A DNA stretch of 64,000 bases, from assembly GCF_003129605.1 (NCBI RefSeq), contig NZ_QBDX01000003.1, positions 62,001 through 126,000 on the forward strand, in the 5' to 3' direction. Below, piece by piece: positions 1 to 64,000 of the stretch. Origin of the DNA: Hyphobacterium indicum (GTDB lineage: Bacteria > Pseudomonadota > Alphaproteobacteria > Caulobacterales > Maricaulaceae). Below the pieces are notes generated by a model, which had not been told where the DNA came from, made no database searches, and saw only the letters and a program-made list of their open reading frames with translations. The stretch's first letter is position 1. Each line of letters begins with the position of its first letter. The translations under genes were made by a program, and so were the position numbers.

Positions 1-473
1 GCCGCCGAGACAAAAGCCGCATCGGCGCGCAGTCCGGTTATGTCCAGCAATGCGGCGTAATTCACAGAGCCGCCGATATAGGTGGCCGTGAACACGCCGG
101 CGATCCCCGCCTCGTCCGCGCCGAAATCCAGCAGCGAGACAGCCGCAATCGCGCCCAGCACCGTGCCCAGGGCTGCCACGCCGAATGCCAGCGTCATGCG
201 GCCGGTCTCGAAAAAGATTTTCTTCAGGTCCGCCTTCATCAGGAAGAGCGGGATCAGCACCGGCACGAAATAGGTGAAGACGAAGGAATAGGCCGGGGCA
301 CTTTGTGGAATGATCCGCAGATTGGCGGCAAATATCGCCAGGAAAATTGCTACCACCGCGCCAGTCAGAATAGCCCCGATGCGGGATTTTTCGGCCAGAA
401 AACCGATAGCGGCGATCACGAACAGCCCCGCCATGACGGCGAAATGATTGTCGGCGGGAATCAGCGTTTCCAT
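1..473 (-). CDS. DUF819 family membrane protein (3' end missing)
   Basis: The reverse strand reads from an ATG at 473 without a stop to the window edge, so the C-terminal part is missing. The visible 157 residues begin METLIPADNHFAVMAGLF and form several hydrophobic helices separated by short polar turns. The segment around residues 70-80 (FFETGRMTLAFG) and the later GVFTATYIGGSVNYAAL stretch are typical of DUF819 integral membrane proteins, which are about 380-420 residues long. The biochemical role of DUF819 is not established; related proteins resemble transporters. The gene runs in the same direction as the downstream avidin-RidA-M20 cluster, but a gap of about 60 bp separates them. No ribosome-binding site was used to prove the start, though no other in-frame ATG lies upstream. 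Confidence 0.75.
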   Translation of the reverse strand, partial: METLIPADNHFAVMAGLFVIAAIGFLAEKSRIGAILTGAVVAIFLAIFAANLRIIPQSAPAYSFVFTYFVPVLIPLFLMKADLKKIFFETGRMTLAFGVAALGTVLGAIAAVSLLDFGADEAGIAGVFTATYIGGSVNYAALLDITGLRADAAFVSA

Positions 474-532
474 GAAGTCAGCCCCTCTGTTTCGCGCCGC
501 AGTTAAGCAGGCTGACACGCCCGCGCAACGCG

Positions 533-967
533 TTAATGCTCACAATGGCGTCGGTCGCGGCGCACAAACCGGCTCTCCCCGGCATACCGGCCCGGCCCGC
601 TGTCCCCGCTCTCGGTGTCCGGCGCCACCCAGCGCACCAGCGACCATTCGGTGGCGATGACATCGCCCTCGATCACGCCGGTCCAGCTGGTGATGGTGTG
701 GCAGGTTTCCGCCTCCGCGCGCCAGACCACATTGAAGGTGATCAATGGTTCGAAGACCCGGCCTTCAACGTCATATTCGATGCCCTGGCAGGCATAGCCC
801 GCCGCCCCGTTGACATAACGCCCGGTCAGGCGGCCCCCATCATCCATCGTATCGAGAAAAAGCACCGATCCGCTCTGGTTTTCCCAGACCGACGGCACGG
901 CCAGATCATCCGCGAACGCTGTGGCAGGCCAGACCGCCCACAGAATCAAAAGCAGGAAACGCATCAT
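533..967 (-). CDS. secreted avidin-family (rhizavidin-like) protein
   Basis: The 144-residue product starts with a cleavable signal peptide (about residues 1-19, ending TAFA). The rest aligns by eye with short dimeric avidins such as rhizavidin: WENQSGS at 28-34, GRYVN at 49-53, Cys60 and Cys89 at the positions of the rhizavidin disulfide, then SWTG at 94-97 and EWSL at 107-110. Biotin-contact equivalents appear as Asn30, Ser34, Tyr51, Asn53, Trp82, Trp95 and Trp108. The streptavidin Asp128 equivalent seems to be lost (GESRF where rhizavidin has GQDTF), so affinity may be altered. The start codon overlaps the RidA stop in an ATGA, indicating translational coupling in a three-gene operon with M20 amidohydrolase and RidA. 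Biotin binding is inferred from family membership, not shown. Confidence 0.8.
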   Translation of the reverse strand: MMRFLLLILWAVWPATAFADDLAVPSVWENQSGSVLFLDTMDDGGRLTGRYVNGAAGYACQGIEYDVEGRVFEPLITFNVVWRAEAETCHTITSWTGVIEGDVIATEWSLVRWVAPDTESGDSGPGRYAGESRFVRRDRRHCEH

Positions 968-1362
968 GCGTCTTCCGCCAGATAGGCGTCGGCCTCGATT
1001 TCGACCAGAAAGTCCGGCCCTGCCAGCGCGGAAATGCCATAGAGCGCCGAGGCAGGCGGGAAATCTCCGAACACAGCCGAATGCGCCCGCGCGAAGGCGG
1101 CCTGCGCATCCGCGCTCATATCGGTGACGAAAACGCGGGTGCGGCGGACATTCTTCATCGACGCGCCGAGCTTCACCAGCGCCGCCTCGATGATTTCAAG
1201 ACAGCGCCGCGTCTGGGCTTCCATGTCGCCGGGGGCATAGGGCCGGCCGTCCTCGCCGACCGCCACCGTGCCGGAGACCCAGATATGCGGGCCCTCCTTC
1301 ACAGCACGGCGATAGCCGACGCGGTCCTCCCAGACCGCGCCGGACGAGACACGTTCCACCAT
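964..1362 (-). CDS. RidA/YjgF/UK114 family protein
   Basis: The 132-residue product has the usual length and layout of RidA-family proteins: an N-terminal GYRRAVKEGPHIWVSGT strand region, a central helix with RRCLEIIEAALVKLGASMKNV, and the C-terminal VEIEADAYL. Canonical RidA deaminates reactive enamine/imine intermediates made by PLP enzymes and uses an arginine near the C-terminus. That arginine is not obvious here, so this may be one of the non-deaminating Rid subfamilies. The protein is probably a cytosolic trimer. The ATG at 1362 lies two bases after the stop of the upstream M20 gene, and its own stop overlaps the avidin start, so the three genes appear co-transcribed. Its function next to a secreted amidohydrolase is unknown. 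Confidence 0.85.
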   Translation of the reverse strand: MVERVSSGAVWEDRVGYRRAVKEGPHIWVSGTVAVGEDGRPYAPGDMEAQTRRCLEIIEAALVKLGASMKNVRRTRVFVTDMSADAQAAFARAHSAVFGDFPPASALYGISALAGPDFLVEIEADAYLAEDA

Positions 1363-1364
1363 GT

Positions 1365-2690
1365 CTATTGCGCGCCGGTCGGCGCCAGGAAGTCCAGCGC
1401 AATCGCGGTCAGGCCTTCGGTCGCCATGGTAATCGAGCTTTCCGCATCCGGGGCAAACAGGGCGGAGTGGTTGCCCGGTGCGGACAGCCCCTGTGACTGA
1501 TACTCGATCAGCGTGTCCTGCGGAGTGCCGCCGACCCAGAACATGAAAATCGGGATATCCTCCTCGGTGCGGCCATAGCGCGAGAAGTCCTCACCACCCA
1601 TGACGGGATCGAGCTGGCGCACGGCGAGGCTGCCAAAGCGGTCCTGCAGCACCGCGACGCCCGATTCCGTCAGGTCCGGGTCATTATAGGTGGCCGGCGT
1701 ATAGGGCTCTTCCACCTCGACAATCGGCAGACGGTCTTCCGGAATACCGGCGGAGATCGCCTGCCCGCGGGCAATGCGCTCAATGCCCGACAGCAACAAT
1801 TCGCGATTGGCATCGGAATAGGAGCGCACCGTGATCTGCAGATGCACCTCGTCCGGGATGATATTGTGCTTGGTGCCGCCATTGATCGCGCCCACCGTTA
1901 CCACGCCGGATTCCAGCGGGTTCATCTCGCGGCTGACCAGCGTCTGCAAGGCAGTGATGATCTGGGCCGACAACAGGACCGGGTCACGGCCGACATGCGG
2001 GGTGGAGCCATGCGCGCCAATGCCGCGCACGGTGATATCCACCGAGTCGACATTCGCCATGGCAAAGCCCGGCACATAGCCGATCATGCCCGCCGGAATG
2101 GCGCCGAATGTGTGAAAGGACACCACGGCATCGGGCAGCGGGAAGCGCTCATAGAGCCCGTCATCCAGCATCATCTGCGCGCCCAGCCCCAGCTCCTCGG
2201 CCGGCTGCCCGATCAGCACCAGCGTGCCGGACCAGTCCTCGCGGCGTTCCACCATCTGGCGCGCCGCGCCGACCAGCGCCGTCATGTGGGTATCGTGTGC
2301 ACAGGCATGCATGACATGGCTTTCCAGACCGCGCCGGTCCGTGCCCGTCACCGTCGAGGCATAGTCCAGCCCGGTATTTTCCTCGATCGGCAGCCCGTCC
2401 ATATCCGCCCGCAGCATCAATGTCGGCCCCTCGCCATTCTCCATCACCGCGACAATACCGGTGCCACCGACATTCTCCGTCACCTCGAAGCCGAGCGCGC
2501 GAATCTCCTCGGCCAGGCGCGCCGCAGTCTCGACCTCCATCAGCGACAATTCCGGATTGGCGTGAAAATGCTCGTACAGGCTTTCCAGATAGCCGGAATA
2601 ATCCGACTGGATGGATGACCGCAGATCGTCCTGCGCGAACGCACCGGCGGACAGCGCAATGGCAGCAGCAGAAGCAAGTAACAGACGCAT
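1365..2690 (-). CDS. secreted M20 family metallo-amidohydrolase/peptidase
   Basis: The ATG at 2690 is preceded by AAAGGGGACT, a good ribosome-binding site, and is followed by a signal peptide (MRLLLASAAAIALSAGAFA). The open frame extends further upstream, but that extension lacks family similarity. The 441-residue protein carries M20D hallmarks: LRADMDGLPIEE, HACAHDTHMTALVGAA with metal-ligand Cys and His, GQPAEE with the catalytic/metal Glu, and the late MGGEDFSRYG motif. Relatives (hippurate hydrolase, IAA-amino-acid hydrolase, carboxypeptidase Ss1) cleave N-acyl amino acids or small peptides using one or two divalent metals. A signal peptide implies a periplasmic or secreted enzyme, unlike most cytosolic homologues. 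It is the first gene of an operon with RidA and an avidin-like protein. The substrate is not predictable. Confidence 0.88.
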   Translation of the reverse strand: MRLLLASAAAIALSAGAFAQDDLRSSIQSDYSGYLESLYEHFHANPELSLMEVETAARLAEEIRALGFEVTENVGGTGIVAVMENGEGPTLMLRADMDGLPIEENTGLDYASTVTGTDRRGLESHVMHACAHDTHMTALVGAARQMVERREDWSGTLVLIGQPAEELGLGAQMMLDDGLYERFPLPDAVVSFHTFGAIPAGMIGYVPGFAMANVDSVDITVRGIGAHGSTPHVGRDPVLLSAQIITALQTLVSREMNPLESGVVTVGAINGGTKHNIIPDEVHLQITVRSYSDANRELLLSGIERIARGQAISAGIPEDRLPIVEVEEPYTPATYNDPDLTESGVAVLQDRFGSLAVRQLDPVMGGEDFSRYGRTEEDIPIFMFWVGGTPQDTLIEYQSQGLSAPGNHSALFAPDAESSITMATEGLTAIALDFLAPTGAQ

Positions 2691-2767
2691 GATAGTCCCC
2701 TTTGAATCTCTGCCGCGCATTGGACGGCGGCAGGCGATTGCGGTCAAGGGGGTGCGGACGTGATGAC

Positions 2768-2786
2768 ATTGATCCGGCGGATCAAT
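2768..2786. promoter_or_regulatory. 19-nt perfect palindrome, candidate operator
   Basis: ATTGATCCGGCGGATCAAT is a perfect 9-bp dyad around a single central G. It lies 78 bp upstream of the M20 start codon in the 366-bp divergent intergenic region between the M20 operon and the ABC exporter genes. Length and symmetry fit a dimeric repressor site; the regulator is unknown. Apart from this site and the dyad at 2959-2977, nothing else is recognised in the interval 2691-3056. Confidence 0.45.
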
Positions 2787-2958
2787 ATTGGCCCGACTGC
2801 CCGCAGCGGAGAGCCCGCAGCATACAAGAGCATGGCAGAGCCACCCGTGGCGGGCGCGGTCAGGCCCATGCCCTTCACAGCCGCAGCAGACCCACAACCT
2901 ATCATATTGGCCAGTCTCCCCGCCCTTATCCGCAGACCGGCGGGATTCTTGTCCACGC

Positions 2959-2977
2959 ACCGGTCTCGCAGACCGGT
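2959..2977. promoter_or_regulatory. ACCGGTCT-CGC-AGACCGGT palindrome, candidate operator
   Basis: This is a perfect 8-bp inverted repeat with a 3-nt centre, about 80 bp upstream of the ABC ATPase start. A half-site copy (GCAGACCGG) also occurs about 40 bp earlier. The position suggests control of the exporter genes. It has no T-run, so it is not a terminator. Confidence 0.4.
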
Positions 2978-3056
2978 TGAGTATGAGCGGCCCGTTCTCG
3001 ATTCTGAATAATCTGTAATTAGTCTTGCGATATTGGGCCCGGCTACAACTCCAAGC

Positions 3057-3965
3057 GTGACCGGTCCAGCAATCGAAACCAGAAATCTCAGCCGCCATTA
3101 TGGCGATCTGACCGCCGTGGATGATCTGAGCCTGCGTGTCGAACGTGGTCAGATTTTCGGCTTTCTGGGGCCGAACGGGGCCGGCAAGACCACCACGATC
3201 CGCATGCTGCTGGGCCTGATCCGCCGCGATGCCGGAAGTATCCGGATTGCCGGGCACGACCTGTCGTCAAACCGACGCGTAGCGCTGGCCCGCGTCGGCT
3301 CCATCGTCGAAACCCCGGCGCTCTATCTCAACCTGACCGGCCGCCAGAATCTTGCCGTGACCTGTCATATGCGGGGTATCGGCAAGGGCGAGATTGACCG
3401 CGTGCTCGACATCGTCGATCTGGCAAAAGAGGCGGGCCGCAAGGCGGGCGAATACTCCCTCGGCATGCGCCAGAGGCTGGGCATTGCGCGGGCGCTTCTG
3501 GGTGAGCCGGAGCTCCTGGTCCTCGACGAGCCGACCAACGGGCTGGACCCGGCCGGCATACGGGAAATCCGGCAATTGATCGCCGACGCCCCGGCGCGCT
3601 TTGGCACCACAATTCTGGTCTCCAGCCACATGCTCAGCGAGGTGGAACAGATGGCCAGCCATGTCGGCGTGATGAATCAGGGCCGCTTGTTGTTTCAGGG
3701 CACGCTGTCGGATCTCATCCGCACCGCGCCGCACAGACTGGAGGTCCGGCTTGATGACCCGGCCAGAGCCCGAACCGCGCTGGCCGACAACTGGCCTGAC
3801 GCTGAAATATCCGGGGCCGGTCTGGTCCTGCCCGGCGTGAACGAGGCGGACGCCGCCGCCATCAACCGGCAATTGGTCGAGGCGGGAATTGCCGTGACCG
3901 GGCTGACGATCAAGCCGCCGGCCCTGGAAGACATTTTCCTTTCGCTGACGGGAGAGACCGCATGA
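3057..3965 (+). CDS. ABC transporter ATP-binding protein
   Basis: This is a DrrA/CcmA-type exporter ATPase. Motifs in order are Walker A GPNGAGKTTT, the Q-loop region, the signature LGMRQRLGIA, Walker B LLVLDEPTNGLDP and the switch His in VSSHMLSE. A GTG at 3057 puts the start just ahead of the conserved IETRNLSRHYG strand; a TTG at 3033 would add eight residues and cannot be excluded, because neither has a strong ribosome-binding site. The C-terminal 80 residues form the accessory domain usual for multidrug or lantibiotic-immunity exporters. The stop overlaps the downstream permease start (ATGA), so the two subunits are translationally coupled. The substrate is unknown. Two palindromes in the upstream region suggest regulation. 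Confidence 0.9.
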   Translation: MTGPAIETRNLSRHYGDLTAVDDLSLRVERGQIFGFLGPNGAGKTTTIRMLLGLIRRDAGSIRIAGHDLSSNRRVALARVGSIVETPALYLNLTGRQNLAVTCHMRGIGKGEIDRVLDIVDLAKEAGRKAGEYSLGMRQRLGIARALLGEPELLVLDEPTNGLDPAGIREIRQLIADAPARFGTTILVSSHMLSEVEQMASHVGVMNQGRLLFQGTLSDLIRTAPHRLEVRLDDPARARTALADNWPDAEISGAGLVLPGVNEADAAAINRQLVEAGIAVTGLTIKPPALEDIFLSLTGETA

Positions 3966-4687
3966 TCGGCGTGATTATCGCAGACCTGATCAAATTGCGC
4001 GGCTCGCTGGTTCTGCTGGTGATGGCGGTTCCGCCGGTGATGATGACCGTGCTGGGCGTGCTGGTCATCATTTCCGGCAATAGCGCCGGCGACTGGCCAC
4101 GCACGGCGCTCTCGGGCACGGCGATCTGGGCCTATTTCCTGCTGCCAATGACGGCGACGGGTCTGACCGCCCTCCTCGCCCAGCTGGAACATTCCACCGG
4201 CGTCTGGTCGCACATCCTCGCCACCGGCACGCCGCGCTGGCAGATATTCCTTTCCAAGGGGCTGATCGCCTTCGCCCTGATGGGTGCGACCAGCCTGCTG
4301 GTTGGCCTGGCCATATTCGCGTCCGGCCATGTTGGCGGTATTCTCGTGTCCACCGAAGCGCTCGAAGGCGTGCCGCCCTATGGGCAGGTTGTTGCCATCC
4401 TTGCGAAAATGTGGGTGGCGAGCCTTCTCGTCACCGCCTTCCAGCTGGCCATCGCCCTGCGCTTTTCCAGCTTCGCCCTGCCTGTTTCGGTGGGCATTGG
4501 CGGTACCTTCGTGGCGGTCGCCGCGACCTCCTCGCAATGGGGGCTGGTCTTTCCCTGGCTGATGCCCGTGAATGTGCTGGCCAGCGAGCCGGAGCGCGCC
4601 CTTCTGGCCATCGCCATCGGCGGAATCGGGGGCCTTGCCGCCCTCGCCGCCATGATCGTCTGGCTCAGCCGCCGGGATTGGGACTAG
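3962..4687 (+). CDS. ABC-2 type exporter permease subunit
   Basis: The 241-residue integral membrane protein has about six hydrophobic segments: near 13-35, 55-75, 98-125, 142-165, 170-190 and 215-235. The motif around residues 76-100 (HSTGVWSHILATGTPRWQIFLSKGL) is typical of lantibiotic-immunity/NatB-like ABC-2 permeases, where a cytoplasmic loop contacts the ATPase. The start ATG overlaps the ATPase stop by four bases. Together with the 3057-3965 gene it forms a two-subunit exporter, probably a homodimer of each. The exported compound cannot be inferred from the sequence. Confidence 0.85.
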   Translation: MIGVIIADLIKLRGSLVLLVMAVPPVMMTVLGVLVIISGNSAGDWPRTALSGTAIWAYFLLPMTATGLTALLAQLEHSTGVWSHILATGTPRWQIFLSKGLIAFALMGATSLLVGLAIFASGHVGGILVSTEALEGVPPYGQVVAILAKMWVASLLVTAFQLAIALRFSSFALPVSVGIGGTFVAVAATSSQWGLVFPWLMPVNVLASEPERALLAIAIGGIGGLAALAAMIVWLSRRDWD

Positions 4688-4705
4688 CGGTGCGAGAAGC
4701 GGCTC

Positions 4706-4853
4706 GCCTTTCCCGCCCCTCATGCCTCCGTTCTTCTTTCTTCCGGCCCCCTCACCCCACCGACTCTCCTTGCCTCCTCGATTCCTGGCCCGCGCTCTCC
4801 CGCTCCTCTCTCTCCCACTCCTCTTTCTCCCGCTCCTCATGCCTCACCGGACT
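4706..4853. repeat. long pyrimidine-rich tract
   Basis: The 645-bp gap after the permease gene (4688-5332) begins with roughly 150 bp in which the + strand is dominated by C and T, including repeated CCCGCTCCTC and CTCATGCCTC units. No gene or hairpin terminator is visible in it. Such polypurine-polypyrimidine tracts can adopt triplex structures. The remainder of the gap contains the inverted-repeat element at 5134-5264 and otherwise nothing recognised. Confidence 0.5.
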
Positions 4854-5133
4854 CGCGGCTTATTCGTATCATTGTGTTAAAACACTAAATCGCCGCATCA
4901 GGCTCGTGGGAGAGAGCGCCACAGCGTGCGCCGCCAGGCCAGCCCTTGAAACGCAAATGTCCGCCAGTTCGGGCAATACCGCATCCGCCGCCTTATCCCC
5001 GCCAGCCGCGTTCCGCCTAAACTCCCTGTCCGTCGCCGGGCCGGTTCGCGCCGCATCGCCGGGCCGCCCCATGGCGCGTTTTCCGGACATTACGGGGATA
5101 AAACCGGAAAAACCGGAGTCAGGGGAGCCCGGC

Positions 5134-5264
5134 CGGGGATAAAATTGGAATCGCCAGAATGACCGCCATCGCCTTGCCAGACGCGCCCATCCGCCCCGCG
5201 CGTGCCTCCAGAATTGTAGGAGTTGTAGTAGGAGACAAAAACGCCGATTCCAATTTTATCCCCG
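5134..5264. repeat. 131-bp element bounded by a 20-bp perfect inverted repeat
   Basis: The left arm 5134-5153 contains GGGATAAAATTGGAATCG and the right arm 5245-5264 is its exact reverse complement over 20 bp. The 91-bp interior has no open reading frame of note and includes the near-repeat GTAGGAGTTGTAGTAGGAG just inside the right arm. The structure resembles a REP/BIME or MITE-like intergenic element, possibly of the kind mobilised by REP-associated tyrosine transposases; that assignment is inferred. It lies just beyond the 3' end of metG. Confidence 0.5.
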
Positions 5265-5332
5265 CAATCGTCCGTCGTCCGGCGCGATTTCTGTTCCCGC
5301 AATCGGATGCCGGGAGGGAGTGGCCACCAGCC

Positions 5333-7048
5333 TCAGCTGCCCTCGCCGCCAAAGCGCTGCGTCCATTCGGCCACCGTGTCATCGTCAATCTTGGCAAACA
5401 GCACATCCGGCGGCGTGACAGCGAGACCGTGGGGCAGAACATCCAGCAGGCCGGCGGCCGGCTCGTTCGGCCACATCCGGTTACCATCCGGCACGCCAAG
5501 ACAATCGAGAATGGTCTTCGCCGCATTCGGGATGACCGGCTGGGCGGCAATGCCCATCAGCACGGCGAGATTCAGCGCGGTGCGGACGCCGACAGCGGCT
5601 TTTTCCGGGTTGGTCTTGAAATGCGTCCACGGCTCGGCGCGGGTCAGATATTCATTGCCCGCCGCCCACAGGGCACGGGTTTCCGCCGCCGCCGGGCGAA
5701 AACGCATCGCCTCATGATTGTCGGCAATCGCGGCCAGCCGCTCATCCACTTCCCGCGCCAGCCAGGCCTCGTGCTCGCCCGGCTCGCCGCCGGCCGGCAC
5801 CGCCCCGTCAAAGCGGGACGCCGTGAAGCGCAATATCCGGTTGATGAAATTGCCGAGCACATCTGCGAGATCCTTGTTCACACAAGCCTGGAAATGCTCC
5901 CAGGTAAATTGCGTGTCCGAACCCTCCGGGGCATTTGCCGTCAGATACCAGCGCCAGTAATCGGCCGGCAGGAGCTCCAGCGCCGTGTCCATGAAGACGC
6001 CGCGCTTTTCCGAGGTCGAGAATTTGCCGCCATACCAGTTGAGCCAGTTAAAGGCTTTCAGCCGGTCGACTGTTTTCCAGGGTTCTTGCGAACCGAGGAT
6101 GGTCGCCGGGAAACTGACCGTGTGGAAAGCGACATTGTCCTTGCCCATGAACTGCACATAGGTGACGTCCTCGGCGCCCTTGTCGGTGCGCCACCAGCTT
6201 TCCCAGTCGCCGCCATTGGCGCTGGCCCATTCCTCGGTCGCGCCGATATAGCCGATGGGCGCATCGAACCAGACATAGAAGACCTTGTTCTCGAATCCCT
6301 CGCGGATCACTCCGTCGCGCGCCACCGGCACACCCCAGGCGAGATCGCGCGTGATCGAGCGGTCGCGCAGCCCCTCATCCAGCCATTTATTCGCGATCGA
6401 CACCGCCAGCGATGGCCATTTGTCCGCGGCGTTATCGACCCAGGCGCGCAGCTTCGGCTCCATCTTCGTCTGCAGCAGATAAAGATGTCTCGTCTCCCGG
6501 ACTTCAAGATTTTTCGAGCCGGATATCTTCGAATAGGGCTCTTTCAGATCGGTGGGTTCCAGCAGCCGTCCGCAATTGTCGCACTGGTCGCCGCGGGCGC
6601 GCTCAAAATCGCAATGCGGGCATATGCCCTCGACATAACGGTCCGGCAAAAAGCGGGCATCATCAATGGAATAAACCTGATGATCGCTGCGCTCCTCGAT
6701 CAGTCCCTTGTCTTCCAGCACCGCCGCGAAATGCTGGGTCAGGCGGTGATTGGGCGCGTTCGAGGTGCGGCCGAAATGATCATAGCTCAGCGCAAATCCG
6801 TCACCGGCCGCGCGCTGGATCTCATGCTCCCGGTCACAATAGGCGCGCACATCCATGCCCTCGGCCGCAGCGGCCAGTTCCGCCGGCGTCCCATGCTCAT
6901 CCGTCGCGCAGATATAGCGTACTTCATGGCCGCGCAGGCGTTGAAAACGCGCATAGACATCGGCCGGCAACATCGATCCGGCCAGATTGCCCAGATGCTT
7001 CACCCCGTTGATATAGGGTAGCGCGCTTGTGATCAGATACCGGGCCAT
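5333..7048 (-). CDS. metG: methionyl-tRNA synthetase
   Basis: The 571-residue class I synthetase charges tRNA-Met in the cytosol. Starting at the ATG at 7048 the protein begins [20 protein letters not shown], containing the HIGH-type HLGN signature. A zinc knuckle CPHC...CDNC follows near residue 145, and the KMSKS loop appears as KFSTSEKRG near residue 330. The protein ends after the anticodon-binding helical domain, so it lacks the optional EMAP-II-like C-terminal tRNA-binding domain. The reading frame extends upstream past 7048 but without similarity to the family. It is transcribed alone toward an inverted-repeat element. A long open frame on the opposite strand is a codon-bias shadow. 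Confidence 0.96.
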
Positions 7049-7169
7049 TTTCGCTTCGCCTTGATTGCAATCTATGCTTAGGGTTTTCGCCAGAGGCGCG
7101 AACCCGCGAACCGGGACGGGCCCGAATCCAGCGCGAGACATACGCGCGAAAGACTGGGGAGAAAAGAGC

Positions 7170-7574
7170 ATGGACGTTTACGGGATCAATATCATCGCAG
7201 CCTTGCTGGCCATGTTGGGCTTCATGGTCGTCGGTTTTGTCTGGTACGGGCCGCTGTTCGGCAAGCGCTGGATGGCGCTGAACGGGTTCACGCCCGAGAC
7301 GATGGGCGATGTGAACATGCCGGTGATGATGGCGAAGGGGCTGGCCAATTCGCTGATTGCCGCCATTGGTATCGGGCTCGTGCTGAACTGGAAAGGCGCT
7401 GAAGGCTTGCTCGCTTCGATGAAGACCGCCTTTTTTGTCTGGCTCTTCTTCAGTGCCACAACCGCGCTACTGGCCCATATCTACGAGAAGCAGAAGCTGG
7501 AACTGACGCTGATCCATTTCGGCAATCAGCTGGCAGCCTACCTTCTGGCAGGCGCCATTTTCAGCTTCTTCTGA
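7170..7574 (+). CDS. DUF1761 domain membrane protein
   Basis: The 134-residue product has four hydrophobic helices (about 5-28, 55-75, 85-105 and 115-134). It carries the DUF1761 hallmarks: an early [13 protein letters not shown] motif and a late [17 protein letters not shown] segment. The ATG at 7170 is chosen because GGGGAGAAAAGAG lies just upstream; the frame is open further upstream without support. The function of DUF1761 is unknown and it is presumed to sit in the inner membrane. A hairpin follows the stop, and the tRNA-Thr gene lies 64 bp downstream. Confidence 0.85.
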
Positions 7575-7582
7575 TAGTGATC

Positions 7583-7612
7583 AGCGATGCCTGCTTGCAG
7601 GCGGGCATCGCT
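7583..7612 (+). terminator. hairpin after DUF1761 gene, possible terminator
   Basis: AGCGATGCC and GGCATCGCT form a 9-bp perfect stem, with a further partly paired interior, 8 bp after the stop codon. No U-run follows, so intrinsic termination is uncertain. Confidence 0.4.
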
Positions 7613-7638
7613 TCGCTATAAGCATCGCGCATCAGCGG

Positions 7639-7714
7639 GCCGGCTTAGCTCAGCTGGTAGAGCACCTGATTTGTAATCAGGGGGTCGGGGGTTCGAGTCC
7701 CTCAGCCGGCACCA
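7639..7714 (+). tRNA. tRNA-Thr (anticodon TGT)
   Basis: The 76-nt gene includes an encoded CCA. The acceptor stem GCCGGCT pairs with AGCCGGC at 7704-7710. The D-arm is AGCTCAGCTGGTAGAGC, the anticodon loop reads TTTGTAA with anticodon TGT, and the T-arm contains GGTTCGAGT. The last 45 nt are the left copy of a 46-bp repeat that recurs at 9171-9216, so this gene is the integration target of the adjacent island. The tRNA itself is kept intact by the element. Confidence 0.97.
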
Positions 7715-7715
7715 T
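7670..7715 (+). repeat. att core, left copy (tRNA-Thr 3' end)
   Basis: These 46 bp run from the anticodon loop through CCA plus one T. They are identical to 9171-9216, in the same orientation. Sequence similarity stops sharply on both sides, as expected for an integration-generated attachment-site duplication. Confidence 0.9.
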
Positions 7716-7762
7716 TTATTTTCAATAACTTACATCAATAATCGAATACACTACATTCAAAA

Positions 7763-7855
7763 TGTGACCCCCAGCGCAATGTGACCCCTCGCTTAAGTTG
7801 TGTAAATTGTATTGTGGTTTCAATAAACTGGCCGGATACACTTGATGTGACCCCC
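7763..7855 (+). repeat. TGTGACCCCC direct repeats, left arm
   Basis: Copies lie at 7763-7772, 7780-7789 (one mismatch) and 7846-7855, all on the + strand, starting 48 bp inside the left att copy. They match the copies near the right att copy. Interpreted as arm-type recombinase sites; no coding sequence spans them convincingly. Confidence 0.6.
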
Positions 7856-8117
7856 ACCAAATTAATCGACGAGAAGTTTGGTTTTTTCAGACCCTTGAAG
7901 CGCCAATCTCGTTCAAAACGGATAAAATGCCGCAAGTTTGAAATGCCGATTTCATTTGACTTAATAGGCCTTCAGAGCTTATTTGACGTTGCGCGCACGA
8001 AAATCGCTTCCAATCCAACGAATTCAATGAAGTGATTTTTGGTTTGAGATGACCTCAGATTCACTCGGCGATTTTCGAATGCGTCAAGATGAACGTTGCC
8101 TTAACAACGTCGTAATC

Positions 8118-8145
8118 GCGCTTTAAGCGCTTACATGTACTATAA
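8118..8145 (+). promoter_or_regulatory. candidate promoter with dyad for the mini-island genes
   Basis: The dyad GCGCTT-T-AAGCGC (8118-8130) sits just ahead of a TATAAC box (8140-8145), about 65 bp before the first gene of the mini-island. A repressor-controlled promoter is plausible, but no regulator gene is seen in the element. Confidence 0.35.
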
Positions 8146-8210
8146 CGATCCTTGAGGTCGTTACCTTGGGCGAAGAAAGAAGCGTGCCAATTGGTATGCC
8201 GGAGAGAGTT

Positions 8211-8399
8211 ATGCAAATCGACACACAGCTGCTAAAAAAGCGGTTGTTCACGGACAGCAATGTGGAAAACATAAAGTTTTTCCCTGGCGCGAATCGTGAT
8301 GCAACACCTGAAGATTTCGCGAGCGAAATCAACAAGTATTTCGCCGACGCTGAAACACATCAAGAATGCCTAGACCCGGACACAGATCTTGACGGTTAG
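8211..8399 (+). CDS. hypothetical protein (62 aa)
   Basis: The ATG at 8211 is preceded by GGAGAG at good spacing; upstream in-frame starts (8166 TTG, 8196 ATG) lack that support. The product, starting MQIDTQLLKKRLFTDSNVEN, is small, acidic at its C-terminus (DPDTDLDG) and has no recognised domain, signal peptide or membrane segment. It is followed 17 bp later by a strong terminator-like hairpin and then by the 8455 gene, so the two may form an attenuated operon. Codon use is more AT-rich than in the chromosomal neighbours. No function is proposed. Confidence 0.6.
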   Translation: MQIDTQLLKKRLFTDSNVENIKFFPGANRDATPEDFASEINKYFADAETHQECLDPDTDLDG

Positions 8400-8416
8400 G
8401 TAATTCAAAGCCATAC

Positions 8417-8454
8417 AAAGCGCCATCTTTTCAACATTAGGTGGCGCTTTTTTT
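8417..8454 (+). terminator. terminator/attenuator hairpin abutting the next start codon
   Basis: AAAGCGCCA (8417-8425) pairs with TGGCGCTTT (8442-8450), followed by more Ts up to 8454. The next gene's ATG is at 8455. The only purine-rich ribosome-binding candidate for that gene, AGGTGG at 8439-8444, is largely buried in the 3' arm, so the hairpin could control both transcription and translation. Confidence 0.7.
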
Positions 8455-9027
8455 ATGTCTTTCCGGCAACTCTACGAGAATGTCCAAGATCACCAATCAG
8501 ACCGCATAAAAACGAGCTGGATTAGAGATCAAATTATTGCTCTGACGAGAATCAATGGCGTTAAAGAGCAATGGACCGGCGTCCTAAATCCCGAAATAAT
8601 AAGAGGCTTCTACATCGAGGGACCACTTGGCCCTCCGGTTCCTCTGGACAACAACGAAGTTTTGATAGTGCTGGCCAGATCGCTGTCGAAAGAAATGCGT
8701 CGTATGGTCTATACAAAAGAGCTAATGCACGCATTCGACACCGATAGCGAGCGCGCTAACACACCCGAAAAATACGATACGCAAGTTGAAAAATTTAGCG
8801 ATCCGACCGCTCCGATGTCAGATCAATTTCGCGCTGAACAAAAGGCATTTTGGAGGGCATTAGCTGTGCTTTGCAAAGCAGATGCTCGCGCCAATTTTCG
8901 AGATCAGTTGAGTAAAAATGAAACCACATTGGAAATTGTAGCCGCGCAAATAAAACTCCCAGTAAATTTTGTGCGCGAAATGATGCGAGACAAATTCGAA
9001 GAATATATCGCGGGCATTATGGATTAA
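8455..9027 (+). CDS. hypothetical protein, distant IrrE/ImmA-like relative
   Basis: The 190-residue protein has no signal or membrane segment. The central part, RRMVYTKELMHAFD near residues 80-93, resembles the zinc helix of ImmA/IrrE-type peptidases (HELxH), but the first His is Lys here (KELMH), so catalysis is doubtful. A conserved-looking tail (QFRAEQKAFWRALAVLC and later VAAQIKLPVNFVREMMRDKFE) follows. The ATG directly abuts a terminator-like hairpin and has no free ribosome-binding site; there is no later Met until residue 81. With the 62-aa gene it makes up the whole cargo of the mini-island. A role in regulation or in phage interaction is possible but not shown. Confidence 0.65.
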   Translation: MSFRQLYENVQDHQSDRIKTSWIRDQIIALTRINGVKEQWTGVLNPEIIRGFYIEGPLGPPVPLDNNEVLIVLARSLSKEMRRMVYTKELMHAFDTDSERANTPEKYDTQVEKFSDPTAPMSDQFRAEQKAFWRALAVLCKADARANFRDQLSKNETTLEIVAAQIKLPVNFVREMMRDKFEEYIAGIMD

Positions 9028-9031
9028 ATTT

Positions 9032-9118
9032 TGTGACCCCCTTGGGCGTGATTTGTGTGACCCCCAGCGGGACAATCCGGGTGACCCCCGGGACATAGAC
9101 GGGAAGTGTACGGGAAGT
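9032..9118 (+). repeat. TGTGACCCCC and ACGGGAAGT repeats, right arm
   Basis: GTGACCCCC copies begin at 9032, 9056 and 9080 with exact 24-bp periodicity, followed by ACGGGAAGT at 9099 and 9110 (11-bp period). They lie 53-139 bp inside the right att copy. The regular spacing, near whole helical turns, suggests bound protein arrays such as integrase arm sites. Confidence 0.6.
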
Positions 9119-9170
9119 CGCAAAACCTAAACCATTGAAATTGCTTGACTGGCCTTCCCATCGCCACGCG

Positions 9171-9216
9171 TTTGTAATCAGGGGGTCGGGGGTTCGAGTC
9201 CCTCAGCCGGCACCAT
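9171..9216 (+). repeat. att core, second copy (tRNA-Thr 3' fragment)
   Basis: An exact 46-bp copy of 7670-7715. No tRNA 5' half precedes it, so it is an attachment-site scar and not a gene. Its reverse strand supplies the last codons and the stop of the serine recombinase. Confidence 0.9.
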
Positions 9217-10722
9217 CTCTCTTTTCTCCCCATTAATGCGACCTAACACCTTGAAAGGTAACGATAAATTGGCGGTTCGATAACCCTGTTTTCGGTCATA
9301 TGAAATCTGGTCAGAAAAAGTCAATTTCAGCACCGCACGCTTGTCTTCAATGCGCTTAGAATTCCACAAATTCAATGGGTTAGCGAGGAACCGCATAGCG
9401 GTTCGAGAAGTCCGCTCAAAGGTGCTTTGAGGCCGACCTATTTGGCTCTGTTGTTCGATTAAAACAAGCTTTCTGGCCTCCAGGTCGCTAAGTCGTTGTT
9501 CATAGCGCTTAGCGAGTGTGCTGCTAGTTGTATCGAGCGTGCGATCCACGAGACGCTCGATATCACGCTCGATTTCAGCCAGTTCCTTCTTCACCGCGCT
9601 GACCATAGCAGCGCCGCGCTCGGCCTGCGCATCCCAAAGGTCGCGCAGCATCGCATGCAACAGGTGGAATAGCTCTTTGCGCGGCTGCATAGATGCAAGA
9701 AGCGCCTCAAAGTCGCCTTCGATCCGATTCTTAGGTATCGATTTACGGCGCTCACTGCACCCACGCGCCTGACATTCGTAATAGAAGTAATACTTATTAC
9801 GGCCTTTCGAGCGACCACCAGTCAGTGGCCCACCGCAGCTTCTACAACGCACGAATCCGCGCAATGGCATCATCTCATTGAGATTAAGCGTTGCGGGCAC
9901 TTTCGCGGGCTTCCCGTTTAAACGGTCCTGTATTTTTTGGAAGGTTTCCATCGAAATCAAAGGATCATGATGCCCTTTTGTCATCTTGATCCCCCAGCCT
10001 TCATGCTCAACATAACCTGCGAAGAGAGACTGTGTAAGGAGGGGGCGAATTCTTTGAATGCGCACTTCACCCTTTTTGGTGTCCCGTGGGTATTCCGGGA
10101 ACGTTTCTAGAAACCGTTTCACTTCAGCCATCGTTTGAAACCGGCCTGATGCAAAGCCTTCAAGCGCTTCAGTTAGGATTGAGGCTACAGGCTCATTCTT
10201 TACAAGCAGCTTGCCGTGAGCGCCGACCTTCTCGAATTTGTAGCCGCGCGGCGCTTGGAAGACCCAATATCCGTTCTTGAGACGGCCCCACATTCTGTTT
10301 TTTGTCTGCTCGGCGTTCTTCAGGCGCTGATACTCCGCCACATTGACGAGCATCATCTCGACCATCCGGTCATCAGCACCTTCGCCAAATTTTTGTGTCG
10401 GAGACTCAAACCGCGCACCAATCGCTTTCAATTTCTCGCGGAACATCAGGTGGACTTCGAGTGAGCGTGAAATCCGGTTGATGTCATCGACGATCACTAT
10501 GTGTGACTCAGCTTTGCGCGCTTCCAGGAAGGCAAGCATCTCGACGAAGCGAGGACGATCAGCAATACCGCCGGAAGCATCATCTTTGAAGACCTTGGCG
10601 ACCTCATAGCCGCATCGCTCGGCGTAATCGATGCACCGCACTTCCTGACTTTCGAGCCCATGGCCCTCAAGCTTTTGTTTTGTATCAGATACACGGCAGT
10701 AGATGACGGCCTTTTCGTTCAT
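9178..10722 (-). CDS. large serine recombinase (site-specific integrase)
   Basis: The 514-residue protein carries a resolvase catalytic domain (1-150, nucleophile Ser12 in YCRVSDTKQ). A recombinase domain follows at about 160-270, then a zinc ribbon (Cys293, Cys296, Cys317, Cys322), a coiled coil (about 370-430) and a C-terminal tail. The ATG at 10722 has GGAGGG upstream and overlaps the stop of the 83-aa gene. The last residues (MVPAEGLEPPTP) and the stop codon are encoded by the tRNA-Thr-derived att copy, so insertion into the tRNA shapes the protein end. It should integrate and excise the element through a double-strand-break mechanism with a 2-bp crossover. Directionality factor unknown. 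Confidence 0.93.
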   Translation of the reverse strand: MNEKAVIYCRVSDTKQKLEGHGLESQEVRCIDYAERCGYEVAKVFKDDASGGIADRPRFVEMLAFLEARKAESHIVIVDDINRISRSLEVHLMFREKLKAIGARFESPTQKFGEGADDRMVEMMLVNVAEYQRLKNAEQTKNRMWGRLKNGYWVFQAPRGYKFEKVGAHGKLLVKNEPVASILTEALEGFASGRFQTMAEVKRFLETFPEYPRDTKKGEVRIQRIRPLLTQSLFAGYVEHEGWGIKMTKGHHDPLISMETFQKIQDRLNGKPAKVPATLNLNEMMPLRGFVRCRSCGGPLTGGRSKGRNKYYFYYECQARGCSERRKSIPKNRIEGDFEALLASMQPRKELFHLLHAMLRDLWDAQAERGAAMVSAVKKELAEIERDIERLVDRTLDTTSSTLAKRYEQRLSDLEARKLVLIEQQSQIGRPQSTFERTSRTAMRFLANPLNLWNSKRIEDKRAVLKLTFSDQISYDRKQGYRTANLSLPFKVLGRINGEKREMVPAEGLEPPTP

Positions 10723-10973
10723 TATTGTGGCCCTCCAGTTGGCGTATTCGGCTCTCTTTGAGTTGTGCCTAAGCGTAAAGAAGAATTAGGCTTTTTGCCA
10801 GTTTCTTCTTTCCTGACAGCGATAGAAAGCTGTGTAGAATCCAGTTGATAAGCGCGGTCTACAAAACTCTGGGCAATACCCCAGACGGATTGCAATAACT
10901 CTCGCTTATGCTCATCGGATAAATTGAACGAGCGCACGAGAGGCAAATACTTATCAAGATCATGCCGTCCCAT
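10722..10973 (-). CDS. small hypothetical protein upstream of recombinase
   Basis: The 83-residue protein begins MGRHDLDKYLPLVRSFNLSD and is helical in its first 50 residues, with a polar, low-complexity tail (GTTQREPNTPTGGPQ). Its stop overlaps the recombinase ATG (TAATG), so both are read from one transcript. Small genes in this position accompany many serine recombinases of alphaproteobacterial islands; a role as accessory or directionality factor is a guess. The gap 10974-11300 upstream of it is AT-rich, carries both divergent promoters by implication, and contains no gene that I can support. Confidence 0.7.
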   Translation of the reverse strand: MGRHDLDKYLPLVRSFNLSDEHKRELLQSVWGIAQSFVDRAYQLDSTQLSIAVRKEETGKKPNSSLRLGTTQREPNTPTGGPQ

Positions 10974-11300
10974 TTTTAATAACTTAAAATATTCAATAGT
11001 TTATATTTACAGTATACCATATCGGACGGGGTGCCCGTCAAACATAAAACGCCCTTCAAGCCTAGTGATTCCAAGGGTTTGCGAGAATTTTGGCTGCCAA
11101 CCCCCTGAAATCGCTGAATTTTAACGATTTGTCTGTAACCGTTGATTTTTCTGGTGTTTTGGTCGTTTTTCATGGCCATTCTCGCAAAAATGGGGTCTTT
11201 TCGTCCCCGAACACGCACGCGAGTTTGCCATCCACCCCCTGTCTGGTAGTACCGGGCAAAAGAGAAGATTCCGGAATATTACAAAAGAATTCTGCGACTT

Positions 11301-11897
11301 ATGATTTTTGATCCAGCCAAGTTCGGGCTTTTGAGCCATTATCCGCCGGATGCGCAGCAACGCATCAGGCGTTTGATGCTTGAAGACTGGAAGGCAGCTG
11401 GTGTGAAGCTTCCCACCTACATGAAGCTTGTCGCCCGCTTCATAGCCTCAACTGGCGTCTCAGAGGGCTGGTTAGCCAAGCTGTCTCATCAGACCATGGA
11501 TAAGATGCTCAAATTGGCTTCGACGCCTCGATATGAGTTCTGGGCATGCCTTCACCTCTATCTGATCCGCAAATACGGCCCTTTGGATATCAGCCCCGAA
11601 CTGACCGATCCCGAAATACTCGGCCAGGCCGTCTGCCGGTTCGGATCGATCACCGATGCTCCCGATCCAGGCGAATATGAGTTTGATGGGCGCAGCATTG
11701 TCATAGAGACTGAAGAAGGCCGCCCATACGGACTTGCAGAATGCGTCGAAACCCAGACGGGGCCGGATCCATTCGGCGTGAAAATAGAGCGCAAGCACCA
11801 AGGGATCGCCGTGGCGCAAGGTAATCGTATGGTCGCGGTCCTCCGCGATGCCGTTTCGCTTCAGATCACGACGATCGCTTTGAAGGCGGACTCATGA
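11301..11897 (+). CDS. hypothetical protein
   Basis: The 198-residue soluble protein shows no recognised domain. The N-terminal half is helical and basic (YPPDAQQRIRRLMLEDWKAAG). The C-terminal half looks beta-rich and ends with RMVAVLRDAVSLQITTIALKADS. The ATG at 11301 lacks an obvious ribosome-binding site, and a downstream ATG such as the one opening MLEDWKAAG is possible. The stop overlaps the start of the ankyrin-like gene (ATGA), so the two are probably a functional pair. The location directly beside the recombinase marks both as element genes. A toxin-antitoxin or defence role is conceivable but there is no motif to support it. Confidence 0.65.
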   Translation: MIFDPAKFGLLSHYPPDAQQRIRRLMLEDWKAAGVKLPTYMKLVARFIASTGVSEGWLAKLSHQTMDKMLKLASTPRYEFWACLHLYLIRKYGPLDISPELTDPEILGQAVCRFGSITDAPDPGEYEFDGRSIVIETEEGRPYGLAECVETQTGPDPFGVKIERKHQGIAVAQGNRMVAVLRDAVSLQITTIALKADS

Positions 11898-12457
11898 CCG
11901 CCGACAGCCGCGATCGCATCAAACAGCTCGAAGCGTATATGCGGAGCCTTCCGGAGGAAGGGCGTCAGGACTTGGGCGCTGCGGCGCATCAGAGCGAGCA
12001 TGGCGTATTCGATCTGGTGAAGAGCGGGGATGCCGCCGGGCTCTATGCCGCTTTGCAGCGTGATTCAGGGCTGGCGGAGCGCCAGGACCAAAACGGCATG
12101 ACTCCGCTGCATTGGTCAGGGATCGATAAATCCGGCCTTCTGTTCGAGGTGCTCACTCAGGAGGCCTGTGCCGCACTCTGGACACGGGACAAGTCCGGGC
12201 GACTTCCGCTCGATGTAATGCGGGACGCCGGACAGCACGCCGTAGCCGACAAGGCCGAGCGCATAACCTATCCGCTGCTATTCCGGGATGAGCGGGCTGG
12301 CCCTGTCGAGCCTAAGAAAGTTGTAGCATTCGAGCGGAAATATGAAGCCTTTGGGAAGCCTGACACTGGTCCAAGCTACGCCCAGCATCTAGTGCCACAA
12401 GAAAAGGTGCCTCAGTCGAGGGCCAAAAGACCTGATCGCGATGAACGCGAGCGATGA
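11894..12457 (+). CDS. ankyrin-repeat-like protein
   Basis: The 187-residue product contains about two ankyrin-type repeats. DQNGMTPLHWSGIDKSG (around 62-78) matches the TPLH core, and RDKSGRLPLDVMRDAG (around 97-112) matches the following repeat. The preceding helix DLVKSGDAAGLYAALQRD also fits. Ankyrin repeats mediate protein-protein contacts; the partner may be the overlapping upstream gene product. The C-terminal tail is basic and disordered (KVPQSRAKRPDRDERER). A decayed copy of this gene's 3' end lies at 13692-13853, so a paralogue once sat next to hipBA. No signal peptide is present. Confidence 0.75.
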   Translation: MTADSRDRIKQLEAYMRSLPEEGRQDLGAAAHQSEHGVFDLVKSGDAAGLYAALQRDSGLAERQDQNGMTPLHWSGIDKSGLLFEVLTQEACAALWTRDKSGRLPLDVMRDAGQHAVADKAERITYPLLFRDERAGPVEPKKVVAFERKYEAFGKPDTGPSYAQHLVPQEKVPQSRAKRPDRDERER

Positions 12458-12458
12458 G

Positions 12459-13328
12459 CTATCGAAGCGCGGGTTTGAATAGGTGCGTCGTCACATGCTG
12501 TGGAAGGTCTGAGATATCCGCTACTTCAATTTCTCTGGCTTGAACCTCTTGATTCTCAACACGCTCGGCATAAACAGGCCAGGCACTCGCAGGCCCACTG
12601 CCTTTTAGATCGACCAGCATAAGCCCCTTGAGATCAAGAACCTTTCGTTGCTCGCCGTGATCCAGCTCGACAGTGTCGAACTGGATCACACCCATGCCCG
12701 CTTGCTGAAAGCCAAAGATCGCAGTGGCGTGATCCGTATCGGGAATAATCTTTCCGTCCGCTATGCTGGTGCGTTCTCGACCATGCGCGTCGGTGAAGCG
12801 TGTCACCAGCCTACAGTCGAATGGGCTAGACTCAGATCCGATCGTTAACACGCACTCACAGAACTTTTCATCGGCATTGAACGGTGAAGGCCGCAGCAAC
12901 CGATACGTGCCTCGGTACAATTCTAGAAACGCTTCGCTTTTCACGCTCGATTCACTGGTTAGCGCATTAAAGTGAAAGTAAATAGGTTCTTTTTCTTCGA
13001 TTTGATTCATTCTAATATAATCTAAATATTGTTTATTATGTCTATAGTAACAAAAAGAGTGGAAAAATAGCAACTTATTTTTAGTAATATTACGACTATC
13101 GCTCATAATTCGCGACAACTCACTTGCTTCGAGATGAATATCGAGCGCGCTGACAGGCTTCAGGTCTAGCTCAGCAGCCAAGCGATCCATGACGGCCTGC
13201 TCTTGCGTGGAGCCAAACTCCGACATTTGCCGAACGAGTTCAGATTGGGACGCGTAGAACTTATCGACCAATACGATCTGCTTCAGGAAACCGCGTAGGC
13301 ATCTTTCGATATCTTTCAATTGGGTCAT
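12459..13328 (-). CDS. hypothetical protein (289 aa)
   Basis: The product begins MTQLKDIERCLRGFLKQIVL, is soluble and has no recognised motif. Residues 60-120 contain a charged helical stretch; the second half looks like a mixed alpha/beta domain with GSESSPFDCRLVTRFTDAHG. The middle of the gene (about 13000-13100) is strikingly AT-rich compared with its ends, indicating foreign origin. It converges on the ankyrin-like gene, with one base between the two stops. Similarity to full-length effector or sensor proteins cannot be judged without a search. Confidence applies to the gene being real, not to any function. Confidence 0.7.
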   Translation of the reverse strand: MTQLKDIERCLRGFLKQIVLVDKFYASQSELVRQMSEFGSTQEQAVMDRLAAELDLKPVSALDIHLEASELSRIMSDSRNITKNKLLFFHSFCYYRHNKQYLDYIRMNQIEEKEPIYFHFNALTSESSVKSEAFLELYRGTYRLLRPSPFNADEKFCECVLTIGSESSPFDCRLVTRFTDAHGRERTSIADGKIIPDTDHATAIFGFQQAGMGVIQFDTVELDHGEQRKVLDLKGLMLVDLKGSGPASAWPVYAERVENQEVQAREIEVADISDLPQHVTTHLFKPALR

Positions 13329-13473
13329 TGCTCACCATTGACGCATTTTGTCAAAAGTCGCGCAATTCTATGCGAGCGTCTACCGGGGTTCCGCAAAAGC
13401 GCCGCTTTGGCTGTTCGCTCGCTCCGTGGGATGGTGCGGCCATCGTTGTTAACAGCAAATAAGGAGAGCGAAC

Positions 13474-13626
13474 ATGGACAACAAGTACAAAAACACCACG
13501 CCGCAGACTGCCGGGCAAAATGACGCCCGTTACGGCAACGGCCTCGCCACGCCGAGCCAGTTTGGCAACAACTCGAACGCCTACAACGCCTACGTGAACA
13601 ACTACAACAACCAAAAAAAGAGCTAG
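13474..13626 (+). CDS. 50-residue Asn/Tyr-rich small protein
   Basis: The ATG at 13474 follows an excellent AAGGAGAGCGAAC ribosome-binding site. The frame is 50 codons and ends just before a strong intrinsic terminator at 13647-13676, so it looks like a complete monocistronic unit. The product is unusually rich in Asn (12 of 50) and Tyr (6), with the tail NNSNAYNAYVNNYNNQKKS. It has no hydrophobic stretch. Composition of this type is prion-like or disordered; no family is recognised. The gene is oriented toward hipBA but separated from it by the terminator and a pseudogene fragment. Its high GC third positions argue for real coding. Confidence 0.65.
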   Translation: MDNKYKNTTPQTAGQNDARYGNGLATPSQFGNNSNAYNAYVNNYNNQKKS

Positions 13627-13646
13627 GCGAAACCCGACTCGAATTG

Positions 13647-13676
13647 AAGGAGGCTCCCCGGAGCCTCCTTTTTTTT
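13647..13676 (+). terminator. intrinsic terminator of the small Asn-rich gene
   Basis: AAGGAGGCTCC pairs with GGAGCCTCCTT around a short C-rich loop and is followed by eight Ts. It isolates the 50-aa gene from hipBA downstream. Confidence 0.9.
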
Positions 13677-13691
13677 GGCAAACCTCTTAAG

Positions 13692-13853
13692 GTCGACCCG
13701 TTAGAGCAGAAGAAAGTGGAGGCGTTCAGCACAGAGTATTAGACCCTCTGGAAGCCAGATACCCGGCCTAGCTATGCTGGCAATATGGAGCCTTTGGTGA
13801 AGGTGCCCGAATGAGGCAATAAGGGCAAAGACCGGGATGATCGAGAGCTATAA
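13692..13853 (+). pseudogene. decayed 3' end of an ankyrin-like paralogue
   Basis: Translation in the frame of codon 13704 gives EQKKVEAF, a stop, then TLWKPDTRPSYAGNMEPLVKVPE, another stop, and GNKGKDRDDREL. This aligns position by position with the C-terminal 50 residues of the intact ankyrin-like protein at 11894-12457 (EPKKVVAF, GKPDTGPSYAQHLVPQEKVP, PDRDERER). Two internal stops and absence of the 5' part make it a relic. It shows that the region 11.9-13.9 kb arose by duplication and deletion. Confidence 0.75.
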
Positions 13854-13869
13854 GCTGCTTTAGAAAGCC

Positions 13870-13941
13870 TATCCGCGTACATTGATAAAGTCCCTTTATC
13901 CCCGAACGCGGATATTGCGTTTTTATCCGCGATCACGTATA
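13870..13941 (+). promoter_or_regulatory. three HipB-type operators upstream of hipBA
   Basis: The E. coli HipB consensus is TATCC-N8-GGATA. Here 13897-13914 is an exact match. 13924-13941 is TATCC-N8-GTATA and 13870-13887 is TATCC-N8-TGATA, each with small deviations in the right half-site. The three sites start exactly 27 bp apart and end 20 bp before the hipB start, overlapping the likely promoter, so HipB/HipAB autorepression is expected. Confidence 0.75.
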
Positions 13942-13961
13942 TTGAATGTTGGAGATTCAAC

Positions 13962-14207
13962 ATGATGATACGCGATACAAAACAACTCGGTGCGGCGCTT
14001 CAGCGTGAGCGAAAGCGCCGTGGCATGACTCAAACACAGTTAGCTGAGAAGGCCGGAGTCCGTCAGCAGACAATCTCAGCCGTTGAGCGCGGCAAGCCGC
14101 GCTCAGAACTTCAAGTCATCTTCGACATTATGTCGGCGCTTGGCATCGAAATGTCATTGCAAACGCGCAGCGGTAAGAGCACGCCCAGCCTTGAGGAGTT
14201 ATTCTGA
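13962..14207 (+). CDS. hipB: HipB-like antitoxin, XRE family regulator
   Basis: The 81-residue protein is a Cro/C1-type helix-turn-helix (LGAALQRERKRRGMTQTQLAEKAGVRQQTISAVERGK, residues 9-45) followed by a short C-terminal tail (KSTPSLEELF). It would bind the three TATCC-N8-GGATA-like sites just upstream and neutralise HipA by complex formation. The start ATG at 13962 has GGAG seven bases before it; a second ATG follows immediately. The stop overlaps the hipA ATG (TGATG), typical of coupled toxin-antitoxin genes. Cytosolic and DNA-bound. Confidence 0.9.
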   Translation: MMIRDTKQLGAALQRERKRRGMTQTQLAEKAGVRQQTISAVERGKPRSELQVIFDIMSALGIEMSLQTRSGKSTPSLEELF

Positions 14208-15538
14208 TGGGTCGGAAACGAAAATCCGGCGCTTTAAACGTCGCGCTAAATGGCCGTCTTGTCGGACAGTTGGCGCGCGCTGCCGATGGCGCGACACGTT
14301 TTGATTATGCCCGTGAGTGGCTCGATTGGGAATATGCAATACCGGTCTCGACATCCATGCCGCTTGTTGATCGCCCGTTTACCGGCATGCCGGTTCGCGC
14401 AGTGTTCGACAATCTGCTTCCAGATGATGATCGTATCCGCGCAAGAATTGCGGCGAGAGTCAGCGCAGAAGGCACAGATGCCTTTTCCATGTTAGCTGCT
14501 CTCGGGCGAGATTGCGTTGGCGCGCTTCAATTTATTCCCGAAGATGTCATGCCTACACCGCCCGGCCCGCCGGAAGGTGACCCCATCACTGAGGAAGAAA
14601 TCGCCGAACGTATTCGCTCTTTAAGCGTTGCGCCCCTTGGTATGCGTGGCGGTGATGACGCATTCCGAATTTCACTGGCGGGCGCACAGGACAAAACAGC
14701 GCTTCTTTATCATGATGGCAAATGGATGGAGCCTATCGGCACCACGCCAACCACCCATATATTAAAGCCTCAGATCGGAAAGGTTCAAACAGCCGATGGC
14801 GAAGTGGACCTGACCGAGAGCGTGCAGAACGAGCATTTCTGCATGGCACTCTGTCGCGCCCTTGGATTGGCAGTAGCGCAGACCGAAATCCTCAAGCTTG
14901 AGGATGACCTCCTGGTCCTCAGCATTGAACGGTTTGATCGCCGCCTTGATAACAAAGGCCGCCTGTTGCGGCTTCCCCAGGAAGATATATGTCAGGCGCT
15001 CGGCATCCTACCGACCGGCAAATATGAAAGCGACGGCGGTCCAGGCATCAGAGACTGCCTCGATCTCCTGAAATCGAGCGATGCACCGGACGACGACCGG
15101 CGGACCTTCATGAAGGCGCAGATTATCTTCTGGCTGATTGGCGCGACGGATGGGCACGCTAAGAATTTTTCCCTGTATCTGGAGCCGCAGGGGCGCTTCA
15201 GACTGACGCCGCTCTACGACATCCTCTCTACCCAGTGGCAGCATGATCGTCGCCAGATACCCCGCAATTCATTCCGGCTTGCGATGGCGATCGGAGACAA
15301 ACGGCGCTACAAGGTGCCAGAGATCGCACCGCGTCATTTTGAGCAGACAGCAAAGCTCGTAAGCTTCCCTATTGCAGCGCTGCATGAGGTGATGGCCGAG
15401 ATCGTAAAACAGCTTCCCAAAGCAATAGATGCTGTGAAGAAGGTGATCGATCCATCCGTACCGGACGCAATGGCCGAAGCTATTACCGCAGCAGCAAAGC
15501 GTCGTGCCGCTGAAATTGAGGCTTATCTGAGCAATTGA
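14207..15538 (+). CDS. hipA: HipA-like serine/threonine kinase toxin
   Basis: The 443-residue protein matches full-length HipA (about 440 aa). An N-terminal subdomain-1 (GALNVALNGRLVGQL) precedes the kinase core. The core has the regulatory loop with the autophosphorylation Ser region (FRISLAGAQDKTAL, 153-166), the ATP-lysine region THILKP (183-188), ERFDR (241-245), the catalytic loop GATDGHAKN (Asp315) and the metal Asp in YDILS (Asp338). HipA enzymes phosphorylate glutamyl-tRNA synthetase or other aminoacyl-tRNA synthetases, producing growth arrest and persistence; the target here is unknown. All catalytic residues appear intact, so the toxin should be active. Within the element it likely serves stability or abortive defence. 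Confidence 0.93.
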   Translation: MGRKRKSGALNVALNGRLVGQLARAADGATRFDYAREWLDWEYAIPVSTSMPLVDRPFTGMPVRAVFDNLLPDDDRIRARIAARVSAEGTDAFSMLAALGRDCVGALQFIPEDVMPTPPGPPEGDPITEEEIAERIRSLSVAPLGMRGGDDAFRISLAGAQDKTALLYHDGKWMEPIGTTPTTHILKPQIGKVQTADGEVDLTESVQNEHFCMALCRALGLAVAQTEILKLEDDLLVLSIERFDRRLDNKGRLLRLPQEDICQALGILPTGKYESDGGPGIRDCLDLLKSSDAPDDDRRTFMKAQIIFWLIGATDGHAKNFSLYLEPQGRFRLTPLYDILSTQWQHDRRQIPRNSFRLAMAIGDKRRYKVPEIAPRHFEQTAKLVSFPIAALHEVMAEIVKQLPKAIDAVKKVIDPSVPDAMAEAITAAAKRRAAEIEAYLSN

Positions 15539-15540
15539 GC

Positions 15541-16060
15541 GGTATTACCGCCGTTTTAGACGCTTATTCTGCGCGCAAGATGTGTGTGGTAGTACCACAC
15601 ATCTTGCCAAAGGGGCCGCTGCGCCCCCTGTTGGATACCCCCGCTGTGGTGCTGACCAGGTATTGAACCCCCTCAGCACCATCCAATCGTATCGCCGATT
15701 GATCCCTCATCAGAGGCGGAGAATGCCCTCTCCCCTCCGACACCGCCCCATGTCCGAACGTGCAGCCGTTCGATCACAGATCAGTAGAGCCTCCAAGCTC
15801 CCCCGATACCCCCATGGCCATGTCATGGAGACACTGTCTGTGGACGCCTCAGCGGGACACCGTCAGTGGGACGATTTCATCGAGACCAGGAAGAGAGCTT
15901 TCGCGCTACCCTTCCTTGGAGCCATCCCATCGACCAAAGGGCTTGTCGCGCCCTTTGGAAACCTCGCTCAACCTTGCGCCGGTTGGAGAGCGCCCTCTTG
16001 AGAACAGATCGACAAAGTTGTGGGTAGCTTGCATCAATCGCTATCCGGCTGTGCTCACAA
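15541..16060. ncRNA. structured gene-free region with four strong inverted repeats
   Basis: No convincing gene fills the 538 bp between hipA and the defence operon. Stem-loops are visible at 15575-15607 (GCAAGATGTG...CACATCTTGC, with a strong alternative TGTGTGGTA-G-TACCACACA), at 15612-15627 (GGGGC...GCCCC), at 15648-15680 (GGTGCTGA...TCAGCACC) and at 15934-15958 (CCAAAGGGC...GCCCTTTGG). The first could terminate hipBA. The rest may be a structured RNA or a single-strand origin-like region. No transcript is proven, so the RNA label is tentative. Confidence 0.35.
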
Positions 16061-16076
16061 TGGATACACTTTTCTC

Positions 16077-16277
16077 ATGTCGGGCAAAGATTCAGGTTTT
16101 CGCATCCGCGTAGAGCGAGACCTTCGAGACAGGTTCATTGAAGTGTGTCGCTCTCAGGATCGGCCTGCTGCGCAGGTTATCCGTGAGTATATGCGAAGCC
16201 ATATTGCGGATCATGAAGCCATAGCTGCGGCTCAGGTCCGTGACAGAGAAAATGACGATAAGGACGGGCTTGCGTGA
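16077..16277 (+). CDS. small ribbon-helix-helix-like protein
   Basis: The 66-residue protein has the short-strand-plus-two-helix layout of RHH/CopG-like DNA-binding proteins: FRIRVERDLRDRFIEVCRSQDRPAAQVIREYMRSHI. The ATG at 16077 is preferred over an upstream GTG-type extension because the conserved part starts right after it. The stop overlaps the GTG start of the helicase gene, making this the first cistron of the defence operon. A plausible job is autoregulation of the operon, as with antitoxin-type repressors. No upstream operator could be assigned with confidence. Confidence 0.7.
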   Translation: MSGKDSGFRIRVERDLRDRFIEVCRSQDRPAAQVIREYMRSHIADHEAIAAAQVRDRENDDKDGLA

Positions 16278-19200
16278 AGGTAATAGACAATATCACAGCG
16301 CTCTTAGGCGATGATCTAAAAGCGAGCCTCGGTAAGGGCGACCGGCTGAAGATCGCTGCATCCTGTTTCTCAATCTACGCCTTTGAAGCACTGAAGTCAG
16401 AGCTTCAGAAGGTGGATGGCGTCGATTTCATTTTCACCGCTCCGACATTTGTGCCGGAGGGTGTTACTGACAGAATTCGCAAAGAGCGCCGGGAATTTTT
16501 CATCCCGAAGGCAGAGAGGGAGCGAAGCCTGTACGGCTCCGAATTCGAAATTCAGCTTCGCAACAAACTCACGCAAAGAGCGATCGCCCGCGAGTGCGCC
16601 GATTGGATTCGGAAAAAGGCGCGCTTCAAGTCGAACAAAACCCGGTCAGGCATGCAGCAATTCATGTGTGTTGACGGTCAGAAGCAGCCCACAGCGTACA
16701 TGCCGATCAACGGCTTCACTGCTGTCGATCTAGGCTATCAGAAAGGTGATGCGGTTTCGAATATCGTCAATCGCTTCGACGGTGCGCCTCACACTGACAC
16801 CTACCTTGATCTATTCGATCAGATTTGGGCTGATCCCGATAAGCTGGAGGACGTGACCGAGGCGATATGCACGCACATCGAGTCTGTTTATCAGGAAAAC
16901 TCGCCGGAACGCATTTACTTCTTGATCCTCTACAATTTGTTTCACGACTTCCTCGAAGAAGTCGATGAAGATGTGCTTCCAAACGACCTGACTGGCTATC
17001 TGGATAGCGCTGTCTGGAACAAACTTTTCAATTTCCAGAAAGATGCAGCGACAGGCATCATCAACAAGCTGGAGACCTATAACGGCTGCATTCTCGCTGA
17101 CAGTGTTGGACTTGGAAAAACCTTCACCGCATTGGCTGTTATTAAATATTACGAGCTGAGAAACCGCGCCGTTTTGGTGCTCTGCCCGAAAAAGCTCGCC
17201 GATAACTGGCAGAATTTCAACGCCAACCTAAAGACCAATATTTTTGCAAAAGACCGCTTCAACTACGATGTCCTCTGCCACACGGACCTGTCGCGCACGA
17301 GCGGCGAGTCGTTCGGGATGCCTCTTAACCGGGTGAACTGGGGTAATTACGATCTGGTTGTGATCGACGAGTCCCATAATTTTCGCAACAACGATATCTA
17401 CAAAGACAAGGAGACCCGGTATCAAAAGCTGATGAACCAGGTCATCCGCGAGGGTGTGAAGACTAAGGTGCTGATGCTTTCAGCGACACCCGTGAACAAC
17501 CATTTTTCCGACCTGCGAAACCAGCTGGCGCTAGCCTATGAGGGCCAATCGGAGAGCCTGAGCAAGAAGCTCAAATCACAAGCCAGCATCGAAGAGATAT
17601 TTCGGCGCGCCCAGACCGCGTTCAATATCTGGTCCAAATTGCCACCCGAGGAGCGAACCGCCCCGTCGATCCTCAAAATGCTCGACTTCAATTTCTTCGA
17701 GCTTCTCGATAGCGTTACGATCGCCCGGTCGCGCAAACATATCGAAACTTTCTACGATACAACGGCCATTGGAAAATTCCCCGAGCGCCGCAAGCCATTA
17801 TCCTTTCATTGCCCCCTCACCACGCGTAAGGACGTGATGAGTCTGAATGAAATCGTGGCGCAGCTTGGGATGATGAAGCTCGCTGTCTACGCTCCGCTGA
17901 GCTACATCCTGCCGAGCCGCATCGCAAAGTACGAGGCGCTCTACGACACGCAAGTCGAGGGCGGAAGGGGCGCGCTCAAGCAAGTAGATCGGGAACGCAG
18001 CCTCCAGGCTCTGATGACTACTAACTTGCTGAAGCGCCTTGAGAGTTCCGTTCAGGCGTTCCGGCTGACCTTGCGCTCGCTGAAGGCCAATTTGAACACG
18101 ACCTTGGACGCGATCGCTGACTTTGAACGCAACGGCCACGCGTTTGAAATATCAGATTTTTCATCCGACGCGGCCAGCTTCGACCCGGACGACGAAGACC
18201 TGTCGGGGCTTGGGGATTTCACCGTCGGGAAGAAGGTTCGCATAAATTTAAGCGATATGGACGTGCAGTCCTGGACGCATGACCTCAAAGGCGACCTTGC
18301 ACTAATCGATGCGCTTCTCGCTTCGATGGATTTGATCCGGCCTGAAGATGATACGAAACTTCAGCACCTGAAAAAGCATATCCGCGACAAGATCGACGCG
18401 CCGCTCAATGCGGGAAACAAGAAGGTCCTAATCTTCACAGCCTTCGCAGATACGGCGAATTATCTCTACGAGAATATCGCCGGCGACCTGGCAAAAAGCG
18501 CCGGGCTCCACGCCGGACGCGTTACCGGCTCCGACGCGCCGAAGACAACGCTCAAGAAGTCCTACGACTTCCAATCGATCCTGACGCTTTTCTCGCCGCG
18601 ATCAAAAGACAAGCATCTCGTTCTGCCGAACGATGACGCCGAGATCGACATCCTAATCGCAACCGACTGCATCTCTGAAGGTCAGAACCTTCAGGACTGT
18701 GACTACCTGATCAATTACGACATCCACTGGAACCCGGTGCGGATCATTCAGCGCTTTGGCCGGATAGACCGGATCGGATCGCCGAACTCGGAAATCCAGT
18801 TGGTGAACTACTGGCCGGACATCACGCTCGATGAATATATCAATCTCAAAGAACGGGTTGAGAATCGCATGATGATCGCGGACGTCACCGCGACTGGCGA
18901 CGATAACGTTCTGACAGCTAAATCCAGCGAGATCGCCTACCGGAAGGATCAGCTGAAGCGGCTCCAAGAGGAGGTGATTGAGCTGGAGGATGTGAAGACC
19001 GGCGTGTCGATCACGGACCTCGGCTTGAACGACTTCCGAATGGACCTTCTCAATTACGTGAAGGAACACGACGATTTGGAACGGATGCCAAACGGCATGC
19101 ACGCGGTCGTGCCCACCGATCCAGAATTAGGCCTTGCGCCCGGTGTGATTTTCGCGCTCCGCAACATTCATGACGCGGTGAACATCAACCAGCAAAACCG

Positions 19201-19546
19201 CCTGCACCCCTATTACCTGGTCTATATCGGCCACGACGGTGAGATTGTCGCCGACCATACAGAGGTGAAGAGGCTCCTCGATCTGATGCGCGCCAGCTGC
19301 AAGGGCGAGTCTGAGCCAATTCAGGCTGTGTGCCGCCTCTTCAATGAGACCACCGATGACGGGCGAAATATGAGCCGCCAGTCAGAGCTTCTAAGCGCAG
19401 CCATCCGTTCGATGATCGAGGTGAAGGAAGAGAAGGACATCGATAGCCTGTTTTCTGGGGGAAGAACATCGGCGCTCGTGAATACGATCGCAGGGCTGGA
19501 TGACTTCGAGCTGATCGCCTTCCTGGTGATCCAGGAGGCGCCATGA
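16274..19546 (+). CDS. SNF2-type DEAD/DEAH helicase of a defence operon
   Basis: The 1090-residue protein has an N-terminal region (1-100) of the phospholipase-D-like type often fused to these helicases, without a visible HKD motif. A superfamily 2 ATPase follows: Walker A DSVGLGKT (276-283), DESH box (365-368), and motif VI QRFGRIDRIG near residue 825. The start is a GTG that overlaps the stop of the RHH gene. The product would translocate on or remodel DNA using ATP in the cytosol. It is encoded with a DUF4391 protein, Mod, Res and a PHP/SMC-like ATPase, an arrangement seen in several antiphage islands (compare HMA-type helicase-methylase-ATPase systems). Role in phage recognition is inferred. 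Confidence 0.85.
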   Translation: MKVIDNITALLGDDLKASLGKGDRLKIAASCFSIYAFEALKSELQKVDGVDFIFTAPTFVPEGVTDRIRKERREFFIPKAERERSLYGSEFEIQLRNKLTQRAIARECADWIRKKARFKSNKTRSGMQQFMCVDGQKQPTAYMPINGFTAVDLGYQKGDAVSNIVNRFDGAPHTDTYLDLFDQIWADPDKLEDVTEAICTHIESVYQENSPERIYFLILYNLFHDFLEEVDEDVLPNDLTGYLDSAVWNKLFNFQKDAATGIINKLETYNGCILADSVGLGKTFTALAVIKYYELRNRAVLVLCPKKLADNWQNFNANLKTNIFAKDRFNYDVLCHTDLSRTSGESFGMPLNRVNWGNYDLVVIDESHNFRNNDIYKDKETRYQKLMNQVIREGVKTKVLMLSATPVNNHFSDLRNQLALAYEGQSESLSKKLKSQASIEEIFRRAQTAFNIWSKLPPEERTAPSILKMLDFNFFELLDSVTIARSRKHIETFYDTTAIGKFPERRKPLSFHCPLTTRKDVMSLNEIVAQLGMMKLAVYAPLSYILPSRIAKYEALYDTQVEGGRGALKQVDRERSLQALMTTNLLKRLESSVQAFRLTLRSLKANLNTTLDAIADFERNGHAFEISDFSSDAASFDPDDEDLSGLGDFTVGKKVRINLSDMDVQSWTHDLKGDLALIDALLASMDLIRPEDDTKLQHLKKHIRDKIDAPLNAGNKKVLIFTAFADTANYLYENIAGDLAKSAGLHAGRVTGSDAPKTTLKKSYDFQSILTLFSPRSKDKHLVLPNDDAEIDILIATDCISEGQNLQDCDYLINYDIHWNPVRIIQRFGRIDRIGSPNSEIQLVNYWPDITLDEYINLKERVENRMMIADVTATGDDNVLTAKSSEIAYRKDQLKRLQEEVIELEDVKTGVSITDLGLNDFRMDLLNYVKEHDDLERMPNGMHAVVPTDPELGLAPGVIFALRNIHDAVNINQQNRLHPYYLVYIGHDGEIVADHTEVKRLLDLMRASCKGESEPIQAVCRLFNETTDDGRNMSRQSELLSAAIRSMIEVKEEKDIDSLFSGGRTSALVNTIAGLDDFELIAFLVIQEAP

Positions 19547-20235
19547 CCGGGTGTTTCGAATATCCCAAAGCCGCCCGTTTCGGGCGCGTCGTGCCGAAAT
19601 CGAAAATCTATGATGCCGGGGGTCTGAGCACGAAGCAGCGCCAGCGCTTTGTCGATCAGGTCGATCAAATCAGCTGGGCCTACAAGCTTGCACCTGAGAC
19701 GATCAATCTCGCCGCCTCAACCAGCGTCCCTGAAATCCAGGTCTTTGAGCTGCGCATGCGTGGCTCTGATATCGATTACGAAGTGCTCCAGGCGATCGAT
19801 AGGGCCATTCCATTCCCGATCCTGTTTGAACTACGTAAAGGCGAAGAGCGCAGACTTGTCGCGGCCTATAAGCGCCCAAGCGACGCCGACGCAGGCAAAT
19901 GGGTTGTGAGCGAGCATTTCGCGGCGGATTGGGAGCCTGTGGATAAGCCGCGCAAATCGCTTCCCCGCGCCCTCGACCTTGGCGGCCTATATGATAAGGT
20001 ATTGAAAGAATTAATTTCTGGAGCGCCCCTCGAAGGTGAAACGCTTCAGGATCGCGTCTCTCGGGTAGAGGCGATAAGGGCAAAAGAGCGCGAGATTGAG
20101 CGGATCAAATCGCGCCTGGCCCGCGAAAAGCAATTCAACAAAAAGGTCGCAATTAACGCCGAGCTGCGTGCTGCGACCGCTGAACTCAAACAACTTGGTG
20201 GCCGGGTCACAATAGATCCTGCCGCCAGCAAATAA
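19543..20235 (+). CDS. DUF4391 domain protein of the defence operon
   Basis: The 230-residue protein matches DUF4391 in its opening FEYPKAARFGRVVPKSKIYD, in the segment ISWAYKLAPETINLAAS, and in its C-terminal coiled helix (EREIERIKSRLAREKQFNKKVAINAELRAA broken across 185-215). Members of this family are typically encoded between an SNF2-type helicase and a type III methylase, as here. Overlap with the helicase gene is ATGA, indicating coupling. The biochemical role of DUF4391 is unknown; it may be an adaptor between helicase and modification subunits. No nuclease or nucleotide-binding motif is visible. Confidence 0.85.
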   Translation: MTGCFEYPKAARFGRVVPKSKIYDAGGLSTKQRQRFVDQVDQISWAYKLAPETINLAASTSVPEIQVFELRMRGSDIDYEVLQAIDRAIPFPILFELRKGEERRLVAAYKRPSDADAGKWVVSEHFAADWEPVDKPRKSLPRALDLGGLYDKVLKELISGAPLEGETLQDRVSRVEAIRAKEREIERIKSRLAREKQFNKKVAINAELRAATAELKQLGGRVTIDPAASK

Positions 20236-20252
20236 CGACGAATGGACGACCG

Positions 20253-22139
20253 ATGGAAAAACTGAAGATGCACAGCCCGAACCTCACCGATGAGAACATT
20301 GCGAAAATTCGTGAGCTTTTTCCGGGCTGCGTGACGGAAGCCACGGATGAGAACGGTAAGCTTCGATATGCGGTTGATTTTGATCAGCTTCGTCAGGAGC
20401 TATCCGACCACATCGTCAAGGGGCCGCAGGAACGTTACCGCCTTGATTGGCCGGGTAAGCGCGAAGCTATCCTCACAGCAAACGCTCCAATCGCGAAAAC
20501 TCTTAGGCCCAAGCGGGACTTAAGTGTAGAATTCGATAAAACAGAAAATATTTTTATAGAAGGTGACAATTTAGATGCTCTAAAACTGATACAAAACTCC
20601 TTCATGGGCGGCGTGAACATTATTTACATAGACCCTCCATATAATACGGGAGGTGATTTTGTATACGATGATGATTTCTCAGAGGATGCCGGTTCGTATT
20701 TTGAGAAATCCAAGCAATCCGTCAGCGATGGGAGCCGACTTGTTGCGAATCTGGAATCTAACGGGCGCTTTCATTCTGATTGGCTCACCTTTTTATACCC
20801 AAGGATTAAGATCGCCCATCGCTTACTCGCCGACGATGGCGTGATTTTCATTTCGATCGGAGACCAAGAAGTCGCAAATTTAAAGCGAATATGTGACGAA
20901 ATATTTGGTGTAGAGAATTTTATCGCAAACTTCGTTTGGGAAAAACGCACTAATCGAGAAAACCGCAAAGTTGTCTCATCCCGTCACGACTACATCGTTT
21001 GCTACACCAAAGGCCGGTTTCAAGGTGTGCGGCCAATTGCTCAACTGCCAATGTCAGAAAAGGCTTTGGCGAATTACAAGAACCCCGACAATGATCCACG
21101 TGGGCCTTGGAAGTCAGACCCTGCTCACGCTCAAGCCGGACACGGAACAAAGGCACAATTCTATGACCTGAAGGCCCCTAATGGAAAAATCCACGAACTC
21201 GAGAGTGGTCGCTGTTGGGTATATACAGAAAAAGAAATGGAGAGAGCAATTCAAGAAGACCGGATTTGGTTCGGTAAAGATGGGAATGGCGTTCCGCGTA
21301 TAAAGACATATCTCGAAGCTAAGGATCGAGGGCTGACTCCGGAGACAATAATTTTCGCAGAAGACGCTGGAACGAATGAGAGTGCGAAAAATGCGTTGAA
21401 GGAACTTTTTGATGGCAAGGCGGTTTTCGAAACGCCAAAGCCAGTGCCGTTATTGCAGTTTTTAGTTCAGATGGGGTCAAAGCAAGGTGGTGTAGCATTA
21501 GACTTTTTCGCAGGGTCTGGTGCTTTTGCTCATGCGGTAATGGAGCAATGTGCGGTTGACAGCATTCGGAGGAAGTGCATTTCCGTTCAAATTGATGAGC
21601 AAGTACCGGTCGGCTCAGAGGCTCAAAAGGCGGGTTTTTCTACGATCTCGGAAATCTGCTTGGAGAGGATCAAGAGGGCCGCGCAGAACATCTCTAATCA
21701 AAAAGAAGGTGACCTCGATCTTGATGCAGGCATTCGCGTCCTCCGCGTAGACACCACAAATATGAGCGACGACTGGTACTCGCCAGAAATGACGCAACAA
21801 GAGGCCCTTCTGGATGCTGTAGAAAATGTAAAGCCCGACCGGACTGACCCGGAAGACCTCCTATTCCAAGTGCTTGTGGATTGGGGCGTCGATTTAACAC
21901 TTCCGATCAGCAGGCAAGAAGTCGGCGGCAGGACGGTCTTCTTCGTCAACGAGGAGCCCTATGACCTGATCGCCTGCTTCGATTACGGCGTGACCGAGGA
22001 GCTGGTGAAGGAGCTGGCCAATCATGAGCCAGCCCGTGTAGTGTTCCGCGACAATGGCTTTGTTTCCGATGCCGTGAAGATCAATGTCGAGCAGATTTTC
22101 AAACAGCTCTCCCCCGCAACCGATGTGAAATCGATTTAA
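20253..22139 (+). CDS. mod: type III DNA adenine methyltransferase (Mod)
   Basis: The 628-residue protein is a beta-class N6-adenine methylase. The catalytic motif DPPY (127-130, in [11 protein letters not shown]) precedes the AdoMet motif DFFAGSGAF (about 415-423), which is the beta-class order. The N-terminal 90 residues and the region 150-400 form the target recognition part that defines the asymmetric recognition site; this stretch (20540-21700) is noticeably more AT-rich than both ends of the gene, as expected from domain exchange. Together with Res it should form a Mod2Res complex. The gene starts 17 bp after the DUF4391 stop. It also protects self DNA for the other operon nucleases. 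Confidence 0.93.
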
Positions 22140-22152
22140 GGGCGGGTGCGGT

Positions 22153-25100
22153 ATGAAGCTCAAATTCAAAACCCAAGCCTATCAAACCGCCGCCGTTGAG
22201 GCGGTGGTCGATTGTTTCGAAGGCCAACCGAAGTCCGATGCGCTGCGCTATCGGATCGATCCGGGCAAGCGCAAAGATGTTCGCCTGGAGCTAGAGGCCG
22301 GGTTCAAGAACGAGAACATTCTGGTTGGCGATGCGGCGCTACTGAAAAATATCCAGGCCGTCCAGAAACGCCAGAACCTGCCACTTTCGAAGTCGCTTAC
22401 GGACTTCTCGACCCTAGACACCAAGGGCGCGCGCAAGCCTGTGACGGGCGGCTACAAACCCGGCGCGAAAATCAATCTCGATATCGAGATGGAGACCGGA
22501 ACCGGCAAAACCTACTGCTACATAAAGACCATGTTCGAGATGCACAAGCGGTATGGCTGGTCGAAGTTTATTGTCATGGTGCCGAGCATCGCAATCCGCG
22601 AAGGCGTTCAAAAGTCGTTCCAGATCACAGCGGACCACTTCGCCGAGACCTATGGCAAGAAGGCACGCTTCTTCACATACAATTCCAAGCGCCTGCATGA
22701 GCTGGAGAGCTTCTCTAGCGACGCCGGGATCAATGTGATGATCATCAACATCCAGGCGTTCAACGCCAAGGGGGCTGACAATCGCCGGATTTACGATGAG
22801 CTGGACGACTTCCAGTCACGCCGCCCGATCGACGTGATCAGCGCGAACCGCCCCATCCTGATCCTGGATGAGCCGCAGAAGATGGAGGGCGCGGCGACCC
22901 TCAATGCGCTGCCGAAATTCAATCCGCTGATGATCCTGCGCTATTCGGCGACCCACAAAACCCAGCACAATCGGGTTCATCGCCTGGACGCGCTCGACGC
23001 CTATAACCAGAAGCTCGTGAAGAAGATTGCGGTGCGCGGTATTCAGACGCGCGGCCTCGCGGGCACGAACGCGTACCTCTATCTCGAGGGCATCGAAATC
23101 TCGACGAAAGCCCCTGTGGCGCGGATCGAGATGGAGGTGAAGCTCAAATCAGGCGAGATCAAACGCCAGCTGAAACGCCTCGAATTCAAGGACGATCTCT
23201 ATTCGGCCTCTGGCGAGCTGGATCAGTATCGCGGCCATGTCATCTCGCAGATCGACGCCAATCAGGACGTGGTCGAATTCAAAAACGGCGAGCGCCTGGT
23301 TGCCGGAGAGGCCCAGGGCGACGTGAATGAAAACGACATTCGTCGGATTCAAATCCGTGAAACGATCAAGGCGCATTTCGACAAGGAGAAGCAGCTTTTC
23401 TCCCAAGGCATCAAGGTGCTCTCACTCTTCTTCATCGACGAGGTGAAGAAGTACCGCGACTACGATCAGGAGGATGAAAAAGGCGAATACGCCCGCGTGT
23501 TTGAGCGCGAATATGCCGCGCTGAAGGAGGAATATCTCTCCGAGCTGGCGATCGATAATGAGGAATACAGGGCCTATCTGGCCGGCATCGACCCGGCCAA
23601 GACGCACAACGGGTATTTCTCGATCGACAAGAAGAACCGCATGGTCGATCCGACCGTAAAGAAAACTGGCGAGGAAAAAGGACTCTCCGACGACGAGAGC
23701 GCTTACGACCTTATTCTGAAAGACAAAGAGCGATTGCTCTCATTCGAAGAGCCGACACGCTTTATCTTCTCGCACTCCGCGCTGCGCGAAGGCTGGGACA
23801 ATCCCAATGTCTTCGTCATGTGCATGCTGAAGCACTCTGACAACACAATATCCCGCCGCCAGGAAGTCGGTCGTGGCTTGCGCCTTTCAGTCGATCGCCA
23901 TGGTGATCGGATTGACCATCCGTCGCTCGTGCATGAAATCAACGTGCTCACAGTCGTCGCGAGCGAGAGCTATAAGGACTTCGTTAAAGGCCTTCAGACG
24001 GAGATCGCTGAAACGCTCTCTGCTCGCCCGCGTAAGGCTGACGAGGACTACTTCACAGGCAAGGTGCTCCAGACCGACGATGGCCCGGTCGAAGTGACGC
24101 CTGCCATGGCGAAGCAGATTTACCGCTATCTGCTCAAGAACGACTTCACTGACGACGCAGACGCAATCACGGACACCTATCACCAGGCAAAGGATGCTGG
24201 CGAGTTGCCGGGTTTCGCAGAGGAGCTTGAGCCGTATCGTGATCAGATCATCGACCTGATCGACAGTGTCTTTGACGACAGCAAGCTGCCGCGCATCGAA
24301 GATGGCCGGAAGCCCAAGACCAATCCGCTCAATGCGAATTTCAAGAAGAAGGAATTCCAGGAGCTATGGTCGCGGATCAACCGCAAAGCCGTTTACCGCG
24401 TCGAATTCGATTCCGAGGAGCTTATTGCCAAAGCGATCAAGACGCTTGATAGCGAGCTTCGCGTGACGCCGCTGCAATACACCGTTCAACGCGGCGAGCA
24501 GGCCGCAGCCCTGACCGACGAGCAGCTGAAGTCTGGCGAGGGCTTTAAGGTGACCGAGACCTCCACCGAGAAAGGCGGCTTCGTCTATTCCGACGTCACC
24601 TACGACCTGGTCGGCAAGGTCGCCGAAAACACCCAGCTCACCCGGCGAACCGTCGCGCACATCCTGACCGGCATCGAGGCCTCAATTTTCGACCAGTTCA
24701 AATCCAACCCGGAGCATTTCATCGCGGAAGCGTCGCGTCTGATCAAAGAGCAAAAGGCCACGGCGGTGATCGAAAAGCTCCAATACGATGAGGTTGAGGA
24801 TCGTTACGAGACAGACATTTTTACCGCCGCACAAACCGGCCAGGACTTCTCGCGCGCTACAGATAAACTCAAGAAACATATCTACGATTATTGCGTGATC
24901 GACTCCGGTCAGGAGCGCCGCTTCGTGGATGAGCTGGACACCAGCGAGGAGGTGGTCGTCTACGCTAAACTTCCACGCGGCTTCCTAATTCCGACACCGG
25001 TCGGTGATTACAATCCGGACTGGGCGATCTCATTCACACGCGGGGCCGTGAAGCACATTTATTTCATGGCCGAGACTAAGGGCTCCATGTCCTCGATGAA

Positions 25101-25248
25101 GCTCCGCGAGATCGAGCGCACAAAAATCCGATGCGCTCGTAAATTCTTCGACGAGATCAACCAGCAGATCGAAACCGACAAGGTGAAATACGATGTCGTC
25201 ACCGACTTCGATAAACTTATGGATTTGGTCAGCGGGGTAGCGGCATGA
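22153..25248 (+). CDS. res: type III restriction enzyme helicase/nuclease (Res)
   Basis: The 1031-residue subunit has an SF2 ATPase (Walker A METGTGKT at 113-120, motif II DEPQ near 239, motif VI region [11 protein letters not shown] near 567). It ends with a PD-(D/E)xK endonuclease domain: NPDWAI near 954 and ETKG near 974 supply the catalytic Asp, Glu and Lys. ATP-driven sliding from two head-to-head unmodified sites leads to cleavage about 25 bp from one site in the known family. The ORF starts 13 bp after mod and overlaps the TrlF-like gene by ATGA. All motifs appear intact, so the R-M system should be active. Confidence 0.93.
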
Positions 25249-28070
25249 CGTTCGCTCACTGGAAAAAATGTGATTTCCAGGTTCACACTCCTCGCGACCC
25301 TAACTGGACCGGCGTTCGCCCCATCGGCTTGGGTAAAGTGATACCGGAAGCAAGCAAAATCGCGACAGTCACTGACGTTGATGCCTTGCGCTTGAAATGG
25401 GCCAACGAGTTTGTCGATCAGTGTATTGCTAAAGCGCTTCAAGCCATCGCTCTGACCGATCATCATGAGATGGTCATGGTTCCTTACGTTCGGCAGGTTA
25501 TCGCCGAGCGAAGAAATACTGATCCCGCATTTGATCTATGGCTTTTTCCTGGCATGGAACTAACGGCTAGCGGTGGCAAGCAATGCCTGATTATTTTTGA
25601 CGCTGACTTATCCGACGATTGGTGTCGCCAGGCACAAGGTAAGCTGGGAATTGCCTATGCTGATCTGGACGAAAAGGCCGCCATTAGTCCGAAGGTCACG
25701 CAACTCGCAATCAACTATGCGGACCTTGCCCGGGAGCTGGATACAATAAAAGGGCTACGCGGACGTTACATCATTCTTCCAAATGTCTCGCAGGGAAATA
25801 AGCACACCGTTCTAGTTGATGGCGCTCACGGTGACTTTAGACGTATGCCCTACATCGGAGGATATCTCGATCAGGGCCAAACTATAGATACTCTTGGCAA
25901 CAAGAACCGCACTCGCTTATCTGGCACTGATAAAACTTGGTCGGTAAGGGAAATTTATCCGCTTCCCACATCTGATAGCCGGAGTGCGGATTCTACGAAA
26001 CTTGGACAAAACAATACCTGGATGAAATTGGCAGAGCCCACTGTTGAGGCGATCCGCCAAGCATTCCTTGGCCACCGCTCGCGCATCTGCATCGTACCAC
26101 CGCAGACACCATCTCTCGCTGTTTCCGGAGTCCAAATGGCCGGTTCGACTATCCTTCGGGATACGACCTTGCCACTCAGCCCTGAGCTTAACTCGGCAAT
26201 TGGTGGTCGGGGTAGCGGCAAGAGCTCACTGCTCGAATATTTGTCCTTCGGACTGGGTCGCAGTTGTCATGATTTTCCACGCGATCACTATTCCGGCACT
26301 GAGCGGCTTAGCGAGCTTGTAAATGATACCTTCGTATCAAAAGGTGGTCGCGTCACGCTGACGATCATTCAGGATGGTGCCGTATTCAAAGTTGAGCGCG
26401 GGCAGGCGAGCGCCTATCAGCCGCAGGTCACCTACCCGAACGGTGATACACAGACCGTAACAGTTAAGGAATTACGGGCGCTCTTCCCGGCTGTGGTATA
26501 TAGTCAGGGCGAGCTGGCGGAAATAGGCAAACAGGCTGGTAAGAAAACCCAGCTTACCGACCTGCTACAGTTCGTGAATCCTGATTATAAGCGCGAGGAC
26601 GACCGGCTTTCACAGGATATCGAAACCGCAAAAAGTACGGTGAGATCGGCAATCCAGCAACTTACTTCTCACTGGCACCTTCAGGCCAAGCTGCGTCAAC
26701 TCAAAACCAGCTGGGATTCGCTCACGCAGCGCGTGAAGGCGCTTGAGAAAACGCTTCCCAAGCAATCTGAGGAAGATCAGGCGACTATTGCCTACTTCGA
26801 TAAGGCCAATGAATTCGACTCGAAGCGCATCCAGGCATCTAAACATGCCGACCAGATTCTGGGCGAGTTAAACTCGGCCGCTACGGAGCTACTGAACGAA
26901 CGCAGTCTGAATTCTGATCTTACCGGCGCCGAGCCAGATGCTATCCGGCAGGCCTATGGCGATCTCTACAAGACGTTTAGTGACGGCATCAATAAAATCC
27001 TGGCCGAACTTAAGGCAAAACACAATACGCTGACTGTCACGGAATCTACGTGGGCCAACCAATTAAAAAAGGCACGCGATGAGCGCGATGCGGTTCTTGA
27101 GAAGCTTAGCGAGCACAAGACCGTGACGGCTCAGATCATCAAGCTACGCGAAGAGATCACCGACCTCACCAACCAGATTGGTGACCTTGAAGCGGAGCTG
27201 AAGGCGGCAGGCGATCCGGCCGCAGCTCTGCAAAAGGCAGTAAGCACTCTAAAAGAAACGAACCACAAACGCACCGAGCGGACGCAAGATTGGGCAAACG
27301 AAATCGAGACGCTTTCCAGCGGCAAGATCAGAGCTGTGGTCGATCCAAACGGCGATACGTCAGAGATTTGTGATGCAATGGATGTCGTCGCCAGCAAGAC
27401 CGGCTCGCAGGAAGCCACGCGGATTAAAGGTCTAGAGGAGGCTCTGGCTGCCGCTCCAACGACAGATGTGACGGACCGTTTGAGAATGGATTGCCTTTCA
27501 CTTTTATACTGGCGGCAAATCGGGTCTGCGTCCGGCGAAGAGCAGCCAAAATGCGCTGAGCTGATGACAGTGCTGGGCGATACCGAAAAGATTCGGTCAG
27601 CACTGACCGAGCGCATCGACGCGGCGCGAGTTGAGGCCATTAGCACGGCTGTCGCTAAGCCAGAGATCGACCTGTCTTACTGCGACGGTGACCGCGAAAT
27701 CTCCTTCGAAAAGGCTTCCGAAGGCCAGAGGGCAGCGGCGTTGCTGTTCATGCTGCTCGAACAGCCGGGAGGGCCGCTTATTATCGACCAGCCAGAGGGC
27801 GACCTCGATAACAAGATCATCACCGACCTGACCGAAAAGCTTCACAACGCCAAGCAAAAGCGCCAACTGATCTTCGCCAGTCATAACGCGAATATTGTGG
27901 TCAACGGCTCATCCGAGCTTGTCGCCCATCTCGATATCGACGAAAGCGGCGAGCGAAAGATCGCGTGCGCTGGCGCGATCGACAAACCGGAAATCTGCGG
28001 TGTCATCACAGCAACGATGGAAGGTGGCGAAAAGGCTTTCAAGGACCGTCAGGACAAGTATGGCTACTAG
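25245..28070 (+). CDS. TrlF/Ppl-like protein: PHP domain plus SMC-type ATPase
   Basis: The 941-residue protein combines an N-terminal PHP-like phosphoesterase domain ([11 protein letters not shown] at 11-21, LTDHHE near 72-77) with an SMC/RecN-like ABC ATPase. The ATPase has Walker [10 protein letters not shown] near 322-330, a long coiled coil (about 440-660), signature SEGQRAAA near 826 and Walker [13 protein letters not shown] near 845. This architecture is that of TrlF family ATPases, also described as the Ppl (polymerase/histidinol phosphatase-like) antiphage proteins. The substrate may be tRNA or DNA; this is not determined here. As the last large cistron behind Res it suggests a second, possibly abortive, layer of defence. 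Confidence 0.85.
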
Positions 28071-28557
28071 CGCGGGCCCGTTCTTTCATATGTCTTCGAT
28101 CCTCTACTCTGTCGGCGACGAAATTCGAGGGAATGGCCGGGATAAGGTCGATCCGCGAATAGAGAGCGAGCTGGAAGCAAGGAGGCCCGACGCGGCGCTC
28201 TGCCGGCGCGACGCTGTGTACAGCCTTGAACACACAGATTTTTCGGTCTGCGGGGTCGTTGAACCCGGGTACATATACCGGCTCAAGCCAAACGCCGCGC
28301 CTCAACGTTGGGATTTCGCATGGATCGGCGAAATGCAGAAGGCGCTGCTCAGGCTGAAGTATCCCCAACACCAAGAGATGAAGAAATACCCGGAGTGGAA
28401 CGCTAATCTGATTGAAAGGTACTGTACGGGCTACTGGAGTGGCGCAGCCACCCAGGAGCCCGGCTGGGAATTTCTCATGCCGTCATGCACCGTGCTGGAA
28501 GTTCTAGCCAACAAACCCGTCGATCCGAAAAGCACCAAAGGCGACTGGAAATCTTGA
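28060..28557 (+). CDS. hypothetical protein ending the defence operon
   Basis: The ATG at 28060 overlaps the TrlF-like gene by 11 bp and follows AGGA at 28051, so the 165-residue product belongs to the operon. It starts [20 protein letters not shown]; an internal Met at residue 11 is a possible start. The spacing of VDPRIESELEARRP, CRRDAVYSLE and the WDFAWIGEMQ segment recalls small proteins with an ADP-ribosyltransferase-like fold (arginine, aromatic and late acidic positions), but I cannot confirm a catalytic triad. It may be an effector or accessory factor of the TrlF-like protein. No signal or membrane segment. Confidence 0.65.
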   Translation: MATSAGPFFHMSSILYSVGDEIRGNGRDKVDPRIESELEARRPDAALCRRDAVYSLEHTDFSVCGVVEPGYIYRLKPNAAPQRWDFAWIGEMQKALLRLKYPQHQEMKKYPEWNANLIERYCTGYWSGAATQEPGWEFLMPSCTVLEVLANKPVDPKSTKGDWKS

Positions 28558-28753
28558 GAGTCGATGCGGCGACTAGCGGTGAAATAGTGTTAGCGCGCAT
28601 CCCTCCCGCTTTGAATCACCCGCATAATTAGCGGCTGCCGTGTCAGCCACAACAGACCTTCCGCGCCACGGCCTGATGGCCCCGTGAAGGCAATTGTACC
28701 CGCCACTTATCGCACCCGCTGTTCCTTCTGCGTTCAAAGCAAAGGAGGAACAC

Positions 28754-29257
28754 ATGACCAACATTTATCACGCTACACCTTACGACATTTCAGCCGCTGG
28801 CTTCTATTTCAGCAATTACGAGGACTATCTCGAAAAATCCGCGTCTCACCGCAACGAATGCGGTGATCCTGTCGAGGAATACGAAATCCAATTCATCGAC
28901 GGCGATAATTGCGCCCTGTTCCGAGCGATCGGCGTCAACCAGGCCAGTCTCAAACTCTGGTTTGAGGAGTTCGAGAATCTCGACGAAGACGATGCCGTGA
29001 AGGCCATCTATCTCGCCGAGCACGTCAGCTGCACCGCTGACGAGGTTCTGGGCCATCTTGATGATGTCTACCTCTTCGAGGGCACGCCGCTCGAATATGC
29101 CGAGAGCTATATCGAGGACACCGGGCTCCTGAACGAAATTCCTGAGCATCTGCGCTATTACTTCGACACGGAAAGCTTCGCGCGAGACATGGTCCTCGGC
29201 GGCGATATCACGCAAGTCGAGATCATGGGCCGCTCCTGGATCGCCCAGCCCCTCTAG
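28754..29257 (+). CDS. ardA: ArdA-like antirestriction protein
   Basis: The 167-residue, strongly acidic protein shows the ArdA layout: LWFEEFENLDEDDAVKAIYLAEH in the middle, AESYIEDTGLLNEIPEHLRYYFD, and the C-terminal FARDMVLGGDITQVE motif. ArdA proteins are elongated DNA mimics that occupy type I restriction enzymes during entry of a conjugating element. The ATG at 28754 has a perfect AAAGGAGG upstream. The roughly 200-bp leader (28558-28753) holds no gene and could carry the promoter; leading-strand promoters active on single-stranded DNA are known for such genes, but I see no proof. It helps the element enter new hosts, while the neighbouring operon restricts others. Confidence 0.85.
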   Translation: MTNIYHATPYDISAAGFYFSNYEDYLEKSASHRNECGDPVEEYEIQFIDGDNCALFRAIGVNQASLKLWFEEFENLDEDDAVKAIYLAEHVSCTADEVLGHLDDVYLFEGTPLEYAESYIEDTGLLNEIPEHLRYYFDTESFARDMVLGGDITQVEIMGRSWIAQPL

Positions 29258-29460
29258 GGAGCTGGGTTTATCCAGCCGAAGCGCTTTGCGATCCGGCGCT
29301 TAAACTCAAATCGGATCGCATCCAGCAGATCAAGCGCTCTCGCGCGATCGGCGCTGTCCGGTTTGGTGTCGGAGAGTTTTTCTCGGATATAGGCAAAGAG
29401 CGCGTTCAGCTCGTCATCGCTCAATGCGCAAAGCTCATATGGTTTGAAGTCAGGTATCAT
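29254..29460 (-). CDS. small hypothetical protein (68 aa)
   Basis: The start at 29460 (MIPDFKPYELCALSDDEL) is preceded by GGGAGGCC; an upstream in-frame ATG at 29493 lacks such a site. The product is soluble, helical, and rich in charged residues (DLLDAIRFEFKRRIAKRF near its end). No domain is recognised. It converges on ardA with a 4-bp overlap of the two stop regions. Small genes of this kind commonly sit in mobilizable elements without assigned functions. Confidence 0.6.
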   Translation of the reverse strand: MIPDFKPYELCALSDDELNALFAYIREKLSDTKPDSADRARALDLLDAIRFEFKRRIAKRFGWINPAP

Positions 29461-29745
29461 TATGGCCTCCCTAGGCTTCCAGGCCAGACCCATTTCCGGC
29501 CCTTTCAGGGAGCGGCTGCGCCATTGGACGCCCGCGATTGCACCTACACTCAGGCCGCGCGCAGCTTAGGAGTTGCCCTCAGCTTGCAATCCAGTGGCTG
29601 GTCAATGGCCAAATGACTCTGAAGAAGGGCGGAATGGGATGGCCGGGCCGCAGGGGCTGACCAGCATTACCTGACTACCAATGTGCCGCGCACACGGTGA
29701 TGGGATAATGTCTCTTTGAAAAAGCCTAAAAAAGTTACCTTATAG

Positions 29746-29801
29746 CGAACATTTTTAAGGAAGATCAAAGAGAAATCTCGACATTTCTTTGAAAATGTGC
29801 G
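29746..29801 (+). promoter_or_regulatory. near-perfect inverted repeat upstream of abiE genes
   Basis: CGAACATTTT (29746-29755) and AAAATGTGCG (29792-29801) are inverted copies with one mismatch, ending 12 bp before the AbiEi start. AbiEi antitoxins repress their own operon by binding inverted repeats, so this is a candidate operator. The rest of the gap 29461-29813 is gene-free; its last 100 bp are AT-rich, as expected for a promoter. Confidence 0.4.
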
Positions 29802-29813
29802 AATTTGTTTCTT

Positions 29814-30635
29814 ATGAACGAACAAAAAGAGATAAAAATAAAGAGCCTTCTCTCGTCAGTGCCGCCAGGCGGGCTGGTCGATGCAGGATGGCTTGCGCGC
29901 CATGACGTGGCCCGGCCAACCGTCAATGGCTATGTGAAGCGAGGCTGGCTAAAGCGCCTTGCGCACGGCGTCTATCTGAGACCGGCAAGCACATATGACG
30001 CGGATCAGGCCTTAAGCTGGCAGGCAGTCACCGCGTCCATGAACATGATCATGGACATACCATTCCATGTGGGCGGCATGACCGCGCTCAGCCTTCATGG
30101 CCATGGCCACTATGCGCAATTAAGCGGTGAGGAGCGTGTCACGCTTTATGCGGAGAAGCTCCCCGGCTGGCTATCCAAGATCAAGGTCGATGCCCGCTTT
30201 GAAGAACGAGGCCTGAAGCTATTTCCCGATCCTGAGCTTGGTGTCGAACCATTGAAAAACACTGGCTTCAGCTTTGGAGCCGACGCTTCATTCCCGGTAT
30301 CGAGCCCGGAGCGCGCAATCCTCGAAGCACTCGATGAGTTGCCGGATGGCGCAGGATTCGATCAGCTCGATATGGTGTTCCAAGGGCTTCCGAGCCTGAG
30401 CCCGCGAAAGCTCATGGCGCTTCTGACAGACTGCCGGAAGGTGAAGGTCGTGCGCCTGTTTTTTGTCTTCGCGGATCGCCATGGCCACGCCTGGCTGAAG
30501 CATCTTGATAAGAGCAAACTCGATTTCGGCAAAGGCGATCGCCAGCTGGTCAAGGGCGGCAAGATACACCCGACCTACCGGATCACGGTTCCGGCCAATT
30601 TTGTAACCACCGGGCGGGAGGGTGACGATGCGTGA
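29814..30635 (+). CDS. AbiEi-type antitoxin (type IV toxin-antitoxin)
   Basis: The 273-residue protein has an N-terminal winged-helix domain of the AbiEi_4 kind (LVDAGWLARHDVARPTVNGYVKRGWLKRLAHGVYL). A C-terminal antitoxin domain follows, with the FPVSSPERAILEALDELP motif near 160-177. It represses the operon and counteracts the AbiEii nucleotidyltransferase without direct complex formation in characterised cases. ATG at 29814 is preferred over a TTG nine bases upstream. Its end overlaps the toxin start. AbiE systems were first recognised as abortive phage-infection loci and also stabilise mobile elements. Confidence 0.9.
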   Translation: MNEQKEIKIKSLLSSVPPGGLVDAGWLARHDVARPTVNGYVKRGWLKRLAHGVYLRPASTYDADQALSWQAVTASMNMIMDIPFHVGGMTALSLHGHGHYAQLSGEERVTLYAEKLPGWLSKIKVDARFEERGLKLFPDPELGVEPLKNTGFSFGADASFPVSSPERAILEALDELPDGAGFDQLDMVFQGLPSLSPRKLMALLTDCRKVKVVRLFFVFADRHGHAWLKHLDKSKLDFGKGDRQLVKGGKIHPTYRITVPANFVTTGREGDDA

Positions 30636-31551
30636 GCGTTATGCCGCCCAGGTCCGTTTGCTGGTCCGCCTTATTCCCTTTGTGGCGGAAGAACCGGAGC
30701 TCGCCCTCAAAGGCGGCACAGCCATCAATCTCTTTTACCGCAATCTGCCGCGCTATTCCGTTGATATCGACCTCATCTATCTGCCGATCAAAGACCGCGC
30801 TGAAAGCTTAGAGGCGATAGCGACGGCTTTGGAGCGTTTGGCAAACAGGATCGAGGGCGCTATTGCCGGAGCGCGTGCAACCATCGTTTCCGGAGGCGGC
30901 AATCAGGAAACGCGTATCATCGCGCGGACGCCAGAGGCACAGGTGAAAATCGAAGTCTCGCCTGTTATGCGCGGCACCCTCTCTCCGCCAAAGCCTATGA
31001 CGGTGCATGAAGCCGTCGAAGAAGAATTCGGCTTTGCCGAGATGCCTGTCATATCATTCGAAGAAATCTTCGCTGGCAAGATCATCGCCGCACTTGATCG
31101 CGCGCATCCCCGTGATCTTTTTGATGTCCATCACCTCCTTCATGGAGAGGGGATAACTGACGCGCTCTTCCAGGCGACATTGATTTATCTCATCAGCTCA
31201 AACAGGCCGATGCATGAATTGCTCGATCCGGGGGCGATTGATTTGAGCGATATCTACACCCGCGAATTTGAGGGGATGACGGCCAAGCCGTTGCCGCTTG
31301 AAACGCTCTATGCAGCACGCGAGAGGCTGGTTTCCGAGCTGCGCAGCAAATTGACCGGTGATGCCGCCGCGTTCCTTGAGGGCGTTCACATCTGTGAGCC
31401 CGATTTTGATTTGATCGGCTTACCTCAAGCCGCAGACCTGCCAGCCGTCCGCTGGAAGCTTCTCAATCTGGGGAAGTTTAAGGCGAACGAGCCAGAGCGT
31501 CACGCAGACCAGCTTGAGGCCTTGCAGGCGTTATTCTTGGTCGAGAGCTAG
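30628..31551 (+). CDS. AbiEii-type nucleotidyltransferase toxin
   Basis: The 307-residue protein carries the DNA polymerase beta-like nucleotidyltransferase signature: KGGTAINLFYRN near 28-39 followed by the metal-binding VDIDLIYL near 46-53. A further conserved block follows around 150-175 (FEEIFAGKIIAALDRAHPRDLFDVHHLL). AbiEii/MenT-type toxins transfer nucleotides to RNA targets such as tRNA acceptor stems and arrest growth. The ATG at 30628 overlaps the antitoxin stop and has GGGAGGG upstream; a GTG at 30622 is an alternative. Key motifs are intact. Confidence 0.9.
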   Translation: MRERYAAQVRLLVRLIPFVAEEPELALKGGTAINLFYRNLPRYSVDIDLIYLPIKDRAESLEAIATALERLANRIEGAIAGARATIVSGGGNQETRIIARTPEAQVKIEVSPVMRGTLSPPKPMTVHEAVEEEFGFAEMPVISFEEIFAGKIIAALDRAHPRDLFDVHHLLHGEGITDALFQATLIYLISSNRPMHELLDPGAIDLSDIYTREFEGMTAKPLPLETLYAARERLVSELRSKLTGDAAAFLEGVHICEPDFDLIGLPQAADLPAVRWKLLNLGKFKANEPERHADQLEALQALFLVES

Positions 31552-31788
31552 GTCGTCTGAAGTCATTGGGGCTTGCGCTTCCCTATCGGTCCGAGTGAGG
31601 CCTGAGAACCGAACCTTTTCGATGTCTTTTTGACCACATCCATCCGCTCACCCCTGGTCAATACGCGGCCCGCGCCAGCCATCGCGCGCGATGACCCGTG
31701 TTGCTCATGACCCTGAGCGGGCTGGTGTGGTGCTGCTCTGCCATCAGGTTCGGCAATCAGGCAGGACCATCAAATGAAAGGAAAACCA

Positions 31789-32019
31789 ATGTCCCAGACT
31801 CAATCAGCAACGACCGGCGCAAAGCCAAGCTTCCGCGTCTATCTGGTTCAAGACGGCACAGGCGATGACGCCAAAGCCAGCTGGACTGAAATCGGAGCGA
31901 TCTGGCCACACAAGGACGGCCAGGGCGGCAGCCTGAGCCTCAAGGCAACCCCAATGGAGCTGCTCCAAGGCAAAGGCCGGATCGTCTACCGCGCTGTCAA
32001 AGAAAAGGCCTCTTCTTGA
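31789..32019 (+). CDS. small conserved element protein (76 aa)
   Basis: The ATG at 31789 has AAAGGA just upstream, better than the ATG at 31774. The product, starting MSQTQSATTGAKPSFRVYLV, looks beta-rich with WTEIGAIWPHKDGQGGSLSL and GRIVYRAVKEK, a pattern seen in DUF736-like plasmid and island proteins of alphaproteobacteria. Function unknown. A strong terminator overlaps its last codons and stop. The gap 31552-31788 holds no gene that I can support and probably contains its promoter. Confidence 0.6.
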   Translation: MSQTQSATTGAKPSFRVYLVQDGTGDDAKASWTEIGAIWPHKDGQGGSLSLKATPMELLQGKGRIVYRAVKEKASS

Positions 32020-32027
32020 GGCCTTTT
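32003..32027 (+). terminator. bidirectional-looking terminator overlapping a stop codon
   Basis: AAAAGGCCTC (32003-32012) and GAGGCCTTTT (32018-32027) form a 10-bp stem with loop TTCTT. The stem includes the last codons and the TGA of the 76-aa gene. Because it has an A-run on one side and a T-run on the other, it can also stop the convergent gene at 32033-32464. Confidence 0.85.
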
Positions 32028-32032
32028 CGCAG

Positions 32033-32464
32033 CTAGTCTTCGCTGTAGTCGGGGAGATTATCGTCCCCATCGAGGCTGCTTTTCGTAAACATATCCGTGC
32101 GATTGGCAATCTCGCCACGAAACTTGCAACCCATCGCGGTTGCGGTGAACTCCAGAGCAACGGAGTCTAAGAAGACGGAAACCACATGCTCACCGGCATG
32201 TAGGTTTGCCTTTGATCCCGTGCCCTTGAGAAGCTGTATCTCTTCAGTCTCGCCTGGCAGCAGAACGCCGAATTGTTTCTTGAACCGGTCCGTGATGATG
32301 CCGTCAGACTTAACTTTCCCGGTAAACGAAAAGGGGAAAGTATCTTCACGGGTAATATTAGTTGCGCGCAGCAGGATGACGCGCCCACCACCGGCCTTGC
32401 CGTCCGCGCGCCGCAAGCCTGCCTTGTGAAGCTCGATCTTCCATTTTCCCTCAAGCGTGTACAT
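32033..32464 (-). CDS. hypothetical protein (143 aa)
   Basis: The product begins MYTLEGKWKIELHKAGLRRA and appears to be a beta-sandwich-like soluble protein with GGRVILLRATNITREDTFPF and HVVSVFLDSVALEFTATAMG strands. The C-terminal tail is acidic (LDGDDNLPDYSED). No motif is recognised. It is transcribed divergently from the coupling-protein gene, with about 90 bp between them, and converges on the 76-aa gene. Probably an element-specific accessory gene. Confidence 0.65.
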   Translation of the reverse strand: MYTLEGKWKIELHKAGLRRADGKAGGGRVILLRATNITREDTFPFSFTGKVKSDGIITDRFKKQFGVLLPGETEEIQLLKGTGSKANLHAGEHVVSVFLDSVALEFTATAMGCKFRGEIANRTDMFTKSSLDGDDNLPDYSED

Positions 32465-32557
32465 TCAATACTCCGTCATTAACCTTAGAATTGGGACGAT
32501 GTCCGATTCAATTAATGCGGGTATATTGCAAGAGCATCAAGCAATTCGGACGAAGGC

Positions 32558-34309
32558 ATGACAAATTCGAAAAGCAATGACATCTCAGCGCGCCTGGGCC
32601 GGATTGATGAGAAATTCGACACCAAGGAAGGCGGCTACAGCTTCAAGATTGATTTTAACCGCATGGTTGATGGAACACATGCAAAGGTCAAAGCCACGCT
32701 TCACCGAGAGCTGGCCGCTATGCCGCCGCGCGAACGTGAGATGCTACGCCTGTTCGAGTATTTCGCCGCAGCCGGTGTCCTGAAAAATTCCGAGCCGATC
32801 TATGGCGCGCTGGTCTGGGGCGACGGGAAAGCCGAAATCACGAGTTGCTCCTATTTGTTCGACAAAGAGGTCGGGCAGAGCGTGAAGGATTTCAAATCTG
32901 CGATCGAGTGGGTTTTTTCTTTTTATTCCCACACGGTGGACAGCGAGATCAGCGCGTTTCTCGGTTTCATCGACCGCTTCACGAAGAAGTATCCTGACAC
33001 CGTACTTTCAAGCCGTGTCCTGGCCCGTCTTCGCGGCGGCGGGGCATGGGCGACGGCCAGCGATCTGACCGACGATTTTGCGCCGGACCCGTCCGGTCTG
33101 CTCCTAGGCATCCATGAAGGCAGCGATACGCCGGTCCGCTTCTCAGGCGAAGGATCGCTGATCACGATCGCCTCGCCCGGTACGGGCAAAACTCAGGCGC
33201 AGGTACTGCCCAACTTGCTCGAATGGCGTGGCGCAGCGATCGTTCTCGACGTGAAAGGCGAAATCTTTGAAGCCACCGCCCGTTGGCGGGCTGAAAATGG
33301 CTTTCCGGTTTACCGGTTCGCGCCACTTGATCCGGATGAAAGTCATTCCTTCAATCCCCTAAAGTCCATTCGCAATACCGATGACTTCCTATGGGAAGAT
33401 TCCCGCTTCCTGGCATCGATGCTTCTGGTTCCGAATAAGAAGTCCAATGACCCTTTCTGGGAGACCAAGGCGCAGGACCTGATCACGGCCTCAGTTGCCG
33501 CCGTGTGTGCGCTTGCCGAGCCAGATGAGCGCAGCATGGCGCAGGTGCTCGATTACCTCTACCGGGTCGAATGGGAAGAGTTCCTCGCGATCCTGAAATC
33601 CTCATCAATCCGCGCGATGATGCGGGCCGGGCATTCCATCGAAAATATGACCGAAAAGACGCTCGATAGCGTCCTTCAGACTGCTCAATCCGCGCTTTCG
33701 GCGTGGGAAGGCCCACGTGTTGAGCGCGTCATCACCGGAAATGATTGGGAGGTCTCGGAATTCCAACGCACCGAGCATCCGCCGACGCTCTACATCACAC
33801 TACGCCCAGGCGAGATTGACCCGTATCGCTCGCTATTGCGCGTCATGGTCGCGCAACATCTGCGCGGCCTGATGCAAAAGGTTCCGGACGGCAAAGCGCC
33901 GCCGGTCCTATTCATGCTTGATGAAGTTCCGCGCCTGGGCAACATGCCGCCGATTGAGGAAGCCCTTGAAGTCGGTCGTCAATACGGCATCAAGCTATGG
34001 ATGTTTGCCCAGAGCCTGGGCCAGATTCGAAATATCTATCCCAATGCCGATGGCATGATCGGGAATTGCCGGGTGCAATGCTACATGAACCCCGCACTCC
34101 ATGACGGCACGGCAGACCATCTCTCCAAGTCACTTGGTATGTTCGAAAGCCCGCTTGATGGATCACGGCAGCGGGTTGTCGAGCCTCAGGCCTTGGCCGG
34201 ACCAGAATTCAAAGACCTGATTGTCGGGTTTTCCCAATCCATGCGCCCTTTCAAAATGAAGAAGCAGATGGCGTTTGAGACCGAGCCTTACAGCTCGCGC
34301 CTTAGATAA
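32558..34309 (+). CDS. TraG/VirD4-family coupling protein without membrane anchor
   Basis: The 583-residue protein has the type IV coupling ATPase core: Walker A SPGTGKT (206-212), IVLDVKGEIF (228-237), Walker B VLFMLDEVPRLGN near 448-460, and the late MFAQSLGQI (about 479-487). VirD4 proteins normally have two N-terminal membrane helices. None is evident in residues 1-200 here, so this is a TcpA/TraG-like anchor-less form, which mobilizable elements sometimes carry. It would deliver the relaxase-DNA complex to a helper type IV secretion system. It lies near the relaxase module but on the other strand. Confidence 0.88.
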   Translation: MTNSKSNDISARLGRIDEKFDTKEGGYSFKIDFNRMVDGTHAKVKATLHRELAAMPPREREMLRLFEYFAAAGVLKNSEPIYGALVWGDGKAEITSCSYLFDKEVGQSVKDFKSAIEWVFSFYSHTVDSEISAFLGFIDRFTKKYPDTVLSSRVLARLRGGGAWATASDLTDDFAPDPSGLLLGIHEGSDTPVRFSGEGSLITIASPGTGKTQAQVLPNLLEWRGAAIVLDVKGEIFEATARWRAENGFPVYRFAPLDPDESHSFNPLKSIRNTDDFLWEDSRFLASMLLVPNKKSNDPFWETKAQDLITASVAAVCALAEPDERSMAQVLDYLYRVEWEEFLAILKSSSIRAMMRAGHSIENMTEKTLDSVLQTAQSALSAWEGPRVERVITGNDWEVSEFQRTEHPPTLYITLRPGEIDPYRSLLRVMVAQHLRGLMQKVPDGKAPPVLFMLDEVPRLGNMPPIEEALEVGRQYGIKLWMFAQSLGQIRNIYPNADGMIGNCRVQCYMNPALHDGTADHLSKSLGMFESPLDGSRQRVVEPQALAGPEFKDLIVGFSQSMRPFKMKKQMAFETEPYSSRLR

Positions 34310-34361
34310 AGACTTACCAAATAAATATTTAAATATATGAATTATCTGATATAATTGATTT

Positions 34362-35048
34362 ATGAATTTGGTTACTCGTAGAGGAAATGTACTATTCTTG
34401 ATCTTGCTGGCAGTGGCGCTCTTCGCGGCGCTCAGCTACGCAGTGACGCAGGCGGGCCGGTCAGGCGGAAAAGACATCTCGGATGAGGACGCACGGCTAG
34501 CGGCCAGTCAAATATTACAGCATTTCACTTTACTTGAACAAACAACCGAGCGCATGCGCTTAATGAACAATGTTCCCGCAAATATGGTCGATCTTAGGGA
34601 TGGAGCATCGGCACCAAACTCATTGTGTATTACTGTTGATTGTCAACTTTTCCATCCCGATGGTGGTGGTGCTACAGCCAAGAATTTTTTTGAGTATGCT
34701 CATCCTGATATTGTAGAGCCACAAAAAGGCCAACTAGCTGCCGAACTTATAAATGTGCCGGAAGTCGGTACAAGTTCTAACGACATAGCCCTACGCTATA
34801 TTGTTATGCAGGATAAAGTCTGTGAAGCTTTAAATGATAAATTAAATCTACCCGGCATTATAACACACTCTGACTCTGGAGGTGAAACCTACCATCCTTG
34901 GTCAGGAAACGTTCTATCTTTTATAGACTCCAGCACAGTCCGAACATATGGTGACGATGCTGGAGAGGAAGTCCTTGTTGGACAAAGAACTTTTTGTGTT
35001 AGACGCGGCAGTCAGCCGTGGATTTACCACGTTTTGATCCCGCGCTGA
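34362..35048 (+). CDS. membrane-anchored pilin-like hypothetical protein
   Basis: The 228-residue product starts with a short basic stretch and one hydrophobic helix (GNVLFLILLAVALFAALSYAVTQ, 8-30), like a type II/IV pseudopilin N-terminus or an uncleaved anchor. A periplasmic domain with four cysteines (around 86, 91, 164 and 213) follows. Codon use and composition are clearly AT-rich relative to the neighbours, including an AT-rich 52-bp leader. Proteins with this N-terminus recur in alphaproteobacterial islands, but I know no assigned function. A surface or pilus-related role in mating is possible. Confidence 0.65.
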   Translation: MNLVTRRGNVLFLILLAVALFAALSYAVTQAGRSGGKDISDEDARLAASQILQHFTLLEQTTERMRLMNNVPANMVDLRDGASAPNSLCITVDCQLFHPDGGGATAKNFFEYAHPDIVEPQKGQLAAELINVPEVGTSSNDIALRYIVMQDKVCEALNDKLNLPGIITHSDSGGETYHPWSGNVLSFIDSSTVRTYGDDAGEEVLVGQRTFCVRRGSQPWIYHVLIPR

Positions 35049-35429
35049 TTAGGTGTGTGCACCTTGTTGTTTCTTCCAATCCCAATTGCGGGAATTGAAC
35101 CAGGCGAACTCGAACGCTAGTTCATCATCTGATGCTTCGTGGAAGTCCTCGGGCAATTCTATGTCGGCCTGAAACGCGATCTCATAAGTCGCGCTGATGA
35201 CGGCTTCATCAAACGAGCAGTCTTCGGCCCCCACAATCTGCTCTGCCGCTTCAACGAGCCCAAACTCCAGATCAGGGCGCGCTCGCATAACCACGAACAT
35301 GCGGGAATACGGTCCATATTCGAGTATTCCTTTATGAACCCTTCCGCTTTCGGCTCTCAGGCAGTAGTGCCAGTAAGATTCATAGACGGCTTCACCGTCT
35401 TCATTTTCTTCTATTTTGTGACTAAACAT
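35049..35429 (-). CDS. acidic hypothetical protein (126 aa)
   Basis: The protein is rich in Glu and Asp (for example HKIEENEDGEAVYESYWHYC at the start and ELPEDFHEASDDELAFEFAWF near the end). It has no recognised domain. It converges on the pilin-like gene, the two stops touching. Acidic small proteins in such elements can be antirestriction or DNA-mimic proteins, but there is no motif to claim that. Confidence 0.6.
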   Translation of the reverse strand: MFSHKIEENEDGEAVYESYWHYCLRAESGRVHKGILEYGPYSRMFVVMRARPDLEFGLVEAAEQIVGAEDCSFDEAVISATYEIAFQADIELPEDFHEASDDELAFEFAWFNSRNWDWKKQQGAHT

Positions 35430-35463
35430 GAGTTTATTATATCAATAAATTCAATATGATGCA

Positions 35464-35751
35464 CTATAATTCGCGCCCATCGTCACGGTTTTTGGGCTTG
35501 CCACTTGCCTGATTGAAATCCTTCCGGCCTTTCTCGGAGGAAGAATAAAGCCGGTCTGTCATTTGCTCAGCCTTCTTCTCCTTGCCCTCAATCGCCTGTT
35601 TGCGTGCTGCGATCTGGACCTTGCTTGCCTGCTGACGCATTGAGCCGCCGGGCGCAGGAGCCATCTGCGGTGTTTGAGGCGTTTTCAGCCGCTTAATTTC
35701 GGCATTGAGCTTATCCAGCTCTTTCTTGGTAATGACTGGCTTGTCGGCCAT
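35464..35751 (-). CDS. small basic coiled-coil protein of the mobilization module
   Basis: The start at 35751 (MADKPVITKKELDKLNAEIKR) gives 95 residues; the frame is open to an ATG at 35778, and neither start has a strong ribosome-binding site. The protein is basic, Lys/Gln-rich and disordered to coiled-coil (ARKQAIEGKEKKAEQMTDRL). It is the last gene of the minus-strand mob cluster after the relaxase. Possibly a relaxosome accessory; function unproven. Confidence 0.55.
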   Translation of the reverse strand: MADKPVITKKELDKLNAEIKRLKTPQTPQMAPAPGGSMRQQASKVQIAARKQAIEGKEKKAEQMTDRLYSSSEKGRKDFNQASGKPKNRDDGREL

Positions 35752-35836
35752 GACCGCGTCTCTGTGCAGCATCGCCATCTGGCGACCAGATCAGAAGCCT
35801 CGCATACCATGGAAGAGGGATTGCGGCTATTTGGTA

Positions 35837-37156
35837 TTAGCGCTCATGGTCCCGGTCTGGCGGTTTAGGCTGACGTGGTGACGGGTTATTCGCCTGATAG
35901 TCCTTCAGGCGTTCGCGGTTCTTCTCGGCTTGCGTAAGCGCGGCACGCCCCTTCATATCCAGCACCTGACCGATCGTGCGATCAAGCTTCGCGCGCTCCA
36001 TGATTTGGGCCTTTCGAAGTTCATCCATGCGCACCTGCAAGGCGCGGCGCTCCTTCATCTGATCTGTGATCAGCTGATCTTTTTGAGCCTGATCACGTTT
36101 CAAAGCTTCCCAGGCTTCCCGAGCATTCGCGGCTCGAACCGCATGCGCCTTCCCGGTGACGAGATCGAGGAGGCCTTTTAGGCCGGGCCGCAATCGGGCT
36201 TGCCTTGCGGCAGTTTCCTCCTGCCAACGCTGTTCCTGCCCAGCCTTGAGCCTCGCACGTTCATCTGCGTGTGCTTTGGCCAGCGCTCTCGCTTCAACTT
36301 TTAGCGGGCGGCGTTCCTCAGCCTGCTTTTGGCGCATCCGGTCTGAAAATTCTTTCAAACGAGGGGTAAGCCGGTCACGCAATGCCGTCTTGGTGTCCTT
36401 GACGCTCTTTAGCTCCGCAGGATCACCCAGCCGTCCGCGCACCTCTTTTGCGCGAACGCCGGTGTATTTGGCGATTGCGTATACTTCTCCGGTATAATCG
36501 ACCGCGACATGGCCGCGTCGGTCGCCGCGCGCAATGATGAAACCGTTTTCCATCAGCGCAGCCCCAAAGGCTTTTGCGCTATCGGATCGGTTCCAAGCCT
36601 GTTGGAATACCTGTTTGAGCTCTCTCGGATCGCGTCCCGCGCGTAAGGCTTGCTGCCATTCATCGCGGTTGAAATTCAGTGGATCGCGCAGATTTGGATC
36701 GCGCAGGCCTTCAGGCAATTCCCAGCCATGTTCGAGATAGATTTCCTTCGAAAGCGATGTGAGTTTGCGCTTGTAGTGCGGGAGATTGATCGCCCGCATG
36801 TTCTCAGTATCGATCCGCGACCAGACGACATGCGCGTGACGGCGGCCTTCCTTTTCGTGGAAGACAATCGCCCGTGGCTGGCCTTCCAGCCCGAGCCGTT
36901 CTTCAGCCGCATCGGCGGCGCGCTCGAAAGCGTCTGTTGAGACCTGTTCCCAGGGCGGGGGATTGAGACTTAGCGAGAAGAGGAATTGCTGGCATTTTGT
37001 CCCCTTGGCGATCGCATGGGCTTCATTGAATGCGCCATGCAGATCATCGGAGACGAACCCGCGCATCTCATGAATTTCGACGTGCTCGTTCTCGCATTTC
37101 AAGAGGTGGGCGGCCAGCTGGATCGCGCCGCCGCGCTGTGACCCTTTCAGGATCAT
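35837..37156 (-). CDS. relaxase/mobilization nuclease
   Basis: The 439-residue protein begins MILKGSQRGGAIQLAAHLL and carries the relaxase histidine motif GRRHAHVVWSRI (His107, His109). This belongs to the alphaproteobacterial relaxase/mobilization nuclease family close to MOBP/MOBQ types. The C-terminal half (240-430) is a long charged coiled coil (EERRPLKVEARALAKAHADE and following). It should nick oriT and pilot the DNA strand. The start overlaps the MobC-like gene (ATGA), and the three mob genes are transcribed leftward from near the right edge of the element. The catalytic Tyr could not be assigned by eye. Confidence 0.88.
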   Translation of the reverse strand: MILKGSQRGGAIQLAAHLLKCENEHVEIHEMRGFVSDDLHGAFNEAHAIAKGTKCQQFLFSLSLNPPPWEQVSTDAFERAADAAEERLGLEGQPRAIVFHEKEGRRHAHVVWSRIDTENMRAINLPHYKRKLTSLSKEIYLEHGWELPEGLRDPNLRDPLNFNRDEWQQALRAGRDPRELKQVFQQAWNRSDSAKAFGAALMENGFIIARGDRRGHVAVDYTGEVYAIAKYTGVRAKEVRGRLGDPAELKSVKDTKTALRDRLTPRLKEFSDRMRQKQAEERRPLKVEARALAKAHADERARLKAGQEQRWQEETAARQARLRPGLKGLLDLVTGKAHAVRAANAREAWEALKRDQAQKDQLITDQMKERRALQVRMDELRKAQIMERAKLDRTIGQVLDMKGRAALTQAEKNRERLKDYQANNPSPRQPKPPDRDHER

Positions 37157-37614
37157 AGCCCCAGCTCCCGCGCATCCAAGGACGAGCGGGTGAAGCTTTG
37201 CGCCGCTGACTCCCGGCTAGTGGCCTCATCATCAGCATTCATGCCGAGCGCGCGCATAAGCAAAAAGCGTATCGCATGGACATCGCCACAAGCTTGTCTG
37301 AGGTCGCGCTCGACATCATAGGCGAGCGGCAGATTGCCCGTATTCACCGCCTTGGCGAGCTGATTGAGGTTTTGAGACAGCCTTGAGCGACCGAGGGAGG
37401 CAAGCACCTGGCCGAGAAGGATGTGATCCTTTACTGGCGCTTTGCCCCGTTTTGTTGGCGGCGCAGCATTCCTTTGGCCTTCCTGGGTGAACACGTGGCG
37501 TTTGATGAAGGATGAGAGGCTCTCACCAGCCGCGAGCCGTTCCAGCTTTGTGCGTTCTTCAAAAGAGAGACGGAGCGAGAACGGTGCCGGGCGCTTGTTC
37601 TGGCGATCAGTCAT
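37153..37614 (-). CDS. MobC-like relaxosome protein
   Basis: The 153-residue protein has the MobC pattern: an N-terminal FSLRLSFEERTKLERLAAG ribbon-helix-helix-like segment and a central ILLGQVLASLGRSRLSQNLNQLAKAVNTG motif in which NLNQLAK is the family signature. MobC helps melt oriT for relaxase nicking and also autoregulates. It overlaps both the relaxase start and the end of the upstream 70-aa gene, so the three are co-translated. Confidence 0.88.
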   Translation of the reverse strand: MTDRQNKRPAPFSLRLSFEERTKLERLAAGESLSSFIKRHVFTQEGQRNAAPPTKRGKAPVKDHILLGQVLASLGRSRLSQNLNQLAKAVNTGNLPLAYDVERDLRQACGDVHAIRFLLMRALGMNADDEATSRESAAQSFTRSSLDARELGL

Positions 37615-37819
37615 GATCGCCTCCGTTCGCCTCTTTCAAGGCTTCTTCGATATCAATGTCGTCATTTGCCAGATCATCTATCTCGGCAAGCTGATCAATC
37701 GACACGTCTTTGAGGATTTCGTTCCAGTCTGCGAGTTCAGCGAATATCCGGTTCGAATCGGATACGCTGATGCGCACCAGCCTTCGCTCGCTGACGCGAG
37801 CTTCGGCTTGGCAAGCCAT
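37607..37819 (-). CDS. small acidic protein at head of mob operon
   Basis: The 70-residue product starts MACQAEARVSERRLVRISVS and has a very acidic C-terminal half (DQLAEIDDLANDDIDIEEAL). It overlaps the MobC-like gene by 8 bp. No domain is recognised. The location upstream of mobC makes a regulatory or relaxosome role possible. Confidence 0.6.
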   Translation of the reverse strand: MACQAEARVSERRLVRISVSDSNRIFAELADWNEILKDVSIDQLAEIDDLANDDIDIEEALKEANGGDHD

Positions 37820-37951
37820 TCTCCGCTTGGGTTTTATATCATCTTGAAATTATTTTATCTTTCGGAAGTGTATTTGATTGCGCATCTCCACAATAAGCGC
37901 ATAGTCAACGCCGTACGCGGTTAATCGCGCCAATTATCATTGGGGAAATCT
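37820..37951. other. candidate oriT / right edge of the element
   Basis: This 132-bp AT-rich spacer lies upstream of the mob operon, where oriT is usually found. It has the small inverted repeat TGCGC...GCGCA around CTCCACAATAA, followed by GCGCATAGTC. The element must end in or near it, because the next gene is chromosome-like. No copy of the 46-bp att repeat is present. Confidence 0.3.
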
Positions 37952-39319
37952 ATGAAACATTATCATGCCACGCTCAGTGTGGCCGTGTTGGCAATGGCCT
38001 GCCTGACAGCGCCTGCGCTTGCACAGAATTACAATCTCAATCCGACTTACGGGACCTATAATTTGCGTTCCGGTTTCCTGCCGGATCCACAGACCATCAA
38101 CGTCATCGCGGGCGGTCCGAACAATGTCTCCGCCGCAACTGGCGGTCAGTGCGCCGGCTATGCCGCCGAGGCGCCCGATGTCCGGATCAATTTCTCGGGC
38201 GGCTCCTTCGACCGGATCAATTTTTCTGCCGTTTCCAATGCCGACACGACGCTCATCGTCAACGACCCGAACGGCACCTGGTGGTGTGATGACGACAGCG
38301 GCAATGGCCTCAACCCGTTGATCGAACTGACGCCTGTCAGCGGTCAGTATGACATCTGGGTCGGCACCTACAGCCGCAATACGGCACCTGCCACGCTGGC
38401 CATTTCCGAACTGCCTTATGGCAGCGCGCCGGTTCAGCCGGCCGCTCCGGTCATGCCGGCGCCGGTGTCCGGACCCGATTACAATCTGAATCCGACCTAT
38501 GGCACCTATAATCTGCGTTCCGGCTTCCTGCCGGATCCGCAGACTTTCCAGGTGGTCGCGGGTGGCAACACCGATGTTGGCGCCATGACAAATTACGAAT
38601 GCCGGGGCTATGCCGCCTCCGCACCGGATATCCGCATCAACTTCACCGGCGGTGCTTTCAACCGCATCAACTTCTCGGCGTTGTCCAATGCCGACACCAC
38701 GCTGATCGTCAACGACCCGAATGGCACCTGGTGGTGTGATGACGACAGCGGCAATGGCCTCAACCCGTTGATTGAACTGACGCCTATCAGCGGTCAGTAT
38801 GATATCTGGGTCGGCACCTATGGCCGGAATACGGCACCGGCCACATTGTCCGTTTCCGAGCTGCCCTATGGCAGCGCGCCGGTCACGGCTCCGCCCCCGC
38901 GCCGCCCCTCTGGCCCGGATTACACACTCACTCCGACCTATGGCACCTACACGCTGAGGTCCGGCTTCACACCCGATCCTTTTGAAGTGCAGGTCGTCGC
39001 CGGTGGCGCGAACAGCGCGTCGAGCTGGAGTAATGGTCAGTGTGCCGGTTTTGTCGCTGATGCGCCGGATGTCCGCCTCATGTTCCAGGGCGGCTCCTTC
39101 CCGGAGCTGTATTTCTCCGTCGGTTCCAACTCGGACACCACTCTGGTGATCAATGATCCCAATGGTAACTGGCACTGCGATGATGACAGCGGCAATGCGG
39201 GGCTGAACCCCTTGCTGCGTATGGCGCCGATCAGTGGTCAGTATGACATCTGGGTCGGAACCTATGGCTCATCGACGGCCAATGCCGTTCTGTCGATCTC
39301 GGAGCTTTATTCCCGCTAG
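37952..39319 (+). CDS. secreted protein with three tandem beta-rich repeats
   Basis: The 455-residue protein has a signal peptide (MKHYHATLSVAVLAMACLTAPALA) and three repeats of about 130-145 residues. Each begins YNLNPTYGTYNLRSGF (or YTLTPTYGTYTLRSGF) and contains DTTLIVNDPNGTWWCDDDSG and SGQYDIWVGTY. The repeats resemble PPC-like (pre-peptidase) beta domains. Pro-rich linkers join them. Repeats 1 and 2 are nearly identical even at the DNA level (38265-38445 against 38705-38885), which indicates recent duplication or gene conversion. It is probably periplasmic or extracellular with a binding role. ATG 37952 has GGGGA upstream. This is the first gene of the right flank. Confidence 0.8.
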   Translation: MKHYHATLSVAVLAMACLTAPALAQNYNLNPTYGTYNLRSGFLPDPQTINVIAGGPNNVSAATGGQCAGYAAEAPDVRINFSGGSFDRINFSAVSNADTTLIVNDPNGTWWCDDDSGNGLNPLIELTPVSGQYDIWVGTYSRNTAPATLAISELPYGSAPVQPAAPVMPAPVSGPDYNLNPTYGTYNLRSGFLPDPQTFQVVAGGNTDVGAMTNYECRGYAASAPDIRINFTGGAFNRINFSALSNADTTLIVNDPNGTWWCDDDSGNGLNPLIELTPISGQYDIWVGTYGRNTAPATLSVSELPYGSAPVTAPPPRRPSGPDYTLTPTYGTYTLRSGFTPDPFEVQVVAGGANSASSWSNGQCAGFVADAPDVRLMFQGGSFPELYFSVGSNSDTTLVINDPNGNWHCDDDSGNAGLNPLLRMAPISGQYDIWVGTYGSSTANAVLSISELYSR

Positions 39320-39340
39320 ATCGGCGTATCGCCTCAAAGG

Positions 39341-39371
39341 CGCCGCCGGGCCACACCCGGCGGCGTTTTTT
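39341..39371 (+). terminator. intrinsic terminator
   Basis: CGCCGCCGGG and CCCGGCGGCG form a 10-bp GC stem with loop CCACA, followed by six Ts, 22 bp after the stop of the repeat protein. Confidence 0.9.
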
Positions 39372-39462
39372 GTGGCGCTTTGGGCGGCCGGATCGGGACA
39401 GAAATTGTTTTTGCTTCCGTCCATTCGCGTATAGGCTTTCACCGGACATGGGGGAGTCGAAT

Positions 39463-41736
39463 ATGCGTATTGTGATGATTGGTGGCAGTATTCTGGCCGT
39501 CATTGTTTTGGTAACCGGCATATATGTCGCAGGTGTGTTCCAGGGCTGGTACGGGCAGCCCCGCGGCCCCGGTGAAATCACATCAGAGGCGGTTCCGCAG
39601 GAAGCCATAGAAGAACGTATCGCCCGTATCCAGGCGGCTGCAGACGCTCTCGGCGAAAGCCCGGACACGGAAATTCTTTTCGGCGATCTTCATGTTCACT
39701 CCACATTTTCGACAGATGCCTTTGTCTGGGCCTTGCCGCTATTGCGCGGCGAAGGTGCCAACCCCATCGCTGATGCGTGTGATTTTGCGCGCTATTGTTC
39801 CGCGCTGGATTTCTGGGCGGCAACCGATCACGCAGAAGCCCTGACACCAACACGCTGGTCGCAGATTATTGATTCCGTGCAGCAGTGTGCGGCCCGTTCA
39901 GACGCGGACGGCATCCCCGACGTTATACCCTTTGTCGGCTTTGAATGGACGCAGGTCGGTGCCCTGCCCGATGACCATTACGGCCACAAGAATGTTATTT
40001 TCCGTACCCTTGATCCCGACGGGATCGCCACCCGTCCGATCGCCGCGGCGGGGGTGACGGTGCGCGCCCTGCGCGATAATGCGCAAGCCATGCTGCCACC
40101 CCAAATCGCTTTCCTCGATCTCGCCAACCGGCAGACCTATTATGATTTTGGCCGCTTCGTTCAGGATGTCCGCGATGTGCCTCTATGCGATGAGGCTATT
40201 CCATCTGGCGAACTGCCAGCAGACTGCTACGAGATCGCAGCTACACCGGGCGAACTCGTGGCACGGCTGGAAAGCCAGGGGCTCGATCCTCTGATCATTC
40301 CGCATGGCTCGGCCTGGGGGTTCTACACGCCGCCCGGCACCAGCTGGGACAAACAGCTTGAACCGGAGGAACGGCCGGAAGTCATGCGCCTGATTGAAAT
40401 TTTTTCCGGCCATGGCAATTCGGAGGAATACCGGCCCTGGCGGCGTATCGCCGGTGATCTTGGCAATCCGGTCTGCCCGGAGCCCAGCGCCAATTACCTG
40501 CCCTCCTGCTGGCAGGCCGGCGTCATTATTGAACGCCGCTGCCTCGCCCAGGGATTGCCGGATGAGGAATGTGCGGATCGTGCCTTCGAGGCCCGCGAGA
40601 ATGCAGCTTTTGTCGGTCTGGCCGGACATCTGACCGTGCGCGGCGAAACCATTGAGGATTGGCTGGATTCCGGACAGTGTCAGGATTGCTTCCTGCCGGC
40701 GTTCAATCTCAACCCGCTCACCAGCGTGCAATATGGTTTGGCCCTGACCAATTTTGACGAGGACGGCAGTGAATACCGTTTCCGCTGGGGCTTCATCGGT
40801 TCATCCGATACCCACACTGCCCGCCCCGGCATTGGCTACAAGCCATTTGGCCGCCATTATATGACAGACGCCGGTGGTGCCGTCACCGAAGACGTCGCCC
40901 ATCGTTTTCTGCCGCCTGACGAGGATGCACCGGCGCAATCCTTCCGCATCACGCGCGAGGATCTAATCAATAATGCCGGTTTCCAGATGACCGAGCTTGA
41001 GCGTCAGGCCAGCTTCTTCACCGGCGGCGGCCTGGTCGCCGCTCATGTCAGCGAGCGCTCGCGCGATGGCGTCTGGAATGCCCTGGAAAACCGGCAGGTC
41101 TACGCCACATCCGGACTGCGCCAATTGCTGTGGTTCGATCTTGTTGATGAAAACGGTGACAGCATGGCCGGCATGGGAGCGGACGCCGAACTTGCGGAGA
41201 ATCCGGTCTTCCGGGTCCGGGCCGCAGGATCGCTGCGTCAGAATGAGGGCTGTCCGGACTATTCTGTCCGCGGCCTGACGCCGGATCGCCTGCAACAGCT
41301 TTGCCGCGGAGAGTGTTATAATCCCGGGAATGAACGCTACCGGATTACCCGGATCGAAGTGGTCCGTATCCGGCCGCAAATCTTTGAAGGCGAGCCGGTC
41401 GACCCGCTGATCGAGGACGCCTGGCGCGTCCTGCCCTGCAATGACCTTGGCGAAGGCTGTGAAGTCGAGTTCACCGACCCCGAATTCGTCTCCGGCGGAC
41501 GGGATGCGATCTACTATGTGCGGGCCATCCAGGAACCGTCCGGCCAGGTGAACGGCAATAATCTGCGGTGCACCTATGACGAGAACGGGCAGTGTATTGA
41601 GGTCAATCCCTGCTATGGCGATTACCGCACCGATATGGAGGAGGAATGCATCGCCGATGTTGAACATCGGGCCTGGTCCTCGCCCATATATCTGACCCAT
41701 CTGCAACCGTCAGCCACGACAGAGCCGGCCGAATGA
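39463..41736 (+). CDS. DUF3604 family protein, membrane-anchored PHP-like
   Basis: The 757-residue product starts with a hydrophobic N-terminus (MRIVMIGGSILAVIVLVTGI), acting as a signal or anchor. The ATG at 39463 has GGGGGAG upstream. The DUF3604 domain shows PHP-like metal motifs: FGDLHVHSTFSTDAF near 70-84, WAATDHAE near 124-131, and IGSSDTHTARPG near 445-456. Many cysteine pairs suit an oxidising periplasm. The activity of DUF3604 proteins is not known; they resemble metal-dependent phosphoesterases. The gene overlaps the next by ATGA and forms an operon with a PpiC-like protein and a HupE-like protein, a conserved trio in marine bacteria. Confidence 0.88.
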   Translation: MRIVMIGGSILAVIVLVTGIYVAGVFQGWYGQPRGPGEITSEAVPQEAIEERIARIQAAADALGESPDTEILFGDLHVHSTFSTDAFVWALPLLRGEGANPIADACDFARYCSALDFWAATDHAEALTPTRWSQIIDSVQQCAARSDADGIPDVIPFVGFEWTQVGALPDDHYGHKNVIFRTLDPDGIATRPIAAAGVTVRALRDNAQAMLPPQIAFLDLANRQTYYDFGRFVQDVRDVPLCDEAIPSGELPADCYEIAATPGELVARLESQGLDPLIIPHGSAWGFYTPPGTSWDKQLEPEERPEVMRLIEIFSGHGNSEEYRPWRRIAGDLGNPVCPEPSANYLPSCWQAGVIIERRCLAQGLPDEECADRAFEARENAAFVGLAGHLTVRGETIEDWLDSGQCQDCFLPAFNLNPLTSVQYGLALTNFDEDGSEYRFRWGFIGSSDTHTARPGIGYKPFGRHYMTDAGGAVTEDVAHRFLPPDEDAPAQSFRITREDLINNAGFQMTELERQASFFTGGGLVAAHVSERSRDGVWNALENRQVYATSGLRQLLWFDLVDENGDSMAGMGADAELAENPVFRVRAAGSLRQNEGCPDYSVRGLTPDRLQQLCRGECYNPGNERYRITRIEVVRIRPQIFEGEPVDPLIEDAWRVLPCNDLGEGCEVEFTDPEFVSGGRDAIYYVRAIQEPSGQVNGNNLRCTYDENGQCIEVNPCYGDYRTDMEEECIADVEHRAWSSPIYLTHLQPSATTEPAE

Positions 41737-42515
41737 CCTTGCCGAAATGGGCGTTGGCCATCGGCGCGGTAACGGGCGGGGCGATGGTGCTTCTCAGCGC
41801 TCTGTGGACGGATGATGAACCACTGGAGGCCGGCAGTCCGGTAGCGGCCATCGTCAACGGTCAGCCGATTCCCGTCGCGGATGTCGAGATTGCGCTGGAA
41901 GCCATGGCCCGCGACAGCCGCAACGCATTGCCGGAAGATTCCTCCCAGCGGGCCCTGGATCGCCTGATTGATGAGGAATTGCTGTTCCAGCGTGCGATTG
42001 ATCTCGACTTGCCACGCAATGCCTCCACCGTGCGCCGGACCATAGTGATGACGATGATCGATCTGGCCCAGTCCAATGCCGATCTGACGCCGGACGATGA
42101 CGACCTGCGCGCACTGTTCGAGAACAATCCGGAATTCTTCGCCGCAGAGAACCGCTATCGAATCCGCTGGGAGTCTGCTGCATCACCCGAAGCCAGCCGT
42201 GCGCGGCCCTCCGCGCATCCCCCCGACCGCATGCTGACGGCGACGGATCTGCGGCGCTATCTGGGAGGAAGCCTGACAGCATCGGTATTGCCGCTGCGCG
42301 CCGGCGAACAGATCGGGCCGGTCGAAAATGGCGGACGCTATCACTGGCTGAGCGTGATCGAGTTTTCAGCAGCCGGTCAGCCGGAATTCGAAACCCATCG
42401 CGACCGCGTCGAGGCGCTCTGGCAGGAGCGTGCCGCAGAAGCCGCGCTGGAAGCCTATATCGCGGAATTGCGCCGGGAGGCCGACATCCGCATCCAGCCC
42501 TTCTCCGGCGAATGA
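41733..42515 (+). CDS. PpiC/SurA-like peptidylprolyl isomerase-related protein
   Basis: The 260-residue protein has one N-terminal membrane segment (about 5-25) and a SurA-type chaperone region (VAAIVNGQPIPVADVEIALEA, then DRLIDEELLFQRAIDLDLP). A parvulin-like domain (LRAGEQIGPVENGGRYHWLSVIEF) follows and is shortened. It probably folds or matures exported partners encoded in the same operon. Both ends overlap neighbours by four bases. Whether isomerase activity is retained is unclear because the parvulin domain is incomplete. Confidence 0.8.
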   Translation: MTLPKWALAIGAVTGGAMVLLSALWTDDEPLEAGSPVAAIVNGQPIPVADVEIALEAMARDSRNALPEDSSQRALDRLIDEELLFQRAIDLDLPRNASTVRRTIVMTMIDLAQSNADLTPDDDDLRALFENNPEFFAAENRYRIRWESAASPEASRARPSAHPPDRMLTATDLRRYLGGSLTASVLPLRAGEQIGPVENGGRYHWLSVIEFSAAGQPEFETHRDRVEALWQERAAEAALEAYIAELRREADIRIQPFSGE

Positions 42516-43705
42516 TCCGCTTTCTCTTGAGCCTTGTCTTGCTGGCAGGATTGACCGCCGCGGCCAGCGCGCATGAGCGGAGCCGCTCCAATTCGGCATG
42601 GACCGAAACAGAGACCGGCCTGACCGGCCGGATCTATCTCGATGCACGGCAGGCCACGCTTTTTCTCTCGCTCTCAGACGAAGGGACAACGCTGGAATCC
42701 GCATATCAGCAGCGGCTGGTGGATGGGCTGCGCGTGGCGCGTGGCGACACGGCCTGTACACTGGATGCCCCGCCTTCTGTCCGCCTGCGCGCGGACGGGC
42801 GGCTGGAGGGCCAGGCCAACTGGATCTGCGACGCGCAAGGCCAGATCGAAATCGGCGTTCAGGTTTTTTCGCCGCTGTCGGCCAACCATGTTCACTTCAT
42901 CAGGTTGGAAAGTGCCGGCGGCGTTCAGGAACGCATTCTTTCCCGCGGGCAGACCACAGCCAGCTTTGGCTCGGACGGCCTTGCCGGACCGGCCGGATGG
43001 ACCGGCTTCCTGATCCTTGGCTTTGAACATATTCTCGGCGGTCCGGATCATGTCGCCTTCGTTCTCGGCCTGATGCTCATCGTCTCGGGTTGGCGGCGGC
43101 TGGCCCTTGTGACACTCGGTTTCACGCTCGGACATTCCGTCACGCTGGCGCTTGCGGTGCTGGGCTGGGTCTCACCGCCGGGGGCCGCGGTCGAATCCCT
43201 TATCGGGTTTTCCATCCTCTTCATCGCAGCCGAAGCGGCGCTTTCAAAGTCCGCCGAATTCCGGCGGATGGGCTGGGGTGGCGGCGCGGTTCTGCTGGCA
43301 CTTGCGAGCATTTCGGTGTTTGCGGGCGGGCTCCTCACCTGGCCGGCCTGGCTGGGACTGATCGTGCTGACGGTCTTCTATTTCCACTGGCTGGGACAAG
43401 GCGGCCGGATGGAGTTCGCCGCCCCGATGCTCAGCGGCGGGTTCGGCCTTGTACATGGTGTTGGATTTGCCGGCATCTTGCTGGAAATCGATATATCCGG
43501 TGATCGGCTTCTGCCGTCCCTGATCAGCTTCAATGCCGGTGTGGAACTGGGTCAGCTGGCGATTGTCGCCGCGGTACTGTCCGGGCTGGCAATCCTGCGC
43601 CTGTTCACACCGGAACGCGTCCTGTTCTGGGGCCGGTCTGCCGTCATAGCGGGACTGGCCGGGGTTGGAACCTTCTGGTTTGTCGGCCGGGCCTTCGGTG
43701 CCTAG
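42512..43705 (+). CDS. HupE/UreJ family membrane protein
   Basis: The 397-residue protein has a signal peptide (MIRFLLSLVLLAGLTAAASA), a periplasmic domain of about 130 residues and a C-terminal HupE/UreJ-type membrane domain with six or seven helices. The diagnostic GFEHILGGPDHVAFVLGL motif lies near 170-187 and LGHSVTLALAV near 206-216. His-rich helices of this family transport or hold metal, typically nickel or cobalt. The link to DUF3604 and a PpiC-like protein suggests metal delivery to the DUF3604 enzyme, which is an inference. It converges on the DsbA-like gene with a 4-bp overlap. Confidence 0.88.
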   Translation: MIRFLLSLVLLAGLTAAASAHERSRSNSAWTETETGLTGRIYLDARQATLFLSLSDEGTTLESAYQQRLVDGLRVARGDTACTLDAPPSVRLRADGRLEGQANWICDAQGQIEIGVQVFSPLSANHVHFIRLESAGGVQERILSRGQTTASFGSDGLAGPAGWTGFLILGFEHILGGPDHVAFVLGLMLIVSGWRRLALVTLGFTLGHSVTLALAVLGWVSPPGAAVESLIGFSILFIAAEAALSKSAEFRRMGWGGGAVLLALASISVFAGGLLTWPAWLGLIVLTVFYFHWLGQGGRMEFAAPMLSGGFGLVHGVGFAGILLEIDISGDRLLPSLISFNAGVELGQLAIVAAVLSGLAILRLFTPERVLFWGRSAVIAGLAGVGTFWFVGRAFGA

Positions 43706-44763
43706 CTTTCCTCAAGCCAGCGCCCGACCTGCCACAGCCGGTCCTGCCCGAAGGCCGAATGCTCACCCACCCGAAAGGATGGGACGCCCCAAAGACCCAG
43801 CGCGAACATTTCCTGCCGGTTTTTTTCCACCGCGTCCCGCCAGCTGTCGTCAGCCATGGCGTCTTGCGCATAGGCCCAGTCCAGCCCCGCGCGCTCGGTC
43901 ATTGTCCGCAAGCCCCTATCCGTTGCCGCATTAAGGCCCTCGGCCCAGACACCGCGATAGAAGCTCTGTGCAAAATCGACGCCTTTCCCCTCTGGAATGG
44001 CACGGTGAAGAATAGCCAGACCGCGTTCAACGCCCGTCCCGACCGGGTCCTCGATCTTCCCGAAAGGAATGCCCAGACGCTCAGCCTCGCGTTTGCAGTC
44101 ACGAACGATATAGAGCCGCTTCTCGGACGGCACCGGCAATGACCGCATCACCATGGGCAGGATCGGTTTCAACGTGATTTCGGCATTCCATAAGCGTGCC
44201 AGATCCGGTGCGCGCATCATCGCCAGATAGCTGTAGGGGCTGCGCAAGGAGAAATACATGTCGAACGATCCGCCTGTGGCATGGGTCGGCTCGGCGCGCG
44301 GCGGAAAGAGCAGCGCATCCTCGTTCGCACCGAGACGGCGCTCCAGATGGTGTAGCCGGTCAATGCCCCAATACCACTCGCCCTCGAACCAGATCATGCC
44401 ACTGCCATAATGGCCCAGCTTCCGGCGCAGGCTGGCATTCGCGGCCGGATCCCCTTCCGGGGTGAGCCGGACATCCGCCGCTGCGATGCCATAGGCCGCG
44501 CGCAGGCCCGACGCATCGCGCTTTGAATAGGCGGCCAGCATGTCCGGTTCGGGGGCCGCAGATTTTTCCGGCGCGGGCACAGACAGCGCTTTCAGCTCCA
44601 GCCCGTAATGCTGCGCAAAAGCGGGCAGCGCATCGGCGAGCAATTCGGAATACGGCTCGCCCTGCTCCAGGAAGACGAGCAAGGTCCGCGATTGGCCGGT
44701 CAGCGCGCGCCGCGCCGCGTGCCACCCCCGTACCGCCGCACGGATACGGCGGCTGCTGATCAT
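43702..44763 (-). CDS. DsbA/kappa-GST-like protein with two thioredoxin-type domains
   Basis: The C-terminal half matches 2-hydroxychromene-2-carboxylate isomerase/DsbA-like proteins: FDMYFSLRSPYSYLAMMRAPDLARLW, then LPMVMRSLPVPSEKRLYIVRDCKREAERLGI, and the late GLWGVPSFRVGEHSAFGQDRLWQV. The N-terminal half (LLVFLEQGEPYSELLADAL) looks like a second, degenerate domain. The Ser in SPYSY replaces the CxxC of DsbA, so a glutathione-dependent role is more likely than disulfide formation. ATG 44763 is used; a GTG at 44790 would overlap the upstream stop by GTGA and is also plausible. Cytosolic, with no signal peptide. Confidence 0.8.
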   Translation of the reverse strand: MISSRRIRAAVRGWHAARRALTGQSRTLLVFLEQGEPYSELLADALPAFAQHYGLELKALSVPAPEKSAAPEPDMLAAYSKRDASGLRAAYGIAAADVRLTPEGDPAANASLRRKLGHYGSGMIWFEGEWYWGIDRLHHLERRLGANEDALLFPPRAEPTHATGGSFDMYFSLRSPYSYLAMMRAPDLARLWNAEITLKPILPMVMRSLPVPSEKRLYIVRDCKREAERLGIPFGKIEDPVGTGVERGLAILHRAIPEGKGVDFAQSFYRGVWAEGLNAATDRGLRTMTERAGLDWAYAQDAMADDSWRDAVEKNRQEMFALGLWGVPSFRVGEHSAFGQDRLWQVGRWLEES

Positions 44764-44786
44764 TTGTGAGGCGAAGGCGCGAGCAC

Positions 44787-45191
44787 TCACGCCGACGGCA
44801 TCCGGCAGGGAATGAGAAGCTGGCCTTCAAGGCCCGCCTTTCGATGGACGGCGATCTCCTGGAATTCCGGCGTCAGGCTGATCTCGGCCAAAGTCTTCGG
44901 CGACGGATAGGTCATGATTGCCACCATATCCCACGCCTCGTCCATTTCGCCGATCAGCAGAGGAAGGGCGTCGCCAGAAAAATCCAGCGTCCCGCCGGCA
45001 TCCATGACCAGCTTGGTCATCGGGATGGCATAGCGAAAATACGCCTCCTTGCCGGAGATGTCCGCATCGCGCCCGTCCGGATAGGCAGCAGTTTTGCGAA
45101 ATTTCAGCAGGTTCAACATGGCGACCGGCGCATCGCCCAGCTCCATAAACCCCTGCATCTGTGCCTCATTCGGATCTACGGCATTTTTCAT
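44787..45191 (-). CDS. DUF1330 domain protein
   Basis: The 134-residue product shows the dimeric alpha/beta-barrel pattern of DUF1330: VAMLNLLKFRKTAAYPDGRD, YAIPMTKLVMDAGGTLDFSGD, and WDMVAIMTYPSPKTLAEI. AAAGGGGAGGG upstream of the ATG at 45191 is a strong ribosome-binding site. It is probably co-transcribed with the DsbA-like gene downstream. No enzymatic activity is established for the family. Confidence 0.85.
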   Translation of the reverse strand: MKNAVDPNEAQMQGFMELGDAPVAMLNLLKFRKTAAYPDGRDADISGKEAYFRYAIPMTKLVMDAGGTLDFSGDALPLLIGEMDEAWDMVAIMTYPSPKTLAEISLTPEFQEIAVHRKAGLEGQLLIPCRMPSA

Positions 45192-45258
45192 AATCGTCCC
45201 TCCCCTTTAGTGCCGCAGGAGGCCGGATCATGGGTCCGCCGTCAACCGGTTTGACGGA

Positions 45259-46563
45259 TCAGGCCTGAACCTCGTCCAGCCCCAGCGTCAGGACAGACGC
45301 CAGCCCGGCCATGCCCGCCATGACCAGCAACACCACAGCCGGCCCTGTGACCGCCGCAAGCACACTGAACAGACCGCCCGCCAGCAAAACCACACCCACA
45401 ACCGTATTGGAAAGCGCCGTATAGGCCGCGCGGGTTTCGGCCGTTGCCATGTCGGTCAGATGGGTCGACCGCCCCAGCCGAACGCCCTGATAGGCAATCA
45501 TGATGATGAAGATCATCGCCGGGAGCGCATAGAGCGGGTGCAGCAAGCCCGTCAGGCCAAGCATAGCGCTGATCGTGAGGGCGAACCCGCCTGCCAGCCC
45601 GGCATAGACCAGCACTTTGCGGCTCGACCGGTCGGAAAATCGTCCCCAGACATAGGCGCTAAGCAGTCCGGCCAACGCGGAAGCCAGAACCAGCGTCCCC
45701 AGCGGTAGCACTTCATCTGCCCCGGCGGCGGCTGCGATCATGAAGGGTGGGGCCAGCGCCGTTGCGGTCAGCAAGGAGCGCACAATTATGAACCGGCGCA
45801 ACTGGGCATCCTTGCGCAGCCAGACCAGGTTTTCCATCGCCGCCGCAATGGCGGACCTGCCGCCTTCTGTTGCGCCTCTGGCCTCACGCAGCGTGGTAAA
45901 AAGCAGCGCCGCAGCAATCCAGGCTGCGCCTGCCATCACGATGGCGGACACCACCAGTTCAAATCTTTGCACCAGACCGGAGGCCAGCAGACCGGCAAAG
46001 ACAATGACAACACCCGACGCGATGGATCCGGCCAGTCCTGTTGCGGTCCCGCGCCGGGATTTATCAACCGTCTTTCCAAGCACATCCTTGTAGCAGACCG
46101 AACAAACGCTGCGCGCCAGAGCCAGCGTGGCCAAAGCGAAAAGAATGGCCAGTCCGGCGGCTTGTCCACGAAAGGTGAGCGCTGCGAAGGCAATCGCCAG
46201 TGCCGACAAGCCCTGGACAGCCGCACCGGCTGACCATGCCCATTTGCGCTGCGGCAAGCGGCGGAGCGCACCTGCAGTGAATAGCTGTGGTAACAGCGCG
46301 CCCGCCTCGCGGATCGGGACCAGCAGGCCGACCAGCGCGGCCGGCGCGCCCAGGGTCAACATCAGCCAGCTCAATACCAGTTTGGGATCAATCAGCCCGT
46401 CTGCCATCTTGGACAAGGAAAGCGAGCCGACATGACGGAAGAAATTGCCGGCCTCCTCTTGGCAGGCGCTCTCGGGAATATCGCGGCAGGCCTGGCCCTC
46501 ATCGTCAATCGCGACAGCCTGAAAGGCTGGTCGAGGCCATTGGGTGGGGAATGGGTCAGCCAT
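45259..46563 (-). CDS. MFS transporter
   Basis: The 434-residue protein contains about twelve hydrophobic segments from residue 60 on, with a polar N-terminal extension of about 55 residues. Landmark sequences are the RRLPQRKWAWSAG loop (helix 2-3 region), GRFSDRSSRKVLVYAG (the MFS loop 8-9 motif with charged residues) and a long central loop at about 235. Substrate unknown. The gene stands alone on the minus strand, following a secreted protein gene in the same direction. No strong ribosome-binding site is visible before the ATG at 46563, so an internal start nearer the first membrane helix is possible. Confidence 0.85.
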   Translation of the reverse strand: MADPFPTQWPRPAFQAVAIDDEGQACRDIPESACQEEAGNFFRHVGSLSLSKMADGLIDPKLVLSWLMLTLGAPAALVGLLVPIREAGALLPQLFTAGALRRLPQRKWAWSAGAAVQGLSALAIAFAALTFRGQAAGLAILFALATLALARSVCSVCYKDVLGKTVDKSRRGTATGLAGSIASGVVIVFAGLLASGLVQRFELVVSAIVMAGAAWIAAALLFTTLREARGATEGGRSAIAAAMENLVWLRKDAQLRRFIIVRSLLTATALAPPFMIAAAAGADEVLPLGTLVLASALAGLLSAYVWGRFSDRSSRKVLVYAGLAGGFALTISAMLGLTGLLHPLYALPAMIFIIMIAYQGVRLGRSTHLTDMATAETRAAYTALSNTVVGVVLLAGGLFSVLAAVTGPAVVLLVMAGMAGLASVLTLGLDEVQA

Positions 46564-46574
46564 GCCGGAGGGAA

Positions 46575-47108
46575 CTAGTCTTCCGTGTCCTCGGGGGCCA
46601 GCACGACGCGCCCGCTCCAGCGTGGCGTGTCACTTTCGGCCTCAGCCTCCTGCGCGGCTTCTCGGGCAGCGTCCCGGTCGATCTCGCAACCTGTCCGGTT
46701 CGCGCCAAGTGCATCAGCCGCGGCCCGGCGCTGACGATATTCTTCAGGCGTGCAATTTCCGAATTCCTGCCCCCGGGTCGAAAGGCGGTCATATCGTCTG
46801 CCGGAATCTTCGTTCGAACCCGGGTTCTGTCGGAAATCAAAGTCGCCGAGTCCCCCGTCATCTTCTTCTGAAACCGCGGGCTCCGGCGCGCGGAATTCAT
46901 AGACACCCAGAGATGTTTCCACCCACCCCGTTGCGCGGGCCGGTCTGTCCTCATTGGCCCGCTCGAACTCCGAACGGGTCTCTTCTTCGGAGCGGCTTTC
47001 GCTGGACCAGCTCCACTCGACCTCGAATCTGTCGGTACGGGTTGTCTCTTCTGTTTGCGACGTCGCCGGCGGCAAGGCCGATTGAAGCAGGACAAGCAGC
47101 AGGATCAT
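46575..47108 (-). CDS. secreted hypothetical protein, acidic and low-complexity
   Basis: The ATG at 47108 has GGGAG upstream and begins a signal peptide (MILLLVLLQSALPPATS). The mature part is rich in Glu, Arg and Ser (EVEWSWSSESRSEEETRSEFE), with two Cys (NCTPEEYRQRR and TGCEIDRDAA). No domain is recognised. It is probably a periplasmic disordered protein. It shares a 206-bp divergent promoter region (47109-47314) with the cytochrome gene, in which no other feature is seen. Confidence 0.7.
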   Translation of the reverse strand: MILLLVLLQSALPPATSQTEETTRTDRFEVEWSWSSESRSEEETRSEFERANEDRPARATGWVETSLGVYEFRAPEPAVSEEDDGGLGDFDFRQNPGSNEDSGRRYDRLSTRGQEFGNCTPEEYRQRRAAADALGANRTGCEIDRDAAREAAQEAEAESDTPRWSGRVVLAPEDTED

Positions 47109-47314
47109 CACGTTCTCCCTATTGCCTTCAGCTTAGCGCTCATCTTCTCCGCCGCCAATAACAGGAGGAGCGTGCCGCCCCCGATCAGCTTCACAGGGCG
47201 TCTTTGGTGCCGCAGGGTGCCAGACCAAGTGCGGCAATTATTCCCGGCTCCACTGGTGGATTTGCCTGAATATTCAGCTAGGTTCCGAACGGAAGGTGAC
47301 ATGGAGTTGATGTG

Positions 47315-47839
47315 ATGCGCTGGATGATCATTGTGGCCGCCACCGGCTTGCTGACGGCTTGTGGCGGGGGCAGCAATTCTGAAACCGTAGACGACACGGA
47401 AACCCCGGATCCGGCTGCAAGCACCAGACAGGTATCGGCAACACCGGCTTCGGCAGAGCCACCCGCAGCGGCCGAGACGGTTGATCTGTCCTATCTGCCC
47501 ATGCCCTATTCCGAGGCCGATTACGATTCCGGACGCAGATTGTTCCGGCGGTGCGGTTCCTGCCATACGGTCGCTGACGGCGGTGGTAACCGCGTGGGTC
47601 CGAATCTCTACGGCATGTTCGGACGCGAGGCCGGCTCGGTCGAGAATTTCAATTATTCAACCGCTTTGGAAAACGCGGACTTTGTCTGGACTCCGGAGCA
47701 GCTGGATGGCTGGCTTGCCAATCCGCGTGATTTCCTGCCCGGCAACCGCATGTCCTTTGTCGGCTTGCGCGAAGAGACCGACCGGCGCGATGTCATCGCC
47801 TATGTCATGCATGAAACCGGTTATCCGCGCGAAGACTAG
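47315..47839 (+). CDS. lipoprotein c-type cytochrome
   Basis: The 174-residue protein has a lipoprotein signal (MRWMIIVAATGLLTAC, lipobox LTAC) and a Thr/Ala/Pro-rich linker. A class I cytochrome c domain follows, with heme motif CGSCH near 79-83, VGPNLYGMFGREAG, and the distal Met in GNRMSFVG near 145-152. It is anchored in the membrane and faces the periplasm, where it would shuttle electrons to an oxidase. The ATG at 47315 is preferred over the GTG one codon upstream. It converges on the outer-membrane protein gene with a 4-bp overlap. Confidence 0.9.
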   Translation: MRWMIIVAATGLLTACGGGSNSETVDDTETPDPAASTRQVSATPASAEPPAAAETVDLSYLPMPYSEADYDSGRRLFRRCGSCHTVADGGGNRVGPNLYGMFGREAGSVENFNYSTALENADFVWTPEQLDGWLANPRDFLPGNRMSFVGLREETDRRDVIAYVMHETGYPRED

Positions 47840-48729
47840 AAAGACCGCCACCAGCTCGCAACAAGGCCGGTTTCATCAATGGCATTCCGGCCGGAGAGGG
47901 TTGTGAAAGCACCGACCATCAGACGGCCACGGCCAAAATTCCGCCCCGCCGAGAACTGGACCTTGTGCTGCCTGTATTCCCGCCCGTTGCGCACAATGTC
48001 CGCATCCGCGACGGTATAGAAGGATTGCGCCATTACGAGGTAGTTTTCGCGGATGCGCCAGCCCAGGGTCGCATCCAGGCGGGTTTCCGCCGGATACTCG
48101 TCAGCGCGCCATGTGCGTCCAAGCTGCAAGTCCAGAAACCCGTTCGAACCCACGGATCGTCCTACCAGTGCGCGCAATTCCACGCCATTGGCGCCATCGC
48201 CGAGCGGCCGGTCGGCAACGTTTTCACCTCCGCCGGGAATGACGCCCGCAATCTGAACCGATGACGTCCAGCGGCCAAAGCTGAGAAGACGCGCCTGAAG
48301 GCCCGCGCGGCTGGCAGCAAGCCCCTCGGCGGTGTCCGTAATGCCGTTATTGTCCTGGCTGACACGTTGACCCGCAAGTTGCAGGACGAGGGTCAAACGG
48401 TCTGTAAGGCCGTATTCCGTATAAAATGATGATTCATATTTCGAGAAATAGAGGCCCGGCTGCCGTTCGCCATTGCGGTCCAGACTGCTGCCGGCCTCGG
48501 ACAGCAAAAGCCCGGAAATTATGATGCCGTGGCCTTTTTCCTGAACCCACGCGCCGGCAAATGCCGGGGCGGAAATCAGAAGGACACAAAAGACTGCTAC
48601 TGATCGTAGCCCGGCGATTCCCGGTCGACGCGCGCACGCAAGGCCGCCCAGGCGATTTCGAGGAAGAATTCGTTCAGCACCCCCTCTTCGCCCTGCTTGT
48701 AGACCTTGTCCTGCATCTCCTTGTCCCAC
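47836..48729 (-). CDS. outer-membrane beta-barrel-like protein (start unclear)
   Basis: From about 48600 the frame reads VAVFCVLLISAPAFAGAW, a signal peptide, then alternating amphipathic strands ending in WWRSF with a C-terminal Phe, as in outer-membrane barrels. Motifs resemble phenol-degradation MetA/transporter-type barrels, but no family is certain. No ATG, GTG or TTG occurs in frame near the signal peptide; the only canonical start is the GTG at 48729, which would overlap the upstream aldolase gene by 133 bp and add 43 unlikely residues. A rare start codon (for example ATT or CTG) or translation coupled to the aldolase stop is possible. Function unknown. Confidence 0.65.
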   Translation of the reverse strand: MGQGDAGQGLQAGRRGGAERILPRNRLGGLACARRPGIAGLRSVAVFCVLLISAPAFAGAWVQEKGHGIIISGLLLSEAGSSLDRNGERQPGLYFSKYESSFYTEYGLTDRLTLVLQLAGQRVSQDNNGITDTAEGLAASRAGLQARLLSFGRWTSSVQIAGVIPGGGENVADRPLGDGANGVELRALVGRSVGSNGFLDLQLGRTWRADEYPAETRLDATLGWRIRENYLVMAQSFYTVADADIVRNGREYRQHKVQFSAGRNFGRGRLMVGAFTTLSGRNAIDETGLVASWWRSF

Positions 48730-49364
48730 TGGATCAGCTCCCCGCCGCCCTGTGCCAGAGTCTGTATCTTACACGCACGCTCAAGGAGATAAATACGTAA
48801 ATACGCCTGGAACGGGTGGGATCCGACCGACAACGTCCCGTGGTTGCGCAGGATCATGGCATTTTTCTCGCCCAGATCGGCCACCAGCCGGGCCTTTTCC
48901 GCCTCCACAAGCGCAAGACCTTCATAGTCGTGATAGGCAACATCGGACATGATGTTCATTGCCAGTTGCGAGATCGGTAAAAGCCCGTCCTTCTGTGCCG
49001 CAACGGCCACGCCGCAATCGGTATGAAGATGCATTGCAACGGTCACATCGTGACGCGCCGCATGAATGGCCGAATGGATCGTGAACCCTGCCGGATTGAT
49101 TCCGTAGGTCGAGGGCGGGAGTACATTTCCGTCCAGATCCACCTTCACAAGGTTTGACGCGGTGACGTCTTCATAGAGCAGTCCGAACGGATTGAGCAGA
49201 AAGTGCTCTTCAGGGCCGGGAACGCGCATGGAAATATGGGTGAAGAACAGATCGTCCCATCCATGCATATGCACAAGCCGGTATAGCGCCGCCAGATCAC
49301 AGCGTGCCTTCCATTCCTCTTCGCCTACCACGTCTCTGACGCTCTGCTTTGATTGATCATCCAT
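48597..49364 (-). CDS. class II aldolase/adducin family protein
   Basis: The 255-residue protein has the zinc-binding and sugar-phosphate pattern of the family: LYRLVHMHGWDDLFFTHISM near 30-49, TIHSAIHAARHDVTVAMHLHTD near 104-125 with the metal His pair, and RNHGTLSVG near 183-191 with the third His. Canonical fuculose-1-phosphate aldolases use a catalytic Glu that is not conserved in many adducin-like members, so the reaction is uncertain. ATG 49364 is preceded by GGGAGGC. It overlaps the next gene, whose start is unclear. Confidence 0.85.
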   Translation of the reverse strand: MDDQSKQSVRDVVGEEEWKARCDLAALYRLVHMHGWDDLFFTHISMRVPGPEEHFLLNPFGLLYEDVTASNLVKVDLDGNVLPPSTYGINPAGFTIHSAIHAARHDVTVAMHLHTDCGVAVAAQKDGLLPISQLAMNIMSDVAYHDYEGLALVEAEKARLVADLGEKNAMILRNHGTLSVGSHPFQAYLRIYLLERACKIQTLAQGGGELIQWDKEMQDKVYKQGEEGVLNEFFLEIAWAALRARVDRESPGYDQ

Positions 49365-49514
49365 GCCGGCCTCCCGAATTCTCTGGCATAAGATTGAACG
49401 ACACAGGGCCCGCGTCAATTGCAGCTCTGCCGTCAGGATTTAACGGCGGATAAACCAGGGCTGGAATCCATTGCAGACTCAGGCTTTTATAGGGATTGGA
49501 AATCAGGCAACGTT

Positions 49515-50570
49515 ATGAGCGACATTGCATCGGCCCTGACACATCTGGCGCGCGTTCGCGATCCGCAAAGCCGTGCAGCACTGGCGCTGGGCGTTACTGA
49601 CATCTGTGTCGGCAGACCGCTCACCAACCGGACCCAGCCCCTCGCAAACGACATCCTTCTGGCTTTGGCGCTCAAGGTGGAAGAATCGGTTCGCATCCAG
49701 ATGGCTTCGCGGCTGGCAGAATGTGAGTGGGCTCCCCGCGGTATCGTGCGATATCTGGCATTTGATGCGCCCTGTGTGGCGGAGGCCGTCATTCGGAAAA
49801 GCCTGGTCCTCGAACCGGAAGATCTGGTCGAACTGGCCAATACGGGGTCCCGCGAACATCGCATCCTGATCGCTGGCCGTTGCCATATCGGCATCGCTGT
49901 CAGCGATGCGGTTATGGCGTATTCAGAACCGGAAGTCATAGACCGCCTGATCCGTAATACGACCGCCCGGATTTCCGATTCCGCCATGTCGGTCTGCATG
50001 GAGACCGCGATCGCCGATGAAAGCCTGTCCCGCCTGATGCTGGAACGCGACGATATCCCGCCCGCTTTTGTTGACCGGCTCACCGCCCGGATTTCGGAAG
50101 CCGTGCGCGATCAGGTCGCACAGCATTTCGGCCTGGAAGCAGGCAGGCTGGACGAGATCGGGACCAATGCACAACCGGCAGCCACTGCGGAAGACAGCGA
50201 AACCGAAGCGCGAAAACTGGTCGAGCGCATGGCCGCTACCGGCGAACTCAATGGCACGGTCGCCGTTCGCGCTTTGACAGACGGCAAGAGCCTTCTGTTT
50301 GACTATGCCATTGCCGATCTGTGCAGCCTGTCCGTCGAGCAATGGCGGGCCGCACTTGGTATGTCCAGCATGCGGGCAACGGCACTCGCGTGCCGCGCAG
50401 CACGTATTGATACATCGCTCTTCCCGTCGGTCGTCCGCGGCATGCAGAAAACCGGGCGGATCCAGGAGGACCTGCCCCCGGACGCCATGGTCAGTGCCGC
50501 CAGTATATTCCAGAAATTCACGCCCGGCAGCGCCCATGATGCCTTGCGCCGGCTGGCAGCGCAGGTTTGA
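49515..50570 (+). CDS. DUF2336 domain protein
   Basis: The 351-residue protein belongs to DUF2336, a helical repeat-like family restricted largely to alphaproteobacteria (LARVRDPQSRAALALGVTDICV, RIQMASRLAECEWAPRGIVRYLA, then EDLVELANTGSREHRILIAGR). The ATG at 49515 fits; the frame extends further upstream without conservation. A second DUF2336 protein is encoded on the opposite strand at 52356-53534, with nadK, a pseudo-receiver and an Hpt protein between, so this looks like a linked regulatory cluster. The role of DUF2336 is not established. Confidence 0.85.
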   Translation: MSDIASALTHLARVRDPQSRAALALGVTDICVGRPLTNRTQPLANDILLALALKVEESVRIQMASRLAECEWAPRGIVRYLAFDAPCVAEAVIRKSLVLEPEDLVELANTGSREHRILIAGRCHIGIAVSDAVMAYSEPEVIDRLIRNTTARISDSAMSVCMETAIADESLSRLMLERDDIPPAFVDRLTARISEAVRDQVAQHFGLEAGRLDEIGTNAQPAATAEDSETEARKLVERMAATGELNGTVAVRALTDGKSLLFDYAIADLCSLSVEQWRAALGMSSMRATALACRAARIDTSLFPSVVRGMQKTGRIQEDLPPDAMVSAASIFQKFTPGSAHDALRRLAAQV

Positions 50571-50586
50571 ATATTCCGGCCCGATC

Positions 50587-51384
50587 ATGGAGACCGGAGT
50601 GAGCCCGCTACCCCTGTCAGATACGCCTTCGCTGAGCTTCATGGCCAGCAACCGCCCGGATGCGCAGGATGCCTGCAAGCGGCTGCAGGACCGGTATGGC
50701 AACGTCCCGGTCGGGGACGCGGACATCGTCGTTGCCCTGGGCGGGGATGGCATGATGCTGGAAGCGCTGCATGCGGTGATGGACACCGGCATTCCTGTTT
50801 ACGGGATTAATTACGGATCGGTCGGCTTCCTGATGAACAATCCGGCTGAAAGCGATCTCATCGATCATTTGCGACGGGCCGAGAAAACCTCGATTCATCC
50901 GCTACGCGCCACCGGCACTGACATCCGCGGCAATCGGTTTTCCGCTCTTGCCATCAATGAGGTATCCCTCCTGCGCGAAACACGCCAGACGGCCAAGATA
51001 CAGATTTCCGTCGATGGCCGGATTCGTCTGGCAGAACTCGCCGCAGACGGCGTCATGGTCGCAACACCTGCCGGCTCCACCGCCTATAATGCCTCGGCTC
51101 ACGGGCCTATTCTGCCTTTGGGTTCGCGCACACTGGCTTTGACGCCGATCAGCGCTTTCCGGCCTCGGCGCTGGCGGGGGGCGTTGCTGAGCCATGACAG
51201 CAAGGTCCGCTTTGATGTCCTCAGCCCGGAAGAGCGCCCGGTGTCTGCCGTGGCCGACAATCAGGAATTCCGGGATATTGCTTCGGTCGATATCGAGGAG
51301 GCGGCAGATGTCAGCCTCCATATGCTGTTCGATGAAGGCCGTGCGCTTGGTGAACGCATTCTGATCGAACAATTTCAAGCCTGA
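50587..51384 (+). CDS. nadK: NAD kinase
   Basis: The 265-residue enzyme phosphorylates NAD to NADP in the cytosol. Motifs are GGDGMMLEALH near 51-61, the NEV triad in LAINEVSLLRE near 118-128, and VATPAGSTAYNASA near 158-171. Length is normal for alphaproteobacterial NadK. The ATG at 50587 is only 16 bp after the DUF2336 stop, so the two are co-transcribed. The C-terminal part is short but complete. Confidence 0.95.
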   Translation: METGVSPLPLSDTPSLSFMASNRPDAQDACKRLQDRYGNVPVGDADIVVALGGDGMMLEALHAVMDTGIPVYGINYGSVGFLMNNPAESDLIDHLRRAEKTSIHPLRATGTDIRGNRFSALAINEVSLLRETRQTAKIQISVDGRIRLAELAADGVMVATPAGSTAYNASAHGPILPLGSRTLALTPISAFRPRRWRGALLSHDSKVRFDVLSPEERPVSAVADNQEFRDIASVDIEEAADVSLHMLFDEGRALGERILIEQFQA

Positions 51385-51461
51385 CAGCTTAGGCCGGCGT
51401 TAAGCATCATCTGCTACCACTTTTCCCCAATCCGCCAATGAGATGCGGAAAAAGGATGGTG

Positions 51462-51836
51462 ATGATGCAACAGCTTTCCGGTGGTCTGGGAATGACGGTT
51501 CTGATCTACAGCCAATCGCGCCCGCTTCAGCAAGCGCTTCAATCCAGCCTCTATGCCATGGGCTGCAAAGCCGTCGTGACGGCCGGCTCGGTTGAAGAGG
51601 CTGGCCATGCGCTTTCAGTCCAGCATATCGAGGCTGCGCTCGTCACGGACACCAGCGCGGCATCTGCATTGCAGCAGATATCTCCGGCCTTGCCGCTGCT
51701 GTCACTGACCAATGACGAAACGCCTTCCGGGGTTACGTCTCTCAAGAAACCTTTCCGGATTCAGGACCTGGAAGCGTCCCTTATCCATTCTGTTAGCGTC
51801 AGCGCCGATCAAGCGCCTGCCATGATGGCGCTGTAA
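51462..51836 (+). CDS. pseudo-receiver domain protein
   Basis: The 124-residue protein has receiver-like fold spacing (GMTVLIYSQSRPLQQALQSSL at the start, AALVTDTSAASAL in the middle, SLKKPFRIQDLEASL near the end, with the conserved Lys-Pro). However, the N-terminal acidic pair that binds magnesium is missing (YSQSR instead of DD). It is therefore probably not phosphorylated normally; it could bind the neighbouring Hpt protein or act as a decoy. AAAGGA precedes the ATG at 51462; adjacent ATGs are alternatives. Confidence 0.7.
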   Translation: MMQQLSGGLGMTVLIYSQSRPLQQALQSSLYAMGCKAVVTAGSVEEAGHALSVQHIEAALVTDTSAASALQQISPALPLLSLTNDETPSGVTSLKKPFRIQDLEASLIHSVSVSADQAPAMMAL

Positions 51837-51861
51837 ACTCACGTCGCCCAAGGAAATCCAG

Positions 51862-52380
51862 ATGTCCAAAAAAGAACAACCCATCGAGATGATCACGCCG
51901 CCGAACATGCTGCGCGTGAAAGTCGGCGGGCGCATCGGTCCCATCGACGAAGCCGCAATAGCCCGTGCCGAAGCGGCACTGGACGATATGAAAGAGGTAT
52001 TCGCTGAGTGGCTGGAATCCGAAGTCCAGAAGCTTGAGGCCGCAGCCAAACGTGTCATGGCTGAAGGGCTTGATGGTGAAGCCGGGATCGAGCTTTTCTC
52101 GCGTGCGCACGATCTGCGCGGCATGGGTACAACCTATAAATTCCCGATCATCACCCGCATGGCCGGCTCCTTGTCAAAACTGATCGAGACCGAAGAGAAG
52201 CGCGCTATCGCGCCTGCCAAACTGGCGCTTGCCCATACCGGAGCCATCCGCGCAGCCCTGCGACAGGACATTCGCGACGAAAACAATCCGGTCGGAAAAG
52301 CTCTGGCGGTCGAGCTGGAGACGCAGGTTCTGGATCTTGTTGCTGAATTCGAGGATCAACCGGTCGCCCGCGCAGGCTGA
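51862..52380 (+). CDS. Hpt domain histidine phosphotransfer-like protein
   Basis: The 172-residue protein is helical and carries the Hpt motif SRAHDLRGMGTTYKFPIITRMAGSL near 78-102, with the phospho-accepting His in AHDLRG. The N-terminal 25 residues are polar. It lies 25 bp after the pseudo-receiver gene and overlaps the end of the convergent DUF2336 gene. Phosphorelay use (for instance with a hybrid kinase elsewhere) is likely; direct partners are not in the window. Confidence 0.85.
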   Translation: MSKKEQPIEMITPPNMLRVKVGGRIGPIDEAAIARAEAALDDMKEVFAEWLESEVQKLEAAAKRVMAEGLDGEAGIELFSRAHDLRGMGTTYKFPIITRMAGSLSKLIETEEKRAIAPAKLALAHTGAIRAALRQDIRDENNPVGKALAVELETQVLDLVAEFEDQPVARAG

Positions 52381-53534
52381 TCTTCACTCTCGTCCTGATC
52401 AAGACGCGACAGGATATATTCGAGATCTTCTTCCGGAACGCCCTGAAACTGGGTCAGGGACCGCTCGACCAACCGGCGGCGGAAAAGTATCCGGCCAGAT
52501 TCGCCCGGGCCCATTTCAATGGAATGCAAGGTATCAATAGCCGAGCGAATGGCGGGCAAAAGCCGCTGCGGCAATCCTGTGCGTTCGAAAACAGCTTTCA
52601 ATCCCAATGGGCCGGCATCGTGAATCAGCAACCAGGCCTTGGAATGCGGTATACCCGCGAGCCGGGCCACGGCATGTTCGAAAAACTCGATATGCCCGCG
52701 TAGCAAGCCGCGCAGGATCAGCGACGGCGTCAGGCGCCCCGAGCTTTGCATCTGTTCAATGAAATGCGGCATGTCGGGCGCAACACCGGCCTGGTCCACA
52801 AGGTCAATTGTCGCACGCTCGCGGGCGCTCTCGGCCAGGTCAACCGCGACCTGGGGCGGAAGGGCATGACGCCGTACCAGCCGCTGCAGGGCATCATCAC
52901 TGACCCGCGCGATAATCTTCTCGGTGAAGCTGATGGGAAGGACAGAGCGCGAAACGAACGAATCCATGACAGCCCGCGACTCCCCAAATCGCGCAATCGT
53001 CCTGTCGAAGGCTTCATCATCGAACTCGGCACCATCATTGGCCGCCGCAATCCCCATAACGCCTTCATCAGCATGGTCGATCAGCGACATCACAACGGGC
53101 TTGGAAATGCTTTGACGCGCCGCAATGGCTGCGAGTTTCGCAGCGGGTTGTGTCCGGACCAGCTCGATCAGATCAGCATCATCAAAGACCGGACTTCCCG
53201 CAATGACAGGCACCGCGATGGAATCAATGTCCTGCGCCAGCTTGATCGCTACATCTTTCGGCAAATGCGGCGACTGGCGAAGCGTCACAGCCAACGCGCG
53301 CCGCACCAGCGTCGCCGCATCCTGGGCAATCATGCCAATGATTGCGTCAGCCGCTTCGCGTTCTTCAGATGTCAGCTCGGGCGTATCAATTCTTTGGCAT
53401 ATCTTGCGGGCAGCCAGGGCGCGATCTTCGGCGTCCTCACCTTTTACAAGGCGCCGGATATCGTCGTCGGTCAGGCGCGAACGCATCGCTACGATGCTCA
53501 TTGGCATGATCCTGTTGCTCGCGAATCGCCCCAT
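52356..53534 (-). CDS. DUF2336 domain protein (second copy)
   Basis: The 392-residue protein shares the repeat pattern of DUF2336 (ALAARKICQRIDTPELTSEE, ADAIIGMIAQDAATLVRRALA, VPVIAGSPVFDDADLIELVRTQ). The start could be the ATG at 53534 or the ATG at 53507, which has AGGA upstream. It converges with the Hpt gene with a 25-bp overlap. It is homologous to the 49515 gene only at family level, so this is probably an old duplication. Confidence 0.88.
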   Translation of the reverse strand: MGRFASNRIMPMSIVAMRSRLTDDDIRRLVKGEDAEDRALAARKICQRIDTPELTSEEREAADAIIGMIAQDAATLVRRALAVTLRQSPHLPKDVAIKLAQDIDSIAVPVIAGSPVFDDADLIELVRTQPAAKLAAIAARQSISKPVVMSLIDHADEGVMGIAAANDGAEFDDEAFDRTIARFGESRAVMDSFVSRSVLPISFTEKIIARVSDDALQRLVRRHALPPQVAVDLAESARERATIDLVDQAGVAPDMPHFIEQMQSSGRLTPSLILRGLLRGHIEFFEHAVARLAGIPHSKAWLLIHDAGPLGLKAVFERTGLPQRLLPAIRSAIDTLHSIEMGPGESGRILFRRRLVERSLTQFQGVPEEDLEYILSRLDQDESEDQPARATG

Positions 53535-53602
53535 CGCGATTCGCCTTTGACAACAGGCTCTGACTCTCGTGTTAATGAATCCTTAGACGCGACGGTTTGC
53601 GG

Positions 53603-54424
53603 TTAACTTTCCCGTTCATCGCGATCATTCCGGCCGCCTGGTGCTTCCAGTGAAGCCAGAATGGCAACAACCGCCGGAGACAGCGTTCCACCACCCTGCG
53701 CGATCCCGATCCGGCGCGACATGAAGGCCACGCCCTGATCGGGCGCCGGCGACTGGAATCGCAATGACGGTGCCGCTTCGGTACTTCCTGCGGGCAGCTC
53801 ACTCCGCGATGGCATCGTCACGGCCTCTTCACGGGTCAGGCCCGCCAGAACATCCCGGACATTGCGCGGCTGCCCTCCATCATAAAAGACATTGCGATTC
53901 GCCGCGGCCGCCGCAGGAAACAGGCGGTCAGCACGGGCGGTGGGAGTCTCCGTTGCCGCATTGATCAGCTCTGATGCACCGCCAGCGCCCAGAAAGTGCG
54001 CGGCATAGAGCTCGCCCGATGTCGGCTGGCGGCCAATCCGCGATTGCAGGATGGACGCATTCTCTGCTGCCAGCTCGCCCGCCATTCGCGCTGCGACACC
54101 GGCATCGAACCGCAAATCCAGAATGCGCTGACGCTCGGCCGGGTCGGCCACTGTATAGCGCCCGGTTTCGGATTGTTCGATCATCCCGGCTTCGCGCGCC
54201 AATCCGTGCTCGCTGCCGTGCCGGCTCATCATCGCCAGCCAGGTCTGATCAAGAAACTGATACATACCGGCAGCAGACGATGTTGCCGCACGGGCATTGG
54301 GGTCGAAATTGCTTTCGCGTGCCGCCGTACGCACCATGAAATCGAAATCGGCCCCGGTCTCGCGTGATGCGCGGGCGATCAGGGCGTGTGTGGCTTCGCC
54401 AGGCGGAGAAATCGTACTCATCAT
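53603..54424 (-). CDS. lytic transglycosylase (SLT-like) protein
   Basis: The 273-residue protein has an SLT/lysozyme-like domain in its first half: FDFMVRTAARESNFDPNARA (catalytic Glu in ARES), AAGMYQFLDQTWLAMM, and GELYAAHFLGAGGASELINA. The C-terminal 100 residues are disordered. No signal peptide is obvious, so export could use the flagellar or another route; similar proteins act in flagellar rod assembly. The ATG at 54424 is chosen, although 54436 and 54421 are also possible. The ThiO-like oxidase gene lies 52 bp upstream in the same direction. Confidence 0.82.
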   Translation of the reverse strand: MMSTISPPGEATHALIARASRETGADFDFMVRTAARESNFDPNARAATSSAAGMYQFLDQTWLAMMSRHGSEHGLAREAGMIEQSETGRYTVADPAERQRILDLRFDAGVAARMAGELAAENASILQSRIGRQPTSGELYAAHFLGAGGASELINAATETPTARADRLFPAAAAANRNVFYDGGQPRNVRDVLAGLTREEAVTMPSRSELPAGSTEAAPSLRFQSPAPDQGVAFMSRRIGIAQGGGTLSPAVVAILASLEAPGGRNDRDERES

Positions 54425-54475
54425 GCCGACTCGCATTACATGTGCGCAGTGTTGGGTCGAGCCGCTAACTTGGCG

Positions 54476-55573
54476 TTAACGCTGAAAGAAGCGCGCAGCC
54501 CCGAAGTCTGCCGGCAGTGCCGTTCCGGAAAGAATGGCATCGGCCATCAGTTCGCCAACAGCCGGGGCGAGCAGAACCCCATTCCGGTAAAGCCCCAGCG
54601 CCAGATAGACACCCGGCAATGCGCCCGGCCCCAGAATGGGCAGATTATCCGGCGTTCCCGGGCGAATTCCCGCCCAGCTCCCGGTCAGCTTTAAATCGCC
54701 AAGCCCGGGCAACCAGTGTTCGGCATTCCGCCTGAGCGCCTCGATCACTGTATCATCTGTATCAGTATCATATTTGCCGGGCTCACTGGTCGCGCCAATC
54801 ACCAACCGGCCATCAGGCTTCTGCGAAACATAGGCATTGCGGGCCCGCAGACAGAAAGCGAGCCGCTCACCCTCGCCCTCAAGCGACAGCATCTGCCCTT
54901 TCACGGGCCAGATGGCGCTCAGTGCCGGCTCGGCTGGCTGCAAGACCTGCCCGGCTACACCCGTCGCCAGTATGACCGCATCAAAGTCATGGCTGGCCTC
55001 GTGCGTTTCAACCCGCACACGGTCACCGTCGGTTGCCAGCGCCGTCACATTCCTACACTCAAGGATGTGCCCTCCGGCCTCCCGAACGCATGCGGCAAGG
55101 CACGGGCCGAGAAGACGGTTGTCGAGCTCGCCATCTGCAGGAAATTCGATAGCGGCCCGGGCGCGGACACGCTCCGGCAACCGGCGCAGACGCCGATACG
55201 GAATATCCAGTTGTCCGGCACGCTCCGCCAGGACATCTAGCCAGTCGAGGCCGGCACCGTCACTGGCCGGGCTGATCACACCGCCGACCCTGTAGCCAAT
55301 CCGGGCGGCACCCAGATCTTCCGCCCAGTCAGACCAGAGCGCCATGCCGCGCCGGGCCAATTCGGCAAATGCCGGGGATGCATTGGCTTCCGCGCATTCA
55401 AACCCGCCCGCCAGCATGCCTCCGGATGCCCACAATGCCCCCTGGCCAGCGGCCCCAGCCTCATAGACGGTGACAGCAGCGCCGCGATTCAACAGGGCTT
55501 TCGCACAGGCCAGACCGGCAATGCCGCCACCTGCTATGGCGATCCTGTCACGGGGTTTTGACTTGAAATCCAT
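54476..55573 (-). CDS. FAD-dependent amino acid oxidase (ThiO/DadA-like)
   Basis: The 365-residue protein has an N-terminal dinucleotide-binding fold (IAIAGGGIAGLACAKALLNRG), the ASGGMLAGGFE region, and the C-terminal WAGIRPGTPDNLPILGPGALPGVYLALGLYRNGVLLAPAVG stretch (broken over about 305-345) that is diagnostic for glycine oxidase ThiO. ThiO makes iminoglycine for thiazole synthesis; no thiamine genes are adjacent, so a general D-amino-acid oxidase role is equally possible. Cytosolic. Confidence 0.85.
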   Translation of the reverse strand: MDFKSKPRDRIAIAGGGIAGLACAKALLNRGAAVTVYEAGAAGQGALWASGGMLAGGFECAEANASPAFAELARRGMALWSDWAEDLGAARIGYRVGGVISPASDGAGLDWLDVLAERAGQLDIPYRRLRRLPERVRARAAIEFPADGELDNRLLGPCLAACVREAGGHILECRNVTALATDGDRVRVETHEASHDFDAVILATGVAGQVLQPAEPALSAIWPVKGQMLSLEGEGERLAFCLRARNAYVSQKPDGRLVIGATSEPGKYDTDTDDTVIEALRRNAEHWLPGLGDLKLTGSWAGIRPGTPDNLPILGPGALPGVYLALGLYRNGVLLAPAVGELMADAILSGTALPADFGAARFFQR

Positions 55574-55628
55574 TCAGCTCGGCGTCATGTCCAGTGGTGT
55601 AACCTGTCCAGCCGGTAAGGAGGACAAG

Positions 55629-56042
55629 ATGAAATCCCTGACTATCGTATCACTGGCCGCTTGTGCATTCGCGACCGCACCTGTGCTTGCCACCGATCAC
55701 CACCAAGACGGCGAAGAGGCCGCACCGCGCTGCGTCCGCATGGTCCAGATCAATGGTTACAGCGTTATCGACCGTGAGCATGTCGTGTTCCGCGGCGGTG
55801 CCAGCCGCCACTATCTGGCGACCTTGCGTCACAGCTGCCCGGATCTGAACTTCGGCGTCCAGCTGGCCACGTCGTTCGGCGAGAACGCCACACTGTGTCC
55901 GCCGGTCGTGGAATACATCACGCCGGACAATGGCTTCCGCTGTGCCATTGATACGGTCGAGGAAGTCGAAAGCGTCGATGCCGCCCGTGCCCTCATCGCA
56001 GAGCGCGCGGAAGCTGCTGAGGCGTCAGACGATCAGGAATAA
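55629..56042 (+). CDS. secreted DUF6491-like protein
   Basis: The 137-residue protein has a signal peptide (MKSLTIVSLAACAFATAPVLA) and a small domain with four Cys (PRCVRMVQINGYSVIDREHV, HSCPDLNFGVQLA, TLCPPVVEYI, FRCAID), probably two disulfides. The GGYSVID.....V pattern fits the DUF6491 family. AAGGAGGACAAG precedes the ATG at 55629. It overlaps the convergent M48 peptidase gene by 10 bp. Function unknown. Confidence 0.78.
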   Translation: MKSLTIVSLAACAFATAPVLATDHHQDGEEAAPRCVRMVQINGYSVIDREHVVFRGGASRHYLATLRHSCPDLNFGVQLATSFGENATLCPPVVEYITPDNGFRCAIDTVEEVESVDAARALIAERAEAAEASDDQE

Positions 56043-56815
56043 CCTCGCGCCGCGATATGCGCGCGCATGGCATCCAGCCTGGCTTCATCCGATGGGTGGG
56101 TGGACAGGAATTCGAATCCGGCATTCTGGTGGCGCGTCGACATGGCAAGCCAGAAATCGGTCGCATAGTGCGGCGCATACCCGCCTGACACCATGTAATC
56201 CACGCCCAGGCGGTCGGCCTCGAACTCATGCTGGCGCGAATACGGCATGATGATGCCATAGGTAACGCCCGCCCCGAGGGCGGCTGCCATATCCTGATTG
56301 AAATCGACGCCCTGCTGCTGCAGCAAAGCCCCTGCAATCTGCATCCCGATCTGGCTTGCCCGTTGCTGGCTGGCACGCTCGGCAGAATGGCGCGCGGCCA
56401 CATGCCCCATCTCATGGCCCATCACCGTCGCGATATGCGCGTCCTCTTCCATGATATCCAGAATGCCGCGATAGAAGGCGACCTTGCCGTTCGGCAACAC
56501 CCAGGCATTCACCTGGTCGGAATCGATCACCACAAATTCCCAGTCAAGGCCGGTCATTCCGGTGGCGCGCACCATATTGGCACCCACCCGCTGCAGCCGC
56601 CGGTTATAGCCGGGGTCTCGTAGAATGCGCTCCCGTTGAAGGGCATCCTGCCAGGCCTGCTGCGAAAGCGCCATGATCTGGTTTTCCGATACCAGCTGCA
56701 GCTGGCTCCGCCCCAGCGCATCGTTTTGGGCGCAACCGGCAACCGGCAGGATCGTTCCCGCCGCAAGGCCCATAAGGATATCGCGGCGACTCATGGATAT
56801 TTTTTGAATTTTCAT
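56033..56815 (-). CDS. M48 family metalloprotease, Tat lipoprotein
   Basis: The 260-residue protein starts with a twin-arginine lipoprotein signal (SRRDILMGLAAGTILPVAGC). The zinc motif is VMGHEMGHVAARHS (HExxH) near 132-145, and the third ligand region is HEFEADRLGVDYMVSGGY near 187-204. It resembles periplasmic BepA/LoiP-type peptidases that clear misassembled outer-membrane proteins. The ATG at 56815 has GGGGGA upstream; an upstream in-frame start is less likely. It is likely tethered to a membrane facing the periplasm. Confidence 0.9.
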   Translation of the reverse strand: MKIQKISMSRRDILMGLAAGTILPVAGCAQNDALGRSQLQLVSENQIMALSQQAWQDALQRERILRDPGYNRRLQRVGANMVRATGMTGLDWEFVVIDSDQVNAWVLPNGKVAFYRGILDIMEEDAHIATVMGHEMGHVAARHSAERASQQRASQIGMQIAGALLQQQGVDFNQDMAAALGAGVTYGIIMPYSRQHEFEADRLGVDYMVSGGYAPHYATDFWLAMSTRHQNAGFEFLSTHPSDEARLDAMRAHIAARGYS

Positions 56816-56907
56816 GCTGTCCCCCTGAACGGCTGTCATTCTGTGAGCTATACTAGCCTGAAATTCTCGTCAGAGAACAGATGTCATCCGGCTTCAGGGA
56901 GTTTTTC

Positions 56908-59013
56908 ATGATCCGCCGCCTTCTGACTTTTCTTATCGGCCTGATCCTCGTTGTCGTGATCGCCGCCATCATCATCCCCTTCCTGATACCCGAGTCAGTT
57001 TACCGGGACCGGGCCCAGATTGCGGCCAGTGAAAATCTGGGCCGTGAGGTCACCCTCGCAGGTGATGTCCGTCTCAGCCTGCTGCCAAATGTGCAGATCC
57101 AGGCTCACAATGTCTCGATTGCCAACGAGGACGGCTTTGGCGATGTCCCGTTCGCAGAGATGGCGGAAATGCGCGTCGGTGTGCAGCTCTGGCCATTGCT
57201 TTCGCGCACGGTCGTGATCGAGGAATTCATCCTCATCGACCCTGTAATACGGCTGGAACAACGCGGAAATCGCAATAACTGGTCTTTCGGACCCGATGAC
57301 GGCACCGCAGCGCAAGCCCCGGCAGACGCTGGTTTTGTCCGCCGTCCCGGAGCCTTGCCGTTTGAAGCCTCGCTCGGCGATATCCGCATCGAGAACGGCT
57401 TCATCAGCTTCGCCGATGGCACGCAAACCCGGGAGATTGAAGGGCTGGACCTCGATATCCACATGCCAGGACTGGATGATCCACTCGACATCACGGGCGC
57501 ATTGACGGCCGATGGCGAAAATATGACCCTCGATCTGCATCTCGGATCTGTCCGTGGTTTTTTTGAAGGCGAGCAGGTGGCGGCCCGGCTGGACCTCGGC
57601 GGCAATCTGATCGACCTCGGCTTTGACGGGAACATTCTGGAGGGAGAGGACGTCCGCTATTCCGGCCGCTTGTCCTCTGACATTCCCTCAATTCGCGCCC
57701 TTGCCGCCTTTGCAGGCGCCCCTCTGCCCCCGGGTGCGGGGCTGGAGAATTTCGAGCTGTCCGGAAATCTCTCGGGCGGCATGAACGCCTTTACGCTCGA
57801 CGCGTCCAATGCCGGACAGAATGACCATATCCGTCTCGATGACATCTCGGGCACTGGCCGTTTCAGCGTATCTCTGGCCGGGGCGCGCCCGGCGATTGGC
57901 GGCACCTTGAACCTGCCCCGGCTCGACGTAACCCCCTACATGCCGGCTGTACCCGAAACAGAGACGCCTTCGGGTGATGTGCCGGCCTGGTCGACGGAAC
58001 GCATCGATGTCTCCGCGCTTGGCCTTGTCGATGCTGACCTGGATCTCACTGTGGGTGAACTGACGGTTCAGGACATCGAGATTTCGGATGCGGCGCTGGA
58101 TGTCGAGCTGGTCAATTCACGGCTGGAAGCGAATTTGACCCGCATTTCGCTCTATGAGGGCAGCGGGCGGGCACGCTTTGTCGCCAATGGCCGCACGGCG
58201 ACACCATCCTTCAGCCTGTTTGCGGACCTGCAATCGATTGCCGCCTTGCCGCTACTGGAGGCGGCTGCGGGTTTTGACCGCCTCTCGGGGACAGGGCGCC
58301 TCACGATAGACCTGTTGACCTCCGGTCATTCCCAAGCCGAATTGATGAATGGCCTTGGCGGAACCGGCGGCTTCGCTTTTACCGATGGCGCGATTCGCGG
58401 TGTGAACCTCGCCCAGGCCATCCGCGGCATAGAGTCAGCACTGACCAACCGCCGCCTGCCGGACGGATTCGGAGAACAGGAAGAAACCGATTTCTCGGCG
58501 CTCGAAGGTACCTTCACGGTCGCCAATGGCATTGCCACCAACAATGACCTGATCATGCTAAGTCCGCTGGTCCGTGTCGATGGTGCCGGCACGGTGGGAA
58601 TCGGGGGCCAAGCACTTGATTACCGTCTCCGCCCCCGGGCCGTGGCCAGTATTGAAGGCCAAGGCGGCGAACGTGACCTTCAGGGTGTCGTCGTTCCCAT
58701 CCTCATCAGCGGCACCTTCAACAATCCCCGCGTCGGCATTGACTGGGATGTCGTGGGCCGGGCCCTTCTCCAGGGCGCCATTCAGGGTGCCATAAGCGGC
58801 GAAGACCCTGAAAACGCAATCCGCAATGTCTTGGGCAACGCTCTGGGCCTTGGCGGCACGCAGCCGGCATCGGACGAGACAAATCCGGAAGGCGAACCGG
58901 CTGAAGAAGACGTCGATCCGGCAGAGCGTCTTTTGCGTGACCTGTTTGGCAGGGGCTCATCGCAGCAAGATGATGAAGAGGAAGGAACGGCAACCGGCGA
59001 TGGCGGCAGATAA
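56908..59013 (+). CDS. AsmA family protein
   Basis: The 701-residue protein has one N-terminal membrane helix (LLTFLIGLILVVVIAAIIIPFLI) and the AsmA N-terminal domain (ASENLGREVTLAGDVRLSLLP, then NEDGFGDVPFAEMAEMRVGV). The C-terminal AsmA_2 region follows (GRLTIDLLTSGHSQAELMNGLGGTGGFAFTDGAIRGVNL, about 465-505). AsmA-like proteins form beta-groove bridges that move phospholipids between inner and outer membranes. The C-terminal tail is acidic and low complexity. It begins 92 bp from the M48 gene on the opposite strand. Confidence 0.9.
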   Translation: MIRRLLTFLIGLILVVVIAAIIIPFLIPESVYRDRAQIAASENLGREVTLAGDVRLSLLPNVQIQAHNVSIANEDGFGDVPFAEMAEMRVGVQLWPLLSRTVVIEEFILIDPVIRLEQRGNRNNWSFGPDDGTAAQAPADAGFVRRPGALPFEASLGDIRIENGFISFADGTQTREIEGLDLDIHMPGLDDPLDITGALTADGENMTLDLHLGSVRGFFEGEQVAARLDLGGNLIDLGFDGNILEGEDVRYSGRLSSDIPSIRALAAFAGAPLPPGAGLENFELSGNLSGGMNAFTLDASNAGQNDHIRLDDISGTGRFSVSLAGARPAIGGTLNLPRLDVTPYMPAVPETETPSGDVPAWSTERIDVSALGLVDADLDLTVGELTVQDIEISDAALDVELVNSRLEANLTRISLYEGSGRARFVANGRTATPSFSLFADLQSIAALPLLEAAAGFDRLSGTGRLTIDLLTSGHSQAELMNGLGGTGGFAFTDGAIRGVNLAQAIRGIESALTNRRLPDGFGEQEETDFSALEGTFTVANGIATNNDLIMLSPLVRVDGAGTVGIGGQALDYRLRPRAVASIEGQGGERDLQGVVVPILISGTFNNPRVGIDWDVVGRALLQGAIQGAISGEDPENAIRNVLGNALGLGGTQPASDETNPEGEPAEEDVDPAERLLRDLFGRGSSQQDDEEEGTATGDGGR

Positions 59014-59111
59014 AACCTGTCTGTCACTCCCGTTGCCGAAGGTTCACAATAGAATAGCCATAAAGGTGGGGAGATAGACGAATCCGGCATTCGTCAGAAT
59101 GGGAGACTATC

Positions 59112-60371
59112 ATGAAATTCAAGATGTTGATCTGTGCGCTTGCCAGCACTCTGGCATTGGGCGCGGCCGCAGAAGCCCAGCATGGCGGCGGACAGCGCGC
59201 GCTGACATTCTATTCGGGAACCGGTTTTTCCGGTCAATCCGTGACCATCAATGGCGATGTGACAAATTTCCAGACCATCAATTTCAATGATCGTGCCTTG
59301 TCCATCCGGGTCCAGGGCCGTGGGAGCTGGACGGTTTGTCAACACGCCGATTTCCGCGGTGTTTGCCGGGAAATATCAAATGATGTCCCCAATCTGGCGA
59401 CCATCAGCCTTGACGGCCATATCAGCTCGGCGCGCATGGAATACGGAGCCGGCGGCCGTCCGGGAGGCGGTTATCCCGGGGGAGGCTATCCCGGCGGCCC
59501 GCGTGGCGATGGTTCGCTGACTCTCTACTCTGGCCCGAATTTTACCGGTCAATCGATCAATATCGACCGCCAGACGAACAATCTGACGGGACTTGGTTTC
59601 AACGATCGCGCCATGTCCGCTGAAGTCGAAGGCCGCGGCCGCTGGACGATTTGCGAAGACGCCAATTTCGGCACGCCCTGCCGTACGATCTCCGGGCGCA
59701 TCCCCAATCTGAATGCCTACGGGCTGGGCAACCGGGTCTCGTCAGCGCAACCGGAATATGACTATGGTGGCGGATATGGCGGCCCCGGATATGGTGGCCC
59801 TGGCAGCGGTTATAGCAGCCGCGCGGGAACACTGGTTCTGTTTTCCGGTCCGAATTTCACCGGTCAGTCGATCGAACTTGACCGCGAAGAAAGCAATTTT
59901 GTCCGGCTGCGTTTCAACGATCAGGCCATGTCGGCCATCGCCTACGGCAATGAGAGCTGGACGGTCTGCGAAGATGTCAGTTTCGGCACACCCTGCCGGA
60001 CGATCTCCGGCCGCGTCCGGAATCTGAATACACTTGGCCTTGGCAATCGCATTTCCTCGGCACGTCCCGAATATGGTTATGGCGGCGGATATGGCGGCCC
60101 TGGCGGCGGCTACAATCAGTATGACTCGATCACGCTCTATGCCGGCCCGAATTTCACCGGCCCGTCCGTCACGATCGACCGCGATACCTACAATCTGGAC
60201 GTTGTCCGCTTCAATGACCGCGCCATGTCGATGACGATCAATGGCCGGGGCCGCTGGTTGTTGTGCGAACATGCCTCATTCGGGGGCCGGTGCCACGAGT
60301 TTGATCGCGATGTCCATAATCTGAACCAGTGGGGCCTGGGCAATCGGGTCAGCTCGGTCCGCAGCTATTAG
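59112..60371 (+). CDS. secreted beta/gamma-crystallin protein with four domains
   Basis: The 419-residue protein has a signal peptide (MKFKMLICALASTLALGAAAEA) and four beta/gamma-crystallin domains separated by Gly/Tyr/Pro linkers. Each domain has two Greek-key motifs, for example LTFYSGTGFSGQSVTINGD with FNDRALSIRV, and WTVCQHADFRGVCREI with SLDGHISSARME. The calcium motif (N/D)(N/D)xx(S/T)S is near-canonical, as in NDRAMS, DGHISS and GNRVSS, with position five or one varied. Two Cys per second motif could form disulfides. Calcium-binding, protective or matrix roles are known for microbial members. Its stop overlaps the convergent astB. Confidence 0.9.
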   Translation: MKFKMLICALASTLALGAAAEAQHGGGQRALTFYSGTGFSGQSVTINGDVTNFQTINFNDRALSIRVQGRGSWTVCQHADFRGVCREISNDVPNLATISLDGHISSARMEYGAGGRPGGGYPGGGYPGGPRGDGSLTLYSGPNFTGQSINIDRQTNNLTGLGFNDRAMSAEVEGRGRWTICEDANFGTPCRTISGRIPNLNAYGLGNRVSSAQPEYDYGGGYGGPGYGGPGSGYSSRAGTLVLFSGPNFTGQSIELDREESNFVRLRFNDQAMSAIAYGNESWTVCEDVSFGTPCRTISGRVRNLNTLGLGNRISSARPEYGYGGGYGGPGGGYNQYDSITLYAGPNFTGPSVTIDRDTYNLDVVRFNDRAMSMTINGRGRWLLCEHASFGGRCHEFDRDVHNLNQWGLGNRVSSVRSY

Positions 60372-61705
60372 CGCCGCTGGAACGGATAGAAGTCCGATCC
60401 CAGACCAAGAAGGCCGGTGAGCGCATCCAGCGCTTGCCGGCTTTCCTGCATCAGCGCCGGATCCGCCAGATCCTCGACACTCAGCGTGTCACGGTAATGC
60501 TGTTCGGCCCACTTGCAGAGCGCCGAATAGATTTCATCGGTCAGCAGACAGGCGGGGTTGACGGCCTGCGCCTCCTCGGGCGTCAGCACCACACGCAGCC
60601 GCAGGCAGGCAGGCCCGCCACCATTGCGCATGGACTGGCGCACATCGACATAATTCACTGTGCCGATCGGACCGTTGCCCGATGTCATTCTGCAACAATA
60701 AGCCTGCGTGGACGGGGTTTCCTCTGTCTCCACCGGTGCATTCAGCATCAAACGGTCCGCACCCGGCATCGCCAGCAATTGTGAATTGAAAAGATAGCTC
60801 GAGATCGCATCCGCAATCGGCACTTCGTTTTCCGGCACTTCCACAAAGACCGGCTCGAACAGCCCCTCGGCGGCAGCCCGGATGGCGGCCATCGCGCCAG
60901 TCTTGTCCTCGAATGCCAGCTCATGGAAGAAAAGCGTGGTCAACGTGCCAACGCAGACCACATCATTATGAAACGCCCCCGCATCTATCGCCGCCTGCCC
61001 CTGCCGGATGAACACACAGCGCTTCGGGTCCAGCCCATGTGCGCGTGCGACGGCCTCGCAGGCTTCACGAGTCTGGCGGGCGGGAAACCGGCCGGTCCAG
61101 GTCTCGCTGGCCTCGCGGCCATAGACGAATATTTCCACGCCCGGGCCGCCATGTTGCGCGCACAGGCGGACATGATTTGCCGCCCCCTCATCCGCGAAAG
61201 TCGATTGCGGCGGCAGGGGGGGATGCACGGCGAATCGATCACCGGTAAAAATCCGCGACAGGGCACGCTCCGTCGCCGGACCTTCGATGGACCGGTGTAA
61301 AGTCGTGATCAGATTGGCCGGCGTCAGGTGGAGACGGCCATCCGCGGTATCCGCGGACGGCGACACGGTGGCGGCATTCGCCGCCCACATCGGCGACGCC
61401 GAATACACATTGCGTAACAGCACCGGTGCGGATTTCGCTGCCGCCTCCAGGACTTGCGCATCCGATCCCGAGAATCCGGCCCGCCGCAGAAAACCGGTAT
61501 CCGGACGCTCCTGCGGAGGCAGAACGCCCTGTAACAGCCCGGCATCGGCGAGGGTCTTGGCTTTCTTCAGACCTTCCAGCACCGCCGCACGGGGGGCCGA
61601 TGCAGCGCCCCTATTCCTGTCGGATGCCATATTGCCGAAACTCAGTCCGCCATAATTGTGCGTCGGTCCGATAATCCCGTCGAAATTGGCTTCAACAGCT
61701 GTCAT
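60368..61705 (-). CDS. astB: N-succinylarginine dihydrolase
   Basis: The 445-residue enzyme converts N2-succinylarginine to N2-succinylornithine, releasing two ammonia and CO2, the second step of the arginine succinyltransferase pathway. Typical sequences are FDGIIGPTHNYGGLSFGN at the start, SPMWAANAATVSPSADT, and FHNDVVCVGTLTTLFFHE. Length is normal for AstB. The ATG overlaps the astD stop (ATGA), so the genes are co-translated in the order astA-astD-astB. Cytosolic. Confidence 0.95.
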   Translation of the reverse strand: MTAVEANFDGIIGPTHNYGGLSFGNMASDRNRGAASAPRAAVLEGLKKAKTLADAGLLQGVLPPQERPDTGFLRRAGFSGSDAQVLEAAAKSAPVLLRNVYSASPMWAANAATVSPSADTADGRLHLTPANLITTLHRSIEGPATERALSRIFTGDRFAVHPPLPPQSTFADEGAANHVRLCAQHGGPGVEIFVYGREASETWTGRFPARQTREACEAVARAHGLDPKRCVFIRQGQAAIDAGAFHNDVVCVGTLTTLFFHELAFEDKTGAMAAIRAAAEGLFEPVFVEVPENEVPIADAISSYLFNSQLLAMPGADRLMLNAPVETEETPSTQAYCCRMTSGNGPIGTVNYVDVRQSMRNGGGPACLRLRVVLTPEEAQAVNPACLLTDEIYSALCKWAEQHYRDTLSVEDLADPALMQESRQALDALTGLLGLGSDFYPFQRR

Positions 61706-63159
61706 TCCACGCCCCGTATAGCGATCCGTTCAGGCCGCGGAGCCAGCTGGCTGGCCACAGGGTAGGCACAATAATCCGCTGCATAATAGGCCGATGGCCG
61801 CAGGTTTCCGGACTGTCCCGGACCACCGAAAGGCATTGAACTGGCCGCGCCCGGCGTCGGGCGGTTCCAGTTGACGATGCCGGCGCGAACTTCGACGCGG
61901 AACCGGTCCCACAGTGCGGCATCATCACTGACCAGACCGGCGGACAGGCCATAGGCCGTATGATTGGCTTCCTGCAAGGCGGCCTCGAAACTGTCCACGC
62001 GGATAATCTTCACCAGCGGGCCGAAGACTTCGGCATCGGGATGTTCCGTCCCGGTCACGTCAATGATTCCCGGCGACACGAAGGCCGGCCCCTGGTCCAG
62101 AATATGCGCCTCGAGCAGACACTGCCCGCCACCTGCGACAAGCTTTTCCTGCGCCTTGATTACCTGCAGGGCAGCATCGGCGGTCACCAGCGGGCCCATG
62201 AATGGCTCCGGATCATCACTCCATGAACCCACAGGAATACGGCGGGAAATCCCGATAAGGCGCTCAACGACGGCATCTCCCGCCGCCCCTGCGGGCAGGA
62301 TGATCCGCCGCGCACACGAACAGCGCTGACCGGAACTGACAAAAGCAGAGAAAGCCGCAAGCCGGGCCGAAGCTTCGGCGTCTTCCGCATCCCAGATGAC
62401 CAACGGATTATTGCCGCCCATTTCCAGCGCCAGCTGTATTCCGGTCCGGCCGGCGAATTTCTTGTGAATGAACTGGCCGGTATTGTGCGAGCCCGTAAAC
62501 AGTACGCCATCCAGCTCTGCGTGATCGAGGGCGGCTGCCCCGGTTTCACGCGCGCCTTGCACCAGGTTGAGCACGCCGGGTGGAAGCCCCGCCTCCTCCC
62601 AGACATGGAGCATCCACTCACCGGCCGCCGGCGTCAGCTCCGAAGGTTTGAAAACACAGGAATTTCCGGCAATCAGTGCGGGTACGATATGGCCGTTGGG
62701 CAGATGTCCCGGGAAATTATACGGGCCGAGGACAAACATGACGCCCAGCGGCTTGTGACGCAATTCGGCCGATCCGAAATCCATCTCGGCCTGTGTTTCA
62801 CCCGTACGGTCATGATAGGCCTTGACCGAAATGGCGATCTTGCCCGCCATCGCCGCGGCCTCGCCCTGGCAGTCCCACAGCGGCTTTCCGGTCTCGCGCG
62901 CTATCAGCTCCGCAACCTCCGCCTTTTTCTCACTCAGCAAGGCGCCAAAGCGTTCAACAATCGCAATCCGGTCCGCCAGCGGCGTTCGCGCCCAGCCCGG
63001 AAACGCGGCGCGCGCAGCCATGAAGGCCGCATCGACATCTTCCGCACTCGCAGCATTACCCGTCCAGACCGTTTCACCGCTGGCCGGATCGATGGAGACA
63101 ATATTTCCGCCACCACCCGACCGCCATTCGCCACCGATAAAACACTGTCCCTGGGTCAT
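61702..63159 (-). CDS. astD: N-succinylglutamate 5-semialdehyde dehydrogenase
   Basis: The 485-residue aldehyde dehydrogenase oxidises succinylglutamate semialdehyde with NAD. Visible motifs are the cofactor region LGPYNFPGHLPNGHIVPALIAGN (in two parts), the general-base Glu in LALEMGGNNPLV near 244-255, and the nucleophile in SSGQRCSCARR near 275-285. The ATG at 63159 overlaps the astA stop by ATGA and has GGAGA upstream; an ATG at 63174 is an alternative. Confidence 0.94.
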   Translation of the reverse strand: MTQGQCFIGGEWRSGGGGNIVSIDPASGETVWTGNAASAEDVDAAFMAARAAFPGWARTPLADRIAIVERFGALLSEKKAEVAELIARETGKPLWDCQGEAAAMAGKIAISVKAYHDRTGETQAEMDFGSAELRHKPLGVMFVLGPYNFPGHLPNGHIVPALIAGNSCVFKPSELTPAAGEWMLHVWEEAGLPPGVLNLVQGARETGAAALDHAELDGVLFTGSHNTGQFIHKKFAGRTGIQLALEMGGNNPLVIWDAEDAEASARLAAFSAFVSSGQRCSCARRIILPAGAAGDAVVERLIGISRRIPVGSWSDDPEPFMGPLVTADAALQVIKAQEKLVAGGGQCLLEAHILDQGPAFVSPGIIDVTGTEHPDAEVFGPLVKIIRVDSFEAALQEANHTAYGLSAGLVSDDAALWDRFRVEVRAGIVNWNRPTPGAASSMPFGGPGQSGNLRPSAYYAADYCAYPVASQLAPRPERIAIRGVE

Positions 63160-64000
63160 GATTGCGGTCTCCATACGCGTACAGTCTCGCCTTCGCCCAT
63201 CTCAAGCGCGGCCTGGGCTTCCGCAGTCATCATCGCCTTGCCATCTTTCAGCGTGACGGGCGTACGAATACTGCGGAAATTCGAAAAATTGTCGCTCGAC
63301 ACGATGGCCTCGGTTTCACCGCTGCCGGTCGCGACTTCAAACACTTCGCTTTCCCGCGCTGTGCGGGCCTGGCGCGTCGGCACGGACATGAGCGGGCCAC
63401 CATCAAAAATATCGATATAGCGATTATAGGTGAAGCCTTCCCATTCCAGCAGGCGGCGCGCGCCAATGCCCTGCTCATGCGTCAGGCCGATCACCTCCCG
63501 GGCGGCCGGCGGGAGCAGGTCGAGATAAATCGGGTGCTTGGGCATAAGGTCCAGAATGAACTGGTTGTCCGAAGCCGCACTGAGCCGGTCGGCCTCGTCA
63601 AACGTCATGCGGAAGAACGGCCGCGAAACATGATCGAAAAACGGGGACGATCCATCCTCGCGGACCACACCGCGCAATTCCGCCAGAACATGCGGTCCGA
63701 AGCGGTCATAGTCGGCCGCGATCAGGAGATATCGTGTCTGCGCGACCAGACGTCCCGCCCCACTGCCCCTTGCAGCATCATTCACAAAAAGCGTACCGAC
63801 TTCCGAACACCCGGCAAAATCATTGACCAGGATCATCACATCCATGTCAAAGCGGCGGTCCGCTTCCGCAGATGATTGCGCCAGTGTGATGATCTTGAAA
63901 TCATAATAGGGCTTTGAAATTCCGACGGCATCCTTGACCGCCGAACAGCCGAGAACCTTGCCGCTTTCCGTGTCCTCCAGCATCATCTGGTAAGTGACTT
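63156..64000 (-). CDS. astA: arginine N-succinyltransferase (5' end missing)
   Basis: The frame is open through the window edge, so the N-terminus is missing. The visible 280 residues are AstA-like: YQMMLEDTESGKVLGCSAVKD at the left end, EVGTLFVNDAARGSGAGRLVAQTRYLL with the acyl-CoA-binding GNAT-type loop, and HEQGIGARRLLEWEGFTYNRYIDIFDGGP near the C-terminus. AstA transfers succinyl from succinyl-CoA to arginine, the first step of the pathway. The gene is the first visible member of astA-astD-astB; astC and astE are not in the window. Confidence 0.94.
   Translation of the reverse strand, partial: VTYQMMLEDTESGKVLGCSAVKDAVGISKPYYDFKIITLAQSSAEADRRFDMDVMILVNDFAGCSEVGTLFVNDAARGSGAGRLVAQTRYLLIAADYDRFGPHVLAELRGVVREDGSSPFFDHVSRPFFRMTFDEADRLSAASDNQFILDLMPKHPIYLDLLPPAAREVIGLTHEQGIGARRLLEWEGFTYNRYIDIFDGGPLMSVPTRQARTARESEVFEVATGSGETEAIVSSDNFSNFRSIRTPVTLKDGKAMMTAEAQAALEMGEGETVRVWRPQS

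Follow-up and report, generated by a model that had tools for sequence, protein, structure and literature searches.

Streptavidins sequester biotin together with an antibiotic of the biotin pathway (PMC13336041), and in the dimeric avidins a cysteine pair closes the L3,4 loop (PMC5398887). By our arithmetic, the cost of the streptavidin D128A change is about 1000-fold, given the 4.4 kcal/mol reported for it (PMC4888747), and in chicken avidin the Asp128 position is occupied by Asn (PMC5398887). Position 112 of streptavidin lies near the ligand carboxylate, with Ser112 5.3 A off in Sav1 and Tyr145 bonding the carboxylate in Sav2 (PMC13336041), while the F43A mutant of shwanavidin is labelled as low-affinity in the PDB. 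Here, we analyzed the only avidin-family gene in the 2.8 Mb, 100% complete genome of Hyphobacterium indicum, using a 64,000-nucleotide stretch of DNA (hereafter, the window) and related genomes; a literature search for Hyphobacterium together with avidin found no paper.

The avidin gene encodes a 144-aa product that begins with MMRFLLLILWAVWPATAFA/DD and has a putative signal peptide at approximately residues 1-19, recognized by eye, as a preliminary description of this DNA had also proposed. The assignment to the rhizavidin type made there stood as well. Specifically, the product matched the Pfam Avidin family (PF01382) at 40.8 bits, for a cut-off of 24, and the closest PDB sequences were wilavidin (7.9e-23), shwanavidin (1e-20), and rhizavidin (1.5e-16). 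The AlphaFold model, built from six natural sequences (pLDDT 84.8, pTM 0.78), formed an eight-stranded beta barrel and so passed the fold check set in the preliminary description, and Foldseek searches against the PDB placed wilavidin first (E 3.7e-10), followed by bradavidin 2, shwanavidin, and rhizavidin, the top matches being avidins exclusively. The rarity that had been ascribed to bacterial avidins was not seen near this host, as avidin-family genes were present in 51 of 137 Maricaulaceae genomes, most of these genes belonging to a different avidin clade. At the end of the gene (window 533-550), the protein has the tail RRHCEH, while the copy in genome G028 stops after VRRD, and this change of stop codon lends the window avidin a longer tail and a third cysteine in its mature form.

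Table. Coordinates of the avidin gene and its operon neighbors in the window.
Feature	Position	Strand	Evidence or remark
Avidin, dimeric (rhizavidin/wilavidin) type	533..967	(-)	Pfam, PDB search, AlphaFold, Foldseek, alignment
Rid-family protein (PF01042)	964..1362	(-)	Ser replaces catalytic Arg
M20 amidohydrolase, putative signal peptide (by eye)	1365..2690	(-)	Closest solved relative 6slf
DUF819 putative transporter, start; extends past the window (L037:6305-7474)	1..473	(-)	

The residues that had been predicted to line the pocket were all in place in the alignment. Asn23, Ser27, Tyr43, and Trp79 of streptavidin corresponded to Asn30, Ser34, Tyr51, and Trp82 of the window avidin, and Thr90, Trp92, Trp108, and Leu110 to Thr93, Trp95, Trp108, and Leu110. 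Cys60 and Cys89, which constitute the L3,4-L5,6 pair, were invariant in all five Hyphobacterium avidins, the loop that in streptavidin supplies Trp120 to the adjoining subunit had no Trp, as in dimeric avidins, and Tyr58 occupied the position of shwanavidin Phe43. The suspected replacement of the Asp128 equivalent (GESRF) was borne out by a clear alignment with wilavidin GEDIF, in which the position is Ser132. Each of the five intact Hyphobacterium copies had this Ser, even where identity fell to 48-50%, whereas the Asp was present in eight of eight other short avidins from at least six other families, making it common to all short relatives found, albeit not part of the formal definition of dimeric avidins. 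Because this position is Ser, the Hyphobacterium avidin was filed as a variant of the dimeric avidins, one that by alignment has lost the Asp of all its short relatives, and not as a plain member. Additionally, Arg112 was located at the position of streptavidin Ser112, at the mouth of the pocket, and was fixed in the Hyphobacterium avidins. These formed one group in our phylogenetic reconstruction (support 98/95), the tree not placing the clade's source, and were separated by eight diagnostic positions, two of which, Ser132 and Arg112, are at the ligand. Two other short avidins (L092 and L097) retained the Asp and had a shortened L5,6 loop and Phe in place of Tyr43 and Trp79.

Given the cost of D128A in streptavidin and the retention of the other pocket residues, biotin binding is expected to be weaker, not abolished; we infer weaker but real biotin-type binding, and the Ser132 change could be offset by water or neighboring residues. 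The gene is under purifying selection that is looser than that on its neighbors, with pairwise dN/dS of 0.21-0.50 for the avidin, 0.07-0.30 for Rid, and 0.02-0.26 for M20.

M20, Rid, and avidin are on the same strand, with 2 bp between M20 and Rid and a 4-bp overlap (ATGA) between Rid and avidin, and DUF819 begins downstream on that strand, 59 bp past the avidin stop. The avidin is likely co-transcribed with M20 and Rid; a scan for promoters and terminators at the operon yielded nothing useful. The M20-Rid-avidin order was found in five genomes (the window's, G024, G027, G028, and G029), with the ATGA overlap kept in three, while G027 had 510 bp and a small reverse ORF between Rid and avidin, and G029 an amino-acid permease. 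In G025, the M20, Rid, and permease genes were kept, and avidin and DUF819 had become one fused scar (L056:3580-3830), in which the 5′ part of the avidin, with a stop and an altered motif (MR*IAALLLLPANSVADEFISPSVWENPSG...), is joined to the DUF819 tail. G030 had M20 alone and no avidin. G026 had frameshifts in M20, avidin, DUF819, and metG; since M20, DUF819, and metG were broken too, the frameshifts are most plausibly assembly errors, and the reading of the G026 avidin as a pseudogene was rejected. Several Hyphobacterium species have kept the avidin at this single location although identity drops to 50%, which leaves room for some functional tie.

This synteny, about which the preliminary description had asked, held across the five genomes but not at the Rid loci read outside Hyphobacterium. 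The Rid protein had matches in 58 of 136 Maricaulaceae genomes, and at the 24 Rid loci read outside Hyphobacterium, M20 was directly upstream in 16, DUF819 downstream in 14, and both in 12, with avidin at none of these Maricaulaceae loci. M20-Rid-DUF819 is a Maricaulaceae cassette older than the presence of the avidin, and the avidin was rejected as an obligate partner of M20 and Rid. The spacing between Rid and DUF819 varied, the two being close (up to 136 bp) at nine of the 24 loci and 620-730 bp apart at five, a gap that can contain other genes where it was read. Both L120 and L122 carried a glutathione S-transferase there, and L106 and L115 carried proteins of no assigned family (unassigned products of 201 and 175 aa are among the slot genes). 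Because the gap elsewhere holds a glutathione S-transferase or other genes, the avidin occupies a variable slot, an argument drawn from 24 Rid loci of a single family, some of them on short contigs. It is mainly for this reason, that the avidin fills a variable slot of an older operon, that we doubt a dedicated three-gene system. Among related short avidins outside Hyphobacterium, none had M20 or Rid nearby, and a Porticoccaceae locus (L063) considered as a second M20-linked avidin was rejected, M20 and Rid being absent from its surroundings. The genes in the insertion slot at L106, L110, L115, L120, and L122 differed between genera.

With respect to the neighboring enzymes, the M20 protein matched TIGR01891 at 276 bits versus 154, contained the metal-site motifs HAC-HD-H and PAEE, and had N-alpha-acyl-glutamine aminoacylase as its closest solved structure (6slf, E 4e-84). 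Imine hydrolysis by RidA requires an Arg, which is Ser in approximately 10% of RidA proteins (PMC4433059). The residue at catalytic Arg105 was Ser in the window protein and Ser, Thr, Ala, or Cys in its relatives, so imine hydrolysis is not anticipated for the window protein by the criterion of that study (PMC4433059). Of the co-translated RidA initially proposed, the Rid family and the likely co-transcription remained, and the catalytic Arg was lacking. DUF819 proteins are putative transporters of the CPA/AT superfamily (PMC8396727). Across the L103-L127 cassettes, Rid was without the catalytic Arg throughout, and the pathway could be one of N-acyl amino acid use. The host genome contained bioB, and BioY was absent from the Hyphobacterium genomes; biotin scavenging, which the preliminary description had put forward, is therefore not obviously needed, and biotin auxotrophy as the reason for the avidin was not supported. 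No antimetabolite clusters were seen near the avidin in the stretch read.

The explanation towards which we lean is that the avidin is an acquired, dimeric-type protein in an expressed slot that binds biotin or a biotin-like carboxylate more weakly and reversibly than its relatives do. Specifically, an ancestor of most Hyphobacterium would have acquired the gene horizontally, with insertion into the Rid/DUF819 gap and co-expression with the older M20-Rid-DUF819 operon, making it probably an acquired passenger of that slot. The product would be exported and fold as a barrel with the L3,4-L5,6 disulphide and the aromatic biotin cage retained, and the exchange of the ureido-binding Asp for Ser, along with the Arg gained at the pocket's carboxylate end, would leave a weaker, reversible grip, periplasmic or extracellular, on biotin or a carboxylic acid resembling it. 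Our best guess for such reversible binding is buffering or withholding, rather than enzymatic coupling with M20 or Rid.

We consider it unlikely that the avidin, with Asp128 changed to Ser and Tyr112 to Arg at the two ends of its pocket, instead binds a carboxylic acid of the M20 operon and not biotin, the Ser132/Arg112 pocket holding a periplasmic M20 substrate or product, for instance an N-acyl amino acid, as part of the operon's pathway. Two fixed pocket changes, one per ligand end, found only in the M20-operon clade, and an M20 relative that acts on N-acyl amino acids speak for such a switch. However, the pocket changes and the operon residence arose on one branch, so that their association counts only once, the remaining biotin contacts are all retained, and G025 lost its avidin while keeping M20 and Rid. 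Of similarly low probability is an ordinary avidin that withholds biotin or serves in defence, the role suggested for bacterial avidins elsewhere, and whose affinity is close to normal in spite of Ser132. The predicted fold and remaining pocket are intact, the Asn of chicken avidin (PMC5398887) and the sequestration by streptavidins noted above are consistent with it, and what argues against it is that every other short avidin examined has the Asp, the removal of which is costly in streptavidin (PMC4888747).

Less probable again is a functional unit of M20, Rid, and avidin along the lines of the preliminary description, in which M20 would cleave biotin amides, biocytin for example, and the avidin would capture the freed biotin for scavenging or withholding. 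Three tightly packed genes on one strand, putative signal peptides on both M20 and avidin, an order kept in five genomes, and an M20 from an amide-cleaving family are all compatible with this proposal, which nevertheless conflicts with the older, avidin-free M20-Rid block in sister genera, the presence of bioB and absence of BioY, the N-acyl-glutamine aminoacylase as closest solved M20, and a Rid lacking the catalytic Arg. Finally, a decaying passenger gene without selected function, to which the G025 scar, the absence from G030, the shifted stop codon relative to G028, and the faster evolution than neighboring genes might point, is very improbable given that dN/dS stays at 0.21-0.33 across long distances and that the cysteines and the aromatic cage are strictly conserved.

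Were the avidin to bind a carboxylic acid of the M20 operon, it would be a natural avidin with a non-biotin ligand and a metabolic role. A natural clade without the ureido-binding Asp, in which the cage is otherwise under selection, offers a comparison for the evolution of affinity and ligand choice, and the slot result cautions that a tight operon is no guide to function when the operon pre-dates the gene.

Among described systems, Streptomyces streptavidin shares the avidin fold and secretion (export of the Hyphobacterium avidin being predicted) but is tetrameric, has Trp120 and Asp128, and is found among biotin-antimetabolite clusters (PMC13336041). The other Maricaulaceae avidins (L002-L031) belong to the same family, yet form a separate clade without the cysteine pair and are located elsewhere in the genome; in those read, Asp128 also seemed to be missing (for example, AGASEF and AGPATF). 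Rhizavidin (PDB 3ew1; L095) is likewise a short avidin in which cysteines join L3,4 and L5,6, and it shares the pocket set; it has approximately 34% identity to the Hyphobacterium protein, keeps the Asp (GQDTF), and is without M20 or Rid neighbors. Wilavidin and shwanavidin (PDB 7ouq and 3szh; profile E 1e-40 and 1.6e-35) resemble the Hyphobacterium avidin in sequence, fold, cysteine pair, the aromatic residue at Tyr58/Phe43, and the missing Trp120. Unlike the Hyphobacterium avidins, in which the corresponding residues are Ser and Arg, these two retain the Asp (GEDIF and GQDVF, respectively) and have Ile or Val at position 112.
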